64,000 bases of DNA, from NCBI GenBank assembly GCA_025642065.1, contig JAODUP010000188.1, positions 600,501 through 664,500 on the forward strand. Reading direction: 5' to 3'. The notes beneath the pieces were generated by a model that made no database searches, was not told where the DNA came from, and worked only from the letters and a program-made list of their open reading frames with translations. The stretch is from Paralvinella palmiformis (lineage: Eukaryota; Annelida; Polychaeta; Terebellida; Alvinellidae). The translations under genes and the position numbers were made by a program. Positions 1-64,000 of the stretch are shown here, piece by piece (positions within the stretch are counted from its first letter, which is position 1; every line of letters begins with the position of its first letter).

Positions 1-1244
1 TCTCTGACAGATACTTGTCTACACCTGGGTAACTGAATTCTATCGCTGAAAATGATTCTGAAACAAATTTGCGAAGCTTCTTAAAACGAAGGGTGATGGT
101 GTATTTAAAGATGTGATGAATATGCTTGTTACAGCTGTTACACACACGCACACACACACACACACACACACTCTCTCTGTGTGTTGTACGTGTGTGTGCG
201 CGCACCCGTGCCCGTCTGTTTTTCTGCCTATCTGTAGAATTATAGGAAGTTTATGAGAAAATATACTAACTCTGAGAGTTATATATATATTTGATTATCA
301 TTTGTACAAATTCATACTGGTGTAATTAATGCTATATTCCTGCTCTATTCCCGTCTTAGCACATAGAATTGTTTATTTCATTGGTTTTTTTAAGGTCAGC
401 ATCACAACATATCTGCTAAACCCAGAGAACATACCATGTTTTTCCAGGTGGTGCATCTTCGAGGAATTTAATAATATAGCAGTCTGAAACCCACAAACAA
501 TTACATACACACCATCACTTATACGGTGTACAAAATTTCCACACTGCCATAGAAAAATTAATTTAATGGTACTAAAGGACAGAATTTAAACCAGAAAATC
601 AGTTTGTTTCATAACAGATGATAACACTAACTCCATAATCATCAAAAGGGAGATAAAAAAAATTTATAAAACATTTAACTTGATAAATGAACAAAACAAA
701 TCAATGTATCATTGACAATTTACTGAAATGTTACCGTAGTTCAGATGCTGATGAGAAGACTTAGACTTTGAAAACTAATGAACCTAATCATTTAGCCAAT
801 TTCTTCAGTGACATACATAAGAAGGAAGGTATATAGCAAAATTAATTAAAAAAATTATGCTTGGAGTCTACACTAGCACTTCATCACTGTCAGTGTCTAT
901 AATTAAATCAAATTAGGCAATGTTTAAAATAATAATTCGGCAAAACATATGGGTATTATTTTAAAAACAAATGCCCATCTGACTTGTTGGCATATTTCAT
1001 AAATCTGGTTGTATCAAAATTCACTGGCAACAAACAAAGTCAAAATAATCACATTAATTGGCTGCCAAAGAAAGTTGGCCAGAAGGAAGTTCTGATTTAA
1101 TGTCAGCCACAAGTTTTTATTTTAGAACACAGAATATTACCAAACACATACAGAATAGAATATAACAATAACAACACAAAAATTTATGATAAAATTGGAG
1201 ATTATCAATATAATAGGAAAACAAACCAGCCAAGACAACAAAAC
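1..1244. other. No gene seen; AT-rich non-coding
   Basis: I see no coding exon, tRNA or transposon terminus here. A (CA)n stretch followed by a GT-rich stretch lies around 141-200. The rest is AT-rich unique-looking sequence. Confidence 0.6.
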
Positions 1245-1385
1245 GTTTAGTTATTGTACTGAATAATGTGTTATTGTTATAGTTCTGTTTAAAGTTTAGT
1301 TATTGTACTGAATAATGTGTTATTGTTATAGTTCTGTTTAAGGTTTAGTTATTGTACTGAATAATGTGTTATTGTTATAGTTCTG
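1245..1385. repeat. 49-bp tandem repeat, about 2.9 copies
   Basis: Three copies of a 49-bp unit begin with gtttagttattgtactg at 1245, 1294 and 1343. The third copy stops after about 43 bases. Copies are almost identical, which indicates recent duplication. There are no spacers, so this is a short minisatellite and not a CRISPR-like array. Confidence 0.9.
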
Positions 1386-1507
1386 AGGCCACCTCAATGG
1401 CCTAAAAAACACTTTACATACTGTAAAATATTGCTTTGGCCGTAACAATTCATTTCAATCAAGATCATCAAATACAATATGTGTTCGAAGACAATTAACC
1501 TATGTCA

Positions 1508-1595
1508 GAAGGATGTTTCATCTTCCACTTCGCTTCATTACCTCTGGGTGTCGCTGGGCCCATATAGCGACCATAAGTGGCCATAAAACAGCAAT
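1508..1595 (+). mobile_element. SINE-A fragment (body only, tRNA head missing)
   Basis: The sequence from ggatgtttcatcttcc to ccataaaacagcaat matches the 3' body of the SINE-A family seen intact elsewhere in the window. The tRNA-like head is absent, so this is a 5'-truncated or decayed copy. Confidence 0.75.
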
Positions 1596-2232
1596 ATTTA
1601 CATTTTACATTGTTATAGTTCAGAAGCAATCTTTAAAAACAGGAAACTTTCTCCCCCAACTAATTAACCAAAGCATAAAGTTCCTTCCTAGGATTAGTAC
1701 GTTGAGAGGATGCAATAAGAAATTTATTGTAGGGTATGTCGAAATTTAATTTCTGGAGATGAACATACATAGATTTATGAAAGTTTCCTGACTATCAAGG
1801 GTATTCAAAAATGGCGTAGAGTAAATATTAAATTATGAAACACAGACAACATTGGCTCAAACGAAATGAACTTAAAAACTGAGATTTATTTTCATCTGAA
1901 CACTAACATAATTTATGTCCAATTCTTTTATTTACCGCACTGAGACATAACTATCCAATAAACCTGTCTTTATGAGTAATGCTATCTAGTGAAAATATTA
2001 CCCGACGGTCCAACTGTCTGGTAACCCGTTTTTATCATCAGCTATCAAAGAACAACATCACTTCGATTCTGTGCTGACTCTTCATGACCACTAAAAATGT
2101 CCACGGTCACGACGAAAACGTGATTCGTACAAAAAGGAGACACTCGTTAATTGTCAAATAAATTTGAATGCACCGATATCCCAAAGTTCCGACGAAGCAA
2201 GGCTGTTACGCCATTGTAAATACGGTCGGTCT

Positions 2233-2505
2233 CAAGTCAAATTAACACCAAAACAACTTTCCAAAATACTAGCCATTCCGAATTTGATACTTTTGGAAAG
2301 GTCAATATATATGCAAATCGCTCATTCATGCTCAACACGTGGTCGTGCATCAATCGGAACCATTCAAAGCCATCGTAGCGTTACCTCGAAAAGAAAGTGT
2401 TGACGTACTCAACTTACCCCATACCACACATCTATCTAGACAATGTCTAAACTGATATACTCAACAGTCGCAGTCTGCTAACTAGAGTATTTCCTAACCA
2501 TATCA
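2233..2505 (+). repeat. Unidentified repeat, inverted copy at about 47.4-47.7 kb
   Basis: This segment recurs in reverse complement at about 47395-47690, with near-identity over roughly 2300-2505. In both places a SINE-A abuts the same base. It contains tatata next to the octamer ATGCAAAT (about 2307-2320), a motif found in snRNA and histone promoters, but I recognise no RNA gene. It could be an older element that received the SINE and was then copied with it. Confidence 0.75.
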
Positions 2506-2700
2506 AAGGGGGCCTCCGTGTTCTAGCGGTAGCGTGTTGGACCACAGATCACACTACCAACCGTGTTCGAATCTCGGTGTGGGCATATCTGAAGGTTGTT
2601 TCCTCTTATACTTCACCTCATTACCTTTGGAGGTCGCTCGGCCCATTTAGCCTACCATGCGCACAAAAGTGCCCGTAAAACACCAATCAACATCAACAAT
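2506..2700 (+). mobile_element. tRNA-derived SINE, family A, with target duplication
   Basis: A tRNA-like head with an A box (gttctagcggtagcg) and a B box (gttcgaatc) is followed by the shared body ending in gcccgtaaaacaccaatca. A perfect 13-bp direct repeat, cctaaccatatca, flanks it at 2493-2505 and 2701-2713, marking a retrotransposition event. The head is a SINE promoter and not a functional tRNA gene: the acceptor stem does not pair and the body continues downstream. Confidence 0.92.
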
Positions 2701-2713
2701 CCTAACCATATCA

Positions 2714-4375
2714 CTACCGGGAAAAGGGGGCTATCAGAGAAGTGGCCCTGAATAAGATGATAATTTTTCCCTACTTTAGTCCATCAATAAAGATTATTGT
2801 CGTCATTAAAACGAGCCTTTCACGTTCTCTTTTATTATCATTTGTACAATGATGGATCGTATTTCGATACTGTACTTACTCCCATTGTAGATGACGGACT
2901 TTTGACATTTACACATTAACGTAATCATTAAATTTAATGTACACCTTCTTATCCATCGACGGTAATTATCTGCAGTCGATATATCCCCCTCCCCCTATGT
3001 TATGGGACGGCTGTATAGTTAAACCGACCAGTGGTTCGCTACATAATAAAAGTAATCAATCATCTTCACCCGGTAACAGCGCTGGTACACGGGGATGGAA
3101 TCGGTGAAGATATACTGTAAACTACGGACTGGCCTGGAACGGAAAACTACTTAAATCCACCCTCGGCTAACATAAACGGAACCAATACTCTGAAAGAAAA
3201 TCAAGCCTGGCAGAGCAACAACAGACCGGACTAATTTATCTCTTCGTTTATTCCGAAAAACTAAAACATGACAAGTTTCGACAACTTCCCATTTAAATCT
3301 GCGTGCGTATTTAATGCAGTGTCATAAAACTAAATTATATCCGGGTTTCTGCAGAAATTTAATAGAATTAATGTCGGGCTATTTTTTAATATGGTAACAA
3401 GATCAAATCCAGAGAGAATAAAATACTTGTCTATAACACGTATATGTATAACTAAAAATATACTTAATAAGTGTGTCTTATTGCCTGAATCCAATGAACA
3501 AAGATTGGACAATGATTAATATTTACGTCTCACCTGTTCTCAACAGCAAGCATTTGAAACGCATAAATACACTTTAAAGAAAAAACAATACTGAAAATGC
3601 ATCCTTTCATTATTCCACACATAGTAACGTTACAGTCTACTTAGTTTAATAATTAACAGATAATGACAGTGTTTAGTGCGTTTACTTAGTTGTAGTGGGA
3701 AATATTTAATATTTCTAAATGAAAAGAAATATTCAGATTCAATAGTAATTATCGATTTCATGATAATTAAATGTTAAAAAATAACAGCAAGAGTGCTCAT
3801 TCTCTTGTGGCTAACAACAACAACAACAACAATAATAATAATCTGTAACAATAAAATTCCTTATTACCTTACTTCTGTACACAAAGTGTTCAACGTATCA
3901 GCGCATTAACAACCGGTATGCCTATGTTCCAAGCCATAAAAGATGCCATCCAACTCCGTTATCTTATCTTAAAGTCTAAATTCATAGCACTTTCCTTAAC
4001 CGTTCCAGACTGCAATGTGTAAACGTTTACATAAAACCAACATTCGCCAGTGACCGGCTGATAAGACCTAATCAGATTTCACAATACAGTATATACACAC
4101 TGTATCAAGACTCTAAACTCAAGGTTACAACGTATTGTATAGCTACTCCACGTTCATGATGCTCGTAACAAAGCTGATGGGGGGAGGGAGTGTTTTCTTA
4201 GAAATGAAATAAACTAGTATCTGAGCTCAGTGGATAATGCGGCATGTTAAATACAAGAAGTACCTCGGTTAATGAGGCAGTGATTGTCGTGTTCATATTT
4301 GGCGCTGGTCTCATCGAAGGCACATGCCGGAATGAGGCTACTACCTAGGCAATGACATGATCAAGTAAAGTTTTT
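2714..4375. other. No gene seen
   Basis: This is AT-rich sequence with short low-complexity runs, for example (AAC)n/(AAT)n near 3815-3842. Open frames are short and resemble no family I know. Confidence 0.55.
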
Positions 4376-4379
4376 TATT

Positions 4380-4537
4380 GACAGCTATAACATCCCACAG
4401 ACAACGCTGAGATCAGATACCATGGCCGAGGGGTGGCTGCCTAAGGAAACACCCCACAAACACAACTCTGAGTCTAATTTGAACCCACAACCCGGAAATT
4501 TGCAGGGCAATGTTCTATCCACTGTACCATCGGAGTG
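4380..4537 (-). mobile_element. tRNA-derived SINE, family C
   Basis: On the minus strand a tRNA-like head starts near 4537 with an A box like tggtacagtggatagaac and a B box like gggttcaaatt. It is followed by a body containing gttgtgtttgtggggtg. The same body occurs at about 17.1 kb and 47.85 kb. I could not define a target duplication for this copy. Confidence 0.7.
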
Positions 4538-4696
4538 TTTTTACCAAGTCCTTTTTCCAAATCCTTTTTGAACTGAGTGAGTGAAAGAGTGTTAAGTTAT
4601 GTTTAGATTTGGTACTAGTCACACCCTGAACACAAGACCGACGAAGGGGGCTCTCGGGATGAGAGGGGGGGGGTGAAATAATCATACGAAATATGC

Positions 4697-5292
4697 CCAA
4701 GGCCTTGGGGTAGAGACCCCTGGGTGACGCCTATTGGACATAGCCACCCGGTGTTGACTTCTGTTCTGTCTTTATTGTTAATGGTGGTGTTTATAGGGGT
4801 CTTTGAGGAGAAGTGGTGTGTTAATGTCTGGTAGGAATGTTGATTTTCTTATAATCAATGCTGCTAGGTAATGATCTGGAAGTTTGTAGACTTCAGGGAG
4901 GAGATGCCCCTTTATTCTTCTTCGGTACATCGGGTGGGCTTCGCAGTTGAGCAGATTATGTACCGGATTGTAAGCTTGTTGACATTGAGGGCAGAGTGCT
5001 AGGGATGACGGACGGCTGAAGTTTCGTGTGTATGACCAGAAACGTAGTGGTCTGAGTTGGGTGTCGGCCTGTCTGTTGTTGAGAAAGTCATGCCCAACTA
5101 CAGTGGTGGTCTGGTACCAATACTTGGATGATGAGTGGTCTGTGTAGATCGATTCGAGTTTATTAAAGATGAATCTATCAATAAGATGGTTGAATGTGCC
5201 AGGGTATGTTCAGCATGTTCGATGACTTCTAGGCACGTAGCTTCGTTCGCAAGTTGCTTGGAACCCAGTGGAGGATTACTTGGATTCCATAC
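4697..5292 (-). mobile_element. 5'-truncated LINE (same family as the 53-56 kb LINE)
   Basis: Read on the minus strand, this matches the end of the large LINE. It has the last RNase H segment (motif SKQLANEA), the residues leading to the CCHC-like knuckle, and the 3' UTR with aacaccgggtggctatgtcc and aataggcg. Several frameshifts and stops are present, so it is dead. Its 3' UTR keeps a segment that the 53-kb LINE lacks but the SINE at 56.5 kb carries, which matters for the SINE/LINE tail argument. Confidence 0.88.
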
Positions 5293-5299
5293 CACCTGA

Positions 5300-6539
5300 G
5301 AGTTGATACCGCGTCAAGCTTTTGAAACAAACTGACTTATTCAAGTCAGAAGCAGAGTAAACCAGCATTACGCTATTGGAGTGGCAATACAGATGTCCTT
5401 TGGTAAATGAACCGTGACAGTTTATGGCATGTAATTATGGCCTTCATCCACATAATGAAAATAATAGTTTAAATGTTTTTATAATGGCAATATTTCGTAA
5501 TGACTGTGACTACCATCAAGCACGCATTAAAATGTATGTTTTTATACTCTGGTGTCATGAACATTGTTTGGGATACATAAATATAATGGAATCTCATTCC
5601 TTATTCCGTTTTACACAAAAACTGGATCAAAAACAGAACAATCTATTCCATGAGTGCAGAAGTAGGAGAACCTGACACCATGATCACAATAGAACAAAAC
5701 AAATAGTAAGAATTTTGAGAAGCCTTTGAATTCAAAACCCCCCAAAAAACAATGGACGCCAAACAGTCTCTGCATTTGCACGCTGAGCAGATATTACCTG
5801 ACATATACAAGTTCAAAGGTCAGACCAGGTTACAACTAACAGCAAGCAAACCTCCTTAAAAAGTGTCATTCGTAGTGAAAGAATACACAACGGCTAATTC
5901 ATCACGATATCTAATGCAGACATTCAGCAGACATTCAGTAGTGTGTGTGTGTGTGTGTGTGCATGTGTGTGCGTGCGTGTCTGCGTACAACAAAGAGTAA
6001 CTAAAATAATGATGATACTTACCTCGGAGACACTTGTCAACTGTCTGGTATAGCGCCATGGATTTGTGACAAGTTAGCACCAAGGGCCAATTCTCTAAGC
6101 CTACATTCAGATCGGCGCTCTATCTGATAGAGCTGACTCATTAATGACTCACTGTTGAACTAACACAGATTCCAACTGGCTGAGAGCAACAAGGCCGGAG
6201 TTAACAGGAAGCTGTCTGGATTGTCCACATGCGGTGATTTATAGTATCACTATTGCCTACGACTATCGCTCGCTTGGTTTTCAATTAGAAACGAGCAAAT
6301 GGTTCAAATGTTCCACAACTTGCCCGACTACAGGCACGATGTCCGGTCATTTTGCCTTCGCGTACAGTTTTTTAACAGGCTGAAGTGTCCGGTCTAGTGT
6401 CACAGCTCCTTTTACCCAGTGTCAACAGCCTCCAACATTGTTTATCTAAACCCTGGATTCGTCTAAGACAGAGACAGCTGGCAGGTTGGATGACCCTTAA
6501 CGTAACGTAATACTGTAAATACTGCACCCAGTAGGTGTT
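5300..6539. other. No gene seen; (GT)n microsatellite
   Basis: A (GT)n array lies at about 5940-5960. Nothing else is recognisable. Confidence 0.5.
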
Positions 6540-6553
6540 ATGTATGATATAGG

Positions 6554-6739
6554 TGCGGCGCCTCCGTGGTCTAACCGGTAGCGTGTTTGATCGCAAATCT
6601 CTACCACCTGAGTTCGAATCTCGGCTTTGGCATATCTGGAGGGTGTTTCAACTTTTACTTTGAAGGTTGCTAGGCCCATTTAGCCTACCATGTGCACAAA
6701 AGTGGCCGTAAAATATCAATCATCACCATTATCGTCATC
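6554..6739 (+). mobile_element. tRNA-derived SINE, family A, with 14-bp target duplication
   Basis: The SINE-A head (gcgcctccgtggtctaacc, B box gttcgaatctc) and body are present, the latter with a short internal deletion before gcccatttagcc. The perfect direct repeat atgtatgatatagg flanks it at 6540-6553 and 6740-6753. Confidence 0.92.
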
Positions 6740-6753
6740 ATGTATGATATAGG

Positions 6754-7004
6754 CATATGAAGGATACTCAATGAGTAGCCGTCAGACATAAAAACAACAC
6801 CAGTGAGTAAGTAAAACTTAACAACACGTCTACTACAAAATAGGTCATTTTAGTTACATTTTATAATACGCAGGAAGACACAATTGTAAAACATGTTGAC
6901 CATCTACATGCACGCTGACTACATCTGAAACAAAAAATCTATAAAGTGCCCATTAAAAGCGAACAATGGGACATTTCAGCACAAAGGAGTGGACCTATAT
7001 ACAG

Positions 7005-7038
<34 letters not shown>

Positions 7039-7779
7039 CAAATACGAAGAAGAGATAAAAGTAGCAAGTTACAAATCAGTGTCATTATATCTAATTACAA
7101 TCCTTTAAACTGGTGAATTCAAACAAATCCTAAATGCTTAGACAATGGAAAAAGATTGATGGATGAGATAATTCTGTATTTACCATCTCTAAAGTGCCAG
7201 CGTTATCTGATGATGTCACAAGAATAATACCCGGATTGAATACATCAAGATAGGTGGAGAGATAAGACATGTTTATTCTGCACTAAACAGCTGGACCATT
7301 TCGTAAACATAAACTAGCGTAATGTTTAAAAGGAGTATGTCAGAAGTACGGAGAAGTATGTCAGAAGTATGGAGAAGTATGTCAGAAATACAGAGAAGTA
7401 TGTCGGAATTCAAGGACATTTACAGGACTTCGAAAAATTGATTTGTTATTTTTCCAGGACGCGTGGGAACCGTGATAAATAGATGATTTGTATAATCAAT
7501 TGCCATCTCTCAATGATAGAGTCTGTGAGCTAACAACAAATTACATAAATTAAGACCAATATCAAATGTCGTTCAGTACAATCCATTTGTTTTCACTCCA
7601 TTTACTGCAATTGGATTGAAAAATCTTATTAACAAATGCTTGATGGCCCATATTTAACATGGGCCGTAAACTTGACAGCATAACTAACAACACCCACAGT
7701 CTGTGTGGCACAGGACTAACAAATGTTGTGCCACTGTTTCAATGATGTGGTCATTACACGCAGACCGCTTAGTTGGTGC
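6754..7779. other. No gene seen; (AG)n microsatellite
   Basis: (AG)n lies at about 7011-7036. A short run of related copies of gagaagtatgtcagaa lies at about 7335-7405. No coding signal was seen. Confidence 0.5.
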
Positions 7780-7793
7780 TAGTGGATTAATGA

Positions 7794-7981
7794 TGATTGC
7801 TGATGATTGATGTTTTACGGCCACTTTTGTGCACATGGCAGGCTAAACGGGCCGAGCTACTGGAGGTAATGAAGCGAAGTCGAAGATGAAACACCCTTCA
7901 GATATGCCCACCCCGAAATTCGAACTCAGGTGGTAGTGATCTATGGTCGATCGCACTACCAACTAGACCAGGGAGGCGCCC
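7794..7981 (-). mobile_element. tRNA-derived SINE, family A (minus strand)
   Basis: This is a full-length SINE-A on the minus strand, head at the right (ggaggcgcc) and 3' tail at the left. The imperfect target duplication is tagtggattaatga (7780-7793) against ttggtggaataatga (7982-7996), so the copy is older than those with perfect repeats. Confidence 0.88.
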
Positions 7982-7996
7982 TTGGTGGAATAATGA

Positions 7997-9470
7997 AGGG
8001 CAATCATTTAGATTTGGAACCTTACGACAGGTCATAATCCCGGAGAGAGCTTTTATTGTGCCACTAATAGCAGAAGAATGTATATCATGTGAAAGATGTA
8101 GTCAATTTGCTCTAAGGTGGCTGATCAACAAATAAATCTTTGTGATTAGTGTGATCAAGCTGGCGATAAAATTTCTCTTTCTGTTCATATGGCATATACG
8201 AAATTACTAGCCAATTTTAGGTTAACCTGGCTTTGCAATTAAAACAAACAAATCTGATATATTCATATGCATTTTAGTTCTGCATGATAAACAAACTTGA
8301 AAACTGCAATATGTTCATTAAACAATGCTATTCGGGCAAGCCGTCATCCACATCTATTTAAAGACATTTCTTGTTACAAACTAACCGCGTGGAATACAAA
8401 AACTTACCTCAATCACATTGTCATTTATATTCTAGAGATAAATTATTCCACAAGATGGTAAATACACAGGTTCCTCTTACGATATATAAGAATTTTCAAC
8501 GGGAAAATACAAAACATGACCAACGTACAACATGATTAGTTAGTAACCTGAAAGATTCTATATGGCCTTTGGTAACCTAGCCAAACCTTGGAAATACGGC
8601 AACGGTATTATGGAGCAAAACGATGGATCACGATTTGGAGCACTACATATAGTGTTTACTTTGAGAAAAATAATTTATTAATCCAGCTGAATTTGGTTTT
8701 ATGAAATTATGATCAAAATATGATATTATAGCTAGACATCTTTTCTGCATCTAAATTATACATTTTAAACGTATTATATTGAAAATACACATGCATGCTA
8801 TTTATGTTCTGGCAATTGAATGTGTGTGTTTTAAAATATATTATATATGTCAGAACATCAGCGCCTAGATATCCTTTAAAGTCTATACCGCCTTAAATAT
8901 AGACATAAATAAATTTATATACATGAACCTAAATATTACAAAAATCTCCACCTCCACCCATCAATACATACGTAGAACTATATATACGTCTGGGCTACTC
9001 ATCATCTCAACTACTCCGTTTTTCGTACGTGATAAATGTGTCACGTCCACAGAGAAGCGGTTATATACATGCTACGTACAGGCTACGTACACACATACAA
9101 AAGTACTATTTGACACCACAGCTCACAGTAAATAACGCGTCCCTGTGATTCAATGATTAGTTAATACATATACAAGATAAGTACTTTAATACCACAGTTC
9201 ACATTCATCATTAATTTGCTGTGGTTCAAAAGAAACCTATACATAAGAACATGTCGACACCACATATATGTGTGTATGTGTGTGTGTGTGGACATATTAT
9301 ATGTACAACCGCGCCACGAGCATTGGCACATACGCGTGTTTATATTACATCCATTTATTGCTATTCTGTGATTTTTATTAGTACAACGTGTCTTCTTCTG
9401 AATCCTAATACCAAAACTTCCACCTTACCAGGGTGGATTGAGAAAAACATTTACAAATAGGTTCCGCGCG
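7997..9470. other. No gene seen
   Basis: This is AT-rich DNA with short open frames only. I found no recognisable exon, RNA gene or element terminus. Confidence 0.5.
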
Positions 9471-9507
<37 letters not shown>

Positions 9508-9511
<4 letters not shown>

Positions 9512-10796
9512 ATTTTGTAATTGAGTAGAAGTCGAAGTAAGCCTCTTCAAAACTACTTGAGTAGAAGTAGTCAACTTGTAAACATCTATTTGAGTAAAAA
9601 GTAAAACTATTTACTGAAAGTAAATGAAGTAAAAGTAGAAGATAAAATGTATTGTAACACAAAAACTAATATACAAGATATAAGAAACTTCACAGGCGTG
9701 CACATGTGCTGCCACCTTGAGTTAACTGAACAAAGCTCTTATTGGGGTGAAGTCAAAGACCGTTTATAAAAAAACGTGTTACTTCGCGTTTTAACATCGG
9801 GCGCCATTTTAAATTCAAGGAGGGCAGGGACCCTAGCGGCCGGTGGCAGGTTGTCACGGACAGCACCCTTCGTTAACATGGCGCCTGCTGGTGAAGTTAT
9901 GCCCAGCTGCACTGAACAAGCACTCGCATGCAGGCTAGCTGGCAGGGGAGTGTTTGTTTCGAAGAACAGCCGCTTGATAAGTTGCCATGCCGCGACTGTC
10001 ATCGTCTCTGTAGATGTACTCGCCAGATACTCATCAAGCTGCGTTTGAGCTATTGAATTGTCGCGCTTTTTAACAAAGAATTCGCCATCTTCATCCGAAT
10101 GGTCTGATGCCTGCTCATCTGGTGTTGCCTCCTGCGTTGCAGTCATGCCCTGCTTGATGAAACATCGTTGATTATATATGGCCACGGGTGTTGTCCCGGA
10201 CCCACTTCACCATCGGCGCTTTCGACTTTGCTATCCACATTCACGTCCGTCATAATCACTATAGAATTCAAACTGATCCCACTGAATCCGGAACGCGAAT
10301 ACGGTCGTGATTGGACAGTATTAATAACGCTTGTCCTGCCAAATAGATGGGTGGCCTCTGTGATCTAGTTGGTAGCGCGTTTGACCACAGATCACTACCA
10401 TCTGTGTTCGAATCTCGACGTGGGCATATCTGAAGGGTGTTTAATTTTTTACTTCACTTCATTACCTTTGAATGTTGCTCCGCCCATTTAACCTAACACG
10501 TGCACAAAGGTGGCCTTATAACATCAACAAATCATCAATCACCTGTCAAATTGATTTCACCTGGCGATTAAAATGAAACATTCCCGGATGGAGGGTCGAC
10601 TTCGGGCGACTTAACTTATAACTAAAAAAGCAACGAAAATATCTCGAAGTAACTGAAAGTAACGAAGTAAAAAGTAGCGTTACCGCAACTAAAATTACTT
10701 CGTTACATGTAAAAGTAGCTAATTAAAATCTTACTTCGTTACTTCTAGTTACTCGAAAAAACTGCTCAAGTATTTTTACTTCGTTACATGCCACTC

Positions 10797-10799
<3 letters not shown>
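9508..10799 (-). pseudogene. Decayed hAT-type DNA transposon with transposase C-terminus
   Basis: The right edge reads acttcgttacatgccactcctg. On the minus strand this starts as CAGGAGTGGCATGTAACG and runs into many variants of agtaacgaagtaa, the terminal style of hAT elements. A minus-strand ORF (9739-10185) holds the C-terminal dimerisation segment of hAT transposases: LDEYLASTSTETM, then W and the ETNTPLPAS motif. After a frameshift the expected CLFSAAGHNFTSRR segment appears in another frame. The left end shows similar agtaag-rich DNA but no clean inverted repeat. A SINE-A interrupts the element. It is inactive. Confidence 0.8.
10349..10541 (+). mobile_element. tRNA-derived SINE, family A, inside the hAT remnant
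   Basis: Head, B box (gttcgaatctc) and body match SINE-A with several substitutions. The imperfect target repeats are cctgccaaatagat (10335-10348) and cctgtcaaattgat (10542-10555). The insertion post-dates the hAT element it splits. Confidence 0.87.

Positions 10800-10872
<73 letters not shown>
10799..10872. repeat. (CA)n microsatellite
   Basis: About 36 uninterrupted CA units directly abut the hAT terminus. Confidence 0.97.
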
Positions 10873-10875
<3 letters not shown>

Positions 10876-11753
10876 GTGTTTATTGACATGTTACAGTGAT
10901 AACTGCCATTATTCCTACACTTTTGTTTTCTTCACGTCCTGTATTTCTACAGAAACGAAACAAATATTTGATTTACAAAAAATTAAAATACGTTTAAAAA
11001 GGTTATGGTAAATAGCATTTACATTATTGCCATTTGGACTGAATGCAGCGATACTGTCATGTTGTTTATTGTTGTTGTTGTTGTTGTTGTTGTTGTCATT
11101 TATGACCTTCATACTAATCGATTTACGGGCGATGCGTTTCTTACCCTCAGAGTCAGCGGCATCTAAATTATTTCACTCAAAGAGACGATTCTCACGAGTT
11201 GATGTATTTTCAACATTCCGATTACTATGATGTCCCTCGGTTGCCACCAATGAGGTGATTACGGTAAGCATCATGACTCCATCAGCAATGATAGCTCAAG
11301 TAGGTTTGCTCTATATGACAGGATTCTTTTCCATTAAGAAGCGACAGTCTGATCATTTTCCCGACCAGGTCAGATTTTTCGCACTTATCGTTGTATTACG
11401 GTCACGTTTCTGTCGTTGGATAGATTTCCCCGATGACGTCAACACAAACTGATGTACTCAAGATAAAATACGTTAAGTGTGTCATATTTGATTTCCGACG
11501 TGTAAAGTATATCTACGAAAGATGGAACTTCGAACTGACTTCGGTCCGAGGCGTATATATTATATATAATATATAACATGATTCACTGGACGAACGTGTA
11601 CTTACTATCACTGGAAAACATCAAATTTAAAATAATTGGTTGGAATAAACACCACACACACACAGAGAGAGACAGACAGATACAACTGCACATTAAGAGA
11701 AGCTTCGTCATAGTAAAATAATCCATGATATCAGATTTCAACCCTAGGAATTG

Positions 11754-11804
<51 letters not shown>

Positions 11805-14247
11805 TCAAACCAATATAAGTGATCTCTCAACACTAAAAGTGTACATTACGTGAACATAACACACTGGTAAGGGATGACCTCTATTATTATTAAGGGAATG
11901 TTGACATTAGATTAGAGATCAAGCTAACTTCGAAGTTTAGCAAAGTTCTTTAAGCCAAGCCTTCTATTGCTAATTAGTTTGGCGTAATTATCAATATGGC
12001 AAATTATTAGAATATTGGTACTTTAACATTTAAGAAGCAGTAAATATCTAATATATACAAATTCGAATAAAATCGTGTACACTATACGAATATTTTTTAT
12101 GTTTTATTTAATTATTCATTCATTCATTCATTGTGAGACTTTATTTACGAAACAAACATTCATTTATAGTAATGATACTCAAGCAGTGGTTTTGTTAAGA
12201 AATAGTGTGTGTGTGTGTGGGGGGGGGGGTTGTTACAAAAATACCAGAGTCTTGAGAGTAGGAGGGTCAGATAGCCCGGGTCCCAGATTCTAACAAATCT
12301 ATAGTTCATCACATTGTTACCTCGTTGTAGAGTGATCTAGTCATTTTATCAAAATTGTCAGCCACAAATATAAATATAAAATATAAGAGATTTAAAAAAA
12401 TACTTCCATCTCGACCGCATATAATAATATATTACCCGGTGCTAGAGTCAATTACATTATTGACTGATGTCAGCAATCCTTCTTGAAGTTTTACATATTC
12501 AGACATCACAATAATCTTCTCAATGGCCTAACTATACAAACTTCTCAACTGTCAAGAGATATTAGCATTACCATTAAAATTAAATGCTTCACTAACTCCG
12601 AAATACTTCATAGATTCCACAGAATCTAACACTAAACCAATCAAATTCTTCATACGTAACCGGAAGTTTGTTGTCAAGAAACCGATACGTTTCGATTTTG
12701 TGGGATTCAACACAATATCATAACCAACTCTAACTATTTAAAAAACGTCAATAAATTGTCGTAGTCCTGCACCAGATGGCACCAAAAGTGATAAAAGTAA
12801 TGACTCACGTAAGTATTTCCTAGGAAATATGTTTTTAATGCTACGAAATTCGTCTATTATATAATGTAAATAATTTTGCTGACAAAATCACACACTGATG
12901 AATTACATCTGTTGTAGTAAAAAAAATAATCACATAGAAACATTCTATTATATAAACCAAGATGAAAAATGAACGTGCTGTGAATTTAGTTCTGGGTGTG
13001 AAGTGAAAAGTTCTTCGTTTTACAATAGAATATACACGCGCGCGCGCGTGCCCACACGCAGATGCAGATACGCACACACACACACACATAAATATATACG
13101 CGCGGAGAGATAGGTTTTATTAGCTCATGTTATTTAAGGAAAGAGATGACACCAAGAAGCCGTCGAGTAAGACTGGGACAGTTTGGAGGTTAGGAATAAT
13201 TGACCTACTTATAGTTAAAGCCCACTCGGTTCAGCTTTCGCGCTCACGACTCTAAACAAATAAATTCTTGACCTAAAAGTGTTTTGATTGTTCAGAAATA
13301 ACATCCAGTTGAGAACAAAACAGCAAGACATAGTAGGGATCTAACATACTCTGCCTATACAAATAATTCGACAGGTTAACATTACTTGACACCTGTCACT
13401 ATGAGAATGCTTCCATTAAACAATTAGCAATAACAGGGGTGGTGTGAAGTGTGTAATGAAAGTTATACTTACACTAAAAAGTGTTCAACAAAATCCAGTA
13501 CGGTATAGGCGCAGTTTATTTTCAAGCGGTGTAGTAAATTAATACAAATGCTCTGTAAAAAATCTATGACACAATAAACTAAACACGTACATTTTATTTG
13601 GTATTAGTCCCTAACTCAGCTTTAAAATGTGAATTCCACAGAAGAAGAAAAACACCAAGAGAGTTAGTCTGTTCATGTCACAATCTTTATCAACACCGAG
13701 ATCCTTTACTTCTCGTAAATAAACACTATATTTCAGATTATATATGTTTCTTTTGCTGGTGACTAAATATCTTTTACAGAGTACATCAATATATACATAT
13801 ATTGCTTATTAGTAGATAGTTACTGTTTTTATTTCTGATCTTCAAATGAATGCCATTGTTTCGATCATCATGTGCGAAACTTTCACTTTTGTGAGCGATT
13901 AACACAATTCTTCCCTTTGATACGATTTGTTCGTGATGTATCAAAAAAAAATTGCTCAATCATTCCTTTGACAAAGTATAGTCTTTACAAACAGTGTGCG
14001 CTTATGTAAAATCAAATGGTGCGTTTATATAAAAAAAATATTTCGGACTAGTATATGTACTATCATACATATACTAACACCATAATCTAAGAGCAGTACT
14101 CCAGGGTTATCCCTAATCGGATTTTAAAAAAGGTATCACAAATCTCAATAAATTGAAATATGTATAATTTCATATAGTTCAAAATAGAAAGAATATGTAT
14201 AATGTAATATATATATATATATATATATATTACATTATACAGACTCT

Positions 14248-14284
<37 letters not shown>

Positions 14285-14449
14285 ATACTTTAATAAAATA
14301 AAAGTATCATTAATAATTCGAATCTTACGTTTCCATTATATTGTAAGATGTATTAATTACTGCGTGTGGGTTTAAACCACAGCTGTCCACGTAATCATTT
14401 TCTCAGCCACAATAAATAATTTTCATGCCGTGGCACTGAAACAGAGAAC

Positions 14450-14496
<47 letters not shown>

Positions 14497-16065
14497 AATA
14501 TAAGAAATATATGTCAACAATACGCTGATTCACAATCAGCAGTAGCTATAGACAGTCTATTATATTTATTTGATCTATTAAGAAAATTTTAAACAAAACA
14601 TTCGTTTATTTCACCAATCATATTACATCATTTTAATGACACCAAACGCACATAGAATGTTGAAAAGCAGGTTGCTTGAAGCATTGCTTATAGACTATAA
14701 TGCATCCCACCGTACATCAATATATGCCTTACATAACATAAAAAACATTCATGACAAATCTAACAAATAAAAATATGTGGAATAGACTTAATTATATATT
14801 TAGGAAACAACAACAAATCCACATAAGTTTCATTTTGTTATGATTAGTTATTGTATCGTAAGCATAAAATTGGGTCAAATCAACAAAACCAAGTATCGTT
14901 CTGCCAGTATCCAGGAGACCAATGTAAACAAATCATCACCGACGACAATGGTCGTCATATATCACATCTATAGTAAACCTACGTGTTTCGCAGCGACACT
15001 CAGCGGATCAGATCATAGTTAGGTAGCCCATTCAATAGATGGCGCTGACATCTCCGGTAGGAGTTTCTGCTATTAAGGATGGAATTTAATGATTTCTTTT
15101 AATATCTATAACAGGGAACTAGAAATACTGCTTAGCCTTCAGTAACAACGAAGAGCATGGTAATCTTAATTTAAAAAATTTCAGACATTAAACAAATAAT
15201 GTCTATTTTAATTAAATATATTAACGTTAGAATCTTGGACGTGGTCAAATCAATGCAAATCTAATTGTAAAAACAGTAAACTCTAAATACTAAAATAGAT
15301 CTAGATGGTAATGTTTCTAGCAAACTTAGCCTTCACATATATTTTAGCGATTAATTATATCTGTAGCAATATACGATATAGTGTAATAATTATATATTTA
15401 GTCTCATATAGTTAATCATGTGTATTCTCTGTAGATTCTAACTATCATTACTATGAAGGATCGTTATACCTTCAATCTTCATAATTATTTACGTGATTGT
15501 TTTACTGTGAATGACTAAATGATATGTGTGGAGCCAAAGCATTTAACAATCATATAATTATTATTTAACATAATCCTAAATAACTATTTCCACTTCGAAG
15601 CAGAGGCAGAACATCTGTTATATGATTAATATATGAGGATTTTGATTTGGTAAGCAGATGATTGCTGAGATCTCTATGTTATCACCAGCTACTAGATCTA
15701 TGTCTATGAGTAGTATGGCTAGATGACCTCATCACATGTGATCAGTTCATGTATGTATTCAGTTAAGTACATTTATAACACAGAAAGGTTCACTGATATC
15801 TTGGGGTGCACATAGAAGGTGGTCAATACAGAGTATGATGTAGCCTAGTGACATTCAGTCATGAGCAAATCTCCTGCATTCACGCCCATACTTGTGGTCT
15901 CTGAGAGACATGAATGAATCCTATGTCTGGCCCGAGATCTGGTCACATCTGGGATATGTGGCAAAGGGATAGAGATCTTTATAGGGAACCATTCAACAAA
16001 TAAAGTAAACATGATTTCATATGAATCATCAAGGTTTGAAGTATACCATTTTAGTCTGTAAATTA
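10873..16065. other. No gene seen; microsatellite-rich
   Basis: Simple repeats dominate: (TTG)n at about 11067-11096, (AT)n(GT)n at about 11757-11803, a CG/CA-rich stretch at about 13035-13088, and long (AT)n at about 14205-14230, 14251-14281 and 14451-14489. I found no convincing exon or element end over these 5 kb. Confidence 0.5.
14185..14252. repeat. Hairpin-forming inverted repeat around an (AT)n core
   Basis: agaaagaatatgtataatg on the left pairs with cattatacagactctttct on the right across an (AT)n stretch. The two arms plus core would form a long cruciform or RNA hairpin. Confidence 0.75.
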
Positions 16066-16069
16066 GTAA

Positions 16070-16269
16070 CAGGTCAATTCGTCGCCACTACTAGTTTGTC
16101 ACCTATGAGAAGTTGTTTTGTTGCCAGCTAACAGTCGTTTTGTCCCCTACTGAAAGCGCTTGTAGTTGTTTTCATCACCATCATTAATTATTCTAGATCA
16201 CATATACAGATATAAATTTATTTATTTACTTTATATTATAATGTTAATACATGTTATATGGTAATAAAG

Positions 16270-16316
<47 letters not shown>

Positions 16317-16452
16317 GACATTCAAGTTAATTTTCACCAACAGTTTTGTGTTTCAATTACTTTTTCATAATTTATTAAATTGGCTGGGAGGGCTTTTTGA
16401 GAGAAAACATATGCTATTATGTATAAATAATACTGAAAATTATAGAAGTTAA

Positions 16453-16514
<62 letters not shown>

Positions 16515-17050
16515 AGTATAAGGTATTCAGAAAATATGTCCAACATATACCCATGTATATACATGCAGTCTCTAAATTTGTATAAATTAAACCAAGTGCT
16601 CCATACAGAGGCTATGCACCTATACTTCAATACACAAATACAATTAATTTCCAATGGTGTGAACTTGCAATATTGTTGCCAAAAATTCAATAAATCACAG
16701 GGAATTATTACTAAATCATGGTCTGAATTGATAGCAGAAGATATTTTATCTAAGGAGTTGTTAAAACGATGTGTACATATGAATCATGGTTGATGATTGG
16801 TCCCTATGTATCTTATATAACTGGTCTATGCAATTTTTACTTGTGCTTCCATTTTTAAACCATTTTATTCAGTTGTGCATTCTAGCTTGTCCCATTTCTG
16901 TTAATTGATAGCTACATATCTATTAATTATCGCTGCTACAACCTTTGGTTGGTGATGAAATGACTTAGTTGGTAACGAAACAACTTCTCATGGGTGACAA
17001 AAGAACCTTTTTTATTAGCTACGAACTGGTAGTGGCAATGAAATGACTCG
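16070..17050. mobile_element. Candidate DNA transposon with long, internally repetitive inverted ends
   Basis: The left end (about 16070-16155) matches the reverse complement of the right end (about 16935-17050). Shared blocks include gccactactagtt/gccactaccagtt and atgagaagttgtttygttrcca. The ends are built from degenerate tandem phrases such as gttttgttgcca and gttttgtcccc. The interior has (AT)n and (CT)n(AT)n arrays (16276-16313, 16453-16510) and no recognisable transposase. I infer a non-autonomous element, possibly MULE-like; no target duplication was found. Confidence 0.6.
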
Positions 17051-17067
17051 TAACCAGTGTATTATAG

Positions 17068-17180
17068 CTAAAATTGATTTGATTTCAGTTGTTTAGCCTA
17101 GGACTATGGCTGAATTAAAACATCCCACAAACACAGGCGTGCGTCGAACCTACAACCCATAGGTTTGCAGTACAGAGCAC
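17068..17180 (-). mobile_element. SINE family C fragment with perfect 14-bp target duplication
   Basis: On the minus strand the sequence reads gggttgtaggttcga and then tgtgtttgtgggatgtttt, matching SINE-C. ccagtgtattatag occurs on both sides (17054-17067 and 17181-17194). It inserted at the right edge of the preceding element. Confidence 0.82.
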
Positions 17181-17194
17181 CCAGTGTATTATAG

Positions 17195-18295
17195 AAGTGG
17201 TCAGTCTGTGATGGCAATTACAATCATATATTCACCAACATACACCATACCAAATGGAATTCTCAGATTGATTGTTAGTATATGATTATTCTACAAAGGA
17301 ATGATACCATTTTATATACCAGTTTCATTTTATGTACTGTATTGTATTCCATTACATGCAGCCTGGAAATTACAATTGAAGTCTCATAAGGCAACATTAT
17401 AGCTGGCACAGCCAAGTTCATAATATTGAATAATAACATGGACTTTTTATTTGGCTTTAGAAACCAATTTAAATGAGCAGTTGGCTAAAATACTGTATTT
17501 TAATCACCTATAGCTACTTGATTCCTCCTAAGTAGGCTGTCTTCGTGCTCTTTAAAGATGAGATTAAATTACAATTCCTTTCATGTTAGATATTTTCCTT
17601 TATTTTGGTGTAAAATTTCTTAAATGTTGTTAGATTGTAATTTTCTATGATTTCCCTGGTCCAATCTGAAACGGACGTTCAGGTTTATTTAATGCTCCTT
17701 GTTTATGACTTGCTCTATCAAGTGTCTGTCTAATTGTACTTGAGATAATGCATCTTTAAGTGGTAAAAACCTGCTGCACAGGGTGGTTTTGTGATTACCT
17801 AATTTCAGCTACCTGAATACTCAGAGTCTGACATAATAAGAGGCTAGTTTTATTTACCAGTTTTGCGTTTTGGTCATTTACTAATGATACATGCCCTATT
17901 GTGTCAGTTTGGTGTTGGGTTGTATATGAATTACTATATCAATGGACCAGTAGCCAGTTCAGGTAGTTTTTTCAACTGTTTGCTTGGTGCAGCACCATTT
18001 TTGCAATATCCAGTAAGATTGGCCAATGAGAGACTTTGAAAACAACACACAATTTACATCTAGTAGTAGTATGGAATATATAGGCAGATATTTTTCTCAC
18101 CAGACTGGCTCTACAAATAGGAAAAAAACATGAGTCTGAAAACTAGTTTTACTAAGAATATTCCTGCAGCTCTGTTTATAATGGAAAGTATATGCCGGAG
18201 ATGATGGATACAGCTGTGTTTGTTTTAATTATTAATCACCTGTTAACATCAATGACATGCACTTAAAATGAAAATAAAACACATTTTCTGTTAAC
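17195..18295. other. No gene seen
   Basis: AT-rich sequence with no recognised exon or element. It could be distal 5' sequence or first-intron DNA of the sorting nexin gene. Confidence 0.4.
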
Positions 18296-18299
18296 TTAA

Positions 18300-18786
18300 A
18301 GGGATAGTCCACTTTCATTTTGAAGCTAGACAGAGACCGGAAGCTCCTGAATGCTGACGTCACTTCAGCATATTCGGATGACCTGAAGTTTGTAGAGCCC
18401 ATACAAAAGCATGTAAACAAGTGCGAGCAAAGAATTATTCCAATACTAAATGGCATTATCTTGTTCAAATTACATCATGAATGATATACAACCATATCAG
18501 TTTGAGCCAGAAGGAACCTGACAAAATGGCTCAGAAATTAATGCTCAAAAGAAACTATAATCTGCATCAGTCTAGAGAGCACCCATGTGATGTCAGATCA
18601 TTTCAGTTTTCTCCTTCCCGCCTTCGAATCTGGCTTCCAGTGCAGTCATAATGGCGGTACTCCAGTAATCTTGATTATTTCCCTATATCTATGATATCAG
18701 GTATATTTCGTAATTATTATTGTGGAATATTTGCTTACTGTTCTAAGCATTAATTTTTTTTTTAATTCTGAGGGTCGACTGTCCTT
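18300..18786. mobile_element. Candidate TTAA-type MITE
   Basis: TTAA at 18296-18299 is followed by agggatagtcc. The other end reads gactgtcctt and then TTAA at 18787-18790. The termini are imperfect inverted repeats (AGGGATAGTC against AAGGACAGTC). TTAA duplications are typical of piggyBac-type transposition. There is no transposase inside, so this would be a non-autonomous copy. Confidence 0.6.
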
Positions 18787-18790
18787 TTAA

Positions 18791-19999
18791 ATGGTATTCC
18801 ATCCAAAAACAATAGTCAATCACAAACAAGTTTTGATAATTTGGAGTAACTGGTGGATTATTATAAGACATTTTTGGTGTTGTTGATCCATCAGCCTGTC
18901 ATGCCACTAGGGGGGGGGGGCTGTCCAAGGCAGTTTAGCAAGGGGTCCTACAAAAATATATATTCAGACATAATTTCATTAGTACTGGTATGTTTTCCCT
19001 GCTGGTCAACATTGAACAGCGGAGATAACAAACATGATCCCACACACGTGGATGTCTGCCAATGCCATTTATCACAGTGAATAATGGCAGGTCCGAGTCA
19101 TCTTATCTTGTTTACATGCCTTTCTAACTTACCTTTTTGATGTTTTAAGACTTTTCACAATAAAACTGCCATGTTTACTGGTACAATGTTATGCATCTCA
19201 AGTTGATATCAGTTCAAGAAAAGGAGTGTGTTTTTTTTCTACATGTACGTATCAGTGTCTGGATAGATCTGGGAGGTGGCATGCCAGAGAATGACCTCCC
19301 CAGAAGTTGGGACAGTGACCCCAGCGAATGTTTGTCCAGATTTGGTAACTGTCATTATGAATGTCGGGTGCAAAGCTGAAGTTATTGTTATAATACAAAA
19401 CAAAGATATGAAACTACAGTTCATTATGTTAATTTTAGTTATTTCAGTACAGCTACATGGTCTACACCTTAATGGTAGTTAATCACAGAGCACTACTCAG
19501 TATTGATATAAACATTTGCTTTATATAATATATTCTTCTGGCCTTAATTAAAGGTAGATTGTTCTAGTTTCTATTTATTTATTTACATTATCTGTGCATT
19601 TCACTAATTTAGATATGTCTTTGTTAATTTTTGTGTGCTTTACTGTAATTTATGACCCTGTTTAAATTTCTGTCACTTCTACTTATCAGCTGTCAACAAA
19701 TAAATGCTACCACCAAGTATTACCTACAATTTGTTAATCAGTTTCTAAAACAATGTCACAACACTGGAAACTGGATGAATCGCACTTTATTTCTGGATCA
19801 CTGGTAGTTTTGAACAGCGTTCAATCACAGTTGTTGTTTTTTGAAAGATACTACTTTCTTCCAGGATAATGGGAAAAAACTAATTTCTTCCAAGGTGGAA
19901 CAAAATGTATGGAAGAAATTTCTAACCCCCCCTCCATAGTTAATAATTTCTTTAACAAACATATACCTATATTTTTTGGCTGTTTTTTTTTTCATTTAG
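18791..19999. other. Sequence before the first recognised SNX exon
   Basis: The sorting nexin coding sequence enters at 20000 through a 3' splice site, so its start codon lies upstream. I found no ATG exon here with a credible donor and matching phase, so the start exon was missed or lies farther away. Confidence 0.4.
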
Positions 20000-22900
20000 G
20001 AGACACCAACTTCAGATTTGGGTAGTAATGGTGACTTAACACCCTCTGATGTTTCAACTCCTACACTCCCTCCTGAACCATTTGAACCTCGTTTCAAGGT
20101 GAAAGTTACAGATGCTGTTAAAAATGGTGATGTGTTAACTTATACAGTTAAAACTACTGAGGTTTGTTTTGTCATTGTGCTTATTTATAGTTTGTACAGT
20201 TTATATTTGTTACAAGTGTGGGTGTGCATGCACATACACATTTTATTTGATTTATTCAAACTAAATCAGTAATAGAATAAAGTAGATGTGGTTAAATGAT
20301 TTAGGTTAGTTTCTGACACCAATAACACAAATCATAACAATTTTATTTGAATTCTCATGGTGTTTCATCAGATTGTGTCTGAGAAAGAATGTGCAGTATC
20401 TCGGGAATATGAAGATTTTGAATTCCTTCACCACTGTCTGGTCACCAGTGCCACTTCAAATGGTATTATTGTGAGTATTAATGTTCATGCAACATTATCC
20501 TGTAAAAATATAGGTATATTTTGGTGTTGCTTTTTCCATCAGCAATCACAGTGATATTAAGCTGAATATATCAATTCTCTCTAATTTAGATTCAAACTCA
20601 TTTTAATTTCACCAGCCCTTGACAGGAACAAACAATGGCAGGAAGTGGGTTAAAAGTCCACTTAGTGTAGATCTTGTTTACATCTCTATAGGTGGCTGTT
20701 TATTTTTTGAATGAAAGTTATATTAAAGGTTTTGTTATCATGGAACAGTTTCCCAATGGGTTATCCAGTTATGTATCATTTACATTGCATGGATGCTTCC
20801 AATGTAAGGTGCAGGAAGTTTATCAATGTTTTAGAATATTATATAATTCTTTAGTCTCTCTTTTTGTTATTGTACAATCTAGCAAAATATATTTAAGTCC
20901 TGTAAAAAATACTACTTTGGCTGTTGTGTGTGTGTGTGTGTGTGTTCTTTGAAGATTAAAGTGTTAAATAGGTGGTGAACTGTAACTATTGTAGTTTGAG
21001 TAGGTTTTGCACGGCTTGAAGCTAGCTGCATTATTTGTTAACATATTTTTATAACTATTCTGCAGCTTCCACCATTGCCTCCAAAGCCTGTAGTAGATCC
21101 CAAAGATGCTCATGTCAGGTCAAAAAAGGTGCTTGGTAACAGATCTAAGATCTTGATTGGTGATGAATTTCATAAAGATTGTAAAGGCCTTGAAAGGTAA
21201 GTTATTAGTTTTGATATTTTGTCTACACTGCTTCCATGAAAATTTGTGAATATGGTTAATCATGCTGAAATTGTTAATTATTGCTAGTACATGTACTTAT
21301 AGGTTTATATAAGGGCCATGTAGCACTCCTTGTTAGTTTACAGACTCAGTTACATGGCCTGGGGCTACAAATGATAATTTGATGGATTATACATAATCAA
21401 AACGTACTGTATTGTAGTCCTAAATAACTAAATTAAATAAATAAATTTAAAAAACAAATATGTTTTAAAAACATCAACTGAAACAAATAAAAATAAAAAT
21501 CTGTCAATGATAATTGCAAGTTAAATTGAACTGTTTGGTAGAAATATGAGTAGATCTAACTGAAACATAACACAAACTGTACCTACTATCACTCAGCAGA
21601 CCTGACGGTCCGTTTTTTTCAGCTGACTCGTCTATAAGATGCATAGGGAAAAATGCATTTTCAAGGATTAAAACCTTATCTTATACCCTAGTATATATGA
21701 TATCTGTACATTGAGTCTGTGGGGCTTGTAATGTGTCAGAATTGCTTCACATTTAAGTAATTTGTTTATTACCATGTTGACAAAAATATTACAATTGCTG
21801 ATGATGTTGATGATTATGTTAATTACGACAAATTCTGCTGTGGGCTTGAGTTGGTTTCATGAGAGTGCCCACAAGTCTATTGTTCATCACTTTATTGTGC
21901 TGATAGCAGGATTGATATATTGTTCTTTCTGGGCTTGTAAAGACAAAAAGTTCAAAGAATAATGAGAATGCATTAGATACAATATTGATAAACATATTCT
22001 ACAGACTTGCAAAAACTAATTCAACTCCCCTGCAAAAGATTTCTGCTTGGATACATCAAAATGTTTTGTTTTTTAAAGTTACACATTTTTTTATGATTAA
22101 CTATATAAATGTGTGTGTAGATAGAAAGAAAGAAAGAGAATCTATTATCTGGAGAACTTATTGTGTAAATCCAGAGCATTGACTTTTCATGAGGACAGTT
22201 ATAATGTCTTCCATGATGCAGAAATAATTAACTAAAATGCTGTGTGTTAAATTGTTGTTAAAATTTAAGACAGAACAATAAACCTGTAAAGTTTATATTA
22301 AATTAATCTTCTTTTGCAATAAAGTGACAGTTTTAGCATGACTTGTATACAAAATAATTTAGTTACTTACCTTTCATGAATACAAATAATTTGGTGCTCT
22401 CCGATTAAGTGCTTTTGTTGTGTGTAATGTATGGGAGAGATTCCCTGTAGCTAAACCAATGGTTCATGAATATGAATACTATTCAGCTTATTTTAACATA
22501 TTTAATATTTTGACTGGTAAATGTTAATACCTAGGATTGTGACTTCTGTTTTGATTAAAAGAAGTATTAAGTGTCATAAGAGAGTGACTTCTTCAGCTGA
22601 GGATGGAACCCTTTCAATAGATTCCCTGATAAACATATAAACATTTCGTCTCTATTTCAGATATCTGCGTCTCTTGGTAAATCACAGAATGTTAGGCATC
22701 TCTATCTACCTTGATAAGTTTCTGACAGAGAAACAGGTTAGTTAATGTTTAGTAGAGTCTGTTTTAATTCTTGGTAGTTAACTTAATATTACAATTGTAA
22801 GTTCAGTTTACTTGTTTGTGTTAACTTTTGTGTTATTATGGGAAATATTTATGTTTGGTCTGAAATTAATTTTGAGCTCCCAAGTATGATAAAGTTATAG

Positions 22901-25900
22901 ATAAATCATTATTGTAATTAATTACAAAATTTTTATTTTCTCTTGGTTTAAAAAAAACTAAACATTTATTGTCATTTCATTCTGTTAGAAATGGTTGATA
23001 TCTGTTATTTCAGATTTTGTGTTTAATTTTTTTTTTGTTAGTTTGCATAGAGACAAATTACAAAATAAATAACCTTTATTTGTTTGAGGAGTTTATACAG
23101 ACAGATGAATGGGTAGATTGGCACATACACACTTGGGGCAGAAACATTTCTTCATCTCACTAGCCCCTCGACTGGTTAAATTTAGATTGCTTAGCCCAAC
23201 ACATTTTTTACTACCCATTCAAATATTTTTTACTGGGCCAAAGGAAAATTTAATAGTCCTGAAAAGCAGTTAATTATTCCCCCTCCCCTAACTTGGGAAT
23301 GTTCTTAAGTGACAGTTCCAATGAAGAGTCATGAATTGGGAGCTCCATGTGTAAACTGTTGATAAATATTTCAGAATATATTACTATCAACCTAAATATT
23401 TAGTAATTTTTAGTTGGGATTTTCTAAATATTTTGGAATATATTACTATCAACCTAAATATTTAGTAATTTTTAGTTGGGATTTTCTATACAATTATTAA
23501 CACTATTTCATAAAGTTTTTTGGTGCAACTAAATACATAAAACCATAGAATTTCATGCACTTTCTTCCACTCTGACATTTTCAGGCTTCAGCAGTTATGA
23601 TTTACAAGTGAGATGAATAATATAACATAACAGTTGTTTGCATTAAAATATTTTTTTTATCCACCATGTTTTCAAATGGGCTTGATTGATTGTTGAATTC
23701 CAGTTTAAGAACAGCATTAACTGGTTCATATAAAATGTACTATTTTTCTAAACAAAACCTAAAATATTTCATAATATATTATTATCTACCTAAAATAGTA
23801 ACATGCTAATATTTACTTATTTTAATGGGCATATTCTATAGAATTATTAAAACAATTTCATAAAGTTCTTCATACTAGGACACACCGAATAACCTAAAAT
23901 GTGCTGATGTGTCGTTAAACAACATTCATCCATCCATCATAAAGTTCTTCATTCAACTAAATTGATCAAGCCATAGAATTCTGTGGATTTCTTCCATGAT
24001 TAACTGCTTCAAAATAATTACAAACCTCAACACACAAAATTAATAAAAGATTGCCACATAAGTAACCTAGTTGGGCTAGTATTTTTGACTAGTCACTAGT
24101 CCAAAGATAAAACATACACATGTCTTGGGCAGATTGGGAAACAAAGAGAGAGAGTCTGCACAGCCATCTCAAGAGCATATGTTTATGTTGAACAATAAGA
24201 TGTTATTTGATTTCATGAGCTTAGTAAATGTACATTTTGTCTTTAATCAGGCACCTGAAAGGGTAAATGTGAAGAAGGGCTTTTTTGGTAAGCTGTCAAC
24301 AATATTGTCTGAAGCAAGAAAAGCACATCACAGAGTAAGTCAGATAATCTTTACTAAGAATAGCAGTGAAATTTGTAAAGTGCCAAATCATATCAAGTAT
24401 ACCTAGGAACTGTACATTAATTAAAACCAAAAATTTAATTTTGTAGTAATAAATATGTTGAAAAACTGAGTGTAAGATTTGTGAAGAAAACTAATATTAG
24501 GCTGGGCCTATATGTCTGGGAAAATAAATTATGGAGTCTGTTTTTATCATTATCAACATATTTTAATTGTGAGATTCATGGTCCGGTGAAGTAATTCCCA
24601 TGTTGAGTGACTGCTTACAACATGTTTAAACTAATTCATTGCATTGGTAATCAGAAAATGTTGAGATATGTATTTCTTTGTAGGATGTTGATGAATATTT
24701 CCAGACAGAGAGGGATTGGTCTAATCAACATTCCAGTGTCTTGAAAGAGGTGGCAGAAGTAAGAAAACTGTTCCTAGCTTTTGCAATTAGCTACAGTTTT
24801 ACCCATACAGAAAAGTGCATGGCGTCATCCCTTTTTGTAATAACATCCAATACTATGTGGCTGTCTGAAGGTGATTTAAAAGTAACATATTATGTTATGA
24901 TGGTTGTAATACCATCAAATACACGTCTGTGTAATGAATAAATGAATAAAAACGGGTTTATGATTTAAGGTTATAAACTCTGGATTATTTATTTGATTAC
25001 GAAGACTGCACTAATTATTATTTCATAAAGTGCTGTTGATGGCTATATCCATAGTAAGACCATGTTCACTTGAAATTTACTATTTTATAAATCAGAAATG
25101 CAGCTGACCACAGATATCACATGAATTATTCAACCTATAATTAAATGGGTTTGCTAAAGTTTTTGGTAAAATTTATAAAACAAATACCAGTGTCTTAAGT
25201 GTTTTGTTATTGGTTCTGCATGATGAAATGTTCTGATAATGTGCACATTATTAACATGATCCTGCCATGGTAATCCATGGGAGTTGATGTTCGTGATGTT
25301 AAAATATCATAACGCTATCCCGCTAATAACTAGGATATGGAAGACATTACACATGCACATGGTGTTTTGGTAATCAGACTATACCTTTTACTAATTGCAG
25401 ATATTTCTTGTTAACTTTCAGAGTTTCCATCAAGTGATATGTGCAGAACAACGTGAGTTAGCATTAAATACTTATTTATTTTAGAAGACACTGAATTAGT
25501 GAGAAGAGATTATGATATTTGTATTTAGATTACTGTAATTCCCTTCTTCTCAGCTTGTCTGATAAATTGCTTCAAAGGTTGCAACGGATTCAAAACATTG
25601 CAGCTAGGATAGTCATAGGGTGTCGGAAGTATGATCACATCACTCCGATATTAAAGGAGCTTCATGGCTTCCAGTAATTAAACGGATTCAATTCAAGACA
25701 CTTATGATCACATACAAGGCATTAAATGGTCTAGCACCGATATATTTGACAGAACTTCTTCATGAGAAGGCTAACACTCGAACACTAAGATCATCTGGTG
25801 AACTGATCCTTGCCGTTCCTAAATACAAACTCCAAACTTATGGACTGAATGCTTTTAGTGTTGCTGCGCCATCATTGTGGAATAAGTTGCCTAGTCATAT

Positions 25901-27279
25901 TAGAAATTCTAAGTCACTAAATGTTTTTAAAAAACATGTTAAAACATTCCTATTCAAACAATATTTTAATTGTTAACATACTCATTATATTTAGTGATTT
26001 TGTTAAACGTCTCTTTCGTTATTGTACAGCATCTCAGAACAGGTAACAGGGTTACCTGGTTTTGGCGCTATATCAATATACATTATTATATTATTAATAT
26101 TTGTTGTTAAACATTATTATTCTACTGGTGTCATTGTTTCATCAGTCTTTCCCAGTAGCCGTATATTAATGTGCAGATCATATATCATAAGTGATCAGAT
26201 GTGATCAGATTTCCTCCAAATCTATCATCTGTGTTCCATATTAAAATCTGTTTAAAATACATTCCAGGTTTTGGAAATTTATAATTGCCTGATTTTAACT
26301 AATTAATATCTAATTTAATTTATTTTATAAAAATCAATTTTTTTAATATAAATCTTTTAAAAAACATTTAAATCTGAAAATCAAATTATTAAAAAAAAAT
26401 TATTAAAAATGTGACATAATTACTTTCGACTAATCCACATAACAACAAACAAGGATCTCCAAAGATTATCCCAACCAGAAATTAAATATATCTGGTATTT
26501 TATTTTGGCAAAAGAAGCTAAAATATAATTTGAGACTGCATCAGGATAACATTTTATTACCCTGTTCTACTTTGTACTTTTATTGCATTACTAGTTCTGA
26601 ATTTCTCAGATGATCAAAGTATGCAATGTCATATTTTCTTTGAATGAAATTGTAATTTATATAACTAGAGAAATCACTGCACAGAGATGGATTTAACATG
26701 GAAGCCATAATCTGTTCTATCCTTGTAGGACTGGCTGGAGCTTTTGCTCATTTGTCAACAGCACTGCTGTTAGGTGGTGGTGTCGAAGAAGAAAACCTGA
26801 TACGAGCAAATAAGTGTGTATACATTGCAGACATGGGGTCAATTCCATTTTGTCAATTCCAATTCCACTCAATTCCATTTGGTCAATTCTAATTCCACCT
26901 AAAATTTATCAATTCCAATTCCCAAATTTTCAATTCCATTTTTTTTCCGACTCTTTTTCCCTGATATTTTTTACCATGAGTAGATACTCCGAGTACCTAC
27001 TTGGATTACATACTCCGAGTAGTTTATATTCCAAGTAGGATTGTCATGGAAGAAATATTTCTGAATTAAAAAATTAAATGGTAAATTAATTTGTGGATTT
27101 AATTTAATTTTGCCTGTTCTAAACATTGAATGGGGGTACATTCCTAAATAGCAATATCTCTATATAGATTACAGGCATGCTATGTGGTTGTGTCACCGTG
27201 TTGTGTGTGGGTGGAGCCCACGGTATCCAGACCATTTTAATTGGTTAAATGCACATGTGCGGTGCCGCAATCAGTGTGC

Positions 27280-27320
<41 letters not shown>

Positions 27321-30300
27321 AACCAAAGTTCTAGATCAATTTGGTTCCAGTATATTGGTAACAGCACATGTAAGTGTTAACATGGTAAAATTAGCACAAG
27401 CCTAACCACAAGGCGCTTTTAACTAGAGGTATTGTATCACGTGGAGCATCATAGTTTTGGGTGCCCATGTAAGAGTATATTTTCTAATCATCAAAGGTGT
27501 GTTTATATTCCACTGCCCAATAGGAGCCTTGAAACGAATGTATTTGCTTAGCTCCACCCAGCAGGGGTCAAACCCTGTATTTACTTTCACAATCCTGTTG
27601 GGTACTAAACCAAAGCTCTGGTTCATTATGGTTCCTGTATATTGGTAACACCACATGTAAGTGTTAACATTGTAAAAATGGTATATTAATGTTTTGATAA
27701 ATTTTTTTTGTAGGAAACTTCAAATTCTAAATTTTTCAATTCCAATTCAAAATTTCTCAATTCCAATTCAAAATTTCTCAATTCCAATTCTAAATTTCTC
27801 AATTCCAATTATTTTTTTTTTAAATAATCAATTCCGGAATTGAATTGACCCCATGTCTGATACATTGTGTTATACAAATATTATACCATATATACTCACC
27901 TATTAGTTGACCTGGCAGATAAGTCGAGGTCAGTTTTAGACTTTGTAATTCTTTCCTCGGGCATATGTTCATCATATAAGTCGAGATCAAGTATTGGCTT
28001 AAAATCCCTCAAAATTTGAATCATTGTCATCATTCGTTTCAAACTCATGATGTCAGTAAGTACATCATAAATGTATCAATATCAGTTTCTTCACCGGCAG
28101 TGATATACACACATGCACACACACACAGGGAGATTTTGCTTTGATGTTATAACTAATAAACAAACTTGTCACACCGAACACGCCTAATTGTAACAACAAC
28201 TGGCAAATGTTATTAATTAATTGTTTCACAGCAAGGTTTGCAATGTGAACAGTGATTTCTAGATTATTGCTAATCATCTGGAGGTAACGGTAGTTAACAA
28301 TGCATGGCTATCAAGTATTATTACATAAAGACCGGCATGTTTGTGAGATCCAAATAGCAGTTTGGTGAAAATTAATTGTTATTTATTGAATAATAATGGA
28401 TTAGTAGGCAGCGATGTGACAATTTTATTCCAACTCTGTCTTTAATTGGGTTGAATCCCATAGTGTTGTGTGTCAAGGATGGCTGAAAAATGTTCCTTCA
28501 GGTGGTAGGAAATATGACACATGTATAAGTTGAGGTGCTTCTGGGAACTCCCTTTTCCCTACCCAAAAAATCGACTTCTACGCGAGTATATACAGTACAT
28601 AAATTGAAATATTTTAAGTTGAATGCTGCTGGCTGGTTTTTCTTCCATTGTTATATATATATGCCAATAAGATAGCAGTTATTTGGTATGATTTCTCTTT
28701 CAATTTTATACAGATATTTGTAAGAATATGTATATATATATACTGTTTTTTGACAAATGCAGATTTTTATTGCGTTACTTTGAAAATGTATATAATAAAA
28801 TGTAAATTTGGAAATAATTCTTTGCTCTGTACGTGACAGCACCATATACTACTTGATTACTATTTTGAGGTGCATAACTATTAAACCAGTGTATTTTTGA
28901 AGATCACATTTTCAGACATTGGAGTTAACCATCATGCATATATTATAGTAAGATTGTAAAACCAGGGCTTTCACAAAATTCTTAAGACTTTCTGGGAATT
29001 CATGAAATCACATATATTACGGTAAGATTGTGAAACCAGTTACACAGTCTTACTATAACGTATATGCGATTTCAAGAATTCCCAGAAAATGTAGGGATTT
29101 CATCAAATCCTGGTTTCAGTCTTACTGTAACATGTAACAGTGTTATGGAATGCTATAATAAGTGTTTCTTGTGTTCAGAATCGGTTTAATCTATCTTATT
29201 TTGTTAATATAGAAGTAGGTAGCTCAGCATCATAATGTAACATGATCATTCATTTCAATGCCCTTGTAAAAATTGAATTGTTTCAACTCACCTACTGGGT
29301 GAAGATTATATTTGTTCATTTTTTAAACTTTGTTTGCAGACTTTTAGTAAAATTCAGTGAGGCACTGGAAGATGCAAAGGTTAGTATTATTATATCTGTA
29401 ATGTGTTTGATGTGCCAACAGTGTGTAGGATTAATGTTCAGAGTGGCTGTTCAGAAAATTCCAAACAAATGATGATATGTTTTGTGTTTTTTGTGTATAA
29501 ATGTTAATTATCTTGTGTTTTATAGCATGGCTGTGATGTTGATGTTTTCAATGATGAAAACACATTAGGATTCCATTTAGACTGGTCATACCGGCATGCT
29601 GAATCACTAAAGGTGAGACTATCTTCGTTCACTTAGAACTGACTTTTAGACCATGAAATACAATAACATGTTTCCTTGAACCTAATTATTCACATAGATC
29701 AAAATAGATGCAGTCTGTTATGTACATAGAAATCAAATATTTTCTGAGTATTTATAAAGTATGTGACACATCAAACAGTGTTTACTTTAATGTTTTGTAT
29801 CTTGGAACTGTTCATTATTTGTTATAATGAGCATAAATTTAGCAGTTAAATCAACGTTTTCACAGATTCAGCCAAGAAATAATAAATTCTATCAATTTTG
29901 TATTAGTGTTGTTCATTCGTTATGTTTTAAACGTTTATGTTAGTCACATCGCTCTGCAAGGTAAGTAAAACACTGACATGATTTCTGATCATATTATGCC
30001 TCACAATGGAGTAATCTGAGTAATACTGAATGATTTACAGCACTTGCATTATGTTACCCGATGTGCGTAATATATTTTAGTCAAACAAACAAACTCATTG
30101 TGTAATCAATCTATTACTGTTAACAGAGTTTAGTTGTAAAAACAGTTGTCTGCCTGAAGAATATGGTTTTGCCAATTACAGTGTGTAAATATAAAAAAGT
30201 GACTTGAAAGACATCAGTTATCTGAACTTTCCTGTCTCATAATAGGCTTGTTGGCTCACTAAAACTTTCTTTATTCTACCACCAGTTAGCTCATGTACGG

Positions 30301-32865
30301 CTTTGTTGTTCGGGGAGAATCGGTTATTTGGCACAGCCTTTATGTTGGAGTGATCGAGAAACCTCCTCCCCCACCACTCACAGCTAGGGGAGCAGTACAG
30401 AAAGATGGAGACGAAATGCCCTGAGCGTGGTCACTGCCAGAGTGTTTTACGTCCTCAGGGGGTTTTGAACGTCCCCCTTTATTTTAAATAATTCAGTGGA
30501 GATGGCAGCGCCATTTAACGTGGTCATCACCTACGATGTTGTGAGCCGAGAAATTAATCTCTGGAAAGGTTTCGACCTCTTACGGGGTTCGAACCTGTGA
30601 CCGTTGGCACCAAGTGCTGGGTGCTTTACCACTAGGCCACCGGAGCTCACTAGCTCATGTACACTACTATGGCTAGCTTATATACACCATTATGGTTAAA
30701 TTATGTATACTATTAATTAAAGCCACTGATGCTTGCACAAATATTGCATAGATTTGTTTATCATCTAATAATGAACACCGGAACATGTTCGTAAGCAACA
30801 TACACAGGAGTCGACCACTGTGAATACCAAACATCTGAGAGATCACCATTACTATACACCTGTGTATTTGTGGAAACACAACCCTAACTTATGTTAATCT
30901 TATAGAGAAAGGGCGCCTCCGTGGTCTAGCAGTAGCATGTTAGACCACGGATCACTACCAACCATGTTCGAATCCCGGCGTGGGCATATCTGAAGGTTGT
31001 TTCATCTTTCACTTCGATTCATTACCTTTGGAGGTCGCTCGGCCCATTTAGCCTACCTTGTGCATAAAAGTGGCCATAAAACACCAATCATCATCTTATA
31101 GAGAATATACAATACTAATTTATGATAAGACTATTAATATTCATAGCAGTTATAAATATTTATACATTTATATTTATTTAGAGACAATATAGGACTGTTT
31201 GTGTTCAACCTTATTTCAGGAAATGTTATTCCACAGAACTTGTCTTATGGTTGATTACGAAGAAGCGAACAGAGTCTTAGACAAGGCTAAGGCACACAAA
31301 CACACTGAGGTAAGTGCCGAATGTGGATCTTCACCTTCTTAAACGATGAAGAAGTTAATGATCTGGAAATATTTCCTGGCTATCATCTGCACTTAACGTC
31401 ATTATAGATCTATACATTTATTACACAGTAACTGTACACATACACAGTATGGTTCCATTCATTTACTAATTTTGACAATTCAGCCTAACTGAACTGTCCA
31501 CATCTTTTTTCCAACTAGGGGTTCTTAATCCAGAGTCCACTGATTCCTAAGGGGTGTGTAAAACGTCGTCTTCAAATTTGTTTGTTTATGTTGCAGGGGT
31601 GTCTATAGGTTTTATCTAATTTTCAGAAGAGTTCACCACTCTGAAATGTTTAAGAACCCTTATTATAACGCGATTATTGCTTCTATCATTTCCATAAAAT
31701 CTCTTCTTTAATCTGCGTACATCTCTGCATGTCTAGACTTATTTTCTTCTGTTTGCAGTGATGAGGTAAATGTTCAGGTATCGTGCAATAGTACGGTGTT
31801 TCGGGATTTAACTTTACCTTTGCCATAACAATTAATGTGATGTTATTTCAGAGGTAACCAAACTTCTTTTTATTGTTCTTATATCTCACATGCAGACTCA
31901 TTTTCAGTCGTGGCTGGTAAATACATTATAAATTGGTTGTTCGTATAAATGTGCACCACTGATAAGTCTAAGTTTGCTTGGTCTTTTCTCATACCTTTAC
32001 ACATTGGCATGACCGATGCCTCCCAGGCAAGATAGCTCCATAGCAATGTTCAGAAAGATCTAGGACACCTTTATTATTTCATTCAATATCCAACAATACC
32101 TGGTCTTTAATGTTACAGTGTGATAACTGCATCCATGTTCCACTGATGTACACCATTTGCTTAATTTATTGAAAGAATTCATCGTCGAAGATTCTAGAGA
32201 ACAGAAAATTCTATAATGTGAAAATCTGTTAAATAATTACTTTCAAACCCCCAAAAAGTAATGTAAACAATTTGTGAATGAAAAACAAATTTAAGACACA
32301 TACCTCAACTATAATAAACATAGAAAGCATATATGACAGTACAATAAATGTACATTTATAAGTGGGATTTATATATAATATATTTTTTATTTCATATCAA
32401 ATGCTGTAAGGATATTTTCTATAGTAATTTTTTTAATAATAGATTTGTTCTTTTATATTGATAGAGTTTTGTTTAAAATTTTACAGTTTACACCATTTAT
32501 AATAATTTGTTGTTTGTATCCTAGTTTCATAGTTAGTATTAAAAATTTATTTATGAGTGATATATCAGTCTGGATTGTGACTTGGGGTTTACTCTACTAG
32601 ATGTATGAAAATAGATACTTTGTCACACTCATATGTTGTATTAATATTAATAATTATTATCAAACCATTTTATATATGACCATCTGTTTTCTATTCTATT
32701 TATAAGTTATATAGAGTGTATGAAGTCACTGAAGGCTTTAATATTATAATACTAACATTATAATAGGTAGACTTTACTAATATCAGTCGTACCATCATGA
32801 GGACAACAGTGATGATACTATTATTGATTGATTTTATTTATTCCACATCATATACATACAACCAT

Positions 32866-32902
<37 letters not shown>

Positions 32903-35900
32903 AATAGAATGTAAATACCACAGATAATATGTACCAATAATAAAGAAAAAGCTGACACTAAAAGTCAATGCTAAGAATAACATAAAACCTATTTTCAGAG
33001 TAGACCTAAACAGACATCAAAGATACAAGACAGCAGCAGATTAGTAAATATATAAATAAAAGGAACCAGTTGGACTAAATAAATAAAACATACCAATAGC
33101 TAATGGATAGTTATGGCTCAAAGAAAATCATCAAAGTTTTGTTGGTAAACCATTTTCTCAAGAAAATACTAGTTACAGTTTAGTTTAAAAACATTCCTCT
33201 CATCAAAATGTTTAAGGGAATTAGGAAGAGTATTCCATAAAACAATACCATTATACTCCAACCCTACCTCACTATGACTCTTACAGTATGGGATATTAAA
33301 AGAGTAGACACTATTCCTTGTATTGTGAGAGTGAGCCATATGATGAAACAAATCTAAATAATTTGGGGCACAACCATTGAAGGTATTACATTAGATTTAT
33401 GGATATAAAATTGAGTTTGTTTCCACATTAACACAAGAAAGTTTAAAAATAAGTAAAGACAATCAATATGACAATGGGGATGTAGATCTAGTATGAATCT
33501 AATAATTTTGATTTGTTTTATTTGAAGTTTGTCTTTTAGTTTCTGACTCCCCTTTACCAAAACTTGCACCCATAATCAAATCTGGGTTGGCGGAGAGAAT
33601 TTGCAATAAGTTTTCTTTCTCTGACGCCTAGAACTCACTTATGACGATATAGAAATTTCAAGCCTCTACTAGCCTTCATGATAGCATTTTTTGCCATTGA
33701 TATGCCAGATAGATCTGCATCAAGGGTGGCTCCCAAGTACTTAACTGATGCTTATGAATCAGTTCGGGTGTTACTATATTTTTGAGTTCGATTTTTTAGC
33801 GTCTTTTGGGATGCAAAAAGGATTGATTCTGTTTTCCCTGGGTGACGTGACAATTTGTTGTCAACTAACCAAGCACCGAGTTTCCCCATATTGAGGGATA
33901 TAGCATCTTTTGTCAGCAACAAGGAGAGCAGAATCATCGGCATATAGATTAAGTGGACAGTCAAGGGAAGATGACACGTCATTGACGTAGATTAAAAATA
34001 ACGCCTATATTACCCATTAATAATAACGAGTGACCATGTGTGATGCCACATTACAACAGAGAGCGGCTGTGTGTGTGTGTGTGTGTGATATTAAACCTAA
34101 GTACAAATAACAACATATCTCATTACGCCTTTACACGAAGTAGCTACGCACGCACGACATTACGCCGCAGTGCAATATAGCCGGGTGTGGTTTTATGCCG
34201 CATGGTAAACATATGGCCAGCCACCGATATGCGCCACATTATAAAGAGTGGTGTCATGTACGGTATTGACAATAGCACAAAGTGACCATCTATGATATTA
34301 CGGCACGATACTATAATGATCATCATCCAGTACACCACCAGATGACAAAGTGACCGTCCGTGAGCGATATTCCATAACAATACCGACATAGTCTCTATTG
34401 TCAGTGACTTCAGTGTCTGAGTCCGGTCACGATATGGGGTCCAGCAGCTATGATTGTTACCTGTAAACAAGAGTCGTCTTACCTGCAGTCTCGGCATAAT
34501 AAATATGAATTATTAATGGCCGCCGATAACTGCGCCTATTAGCCCTTTGTCGTCAGCAGATTGACTACACAACGCTAGACAGCAGCTGCTTTATTGTGTC
34601 CATAATGATGAGACATAATGCGTTATGTTCGGCCATTTCTGGACACTGGTTGATGCGCGGCTCGTTTTGCTCAGTGAGTCATCGCGTTGCGCTTAATGCA
34701 CAGTACTCTTCACGTGATACCGTCATTCTACGCATCATTATCAGCACCATGATCATCATCATTATCATTTACTATCATTATCATCATAATAATCATTGCC
34801 TCATCATCACTATCAGTACCATGAACAACACACGTTTAGCAAATATAACCCTCTCATAATATTACAAATATGGTGTGTGTGTGTTAACAGTGTGGAATAA
34901 GGCACTGGAACAAAGAATCTCATTGTGAATTGAAACTGTGGATGATTCATCAGGGACTCAATTCCTGACCAGCAACTTTTCATGTACGATGACTTTCCAC
35001 TCCCTAAGTTGCTATGTAACAAAATCCACAAAGCAGCTAACCTACAATCAATTGCTTTTGCTTGTATTTCGGGGAGAATACCCAGGCTTGAGACCATCCC
35101 CACCACTCACAGGGAAGCAGTACGGAAAGATGGAGCCGAAATACCCCGAGGATGGTCACTGCCAGAGTGTTTTACGTCCTCAGGGGATCCCCAACGTCCC
35201 CCTTTATTTTAATCAATTCAGTGGAGACGACATTTAACGTGGTCAACCACGCACGATGCTTAACCGCTAGGCTGCCACCGGACCTTACTACCTACATTCA
35301 AAGTAACACTACAAACCTATATATACACCTTTGTTGCCAGTTTTCAAAGATCAGTTTGTGCAACGGGCAGCCAGCTGTTGTGATGAGACGATTATAAAAC
35401 TGATAACAATTTATGTTAGAAAAAGTGGCACATATAGTAAGACAGACTGTTGTGGTGTCATAGCCTCGACGCTGTTAAAACTTATTAACATTTCCAAACC
35501 AGACCTGATGTCTGCTAAACAAACTATATCGTAATAAGAACAGGTTTTAGTGTTAGTAATGACAAACAGACTGAAGCTAACCTTGAATATCATAGTACAA
35601 ACTGGATATGACTGGACTTGGGAAAGAATCCCATTCATTATATTCTCACATGCTATTTAAGTGAATTGTTGTTATATACCAGGTAAAACACACCTATCAA
35701 GCGAGCTGAGCCCAAAACGACTGAGTCAGGAGTGTGTGTGTGTGTGTGTGTCTTTCCTCAGTTGCCACTATGATTAGTGACACAGAGCCATACATCATCC
35801 AGTTTTATCTTCTTGGAATTCATCTGGCAGTCAAACAAACTGCATTCAGAGACTGACGTATAAGTTTAAGAAGCTATCAGAATCAGAAATATTTTAAATT

Positions 35901-38900
35901 ACCTTATAGAGTAACATAAATAATAGTCATTGACAGGTTATGTTTATGATGATGTAGATGTAGTAGTGGTAGTAGTAGTAATTGTTCAACATTTGTGTTA
36001 TGCTTCTACATCTAGCTAAATACACACCAGTAAGAATTTGCTACTGAAAAGTGGAAAAGATAACTTGTAGATGACTTCACCTCAGAATAAAAATGCCAAA
36101 CGGTATTTAAAGGCCCTATTTGTTTTATTATATCAGTTTTAATTATGCAAAATACATTTAAGCCATTTAAAAAAAATTCTTTGTAATTTTAAATGGCAGT
36201 TAGAGTGTGCCACTAAATGTGAAACTCAAACTAGAATACATGTAAATCAAACCGAATTATTTTGTGTTTTTTGGCTTATATAATATGACGAAAACGTCCA
36301 CCTTGAATATAACCATGGTTAAAAGGTCTGGGGTGCATGCCGTCGGCAAATCATCCATGGCCAAAACGTCCATCTACCATGGCAAACACACCACACAATA
36401 GTTTATTTATATGAAACAAAATCTTAGCACTGTTTGTTTAAAATATTATCATGTTTATTGACCTGAAATAAAAAAAAGTACAAGACCATGGATATTGTGA
36501 TAAATATGTTGTGGTGAATGGAAAAAAACACCACTGGACAAAACCCCATTCAGAGATAACCCAGCTGGACAAAAACCCACTGGCTGAATGTGCTACTTGC
36601 ACAAAACCCCACTTTTCCAAAAACATAAAAACCTATTTTTTTTCTTTTCTTTAAAATAACTTTTAAATCACATTCATAATTACAGTATAGCATACATGTA
36701 ATATCAGTGAATGAGAACTATCAGAGAATAAAGATTTTTTCCTGCTTTCCAGTGCCCTTATATGAAATTATAAAAGAAGCCATCCACTGCTACTGTCAGA
36801 AATGATGCGGCTCTAGCCATTAGCAATGAAATGGATCCATCATAATTACAATGGCTTTTTTGTATGTTGCTGTGATACAATTACCGTATGAATTATAAAG
36901 AAGCCATCCACAGCTATTGTCAGGGATAAAGTGGATGTGATACCATTATCAATTACATGAAGCCAGCTACTACTGATGACAGGAATGATAATCTCAGCTG
37001 TTACAGTAAAACAATCAACAAGACAAAAAGTCATCGAAGTTCAATGAGGAATAGATTCATTAATTACTCAATTAACAGTATAGAAGGTATAGATTTAATT
37101 AAACAACATGTATCAAATATTCTTCCATTATGTCCAAAATGTGTATTAGTGAGTGGGGTTCTGTCCAGGTGGGTTTAGTCCGAGTAGGTGTTTTTCCTTG
37201 GATCCACCTGTTTTATAGCGTATTGAGTGATGTTTTTAACATCTAACAATAGTTAGAAATACTGTTGTTATAAATTGATAAACAGATGATGATTGATGTT
37301 CTGCGGCTACTTTTGTGCACATGGCAGGCTAAATGGGCCGATCGATCTCCAAAGATAATGAAGCGAAGTCAAAGATGAAGCATCCTTCTTCAGATATGCC
37401 CACGCTAATTTTCGAACTCAGGTAGTAGTGATCTGTGGTCCAACGCGCTACCAACTAGACTACGGAGGCGCCCTAAATTGATAAACAGATTGCCTTCAGT
37501 CAATACTATTGTTTATAACAGGCTTTTGTTTTATGTGGCTCATTTGTATTCTTCTTTAAAATACCGGATTGAAACAAACGATACGCTTAATTATTGCCAT
37601 TGGCTTGAATTCAAATTTAGAAACAGAATACTCCAAACTGTCCCTCTTACGCCATCCATTGATGACGGAAGTGTTTTTTTTATTTATTATTAAGCAATCC
37701 CGATCTATTTACCGGTACTATGACATCAGATACTTCTTGTACAAATGTCTACCTGAACCTACCTCAATCTGAGTACAGTATGACGCGCTAGATATATGTT
37801 GTGCCTAAATGTCGTGATGAAGACATGCTGATTTTTTAAATTCTATTTTATCCTTCATCTGTAGCGATTGTCTGTAAATACGATTCAAATGGGATGATCT
37901 ATGCAGGAGAAGTAATTAATTAATGCTTTGTTTAGCCGAGGACTTACCGTCAAAGGGTAACTTTAGGAAACCGAGAGAACTATATATGGAATCTTTTTAT
38001 TAAAGGCTCCAACATTTATCGATTGCGGCTAATGGGGGGGGGGGCGGTCGGAGGGGTCGGTGTTGTATATAATATAATGTTGGCTTATGGTAAAATAGCA
38101 GGCACCAACTAAAGTAGGTTTTACAGAGAGAGAAAAAATGGACAGTCTGTTAAGGCAAGTAGTCGTCGAAGTAGAGTTTATTGTACAACCGTGTATACAT
38201 CACGCCGTACGGTGGGCGTGTTTCGCGTATTGACAGTGGTGACTAGAGCCAGGTGGTCTGATCGTTTTTTATGATGGCCCATTTTCTCCTCGCGTGGTCG
38301 TACGGTCAGTCAGCGCCGTAAAATACCTGCTCGTTCTAGCCGACGAAGGCCCGATGTCTTCTGCATATTCATTACACTACGACATAATTAGGTGGCGGTG
38401 GTGGCCCAATCGTTTTGCGGCCACTCTCATTGTCTGCCCTAATATGGATATTTCGCATGTTCTAAAGGGAAGCCAGAAGTACTTCGGCTGCGTTGACAAC
38501 GGAGTTCAGTATTCTATCCCGCGTGGACTCGTTGGACTATAGTACGGCTCATTGTAAACCAGGTGTGAGTCGTTTAAAGGCCCGCTATTATGCCGTCGTC
38601 TCTGACGTCGTATACGTCTTCTGAGTTCAATTCCTAGCAGAAGCCAACACCCACGGGCCACGATGACGCATCTGTTATTGCCTTATTAACGAGCTCCGTA
38701 TCTCTGGGCGGTCAGTTATCAGTGAGGCCACGTCGATGTAATTACACATCTTAACCAGTCGCAGAGCGCATGTCATTGTTTATACACCTGTGATTAGGTT
38801 GCCCGTAGCAACGAATCGGTCTCCAAGGTAGCCTGGCCTCGGGAGGTGGCGTATATCGATTTTTTATGGGGCCAGATATTTGGTTTTCGATACTTTTCCA

Positions 38901-41900
38901 TAACCGACTATAGCTGGCTACTACCTGCGCCGAGAAGCATCTGTCCAGATGGGATATCGGGTGGTACAGTCCCAGTGCACCTGTTCCGGCACGCTGTGTC
39001 TGTACGATAAATGGTTTCTTGTCGGCGCAAAGTGCTCGCCGTTTTGTCAACAATGATGGATGGTAGTGGGCCATCATATACCACTACGTCGTCGGTGAAT
39101 GACGACGCCACCTCGATGATCAGCAGCAGTAGCTCTGTTCTCCTCTCAGCGCCAACCGTCGGCAGTGAAATGTCGGCGATAGCGTCGTCGGCAGATTACG
39201 CCCAGAAGATGTCGACGCCGAAGCCGACGCCGCTTTTCATACCACCGCCGACAATAGCGGGATTACCTGTCACGACGTTCTCATATATCTTCCTGGCCGT
39301 CGGCGGGGCGGCGCCGATCATCTTCATCATCGTCGTCGTCATATCGATGAAGTGCTACTCGTGGAGAAAGTACCGCCGCTATAGGCATTACCTCAGCCAA
39401 CTGGAGCCGTACAAGAACGATGCCGACTTGGAATACAGCATCCGGACTCCCGTAGTGGCCGAGTCATTGTTCGACGACTGCTCGCAGTTCAACTTCGTTC
39501 GGCCGCAGCTTCCCGGCGCCGATTTTCTCCATCCCTGTTCCGCTTCGTGCCGGAGGGATAGGGACTTGTTTCGCTATTCGCGGGAGATGCCGGACGCCAG
39601 GCTGAGCACCAGTAATCCTAACGTCTACTTCAGGGAGACACCCCTATTAGTGGTCAGTGGACTGCACGCCAAAGCTGACCAGACGGAGCAGCAGCCGCCG
39701 CCGGCTGGTGTGCCGAATGGAGGCCTACTCTGCTCATCGGAGCGAACTCCGCGGAAGAAATTCCAGCCGTGGTCCAGCGCTCGTGATTCCAAAGATACGC
39801 TGGATTGTCTATCTCAGGGTGGGAGTCACCACAGCATCACCAGCGAGGAGGCGCGTGCTCTTGCGTGCTTCGATCACATCTACAGTGACATGGAAGTCAA
39901 CGCGAGAGACTTGTCTATCGATGGATCCACGGCTGGTTCCGTACGAGGACAGGAAAATTTGGCGTTCACCGATGAGGTTAAACCAGACCAGGATGAACGT
40001 AGTCCCTGCAAAACAAATTCAGTGCACTTAACCGATGAACTTTGCATGCCACATACTTGTTCACATCCTGTATCTGGAGATGGTGATTGTAAACATCACC
40101 ATTCTAATGAGGGTTTGGAAAATCAAGACTTTTCATCTACTGTAGATGTACATAATATCAGAAACTCCATATTTTCATCTAATAATGCTAATTATAATTA
40201 CTCTTTTGTGGATCATGAACCTACAAGTTCATGTAATATGCAATCTCAGGATAAGAAACCGGACTCTGTAAGCCTGAAGAATCATGACCATGTGCTTTCT
40301 CTGTGTTCCAAATCAACTGCGAAAGATCCAGTTTTGGAGACTGGATCTCTGTCAGATTTGAAGACGGACTGTAGTAGTGGTATGCAGGCTAAAGGTGAGA
40401 GATCTTGTGCCAATAGACAATGGCCTGACAATAATGTTGATCTAACTGTGGCAGAACATAGCTACATTACATGTGATAACAGTGACTCACAGTCAGAAGT
40501 CATCAGTGATGTAGAGAAGTCAGCTATGAAGTCGTGACTGCATTTGTCAAGGGAAACAATAACTGAATACCCTCCTCCCAGCTCAGCCAGAGAATCTGTG
40601 TGAAAGAATCAAAAAGATTAGTTGCGGCCTAAAATGATTTGCTATTTATTCATTTGTGCGCCTGTGTCCATGCATGTACACAGGCATTGTTTAGTCCGTG
40701 TGTTTAATGGCTAGCAGGTTGATTTGTAAACATGGGTATTATTTGCTACTCTGCAGTTTGAATAACAAATAATACATCAGTCATGTTATATTTGTTTCAT
40801 TACTGCATTGTTCATCACAAACAGAAGCTATGTCCATTTCAGCTGTCCATGCCGTAAAATCTTAAAAAGTGGTAATTGCCCATGCAGTATTAGATATATT
40901 CTCACTAACTTCCTGCAATTCTGCCTATACTGAACTAAGATCCACTTTGTTTTCTATGATTCTCACTACACTAAACAGGATCATATCTATTTTGCCATTA
41001 AAAAAGGTTTGTTTGTCATCATCTGTTTTAGTTATGCATATAATTGTTTTCAGTCAGATTACATTGATGAGAATCTTGCCTGTCAAATAAACCACACTTC
41101 AGTCATGAATTTGCAGTATTTTCTGCCATTTTGTTTTTAATATATTTTAAGAAATTGTTTACTGTCCAATAAACATAATCCATTGTACAGTTGGTTTGTT
41201 CATGACACGTACTTTGCCATTCATTAATTTCTCTCACCGATTGATTTTGGGTGCTCACGTATTATAGTTGGTAGCACACCGTGCTTGAAGCCTCTCTAGT
41301 CGAAGATTTCAATTATAGTGTTACCTAAACAAGACATTAATTTTTTTCCTGATTAAATGAGATGGGCGACTCCGTGGTGTAACTGGTAGCGCATTCGATC
41401 ACAGTTCGAATCTCGGCATGGGCATATCTGAAGGGTGTTTCATCTTTGACTTCGCTTCATTACCATCGAAGGTCGCTCTGTCCATTTAGCCTACTATGTG
41501 CACAAAAGTGGCCGTAAAACATCAATTATCATCATCTGATTAATTGAGTGATTCACTCACTCACTCACCCATATGTGGGTGTATGAATTGGTTCTTCGAT
41601 ATGTGTGTCAGTACACAGAGATATGTGTGTCTTTTACTAACCTCATTATTCAGTGTCACAGTTCTTTAGCCAACCACCAGTTGTTTTATTTTTTTACGTA
41701 CCTTAACAACAACAAAAACGGTTTCAGATCATTAGCCCCGTCTCGAAATCAGCATAAAGTAGTAATGGCTTGCACAGCATATCATTTTCAATAACTTCTA
41801 ATTCCATTTATGCCGCACCAAAAACACTTTTTATCAAGAACACCGGTTTAATATAATTATTTTACTGAAATCTTTTATGCTGATTTATCAGTTTTAATTG

Positions 41901-44686
41901 AGTACATTCCTTTGACCTTTCCTCTTTATTGTTTTAGTTCTAACTGAAAAACGTATCCTTATTAAACAAGGAGTGTGTTGTATTGGCATGCTACAAGTTG
42001 ATGTATTACTAACTAGGCTGCTACATCACAATGAGAAGTTAGTACCGGACGTGGGGGGGGGGTTGGACTGAGCATGTTATCACTATACATTGTTTATAAA
42101 TAGGCCAACAGCTAGTTTTGACTGGTCTTGCTTTTGCCAACATGGCCAAAGTTATAAATATCATACAAGTATAGAGGTGACTGAGGGGTGAATCAATTTG
42201 CATTTCATGTTCTTGTTAACAAATAGATAATTATACTTTGTCCTTATTTGCAATTGTATTTTTGTATTTACTTTGTTCTAACATACAATTTGCTTCACTT
42301 GAACAATGTAGAACTCTTAATTACTTCATCACAGATGTTGACATTTCACCAAACAAGAAAGTGATGAAATTAATTGCCTATCAATTTAATGATTATTTTA
42401 TAGATATATTTTTACAGATTACAACATCAAACATTTGCATTTCACACTTTTTATTATGTGATGAATAGTATTTATGTATACAGCTGAAAGGCAAGAATGA
42501 ATTCATATACATTGCAATTGATATTGGAAGGCAATTGTTTTATTTGTTAGGGTTTATAACAAAGATTTTGTTCACGAAGGTGATACAGTAAATAAATAAT
42601 GATGTTTGTGGCCTGCTCTAATTGAGTGGTTTGACATAATTGTAATATATTTACATTGCTTAATTAATTAAAAGCTAATATCTGTTGGACACAATGAAAT
42701 ATATGGGAGGTAATGTTTGTCTTCACTTGATGTGTGTGTGTGGTGACAGCAGCTTAGAATAGTGATAGGTATGATGGAATACTGTGTGTGCATGTGTAGG
42801 GGGATGAGTTAATGAAAATAACTGCAGCTACAATACCTAAACAAAGTGGTTAGAGCAGCTCATGGATTATAATCAATAAGCACCAATATAAGAAGACTGT
42901 ATCAGTGTATGTCTGACTGTTATTAGGATTAAATCCGATTAATCTTGCCTCTACAGTCACCATGTTGACATTTTTTAGTTACTGATAGGATGATGTGTGT
43001 GAAAGCCTTATCACACATTTATGTCGCGTATCTTTTATATCACATTTTCTCCGATTCTTCCAGCAGATTTAGTCGGAATTAATTTTAAATAGTAATAAAT
43101 ATGTTTGGTAAATCATGTGTCTGAAAAATAAATGCCGTAAAATAAATAAAAGTTCACACACACAATATTATACATATCAAATTAATACTTGTTGGACTGG
43201 GATGGCATCTCGTGTATTTAAACATGTTATTTGTTTAACTCTGGCCTATTTATTTGTTTACAAGTTTCTCTATGTTTTATTATTTTACAACTAATTTGTA
43301 ATGAACTGTTTTCTAATTTGCATGGGTTAAGGTAAACAAGTTTATAGCTTTACTCCTTGATTGAGATTGTTATCTTCTCTTCTGCTATAATGGCTGTTCC
43401 TGTCACTGCTGCTTCCTTAAATACTGTCTCTCTCACTCACTCACACACACACACACACAAACACAGAGAGAGACATGCACACAATTTCCACACATTTCTA
43501 ACCACTGCAGATGCTGTCAGTACTGTGTTTAATTCATCAGCCTTTAAATTACGAGTGCAGTATATGCGTGTATCTGCATGCACCTCTTCATATATTCTTG
43601 TGTTAAGTTTATGTCTATGACATAACTGAAATGTGTGCTTATTAATTTCTAAAATGGGTATTAACCACTCTAATAATTCATGCCACTGTTAATTGAAATG
43701 ACCAGATATGCATAATCAAATATAATACTAATATTGACTGCATGCTATATTATAAGTAATGATTTTTCTATGGTAGAATTTCCAATTTCATTCACCACAC
43801 CTGCTTTTAGATACCAATAGAATCATCCCATTGGTATATTTATTTTCATATTTTATACACAGGCTGAGGAGCACAAATTAGCTGCTGAGAGAGCCTTTGA
43901 AGAATGTTCTGAAGTAGCAAGACGGGAGGTATGCACACATAGCTTAGTGGTTGAATAGTGAGTGTACCACGTGCAGGTCGGGTATTAAGACTAGAGAATG
44001 TCATCCAAGTTGCATATGAATGAGAAAGCCAATTGCTGATTCCCTCCAGCAGTCCAGTTGGAAAGAAATTGTTTCCATATGCCAGGGTTTCTTCTTCTAA
44101 ACAAACCGAAATTTCACGCCAGTAATACCTGTTTTCGTTGGTTGCATCCATTCAATCATATTGTTTCCATATAGAATAGGCCCCCAGTCATATGTCTTGA
44201 ACAAGAACGATGCCGAGGGTTAACAGATGGGAGCGAGCAAGCACTCACTCACGTCGAGCGATCTTTACCCTGTACTGATTTGTGACTTATATTGCTCAAT
44301 AACATAAAAGACAATGAAAAGGAAAGGACACTAAACAATATTTGACCTTCAATGCCATTGTGCCTGTTATACCCTACTTGCTGACTGACAGACTGACTGA
44401 CTGACTGACTGATCCATCCACCCACCTACTCTTGCATGCATGCATGCACTTACTCACTGAATGCAACAGACCTTTGAATACAATGTTTTGCAATTCTGCC
44501 TTTTATGATAATTCTATACCAGTTCTTGTGTTCTCTCGTTGACAGATACAGCAGTATAAACAACAACAAGTGTTTGCCTTCCAGGATGCCTTGACTATCT
44601 ATGCTGAGGCAAAGATAAAAACTGCCAGAGACACCTACACACTTCTAGCCAAGTCACTTACCTACTTCAAGCAGGCAGCCATTTGA
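20000..44686 (+). CDS. Sorting nexin, SNX5/6/32-like (PX-BAR), 13 exons, start exon missing
   Basis: Exons: 20000-20161, 20372-20470, 21066-21196, 22661-22736, 24251-24334, 24684-24758, 25422-25452, 26729-26813, 29340-29379, 29526-29612, 31220-31309, 43863-43928, 44546-44686. All junctions are AG/GT with compatible phases; the sum is 1167 nt (388 residues plus stop), against roughly 400 residues for SNX5/6. An N-terminal Thr/Pro/Glu-rich lead is followed by a PX domain (FKVKVTDA, then SREYEDFEFLHHCL, then LPPLPPKP). SREYEDF aligns with the R-Q-H-E-D-F type motif of SNX5/6 rather than the RRYSDF motif of classical PI3P-binding PX domains. The BAR part begins near GFFGKL, continues with DVDEYFQTERDW (compare VDDFFEQE in SNX5) and VDYEEANRVLDKAKA (compare VDYENANKALDKARA in SNX6), and ends after a Gln/Ala-rich helix. 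Family members act with SNX1/2 in endosome-to-Golgi tubules. The helical PX insertion looks shorter and divergent. Confidence 0.88.
23366..23487. repeat. 62-bp tandem duplication in a SNX intron
   Basis: A block starting near gaatatattactatcaacc (23374) is repeated at 23436 with almost no change. Confidence 0.85.
25422..25452 (+). CDS. 31-nt exon of the SNX gene
   Basis: ttaactttcag precedes the exon and gtgagt follows it. It encodes SFHQVICAEQ plus one base, which completes an Arg codon with the first two bases of the next exon (26729). Without it, the upstream exon (phase 0) and the next exon (which needs one preceding base) would be out of frame, so phase logic supports it. It lies in the region corresponding to the first long BAR helix. 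Confidence 0.75.
25480..26100 (+). pseudogene. CR1/L2-type LINE 3' fragment in a SNX intron
   Basis: The frames read LDYCNSL..., then LQRIQNIAARIVIG and DHITPILKELHGF, then after a stop and frame change IQFKTLMITYKALNGLAP, with AFSVAAPSLWNKLPSHIR near the end (25704-25976). These are hallmarks of the reverse-transcriptase C-terminus in CR1/L2-like non-LTR elements. The 3' tail contains ggcgctatatcaat and an ATT-rich end. It is heavily 5'-truncated and begins only about 30-50 nt after the 31-nt SNX exon. Confidence 0.85.
26828..27859 (+). mobile_element. hAT-type non-autonomous element with 8-bp target duplication
   Basis: It starts CAGACATGGGGTCAATTC and ends GAATTGACCCCATGTCTG, perfect 18-bp inverted repeats with CAG/CTG ends. 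The duplication atacattg is at 26820-26827 and 27860-27867. The ends are packed with tcaattccaatt phrases. An internal direct repeat of about 50-60 bp (gtatattggtaaca and acatgtaagtgttaacat) occurs near 27349 and 27635. No transposase is present. Eight-base duplications with CAG termini are typical of hAT. It lies 14 nt after a SNX exon, and its duplication starts 6 nt after that exon. Confidence 0.9.
27886..28595. mobile_element. TA-target MITE (mariner/pogo-like)
   Basis: TA at 27884-27885 is followed by ccatatatactcacc. The right end reads gcgagtatatacag followed by TA (28596-28597). The inverted termini share TATATACTC and continue with similar agtcga-type sequence. The TA duplication and termini suggest the Tc1/mariner-pogo superfamily. 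There is no transposase inside. It sits 26 bp after the hAT-type element. Confidence 0.65.
28937..29130. repeat. Foldback (hairpin) element
   Basis: The left arm (about 28937-29033: atagtaagattgtaaaacc... ttctgggaattcatgaaatc) is the imperfect reverse complement of the right arm (about 29043-29130: gatttcaagaattcccagaaaa ... cagtcttactgtaac). Further near-copies of the outer motif gtaagattgtgaaacc lie at the centre. It would form a hairpin of nearly 200 bp. Confidence 0.8.
30299..30650 (-). mobile_element. tRNA-derived SINE, family B, with 12-bp target duplication
   Basis: Minus-strand head: ggtggcctagtggtaaagc (A box) and ggttcgaacccc (B box). The body includes ataaagggggacgttc and ends in gattctccccgaac. 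The perfect direct repeat tagctcatgtac flanks it at 30287-30298 and 30651-30662. A second, shorter copy is near 35.1 kb. Confidence 0.9.
30910..31092 (+). mobile_element. tRNA-derived SINE, family A, with 13-bp target duplication
   Basis: Intact SINE-A (gcgcctccgtggtctagc, B box gttcgaatccc) with the perfect flanking repeat atcttatagagaa at 30897-30909 and 31093-31105. It lies in SNX intron 10, about 130 bp upstream of the next exon. Confidence 0.92.
31310..33160. other. SNX intron 11, first part: no gene seen
   Basis: AT-rich intronic DNA with an (AT)n array at about 32871-32898. No recognisable exon or element. Confidence 0.5.
33165..34010 (-). pseudogene. Decayed non-LTR retrotransposon reverse transcriptase
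   Basis: On the minus strand, FLIYVNDVSSSLDCPLNLYADD appears in two overlapping pieces, with the catalytic YADD at 33933-33944. After a frame change comes LGKLGAWLVDNKLS followed by KTESILF, and in the left part GIVLWNTLPNSLK. This is the palm-to-C-terminus order of a Jockey/CR1-like reverse transcriptase. Frameshifts and stops are frequent, so it is dead. Confidence 0.82.
34011..35065. other. Intronic, no gene seen; low-complexity (ATC)n
   Basis: (GT)n lies near 34070 and a degenerate (ATC/ATT)n stretch at about 34740-34830. The part around 34.1-34.7 kb is richer in CG than its surroundings, but I see no open frame with family resemblance. Confidence 0.45.
35068..35285 (-). mobile_element. 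SINE family B, second copy with deleted B box
   Basis: The body matches the copy at 30.3-30.65 kb (ttcggggagaata, agtgttttacgtcctcaggg, cgtccccctttattttaa). The head keeps an A-box-like cagcctagcggttaagc on the minus strand but lacks the B-box half. Open frames across it are repeat-derived. Confidence 0.85.
35290..36510. other. Intronic, no gene seen; orphan short-phrase array
   Basis: (GT)n lies near 35730. At about 36285-36375 phrases of the type aaaacgtccacc and ccatggccaaaacgtccatc recur. This resembles one end of the repetitive-end transposons found elsewhere in the window, but no partner end was found. Confidence 0.45.
36515..37195. mobile_element. Candidate DNA transposon with repetitive inverted ends
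   Basis: The left end (ggaaaaaaacaccactgg, then acaaaacccc and ctggacaaaaaccc phrases) matches the reverse complement of the right end at about 37141-37190 (gtggggttctgtccagg, gtgggtttagtcc, ggtgtttttcc). The interior contains two similar blocks around agaagccatccac near 36776 and 36899. There is no transposase, so it is probably a non-autonomous MULE-like copy. No target duplication was established. Confidence 0.6.
37287..37473 (-). mobile_element. tRNA-derived SINE, family A, with perfect 16-bp target duplication
   Basis: Minus-strand SINE-A, head at right (ggaggcgcc). taaattgataaacaga flanks it exactly at 37271-37286 and 37474-37489, the longest perfect duplication in the window, so the insertion is fairly recent. 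Confidence 0.93.
38160..39010 (+). promoter_or_regulatory. CpG-rich region upstream of the nested membrane-protein gene
   Basis: CG dinucleotides become frequent from about 38160, in contrast to the AT-rich intron around it, and stay frequent through the first part of the downstream ORF. This fits a CpG-type promoter and 5' UTR. I see no clear TATA box and cannot place the start site. The short ORF at 38294-38542 resembles nothing known and is probably chance within the CpG-rich stretch. Confidence 0.5.
39011..40537 (+). CDS. Single-pass membrane protein of unknown function, intronless, nested in a SNX intron
   Basis: A 508-codon open frame lies in the same orientation as the host gene. Residues 17-88 are Ser/Thr/Pro-rich with no cysteines, suggesting a short, possibly glycosylated ectodomain. 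Residues about 89-113 form one strong hydrophobic helix (ending IIFIIVVVISM), followed by basic KCYSWRKYRRYRHY, which predicts a cytoplasmic C-terminal tail of about 390 residues. No clear signal peptide is visible, so it is probably signal-anchored, unless upstream exons exist. The tail has possible sorting motifs (NPNVY at 202-206, YSDM near 294) and is otherwise low complexity, acidic and Ser-rich. The ATGs at 39053 and 39056 are in frame; the latter has a better context (A at -3, G at +4) than 39011. No family was recognised. The 5' two-thirds is GC-rich and the 3' third AT-rich. Confidence 0.72.
   Translation: MVSCRRKVLAVLSTMMDGSGPSYTTTSSVNDDATSMISSSSSVLLSAPTVGSEMSAIASSADYAQKMSTPKPTPLFIPPPTIAGLPVTTFSYIFLAVGGAAPIIFIIVVVISMKCYSWRKYRRYRHYLSQLEPYKNDADLEYSIRTPVVAESLFDDCSQFNFVRPQLPGADFLHPCSASCRRDRDLFRYSREMPDARLSTSNPNVYFRETPLLVVSGLHAKADQTEQQPPPAGVPNGGLLCSSERTPRKKFQPWSSARDSKDTLDCLSQGGSHHSITSEEARALACFDHIYSDMEVNARDLSIDGSTAGSVRGQENLAFTDEVKPDQDERSPCKTNSVHLTDELCMPHTCSHPVSGDGDCKHHHSNEGLENQDFSSTVDVHNIRNSIFSSNNANYNYSFVDHEPTSSCNMQSQDKKPDSVSLKNHDHVLSLCSKSTAKDPVLETGSLSDLKTDCSSGMQAKGERSCANRQWPDNNVDLTVAEHSYITCDNSDSQSEVISDVEKSAMKS
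41086..41173 (+). terminator. Poly(A) signals for the nested gene
   Basis: AATAAA occurs at 41086-41091 and 41168-41173, about 550-640 nt after the stop codon, giving a plausible 3' UTR. Use of either is inferred. Confidence 0.45.
41362..41535 (+). mobile_element. tRNA-derived SINE, family A
   Basis: Head gcgactccgtggtgtaactgg, B box gttcgaatctc, full body. A deletion removes part of the loop between the A and B boxes. Target repeats are ctgattaaatgag (41349-41361) and ctgattaattgag (41536-41548), one mismatch. Confidence 0.9.
41550..43862. other. SNX intron 11, last part: no gene seen
   Basis: AT-rich intronic DNA with a poly-G run near 42051 and (CA)n at about 43440-43458. No exon-like segment is convincing. 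Confidence 0.5.
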
Positions 44687-47205
44687 GCTACTACGTCACC
44701 GAGATGGAATATGAAGTGACATGATAATTTGGTCATATGCTAAATAAGCTTTGTTGTAAACTTTTCCGTATGCAATTTAGATCTGACTAATACTGATCAC
44801 AGCTTAACTGAATGATGCTGAATGTTGAATGCATAACATTTAACTTGTGCCTAATGTAACCTGATGTTTTTCCTTTGTAATTCTGCCAGCATTTTACCTT
44901 TGTCCATTCCATTTCCTAGATACTTTATTGTAACTTAATCAGTTACTTATATTTTGTGCATCTATAGGTACATACATATTCAGTTAACCAAAACTGTAAA
45001 TCGAAGGAGCCTCCTAGGCAAATAGAGACAGATAGACAAATATGGTCCTATACATCTACCTATCTGACATGGGGTCAATTCAATTCCGTAATTGAAATTG
45101 AAAGTGTTTGAATTGGAATTGAAGTTTGCTACAAAAAAAATAGATCCACAAATTAATTTAACATTTAATTTTTTAATTCAGAAATATTTCTTCCATGTCA
45201 ATCCGACTTGGAATATAAACTACTCGGAGTAGATATTCCAATTAGATACTCCAATTACCCACTCATGGTAAAAACTAGTAGGTAAAAAATGGAATTAGAA
45301 TTGACAAATTTGGAATTGATAAATTTGATGTGGACTTGCAGTTGACCAAATGGAATTGAGTGAAATTGACAAAATGGAATTGACCCCCATGTCACATGGA
45401 GTTTGAGATTCTTACTAATAGTCTCATTGACAGTTTCCATTTTATTATTAGGATTATTTTTGTTTGGTACAAACAAGTAACCATTTAATTCTTGCTGCAT
45501 TTGGAGTAAAACAAATCAGTTAGAGATGGGTCATTTCAGGGAGTTTAGTTTGTTATGTGAAACATTCCAATCAAGGTTTGCTCATAGATTGACTGTCAGG
45601 GCATTACGGAAAAAAGCACAACTGTGAAAACATTGAGGGTGCACACTGCTCATAACATTTAGGTATACATTAGCCTTCTTAGCCAATAGTTAAACATCTG
45701 ACGAAGGTAGAATACCATTTGAAAAATGTGTTGCAATCAAGCAGTTGGATGATGTGATGGATATAGTCAAATGTTGCTCTCATTTAGTGACCTACTGTCA
45801 CAACACCTTCAGATAATCATGTTGTATGTTAACTCTGTTAATTATAATACCCCACAAAAACATGTAACCTTAGTAAACAATGCACATCTGTAAGAGTGTG
45901 AATACTCTTTCAAATTTGGAATGTGGTAAAATATTTCTGTCTTACATAATGTCCATTATTGAGTTTGACATTTGTATGAATCAGTTAAAACAAATAGTCA
46001 CTCAGGAGATGTCCATTTATATGCAGGATGAGGTCTTTCTATCTATTTCTATCTACACACAACACACACACAATTCACCTGGGTTCTCATAAAGATTGAC
46101 TGAATTCATGTTTTGGGGGAATTTTTGATAAAAACAGGTAACATATCAATAACTTTGTTTAAATATTTGAATTATGTCAATTTGTAATTACCTGTAACTG
46201 AAAAACACCTTGCTGTAAGATTATTCTGAATGCACCTACAAATAGTTTCTGTGAAGTGTCTTTTTCAATTTATACCAAAGAAGATATTGTTACTGTCTTT
46301 TTATGAATATGTTCTCAAGATGTAATTATTTAAATGTTTTGCAGTTTCTGAATTTCCATAGATATTTTTTAAATGTAAGTATTTTCAAAACATAGAAAAT
46401 ATTTAGGAGAAGTGAACTTTACACAGAATAATATTATTCGCATAAAATTTCAACATTAACAGCATATCCATCTTTGCCATACACCCCACCATAAAACATC
46501 CATCAGTGTGACAATTTTGTTTCAAAATAATGTATATTTAAGATACTGTGCAACATTTTAGATTTTCAAACACTTAACAGTATTCCATTATTCATCTTCA
46601 GGTTTATTTTCATTGTATGTAAAGCTGTGTACTACACCATCAGTTTCTGCTGTGATTTATTATTTTCAAAACATATTCTAGTCAATCAGCTGTATAACTT
46701 TTGAAATGCATAACATGAAGCCTGTACAGTCAATTTAGTATTTTTAAAGAGTAACTTTTTTAAAGCAGGAATCAGTGCTGAATTGGGAACCTTTAATACC
46801 AAATTGACAGCATGTCTTTGAAATGTAACAGATGTTATGGGTAGGAACACTGTATTGGAATAAATTTCTGAAGAAATGTATAGTCTACCTACCTTTAATC
46901 ATGTCTGTTTCTAATTATATTCCCAGATTATTTTTACGTACACCTAACTAGCTTCCATATTTATTATATTCACTACGCATAAATAAAGATTTATGAATGA
47001 AATGTGCTTTACATGATGATTTGCTGAGTTTATGCTAATAATAAAGTTGAACAAGCCATCAATGTGGAATTATAAATTTACTCTAGTGTTACCCAGTGAT
47101 TGAATGTACTGGTCTGGACAGTCATAAACCATGGATACTGTGAACAGTTTATGTGCTTTGATCCTGCAAAAACCACTGATAGAGTACACAGTCAGAGATG
47201 GTGAA
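44687..47205 (+). other. 3' UTR/intergenic DNA after the SNX gene
   Basis: No further coding exon was seen. AATAAA occurs at 46982-46987 and about 47040, with aataaa also near 46858. If these are used, the 3' UTR would be about 2.3 kb and would contain the hAT-type element at 45.07-45.39 kb. (GACT)n lies upstream at about 44390-44412, in the last intron. Confidence 0.4.
45066..45393 (-). mobile_element. Short, internally deleted copy of the hAT-type element
   Basis: The ends GACATGGGGTCAATTC and GAATTGACCCCCATGTC match the element at 26.8-27.9 kb. Shared internal blocks (aaatatttcttccatg, actcggagta) show that it lies in the opposite orientation. It is 328 bp instead of 1032 bp. The flanking 8-bp duplication is not preserved. 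Confidence 0.85.
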
Positions 47206-47209
47206 AATG

Positions 47210-47394
47210 ATGATGATTGGTGTTTTACGGCCACTTCTGTGCACATGATAGGCTAAATGGGCCGAGCGACCTCCAAAGGTATTGAAGTGAAGTCAAAGAT
47301 GAAACAATCTTCTGATATGCCCACACCGAGATTCGAACACTGGTGGTAGTGATCTGTGGTCCAACGCGCTACCGCTAGACCACGGAGGCGCCCT
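47210..47394 (-). mobile_element. tRNA-derived SINE, family A (minus), joined to the repeat copy
   Basis: Minus-strand SINE-A with its head at 47394 (ggaggcgcc). To its right the reverse complement of the 2233-2505 repeat continues to about 47690. The junction is the same base as at 2505/2506. On the tail side the sequence does not resemble the flank at 2701, so only the 5' flank is shared. Confidence 0.9.
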
Positions 47395-47690
47395 TTGATA
47401 TGGTTAGGAAATACTCTAGTTAGCAGACTGCGACTGTTGAGTATATCAGTTTAGACATTGTCTAGATAGATGTGTGGTATGGGGTGAGTTGAGTACGTCA
47501 ACACTTTCTTTTCGAGGTAACGCTACGATGGTTTTGAATGGTTCCGATTGATGCACGACCACGTGTTGAGCATGAATGAGCGATTTGCATATATATTGAC
47601 CTTTCCATAAGTACCACATTCGGAATGACCCAATCGGAAATGGCTAGTATTTTGAAAAGTTGTTTTGGTGTTAATTTGAAGATTCGAACA
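47395..47690 (-). repeat. Inverted copy of the 2233-2505 repeat
   Basis: It is near-identical to 2300-2505 in reverse complement, including the ATGCAAAT octamer and tatata. Similarity fades beyond 47690. Short open frames across it are repeat-derived. Confidence 0.85.
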
Positions 47691-47809
47691 CAGAGGCGGT
47701 GAAAAGGTTAATGGACATAGTAATGGAGGTATACTATAGGCTGTATATATGGATCTGGTAATTCTCTGGCTTGTAGAACACACACTAGAGTGGACTACTT
47801 AATAGCAGA

Positions 47810-47905
47810 CCAAAGAACCTCCAGCTAGGCTATGTGTTCGAATCTGGCTCAAACCTGTGTTTGTGGCATTCGTTTCCTAAAGCGATTCGGCCACTCAGCC
47901 ACTGA
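47810..47905 (+). mobile_element. SINE family C fragment
   Basis: gttcgaatctggctcaaacc is followed by tgtgtttgtgg and gtttcctaaagcg, paralleling the SINE-C body at 4.4 and 17.1 kb. The A-box half is degraded. Confidence 0.55.
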
Positions 47906-47949
47906 AGGCTTTTGTCCGTATACCATATACAGACCTTCCAATTTTATTT

Positions 47950-48900
47950 AAAAAGTGCAGAAGAATTTCCGCCTTCTAGATCTACAAAAAAGTGGCAGAT
48001 GATTTTGTGCTTGAAAAACAAATGTCCAGTTTCAGACCTTCCAATATTTTAATAATAAAATACAGAATATTTAGTTCTTCCTACAGAAAAAACACAGAAG
48101 ATTTTTGCAGATAAAAAACTAGAGCATCTATGGCAGTTTTCAAACGCTTAACACATAAGTATAATTAATCACATTTAATGTGAAAAGTAAAATCCATTTC
48201 AACACTTATCCAACTACAAACGTTCCATAAATGAGCATTTCATTCTAGAGTATATATTTTTTGGTGCCATAATTTTTCTCAAAGTAAATTAAGCTTAGCT
48301 AACTAGCCAGAATTTGGACACATCTCGAATTTGCGATTTATTTAAAAAAATACTGAAGACAACCAGAGGAACCATTTGATAAATGTCCCCACAACTAGAA
48401 TATGTCACTAATGACAATTTAGTACTTAATTGTTCATCTTTTTGATGATAGTTGTTGGTCTTCTGATTATAGTGGATTTGTTAATTATCAAATAGTATTT
48501 TAATAATGTGTATATGCATGCAATTTATTGTGTTATTTTTTATTTCTTTAATTGATTTCGTATTATTGAACTCTATTCAACTTTATTGTATTTATTGTGA
48601 ATTTGATATTTCAATTTACTGTGGTGTCTGAAAACTGAAAAGGTACTTTAATTCGCATTGCAGTATTTGGACACCTTAATTCAAGTTCAATGAATCAGAT
48701 TGCGTTTCAGATTATATTCAAAATGGCAGCATCTGAATAGATCGGATCTTAGTCAATATGTTTTGGCCCAAACACACAAAATATGGGTAATAACAGGCTG
48801 TGAAATGGTTCAAATTAAGCCTTACTGCTACTGTGTAAGTACAAGAAACATCTGTCATTGAACAAGTGGAGAGTAATTTAAATTATTTTATGCCCCGAGT
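47950..48900. other. No gene seen
   Basis: AT-rich DNA with no recognised feature. Confidence 0.5.
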
Positions 48901-48905
48901 GTTGC

Positions 48906-49060
48906 ACTGAACCTCTGTGGTCTAGTGGTAGCGTGTTGGACCACAGATCTCGGTGTGGGGATATCTGAAGGGTGTTTCATCTTTGACTTTGCTTCATTAC
49001 CTTTGGAGGTCGCTCGGCCCATTTAATCTAGCATGTGCACAAAAGTGGCCATAAAACAAT
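48906..49060 (+). mobile_element. SINE family A with the B box deleted
   Basis: ctctgtggtctagtggtagcg is followed by ttggaccacagatctcggtg. The segment holding actacca and the B box gttcgaa is missing. The rest of the body is present. Without a B box this copy cannot drive its own Pol III transcription. Confidence 0.87.
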
Positions 49061-49317
49061 CTAAAGATGACCGGAACTTGGTGTCATTCTTGGTTCTTCA
49101 CCACGTACTATTTTTTCCTTGCAGAATTCCCTGTGTCTTCACCTTTCCTTTTCATGATCTTGGTGCATAGAACCAACTATCAACAACTAATACTACCTAC
49201 CAAAAAAACTTACTAAAATATCTTGTATTCAAACAATAAAATAAATCAAACTACAAATACATGATGCTGTCTTGGACAACTCAGCCCCGGAAAGATATGT
49301 AATTAATTCATTAATAT

Positions 49318-49318
49318 T

Positions 49319-49361
<43 letters not shown>
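49318..49361. repeat. (GT)n(AT)n microsatellite
   Basis: A short GT run is followed by about 16 AT units. Confidence 0.95.
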
Positions 49362-49365
<4 letters not shown>

Positions 49366-49435
49366 TGTTAATATTCCATGTATATTCTTTGTTCTCAGCT
49401 GGGCGTGCCTATATTGCATGGTCTATATTATTGAG
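49362..49435. repeat. 74-bp direct repeat, copy 1
   Basis: acattgttaatattccatg to tattattgag recurs at 50494-50567 with a single difference (gggcgtgcc against gggcaggcc). Confidence 0.9.
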
Positions 49436-50493
49436 GTGGGCAGGAGGTATATTTTACTTTATTATTGTTAATAATGTAATTGGACTAAAATTACATTACT
49501 ATAATCAGACCATTTTTCCCTAATTACAATAATTATAAGTAGCTGAGTATTTACATAATCACATGCATCCATATTTATTTTTAAACGTAAGCAATTGGTA
49601 CTTACTGATATATATGGACTTCTATTTAGAATTTAAATGTTATGAAATTAATTATTAAATACCTCAACTAGTGGTAGAAACATTCATTTTGTTATTTTTT
49701 CTATTAACAGAAGTAAAAGATGGGTTATTAATTGTTGTCGTTCAGATATATGATGAGGAAAGATTTCAATTACTTGAATAGTAATTGTAGAATGTATGAT
49801 ATGCATTTCACTGAAACGGAATTCATGAACCAGACAACTTATCTAGAATGTTATTCCAACTATTTTTTATGTACCAAATCCACTGTATGCATCCACTGAA
49901 ATCATAGAGGAAGGTATTAAAAGATAGGAGACCTATACAGGAGACAGGGCCAGCTGTGATGGTAATTAATATTTATAAATATTAATGGTGAAAATTGGTA
50001 TTATAAAAGCTCATGTGCTTTAATTGGTCTACTTCTCTTCATAACTGAAATGCATATCAAATTAAATTCTTTAACCAACTTGAAAAAAGGAAAACGTGTG
50101 TTTACACATTGTGTATGCACTTGGTTCAAGTCATCATTTTACAAGGTATTGTTCTGTTTCAGTCCTTGAAGTCCACAATGATGAGATACAATGTAAACAG
50201 CTAGGCCAATCTCTTGGTTACAGATTTACTGGTGTTATCTGTTACAGTAGTCGATGCATGTGTCTATTACATCTCTGGGTATATTCTGTCTAACTTTAAA
50301 CAGTTCACTGATCTGGACTAAATGTCATATTTTTGTAGTAGTGGTTGTTTAGAGCTGGAAACAATTTGGGTTATTCTGTCCATTTGATAACAAATGATTG
50401 ATTGTAACTATAGATGAACCCGTGGCACAAGAGATTTGATGCCGCTTATTGTATGAAAGTACTAATTTCTCTATCTCTAACACGTTAACATAA

Positions 50494-50567
50494 ACATTGT
50501 TAATATTCCATGTATATTCTTTGTTCTCAGCTGGGCAGGCCTATATTGCATGGTCTATATTATTGAG
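50494..50567. repeat. 74-bp direct repeat, copy 2
   Basis: This is the partner of 49362-49435, 1132 bp downstream. The sequence between the copies has no LTR, polymerase or other element signature, so it is either a local duplication or a small unknown element. Confidence 0.9.
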
Positions 50568-50825
50568 ATGTAGACTTTAAATGAACTTATAATTTTTTTA
50601 GTTAATATATGATTAGGTACGTGACAAAAACTTTTAAATTAAAGATAGAGCACCAATTTTAATACTGATTGAAGAACAAGAATTAAACATTCCAATGGTA
50701 TCTGTTTCATGATTATAGCTCAAATATTAAGGAAGTTAGAGAATGGGAGGGTCTGTGACCTCAAATCTAATTTTCACAAAAATGTACATAACTCTCTTAA
50801 TATTCAATGAAATAGCTTGTCTAAA

Positions 50826-51068
50826 AAACTAATTGATGTGTAAAAAACTAACTGATGTCTAAATAATTAAATAAGTAACTGTATCATGATGTCTAAATAA
50901 CTAACTGATGCAAAAAAATTATATCTAAATAACTAACTAATGTCTAAATAACTATTTAATGTCTAAATAACTAATTGATGTCTAAATAACTAATTGATGT
51001 CTAAATAACTAATTGATATCTAAATAACTAATTAATGTCTAAAAAAATAACTGATGTCTAAAAAAAAC
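50826..51068. repeat. 19-bp minisatellite
   Basis: Degenerate tandem copies of tctaaataactaattgatg; the most regular stretch is about 50935-51045. There is no coding content. Confidence 0.9.
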
Positions 51069-51355
51069 GATCGGAAAGAAATGCGTATCCCCGCGGTGCT
51101 GGCTCCGTCCACGATCCAGAACGAAGAGCCGTTTATACGCACGTACCTAATAGGATAAGCGGACATGATGAATATATGGCGAATTGTGTTATGGTTGCGT
51201 TATAATAGCTGTATATATCATTATATGTATATATCCAAATAAATAAAAATGTATGGGCTATGATAAACTGACATGATGAAAGTATGTTTGTATGCATTTA
51301 CCTCATATATACCTAATTGTTTTCATTAAAAAATGCCGGCCCATTATCACTGACG

Positions 51356-51367
51356 TGCGCATGCGCA
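51356..51367. promoter_or_regulatory. NRF1-type promoter motif
   Basis: TGCGCATGCGCA is a perfect palindromic match to the NRF1 consensus (YGCGCAYGCGCR), in a short CG-rich patch, 24 bp before an ATG with a downstream splice donor. Such motifs mark housekeeping-type promoters. Confidence 0.6.
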
Positions 51368-51390
51368 ATGATCGAGTCAACTGCTAGACG

Positions 51391-51411
51391 ATGGCGAACG
51401 TTCTATACCGA
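51391..51411 (+). CDS. Possible first coding exon (MANVLYR)
   Basis: ATGGCGAACGTTCTATACCGA is followed by gtgagt, a canonical donor, and would end in phase 0. Its context (gacgATGG: purine at -3, G at +4) and the NRF1 motif just upstream suggest a true translation start. I cannot identify the gene or find its next exon. The MULE/LINE nest begins about 500 bp downstream and would lie in its first intron. The receptor gene at 58.5 kb offers no acceptor in the phase needed for a direct join. Confidence 0.4.
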
Positions 51412-52111
51412 GTGAGTATACGGAAAATGACCACAAATAAAACAAATCGTTGAAGATATCTGAAATGTCCTGGTAAAATTATAGTATTACTTACAACTGC
51501 CTTAGGCTTAATTGTCCATTTTCGATATTATTATAAATGGCGAAAGATGTGTATTGAAGAAACACTATGGCAGTATGGGAAAGCCTATTGCCCTATACCT
51601 TATTATACGTAAACTTTCGCTACGAATACGGCATTCCGCTTGTACAAAGGAAATGTGTTCTGCGAACTACCACATTACACATAGAACTTAATTTATTCTA
51701 TTTTGTTTACTAAATGAGTAAATCAGTCTTCTTTGAATAAAATATCACCTTATCTTTCATTTTCCTTTACTGACTGTTGGAATCGTGGAGTATCATCACC
51801 GGCAATGATCGTTAAAATATACAAACAAATCTCGCGTACACACTGAAAAGGAAGGGGGATCATGATCCTGCGATTAAAACGACCCGATTGTAGTAGTTCT
51901 AAATCCTGCCGCCAGATGTCACGGTGACTGGACTGGCCGCCATGGACCACTGGCCGCCAAATTTACGAGACGACTGGCCGCCAAAACTGGCCGCCGGTTA
52001 CATATTGTGATTATTAATTAAAGAAATGATTTTATCCTCGGAGTTCGGTTTTTTTACTAGCAAGCGATGACGTATAGTAAACTGAAGAGTTGGATGATTT
52101 TATTGATGTAA

Positions 52112-52830
52112 GACGCTGAGAAATGGTGCCATATCAAATGTGGTACAGGCATTACTCGTGAAGAGTACAACCAGATGATCAGAGCAGGCGCATTATCATG
52201 GACATGCAGGTCATGTGTTCAAAATAGAAATTTGGTGGACTCCATGGTTTCTGTCACGGAAGAGTCTGTCATGCCTGATCCTGTTCCTGGTTGTCCTGTT
52301 CGTGGCGCTTCCCATGATGACGACACTGATGATTCAGACACCAGCATGATTGATTCTGACTCTGATTCCAGCATGGATGTATCTGCGCCATACTTATCCA
52401 TGATTTTCTGTTACTGGCAGTGTAGTGTGCGTAAACCAGTACGATGCAGGGCCAGAGTCAAAGAGCACTTTTTTAAGACGGCGTATACTATCCAGGTGAA
52501 TACTACAAAAAAGCAGCTACCTTCAACTTCTGCAGGCGACTAATGGCACTACAGTTCCTCCCAGCTGAGTATATTCATGCACAGTTCGAAGCGATGGAAG
52601 CAGCTGCATAGACATCCACCCACCATTAGTCGTCCCCTGGCATATTACAGAACGCATGTGGCTGGAAAATTGTGTGTTCCCAGTGGCGTTATGGGGTGTG
52701 TTCAACCGTAATATTCACACCAACAAGGATGTTGAGGGATCGCATCACCGATTCCATAATATAGTGACCAACCAGTCATCCCTCAACATGTACATAGCAC
52801 AAATTTATAAAAGCTCTATGTATATGTATA
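52112..52830 (+). pseudogene. MULE transposase remnant (FLYWCH-type), catalytic core deleted
   Basis: The first part reads WCHIKCGTGITREEYNQM and then LSWTCRSC, the N-terminal zinc-binding segment seen with invertebrate FLYWCH/MULE proteins. An acidic Ser/Asp linker follows, then a FLYWCH-like stretch (YWQCSVRKPVRCRARV). Immediately after comes the C-terminal segment ALQFLPAEYIHAQFE and, in another frame, WLENCVFPVALWGVFNR and NKDVEGSHHRFHN, typical of the transposase C-terminus. The central DDE domain expected between them is absent. With stops and frame changes, it cannot encode an active transposase. Confidence 0.78.
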
Positions 52831-53130
52831 TCTCTCAATGATTGTCTGTTGAATAAATGAGGTAATGAAAACAAATATTGTCTTTTTTAAATGCTCTATT
52901 TATTCACCGTAATCAATCAGTAAATATTGTTCAATAAAAGAAACTTGTCATGATGAAATCAAATATTGTCTATTTAAAATACTAATTACGAAAAAAATCG
53001 ACGGCCACATGTCCAACTGAAAATGCATGTCTGCTGTGTTAAAAGTAATTAAAACGGCGGCCAGTTGACTTTACCCATTGATGCGGCCACTTGACTCATA
53101 AAATTGGCGGTCAGTTGTCCATGGTGGCCA

Positions 53131-56100
53131 TTTGATCAACACATACGTCTCTCCACGCCACCTGTTTGACTTGGACCAAGCAACATCAGGTTCCGGCAAC
53201 TTTCTTCTTGCAGGAGACCTCAATGCCAATTCTGACCGTGGGGATCGTCCAACACCATACCAGGCCAACATCTACTAGACCAATTAAATAGATCCGAGAG
53301 CATCATAATAAATGATCCAAAAGTTCCAACCACGGTTTACAGCTCTAGACTGGATCTAGTCATCGTGTCCCCACAGCTATTCTCAGCTATACACTGGCAC
53401 CAAAATGAAAGTCTCACCTCAGACCACATAGCTAACAGCATCGATATTGCCAGTGTATTTCATAAGGCTCCAGGGATTCATATACCATCCAGATGGATCA
53501 CAGAAAAAGCAGATTGGGATCTCTTTGCGAAGAAATTAAGAAACTGTCCAGACCCGGATACCAATCCATCCCTCGACAAGCGCCTTCAATCACTACTTCA
53601 CGACGTAAACACAGCAGCGACGGAAGCAATCCCCATCTCAAGAAAAAAGGCCACCCAGTCTACTCGTTCCTTCCTTCCCCCTGAAGCAAAAAAAATGGAC
53701 GAAACAAGTAAGCCAGCTCACCAAAATCTTCAAGGCCAACCCAACCGAACGAAACAGAAAAAACTTCGTCTCTGCCAACAAGCAACCAAAAGGCAGCTCT
53801 TTGACCTCAAGAAACAACAGTGGGACAAATGTTGTAACCAGCTTGCTGAAATGAGCACAACACAAATCTGGCGACAGATCAAAAAGATAAAAGGGCACGC
53901 CCCGACAGCCACAACTGTAAACCCAAAAGTTGAAGCCAACAGACTCGTTGACCATTTCACAACTAGAGCAGACCAGACCACTCTACCCAAGAACATCATC
54001 ATGGCTCTCAAAGAACAATTACCACTAAGACAAGCGAAGTTAGCAGCAGCAAAACAGAAAAATCCAGACACAAACAGGCTGTTTACCTTCCACGAACTCG
54101 ATAATGTACTGAGAAGACACAGAAAGACAGCCCCTGGAGAGGATGGCTTTACTTACACTTTCTTCGCCAAAGCCCCACGTTTCTTCAAGAATCGAATCCT
54201 CAACCTATTCAACCAATCCTGGATCGAAGGGAAAATACCCGAACAATGGAAGACGGCAATAGTCATCCCGATCGCTAAACCAGGAGGAAAAGGCCATCGC
54301 CCCATCTTCCTATTGTCCACCCTCTCAAAGATCATGGAGAGAATGATCTTAGCAAGACTCCACTGGAAACTCCCGAAGACGAAAAATATCTTCGGTTTCG
54401 TCAAAGACAGATCAACTATAGACGCCGTCGTTCATTTAGCAACAAAGATCACAGCCAGAAAAGGCCCCAAAAGAAGAAAAGCAGTGTTCGTCGCCTTCAT
54501 GGACCTGGACAAGGCATTCGAGCGCGTTGATCATCTATCCATGCTGGACTCCCTTATCTCCTTGGGCATATCTGGGAGGATTATCACATGGATAGAGAAC
54601 TTTTTAACAAACAGAAAGTTAAAAGTAAAGATACAAGGAATCATCTCCGATCCCCACGATCTCACAACTGGCTGTCCTCAGGGGTCAACAATATCCCCCA
54701 TCATCTTCAACGGTCTCGTCGCCCAACCCCTGACTGTCACTCTACCAATATCGGTAGACATCCTTGCTTATGCTGACGACCTTGTTCTTATTTCACACGG
54801 AAGTAAACCAACAGAGAAACTCCAGAAAGCCCTAAATGCAGTAGACAAAGCAGCTAATAACTTGGGCTTATACTTCTCTCCAGCTAAGACGAAGACCATG
54901 GCTTTCAACACAACTAGACAGCCTAAATTTAACCTCGGCCTACAACACCTAGAAATTATCAACGACTATAGATATCTCGGGGTAACCATAGACAGAAGAC
55001 TCAGCTTCATTCAACACGTAGCAGTCACAAAACGCAAAGTAAACTCCAGATTCAACATGATCAAGGCCATCACCAATCTGAAGATTGGCGTCAACACCAA
55101 GATGCTTATAACCCTGTATAAGTCCTTGATACAGTCAGTTATACTATACGCTGCGCCTGTCCTACTGGCCTGCAACACAGCGTTACAGAACTTGGAAAGA
55201 ACACAACGAGCACCACTTCGCTACATATTGGGGCTACCCAACGAAACTAACTCCATTCTGCCCCTCCGACTCTTAATAAAGAAGGAGACGGCCACATATC
55301 TGACGGCCACATATCTCCTTAGAACTGCTACCAAACCCATTCAGACCGACATGATACAGCGTATCCAAGAAGAAACACAAAAAGATCCCAGAGTCTTCAA
55401 TAACGCATCATGGTCAATCAAGGCTGCCTGGCTTCAGAAAGAAATCGGGATACCTGCAACCATCCCCCCAATGTCCAAGGAACGTGCTCCATGGTTAGAA
55501 CCACCCATACAAGTAATCATCCAGAATCCCATCCAGAAGAAAGTTGACCCAGAAGGCGCAGCAATAGAAGCAACAGAGAGAATTGCCTGCTTGAATGAAA
55601 GCCGAACACCAACCATCAACATCTACACCGACGCCAGTTCCCAAGATAACGGAACTACAGCCTGGGCCTGCTTCATCAAAGAAAAAGACGAAGAGATGAG
55701 AGGCAGAATCCCAAACCACACCCCGATCACCTTAGCCGAGCTGCACGCAATCAAAGCAGCACTAATATGGATATCGAGACGGACTATCCATGAAAGAGTC
55801 ATCATCCACTCGGACTCTATGGGAGGACTAACCATCATCACCACAGCTAATTTCCACACCTACCCGGAAATCATCACAGAAATATACACCACGGCATCAG
55901 CCCTCAAGCAGCGTGGAATCCAAGTAATACTCTACTAGGTTCCAAGCCACATTAACCTTGAGGGAAACGACCGAGCCGATTAACTAGCTAACGAAGCCAC
56001 GAACCTAGACGTCATCGAATATGCCGAACATACCCCAGGCACATTCAACTATCTTGTTGACAGATTCATCTCCAATCGACTGGAATCGATCTACACAGAC

Positions 56101-56490
56101 TACACATCAGCATCAAAGGATTGGTACCAGAAGACCACTGTAGTTGGACATAATATCCTCAACAACAGATTGGCCGACACCCAGCCCAGAAGACTGCACC
56201 AGCCCGTCACCCCAAACACTATGCCGGCACTGTCAGCAAGTGTACGATCCGGTACATTATCTGCTTAACTGCCCAGCCTACCCGAAGCACCGAAGATTTC
56301 TTAAAGGTCATCTCCGCCCGGAAGACCACAAACTTCCAGACCGCCACCTAGCAGCATTGCTCATAAGGAAATCAACATTCCTACCAGACATCATAACTCC
56401 ACTTCTCCAGAAAGATCCCTACATATACCAAGGACAGATCAATAGGCGACAGCCAGGGGTTTCTACCCCAAACTTCAACAAGACAAGACC
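53131..56490 (+). pseudogene. LINE of the RNase-H-bearing group (I/R1/LOA-like), 5'-truncated and broken
   Basis: The start falls in the endonuclease (GDLNAN, then LDLVIVSP and TSDHI), with stops before 53365. A long open frame (53365-55938) carries the reverse transcriptase: FMDLDKAFERVDH (motif A), GCPQGSTISP (motif B) and YADD (motif C, 54769-54780). RNase H follows (YTDASS, ELHAIKAAL, HSDSMGGL). Two in-frame stops near 55936 and 55981 fall where Trp and Gln are expected, interrupting the last RNase H motif (VPSHINLEGNDRAD). A CCHC-like knuckle (CRHCQQVYDPVHYLLNC) ends the protein. The imperfect 12-bp target repeat ccatggyggcca flanks the insertion at 53119-53130 and 56787-56798. Confidence 0.92.
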
Positions 56491-56786
56491 GCCCCTATGG
56501 ACTAGTGGATAAGAGCTTGGGCCCCCGTACCCATAGTCCGTGCTGTTCGGGAGGCCGGAGGTTCCCGGCCGCGACATTATAGTAGGAGGAGGTTTTAGTC
56601 CAACCAGGCAACTGGTAAGGTTTTTTTTCTCCTCCGAAATTGACTTCTAAAGTAAACTGAGGTTCCACCATATTAAACAACTCATAGTTCGCCAATCGTC
56701 ACAACAAAAGCCAACACCAGGTGGCTGTGCCCAATAGGCGACAGCCAGGGGTTTTGACCCCAAACTTCAACAAGAACAAGACAAGA
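56491..56786 (+). mobile_element. tRNA-derived SINE, family D, with a LINE-type 3' tail
   Basis: The head has ctatggactagtggataag (A-box-like) and ggaggttcccggcc (degenerate B box). The last ~85 bp, aacaccaggtggctgtgccc and aataggcgacagccagggg through acaagacc, repeat the 3' end of the LINE directly upstream (56437-56490) and the 3' UTR of the LINE copy at 4.7 kb. It sits exactly at the LINE's 3' end. It could instead be a duplicated LINE tail with an inserted tRNA-like segment. Confidence 0.7.
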
Positions 56787-57066
56787 CCATGGCGGCCAGT
56801 CGTCCTGCAGCCGATGTCACTAGCATAAGATTACCCCCTGTGGACTGGTGGAGCACTATAATTTCTATATCTGGGTCATGACATGACGTGACCCATTTAA
56901 AAGCGAAACTAGCTTGAAAATAATCGTTTTTAGGTGAGCTCCATTTTAGAATTACATCTAAAGTAAGCTTTAGTGCATTATACATGCACAATTACTGGAT
57001 GTCGATTTTGCAGTTGCAACATCCAGAGTTTAATAGTGAGTAAAGTTGTTTAATTGTCGGAAGTAA

Positions 57067-57142
57067 ATGAGTTCGACAACACCTGCCAGTGGGATTTTCC
57101 GATTTAACGTAGCCATTTTATGTTTTCAAGTAAAACTCACAG
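57067..57142 (+). CDS. Possible first coding exon (MSSTTPASG...)
   Basis: The ATG opens 25 codons, including FRFNVAILCFQ, and ends at actcacag followed by gtaagt, a very strong donor, in phase 1. The hydrophobic stretch is weak for a signal peptide. The next coding exon is unknown: the receptor exon at 58561 has no acceptor in the right phase, so an intermediate exon would be needed. It could be the 5' end of the receptor gene, of another gene, or chance. Confidence 0.3.
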
Positions 57143-57750
57143 GTAAGTTCAGTCATAAGGAAATAGTGGATTTGTATAAAGGATATGTTTTGACAGTAAG
57201 GTCGCAATTTGTCATGTGTCTGATAAGTCCACGCTCTAATAGGGCGTTAACATTTAGCCTGAATTGTATAATTAAGAGTCTATAATAGCTCACATGTAGA
57301 TATAGTGAGATAACTCAAGCCCAGACTTAAATACTGCTAACTGCTTCCTGTTATATTACCACAAAGCGCAGACAACGGAAAGGTAAAAAGCACACTTCAG
57401 TCCAAACTTAAATTACTGGTTTGTGTTTGTTCCGTGGTCAAATGTCTTTTTTTAAATTATCGGATGCCGTTGTTCTGTTATCTATAGTCTAATAACAATC
57501 ATGGCGGTATTGTTTCACACCCGGAAAAACTGGCGCGAATTCTCTCACTGCCTGATAATTAGTAACACTTTTAACTACTATATACGATTGGCGACATATG
57601 GACCTGTTTTAGGAGACGAACACGCATGCACTTTACATGCAGTTTGTATAATTCATTAGAATATATTATTATATGTTTGGCTTGCAACCTTAATTGTGCC
57701 TAACAATAGGATAGTTATCTTATTAATTATATATGATATCAGATATCATA

Positions 57751-58183
57751 TAGGGTGGCCATTTCTAATTTTCTAAAAAAGAGGACGTGTTCCCAAAAAG
57801 GAGGACGAACTTACCACAAACACGTGCACACAGCCCCACACTCATACCCATGGTGTATTTAGAAACACCTTTTATTATTACACAGAAGTAAAATAAATGA
57901 ATAATAATATACCTTTATAACCCAATTGAAGCAGGTGTGCTAAAAGTTCCCTTATTACAAAAATACAAAAGTAGCCTGTCATGAACTGTCTATTTCTTGT
58001 ATTTCTGTCCTTTACTACCCATCTCCAGGAGTTTTCTGTTGGCTAAGAGTTTTCTTTACATGGCTGGATATTCTTCTGAGAAATTAGGTACTGTTAAAAT
58101 ATGTGAAGATCAAGCTTGGATGGAGGACAACTGGTTCAAAAGCCGTACAGTCTGGCACAAAGTCGGACATCTGGCCACCCTAA
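57751..58183. mobile_element. Candidate MITE with tagggtggcca ends
   Basis: The left end tagggtggccatttc and right end gatgtctggccaccc-type sequence (tctggccacccta) are inverted; agaggacgtg and aggaggacg near the left end are typical of such elements. The interior has no transposase. The target duplication is unclear. Confidence 0.5.
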
Positions 58184-58560
58184 TATGATAATAACTGTGT
58201 ATTTACATCCCTTTACTGGGAAATAGTTATACTAATTGAATAAAGGAAGATAAATATCCATAATATAATTACTGTTCAAAATGCCAAGTTGGCTCATCCA
58301 GGCATGCACACTCATGGAGAGAGTGAGATGCTGTAACACTAAAATACAATATAAATATTTGTGAAATGAGACCTATATGTTGTAGCAAATTTATCAATCA
58401 CACACAGTGTATATATGCCCTTTAATTATTTAAAAATTGAAATACTGAGTACGTATTCATTTTCACAGTCATACTCCCAAGGGCAGATATCTAGTGATGA
58501 CCAAGATAACAAAGAATTAAAATAAATTTTCATCGGATACCTGAATGGTTCAACTGTCGG

Positions 58561-61323
58561 ATGATGAACAGGAAGTGTGATTGGGATTCATTCGCAGAAC
58601 CTCTGACAGGTGGAAAAACATGCACTAATTGCATCTTAGTCTGTCATCCAGTGTACCAAACCCCACATCTCTGCCAGCAATATTGTCCAGGTAAATAAAA
58701 TTATAATAGGGATAACCTTAGAAAGTATACAGTTAAATCTATGAGAAGCATATATATATATATATATATACAAATGTGGGAATATTTTTTTGATGGGAGA
58801 GTTTTGTAATGAACACACACACACACACTTCATTCTTGTTCACCATTACATGTATGTTTGTTTGTTTTTAAATATTTTCAGATTATTTAGAAGCAATTTC
58901 TACCAGTTTCCTGCCATTTAGCGTAACACCTTCAAGCATCCACAATGACAACATAATAGTTCATCCCACCACAGTTTACATTATTTTGACACTGGTAATA
59001 GTAATTTTAGCTTGTCTTTATCTGGTGTCATGGCGGTTTCATAAGAAGATATATAAAGGTAGGTTAAATGTACATGTTATTAAGTGATTACGGCTAACTA
59101 CCAACTCAGTGTGGTATTTCTTTAGTATAAATTTATTTCCTTAAGTATTTCCTCCTCCATTATAGGTAGAGGAAAGAAGCAACATAAAAAAGATTGTAAA
59201 GATGTTGAAGATGGGCCACTAATGGGTGATGACACTAAGCGGAAAACAGTTTCTCCCAAGAGTAATGCATCATCAAGTGGAGCATGTTCAGGACAGAGCT
59301 CAAACCAATTTGTAACTCCCAGAACTAGCAGCTCAGAAAATGACTTGATCTCATGTGATAAGTTAGCAACTGGGCTTACCACAGGTGGTGACGCAACAAG
59401 GAGGTTGGCCTCGGGTGTAAGTTTGGGGAACAAGTCTGTCATGGGAAGTACCACACCAAAAAGATCCAACTTAGACAGTGAATCAAGAGTTTGTTATGCC
59501 ACAGATAGTGGTTTAACAAGTAATTGTTCTGCAATGAATATATCCATTGCTTCAAAACGTATGCAGACAGGAAGTACAGCTCCATTTTATATATCATTAC
59601 AGAGTAAGTAGATATATCAGTTGTTAATCTTTTGCAGTTATTGATCTGTTGGAAAATAAATAGTCAGTATAGGTAAATGGCCTACATATTGATAGTTTGT
59701 GCAGAACAGTTATGGCATTTTCTTGACATTTAAGATTCGTCAGTTAAAGTAATGTCCAAAAGATCCTTGTTCTAACATATAAGAGAATGCGCGATGAGAC
59801 CATCTCTTTACTTAATATTGGTGTTACAAACCTAGAAATCAATCCAAAATGAACTGATGTCAATTTACTCTTTATAGTAACAATCTTGCAAAATATTTCC
59901 CTATGACTGAGTGTAATGTCTCTTTTAAGGTGGATGTATACAATAAATGCTAAATATCTAATGATACAGATTGATTTCTGTAAACAGTTCGTTCATTTTC
60001 AAGGTAGACGTACAAATATGTTAGAGCATTATGATGGGAGCATGCAAACATCAGCAATATCTTGGCAGTACGTAATGAGTGCTTATGATGCCATTAATTG
60101 CAACCTCCATGAGTAAGTTGAATGTCGTTCTTATTGTGGTATGTTTGCATATGACTGTATTTACTAATTTTTTTCCATGCTCTGCCTGTTGCTTATTTGT
60201 ATGTCTGTTCAGCACTAATTTTAAATTGACAATTGCTCAGTTAATGCCTAGCTTTTCTATGGATTCTAAATGTATTTCCGCCAGTACATTCCAGGAATGC
60301 ATATGTCATCTGTATCTGTACATTTTCAGAATGAACTGGATTGTGGGATGCATACTGTCTTACAATAAAATACAAGTGGTTGTTGACCAAGAAAGGGCCA
60401 GTGATGAGACCCAGCTGCATAATCACATAAAAAACATCATACCAGAAAACATTCCCAGTGAGGTGTACCAGTTAACATTCAATACACCGTCACTAAGAAC
60501 ACGATGTGGACAATATGGTACTGGTTGTATGATAATTAATGACAGGGGAATGAGTGCAAAGGTGACTCTTCTAGCACTGAGCGTGAATCAGATCACAAAT
60601 GTTACAGAGGTGTTTGCATTCACTGTTGCTCATCTGCTCAAAGAAGGTGACAAATGCCAGTTGCAATGTAATTGTAGCTCAAAGATCATTCATCAGGAAG
60701 ATGCAACCTGTTTGGGCCACATTGATACAGTTAAAGAGGAAGTGGTACATAACATCAAGCATAAACTATATGATCTGTCTTTGCTCAGAATTCCAGCTGT
60801 CACATCCCTTGATAATGCATGTCGATTTATTGCAAAAGGTCGGCAAATTACTTTTGATATTGACGTACAAAAATGTGACATCTTTCCACATACCATGATG
60901 TCCGGTAGGAAGGTCCTGATATTTGCCGATCACTCCAGTACACCAATCGCTGGCTGCATAGATGATGAGGCAGTGTTCACTTGTGTCACTAATCTATCTA
61001 GAAAGCAACAAGTGATAAACCTTATCCAGATCAAGTGCATAGATACTAACAAATCATTTGATATTGGTGGAATAAGTGGTAGCCTTGTAGCTTGGCATCC
61101 CGATTATAATTGTGATGATGATGAAGTTATTAGAGTGGATGCATTTGCTTTTATTGTTGGTACAAATGTTGCAAATCCCCAAAAGGCATTTGCCCTGCTG
61201 CTCTGGGAACAGATGCGGAAGCTTTTCCAAAACAATAAATCACTGGCTCACCTTGAAAAATCCATTGCATTCAAAAGTACCCCTTTAAGTGATACTGGAT
61301 TCTATTCCAAGTGTGACTATTAG
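58561..61323 (+). CDS. BCMA/TACI-like TNF-receptor ectodomain + TM + cytoplasmic trypsin-like (PA clan) protease domain
   Basis: Exons 58561-58690, 58882-59058, 59166-59603, 60004-60112, 60330-61323; AG/GT junctions, compatible phases, 1848 nt (615 residues). Residues 6-42 have six cysteines (C6, C21, C24, C28, C38, C42) with WDS after the first, very close to the single cysteine-rich domain of BCMA, a receptor for BAFF/APRIL. No signal peptide precedes it, as in type III receptors of that subfamily. Residues 75-93 form a membrane helix followed by WRFHKKIYKGRGKK, so the rest is cytoplasmic. Residues about 104-285 are Ser/Thr/Lys-rich linker. Residues about 340-590 resemble a PA-clan fold: YGTGCMI, FAFTVAHLL (His386), LYDLSLLRI (Asp433), GGISGSLV (Ser534). 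Spacings of 47 and 101 resemble chymotrypsin (45 and 93). No TRAF-binding motif or death domain seen. Start uncertain: ATG 58561 or 58564, or an upstream exon. The domains could also belong to two transcripts. Confidence 0.78.
59655..59660 (+). terminator. Possible premature poly(A) signal after receptor exon 3
   Basis: If the exon 3 donor at 59604 is not used, translation ends at the TAG at 59609-59611, and AATAAA follows within 50 nt. That would give a roughly 250-residue receptor with a cytoplasmic tail and no protease-like domain. Confidence 0.35.
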
Positions 61324-61352
61324 GTTTTACAGTTTGTATGTATTTGGATTTA

Positions 61353-61384
<32 letters not shown>

Positions 61385-61388
<4 letters not shown>

Positions 61389-61390
61389 AA
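61385..61390 (+). terminator. Poly(A) signal of the receptor-protease gene
   Basis: AATAAA lies 62 nt after the stop codon, directly after an (AT)n array. The position is typical of a short 3' UTR. Confidence 0.6.
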
Positions 61391-61839
61391 GCCCTGAATG
61401 AGTTACCAAATGAGTTGCTGCTTCACTGAAACCCAAATGCAAATCATTTATGATATACATGTGCCCCAATTTTATCTACAGAGATATACATGGTTTATAG
61501 TGTTCTGATTACAATAGATAGCAATGTTCACCTAATTCAAGGGTTGGATTTCAAAAGGATTTTATCCATAAATGGTGAAAATAAAATTCATCCAGTAGTA
61601 ATCCAGGATAAAAAAAAACACTCGTTTAGGTTTCAGTTGTATAATAAGTAACTGATCATGAAGGTTGTGGATTAGAACGTTTAATATATTTATATTAACT
61701 GTTCTTCTGTGAAGATAAATACATGTATGTAACATTAAATTTTTGTTATTATACATATCATGTACAGACTATTTTCTTAATGTGAAACAATCCTCTGCTT
61801 TGGATCCTTAGCTTTTATGCATTCATTATAAAATGTATA

Positions 61840-61856
<17 letters not shown>

Positions 61857-61871
<15 letters not shown>

Positions 61872-62117
61872 ATGTGACATTTATATAGCACCCTATCCAG
61901 CTAGATAGCTGCTCTAAAGTGCTTTACAGTATTATTATCCCTGAATCAAGCCTATTTCAATCCAGCAAACCTAAGGGAGTGTACAATGCAAGCTACCATT
62001 ATAGGTGCAAAGTTTTATTCAGACAGACATGATGAAATAATGTCCACTCCTGAGCCTTGAACCCACACCCATCGGTAATGAGTCCTACACTCTTAACTAA
62101 CTGTGCCATCACAGCTT
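61857..62117 (-). mobile_element. tRNA-derived SINE, family E, (ATT)n tail
   Basis: Minus-strand head: gatggcacagttagttaag (A box) and gtgggttcaaggc (B box). The body ends in actgtaaagcactttagag and gggtgctatataaatgt, a 3' module widespread in invertebrate SINEs, and then an (ATT)n tail at about 61857-61871. (AT)n arrays flank both sides. Confidence 0.8.
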
Positions 62118-62123
62118 GATATA

Positions 62124-62159
<36 letters not shown>

Positions 62160-64000
62160 AGCATATATATATATATATATATATAGTTATTAATATAAAT
62201 ATAGATCAACAGTTATTTTTGTGACTCATTTATCCACTTTTTTGTTGGAAATGATAGTATTATGTTAAATAAAGTGTATTTTACTGTATTTTAAGTAACT
62301 GATTTGAAACTAATTTTATATATTGTTTAATTTCATACACATTTAATTGTATGATTTTGAATAAAGTGTATTGTATTTTATATTAGGTTTAGGAAGTTTG
62401 CAGGCTGTCCAGTGCTCCTACTCGGTACATGAGTCTTGAAATTATTGCCTTTGCTGCAAGTCAGTTTTTATGTATTTTTCCTACCCACATAAATTTTAAT
62501 AATCTTTAAACTATTAATATTCAATTGTCAGCTAAAAACTGTTTACATTACTACTTTAAAGCAGCTGATATATAATGTTAATGTAACAGTGTCTGATTTT
62601 TACATTTAAAAGGTCCAGACACCACACTCACTTTTTTAAAGCATGAAGACCTTTGTCCTTTAATTAAGTTTCAAACTTTACCTCATACCCTGTGGGTATC
62701 TGACTTGGGATAAATTGTTTTCCATTCCTTGATCACAGGCACACAAAAGGCACACATTATTATCACATTATTATTGCAGTGGCTTTTTCCATGCTGAGTG
62801 ATGAATACGATAGTTAATATGTTTAGTTTTATGGCAACCTGCTGTCCATCTCATATGGGATGTAAAAGAACCCTTGTTCTCGCATATACAAGCATGGGTT
62901 TGCTCCTTAATTGTCTCCGCATAGCCATAAATGGGCTGAAAGGGGACCTGAAACACAATTTGCAATTTTGGCATCATACAATATTATTATGTTAGCAGTT
63001 TCTGTTCAAATTCAGTGGAATTTGTTCTTTGATAGCTGTTGCATCAACTTATGAATGCTTTGAAGATTATGGATGCATATAAAATGAAGTAAACTTCAAG
63101 AGTGGGCATCATTCATTCACTATTGAGCTTACTGATGGTAGATACTTATTAGAGGTAAGCTTTCATAAACCTCACTACCCTTGTTGAGTATAGGCATTCA
63201 TTACAGGTAGGCTCTTATTGGAGAACATTCAGTGAGATTTAAACACTACTTGAACAGATGCACACATAGTTTGTCACACACTGGGGACATTATACGTAAA
63301 TGGCAATATGTTTTCTCTTGATAGATGAAAAATTAGAATATATGTACTGTTTCTGGAGACAGTCTATGACTATTCTATTCATTATGTGTGCCTGACAGTA
63401 AAATATCGATGACTTACCCTTACAGTTAGATATAAATTTCGATTTCAGAAATTGGGGTCTCGAACAAAACAGTAGAAGCTAACAAATACATTGGAACATC
63501 AGGCTGTCAGAACAATGCAATATAACATGGCATATTTTCTTGAATGTTTATGCAAGTATTTGTACCTGAATATATTATCAAAGTTTGAATAATTGAAGTT
63601 AGTTATATTAATATATCTATGTATATGGATTGTAAATGTTCTTTGTTTTACATACTGATGTGCTTTGAGAGAGAAATGATTAATTGCTGTTCAATCTTGT
63701 GTACGTTTAAAATGTTGTAACGGTTTGTTTTGTAATCCTTGTAACCTCTGACCCAGTTTAGAGCTGTTAATCAGTTTTGGTTTGGATCTCGGTGAATGTA
63801 GTTCGAAAAGTGAATTGTTGTAAATGGATCATTTGTATTCATTAACAATGGATCATAAATAAAAGGATAGCAATATAATGAGTCTCAGTTGCTGATGTGT
63901 GTACTAGATGGTATATGAACTTTAAATGGAGCCCTGGTACATAAACTAATGATACAGGAAAGCAGATGCTAAGGGCTCGTGAAGGGCCCACTTAAAACCC
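62118..64000. other. No gene seen
   Basis: AT-rich DNA with (AT)n arrays at about 62127-62157 and 62165-62184. AATAAA occurs at about 62260, 62360 and 63857 without a matching coding exon. Confidence 0.5.

What the first reader, a model, noticed from the sequence alone, without database searches (positions are those of the whole stretch)
58561..61323. Receptor-protease fusion: BCMA-like TNF receptor with an intracellular trypsin-like domain
Seen: five exons whose splice phases join without a stop; a six-cysteine N-terminus matching BCMA/TACI in spacing; one membrane helix with basic residues after it; and a C-terminal domain with His386, Asp433 and Ser534 in PA-clan motifs at near-chymotrypsin spacing. 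Known: BCMA/TACI/BAFF-R receptors signal through TRAF-binding tails, and cytosolic trypsin-like domains occur as effectors in invertebrate immune and death proteins. Inferred: ligand binding could directly cluster or activate a protease under the membrane, an architecture I do not know to be described.
Basis: partly seen in the sequence, partly recalled or inferred. Interest (0 to 1): 0.92.

Follow-up and report, generated by a model that had tools for sequence, protein, structure and literature searches.

The report
Cell-surface receptor fused to serine protease
An invertebrate gene appears to encode a small cysteine-rich cell-surface receptor whose cytoplasmic end resembles a trypsin-like protease, so that binding something outside the cell could directly switch on protein cutting inside it.

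Summary
Five GT-AG exons join in frame into 615 aa with six N-terminal cysteines, one membrane helix, a Ser-rich tail and a C-terminal domain with His386/Asp433/Ser534. A two-sequence S1 profile from this genome's own trypsins aligns to exactly those residues and outscores 300 of 300 shuffles and 126 of 126 other ORFs. One gene is favoured: a locus on another contig (C2319) shows a related cysteine exon, a membrane exon, a tail-like frame, an E4-like candidate and an E5-like exon start with matching phases, though membrane, tail and E4 parts match by position and phase, not sequence. Two related cysteine exons exist elsewhere, so the ectodomain is a family. "BCMA" is unproven: no Pfam match; likeness mostly cysteine spacing. 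Not shown: transcripts, protease fold (AF2 pLDDT 35), activity, a protease in the C2319 paralog. The idea has precedent: a cDNA-confirmed amphioxus TNFR-caspase transmembrane fusion (PMC2575513, passages). This one has a different protease clan and a minimal ectodomain. New variant of a known kind; receptor-protease architecture likely (0.72).

The parts
58561..58690 (+). Exon 1: start ATG-ATG and six-cysteine ectodomain (CRD), phase-1 donor
   Evidence: related exons in L043 and L044, six cysteines plus D, E, V, Y, T, P, P invariant; scores reached by 0 (L044) and 1 (L043) of 5000 Cys-fixed shuffles
58882..59058 (+). Exon 2: stalk, membrane helix (about residues 73-95) and basic stop-transfer
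   Evidence: hydropathy up to 2.85; membrane exon of phase 1-1 at the same place in L048 (borders chosen by eye, no sequence match)
59166..59603 (+). Exon 3: basic, then Ser/Thr-rich linker; none of six TRAF or BAFF-R type patterns
   Evidence: open in 64 of 20000 random stretches
60004..60112 (+). Exon 4: short exon (phase 1 in, 2 out) needed to bring exon 5 into frame after exon 3
   Evidence: in L048 a candidate with the same phases ends ...YDIIMASQI|GTAAGT, one of 41 candidates, score only 21 (148)
60330..61323 (+). Exon 5: N-terminal segment, then PA-clan (S1-like) protease-like domain with H386, D433, S534; stop codon 61321-61323
   Evidence: E5-like exon start in L048 (0 of 10000 shuffles of the 86-residue piece, 3 of 1000 of the whole 124-residue frame)
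61385..61390 (+). AATAAA, candidate polyadenylation signal shortly after the stop
   Evidence: the hexamer also occurs at 59655 and elsewhere, so weak on its own
57067..57142 (+). Possible upstream (5'-untranslated) exon ending in a perfect donor (CAG|GTAAGT at 57143); not joinable to exon 1 as coding sequence
   Evidence: role inferred

Best explanation
One gene for a single-pass membrane receptor. Shown by sequence: a small six-cysteine domain, a membrane helix with basic residues behind it, a Ser/Thr-rich linker, and a C-terminal domain that aligns to S1 proteases with His, Asp and Ser in place. Inferred: N-terminus outside without a signal peptide (as in BCMA/TACI, recalled), protease in the cytosol. 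Likely mechanism (inferred): an oligomeric ligand, perhaps one of the TNF-like proteins encoded in this genome, clusters the receptor; proximity lets the protease domains act on each other or on a membrane-near substrate, giving a one-step route from surface binding to intracellular proteolysis in place of TRAF or death-domain adaptors. Splicing of exon 4 could set whether the protease is included, because exon 3 joined straight to exon 5 stops at once.
For: Frame and splice sites. The stop that would end exon 3 (59609-59611) lies within eight bases after the exon end at a GTAAGT donor, as expected of an internal exon. Motif order GxG/H/D/GxSG in 0 of 300000 shuffles, without GxG 2 of 300000 (patterns written after seeing the sequence). 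hhalign with the genome's own S1 pair hits H386/D433/S534 exactly; score 25.97 against a maximum of 24.33 in 300 shuffles and 19.61 in 126 other ORFs (the listed best of these are 100-152 residues, shorter than the 330 of the query). Locus L048 on another contig: related CRD exon with phase-1 donor, phase 1-1 membrane exon, basic tail-like frame, E4-like candidate (1 to 2), then AG|A-ATG exon MPWIICCVI... aligned to MNWIVGCIL... (143, 145, 148). TNF ligand family: two places at or over the cut-off in this genome. Precedents: amphioxus TNFR-caspase with cDNA; BlaR1, a receptor with a cytoplasmic protease domain.
Against: No transcript. No TNFR or protease match in Pfam, NCBIfam or PDB sequences (only sub-cut-off or unrelated matches). 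Trypsin_2 did not list exon 5 in the own-genome search. HtrA and pooled profiles give noise (13.58 and 14.48; controls up to 22.05 and 16.38). AF2 without relatives failed. No relative outside this genome found. The E5-like match of L048 scores 52, next best frame 37; tblastn E only 0.06. The L048 membrane, tail and E4-like parts do not align in sequence. No His/Asp/GxSG set was found after the E5-like start in the about 4 kb read; more could not be fetched. L047 has no convincing exon-5 likeness in 6 kb. GDSGG reads GISGS here. The cytosolic side rests on charge distribution alone.
Confidence: 0.72

Rival explanations
1. Two neighbouring genes: a short receptor ending at 59611 (exon 3 read through its donor) and a separate intracellular protease-like gene starting in exon 4 or 5.
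For: In-frame stop just after the exon 3 donor and an AATAAA at 59655; ATGs in exon 4 and at the start of exon 5. A pair of genes duplicated as a block would also keep the order seen in L048.
Against: Donor 7 of 9; phases fit across all joins; phases also fit at L048, which a block of two separate genes would have no reason to keep.
Confidence: 0.12
2. One gene, but the C-terminal domain is a catalytically dead PA-fold domain used as an interaction or sensing module.
For: Very divergent, no family match; G-I-S-G-S in place of G-D-S-G-G; the paralog may lack the catalytic part.
Against: All three catalytic residues and GxSG are kept in a sequence that is otherwise highly divergent, which suggests selection.
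Confidence: 0.3
3. The C-terminal domain is not a protease fold at all and the three residues are a chance resemblance.
For: Structure prediction failed; Pfam and PDB sequence searches show no protease; HtrA profile is noise.
Against: 0 of 300000 shuffles for the motif order; 0 of 300 shuffles and 0 of 126 real ORFs reach the S1 profile score, and the alignment itself chooses the three residues.
Confidence: 0.12

Closest known systems
Amphioxus TNFR-caspase transmembrane protein (Brafl1_82667; Genome Biol 2008 9:R123, PMC2575513, passages seen)
   Same: Extracellular receptor domain, membrane span and an intracellular protease domain in one protein; proposed shortcut from signal to cell death, cDNA-confirmed there.
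   Different: Caspase (clan CD cysteine protease, recalled) instead of a PA-clan serine protease-like domain; a recognised TNFR domain there, a minimal six-cysteine CRD without family match here.
BCMA / TACI CRD2 (TNFRSF17 / 13B)
   Same: Six-cysteine CRD with nearly the same spacing; no signal peptide and a membrane helix close behind (recalled).
   Different: No family match; residues between cysteines at chance level; no TRAF motif by the simple patterns used; they carry no enzyme (recalled).
Drosophila Grindelwald (PMC8024323, passages seen)
   Same: Protostome TNFR with one small CRD; its C2 module C-x3-C-x11-C-x3-C resembles C24-x3-C28-x9-C38-x3-C42 here.
   Different: Eight cysteines (X2-C2); tail with Veli and Traf2 binding domains, no protease.
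Crassostrea virginica receptor-like TRADD-N expansion (PMC8195603, section 10 read)
   Same: Cysteine-rich ectodomain, membrane helix, intracellular immune effector or adaptor domains, lineage-specific.
   Different: DED and TRADD-N there, none found here by Pfam; no trypsin-like effector is named in that section.
BlaR1 beta-lactam receptor (PMC7394692, passages seen)
   Same: Ligand binding outside activates a protease domain of the same protein inside.
   Different: Bacterial, metalloprotease (recalled), unrelated domains.

Membership tests
BCMA/TACI branch of the TNF receptor superfamily | Sequence-profile match of the CRD (PF09257, TNFR families) | tested here: not met
   No TNFR-type family at E<=10; PF09257 listed 14 sub-cut-off places in the genome, none at this exon (67)
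BCMA/TACI branch of the TNF receptor superfamily | Six-cysteine spacing of the single CRD | tested here: met
   C-x14-C-x2-C-x3-C-x9-C-x3-C here, x12 at the first gap in both related exons; BCMA x12,2,3,8,3 (95)
BCMA/TACI branch of the TNF receptor superfamily | Similarity beyond the cysteines | tested here: inconclusive
   Exon 1 vs BCMA: 30 of 5000 full, 410 of 5000 Cys-fixed shuffles; vs TACI2: 57 and 629 of 5000; a BCMA-TACI profile ranks it first of 5015 peptides but at E 0.44 (98). Three-CRD profile vs BCMA: prob 55, 0 of 100 full, 9 of 100 Cys-fixed; vs TACI2: 1 and 16 of 100 (143)
BCMA/TACI branch of the TNF receptor superfamily | TRAF-binding tail | tested here: not met
   None of six TRAF or BAFF-R type patterns (recalled) in the tail or the protein
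BCMA/TACI branch of the TNF receptor superfamily | Binds a TNF-fold ligand | not testable with these tools
   TNF-family places exist in the genome, no binding data
PA-clan (S1-like) serine proteases | His/Asp/Ser in order at barrel-like spacing with GxSG | tested here: met
PA-clan (S1-like) serine proteases | Curated profile match (Trypsin, Trypsin_2) | tested here: not met
PA-clan (S1-like) serine proteases | Double beta-barrel fold | tested here: inconclusive
   AF2 single-sequence model pLDDT 35 (37); too poor to search
PA-clan (S1-like) serine proteases | Proteolytic activity | not testable with these tools
   needs protein
TNFR-caspase fusions of amphioxus | Caspase domain | tested here: not met
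   No caspase family in Pfam at E<=10 (9)
Bivalve receptor-like TRADD-N proteins | DED and TRADD-N domains | tested here: not met
   None in Pfam at E<=10 (9)

The most novel reading that the evidence does not exclude
A family of animal single-pass receptors, with a minimal TNFR-type six-cysteine ectodomain, in which ligand-driven clustering directly activates a cytosolic PA-clan serine protease on the same chain: serine-protease signalling from the cell surface inwards, parallel to and independent of caspase recruitment.
Probability: 0.4. Interest if true: 0.82.

Novelty: new variant of a known kind. Interest (0 to 1): 0.64.

Why it matters
Animal receptors normally recruit proteases through adaptors; a receptor that carries its own is known from the amphioxus TNFR-caspase. 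A serine-protease version in another lineage would show that the shortcut arose with a different protease clan, and would give a one-chain system in which ligand, clustering and proteolysis can be tested directly.

Tried and rejected
Protein relatives: two searches of 5.8 billion proteins with the protease part found only the window's own entry P0002; viral contigs none. Whole-genome copies: exon 5 single at E<=10; the spliced 990 bases matched only their own five exon pieces, so no retrocopy to prove splicing. No paralogs within 110 kb either side by tblastn. AF2 of exon 5 and of exon 1 (pLDDT 56, helices at 21-28 and 35-41) gave nothing usable; Foldseek with the latter one chance hit at E 9.8. 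HtrA profile: noise (79, with three of the four HtrA loci). Codon score: no help. PADLOC hit of exon 5 to a CARF-HEPN model (E 0.0006, residues 263-303) taken as spurious: short segment after the triad. A plant NAL1-like origin of the domain came to mind from memory; no tool result supports it (paper listing only). A signal-peptide exon at 57067-57142 was rejected as coding for this protein: phase 1, while the acceptors I saw before the cysteines are of phase 0 or 2 (read). PF00020 (classical TNFR repeats) in the own genome was asked once and not answered, so other TNFRs of this genome were not surveyed.

Full report
What is there. Donor matches to the consensus are 8, 8, 7 and 6 of 9; 15 of 314 GTs in 57-62 kb reach 7 (103). 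Exons 3 and 5 are open far beyond chance (64 and 0 of 20000 random stretches); exons 1, 2 and 4 only modestly (1673, 828, 2605 of 20000). The genome (594 Mb, unnamed) shows this gene once.

One gene or two. The serious doubt was a receptor gene followed by a protease gene. Joining exon 3 directly to exon 5 stops at once, so exon 4 is required. The best evidence is a second locus. An own-genome search with the first 103 residues listed eight places: two are this gene, six are weak (E 0.09 to 4.5). I fetched four of those six. Two carry a cysteine exon of the same spacing ending in CPG: C2319 (L044, then a GTAAGT donor) and C2087 (L043, then GTGATC; it has a seventh cysteine). Of the other two, C1991, the best-ranked, gave no tblastn hit and C2216 only a partial one without the cysteine series. 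In C2319 (L048, reverse strand) a membrane exon of 162 bases keeps phase 1-1 (borders chosen by eye), a basic tail-like frame follows (borders not pinned), an exon candidate enters in phase 1 and leaves in phase 2 at GTAAGT with ...YDIIMASQI, and the next exon begins AG|A-ATG as MPWIICCVI..., like AG|A-ATG MNWIVGCIL... here. That last match scores 52, next best frame of the locus 37; 0 of 10000 shuffles of the 86-residue piece and 3 of 1000 shuffles of the whole 124-residue frame reach it; tblastn gives E 0.06. Low shuffle counts also arose for some chance frames of the two loci (1 and 7 of 1000), so score and position carry the claim. Membrane and tail parts do not align in sequence, and the E4-like exon was one of 41 candidates with a score of 21. 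A block duplication of two separate genes would also keep order, though it need not keep phases. C2087 (L047) has a membrane-plus-tail frame and no convincing exon-5 likeness in 6 kb.

The ectodomain. The three cysteine exons share all six cysteines plus D, E, V, Y, T, P, P; scores against exon 1 are reached by 0 (L044) and 1 (L043) of 5000 Cys-fixed shuffles. It is a family. Kinship to BCMA is weaker: exon 1 against BCMA scores 43, reached by 30 of 5000 full and 410 of 5000 Cys-fixed shuffles, while BCMA against TACI scores 58 with 0 and 18 (98). The three-exon profile gives BCMA probability 55 percent, 0 of 100 full and 9 of 100 Cys-fixed shuffles, and TACI2 11 percent, 1 and 16 of 100 (143). 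PF09257 finds nothing here. I call it TNFR-like in build, membership open. Two places in the genome were listed for the TNF ligand family, E 0.0007 and 0.04 (133).

The protease-like domain. Pfam, NCBIfam and PDB sequence searches show no protease. A two-sequence S1 profile from this genome's own trypsins (L037, L038) aligned to exon 5 scored 25.97, with its His, Asp and Ser on 386, 433 and 534; 0 of 300 shuffles (maximum 24.33) and 0 of 126 ORFs of 100 residues or more (maximum 19.61) reached that. An HtrA profile did not find it, nor did the two sets pooled. GxSG is kept but the residue before the serine is isoleucine where trypsins have the zymogen aspartate, which fits a protease not activated by N-terminal cleavage (inference; S1 chemistry recalled). 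AF2 without relatives failed.

Mechanism. Shown: parts and order. Inferred: N-terminus outside, tail inside (basic residues after the helix); clustering by a trimeric ligand; protease action in trans or on a membrane-near substrate; no TRAF motif by six recalled patterns. Exon 4 as an on/off splice switch is a prediction.

Literature. The amphioxus paper describes a cDNA-supported transmembrane TNFR-caspase (PMC2575513, passages). The oyster section of PMC8195603 (section 10 read, 107; passages elsewhere) describes cysteine-rich, membrane, DED, TRADD-N proteins with varied C-termini. Grindelwald: PMC8024323, passages. BlaR1: PMC7394692, passages. Oyster TNFR: PMC4346834, passages. TNF ligand evolution: PMC7674686, passages. 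No TNFR or CRD fusion to a cytosolic serine protease showed in the listings of searches; the library holds open-licence papers only, and the phrases of 124 were narrow.

Verdict. A real, probably single gene for a receptor with a serine-protease-like cytoplasmic domain, with relatives of its ectodomain at two other loci; the general idea has a precedent with caspases, this combination was not found. Catalysis, topology and transcript remain to be shown.

Noticed in passing
52112-56512: LINE-type retrotransposon remains on the plus strand (53236-55938: reverse transcriptase, RNase H and, below cut-off, endonuclease by Pfam) directly upstream of the gene; the outer limits are my guess.
   Followed up: partly
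39011-40537: 508-aa open frame with one strong membrane-helix-like segment and a long tail, no Pfam match at E<=0.1; possibly another single-pass receptor exon.
   Followed up: no
L032, L033, L034 (G000:C2134, C1815): Contigs of the same assembly with HtrA-type genes in long open frames, one beside a UvrB-like frame (recognised from memory): probably a bacterial symbiont or contaminant.
   Followed up: no
L047 (G000:C2087:22450-28450): Third locus with a related cysteine exon, followed by a 333-aa frame with membrane helix and a duplicated HEALVAEHVERxHGCSxFNEYVLTGDDNIQL segment in the tail.
   Followed up: partly
57143: The only perfect CAG|GTAAGT donor in 57-62 kb, upstream of the gene, without an in-frame partner.
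   Followed up: partly
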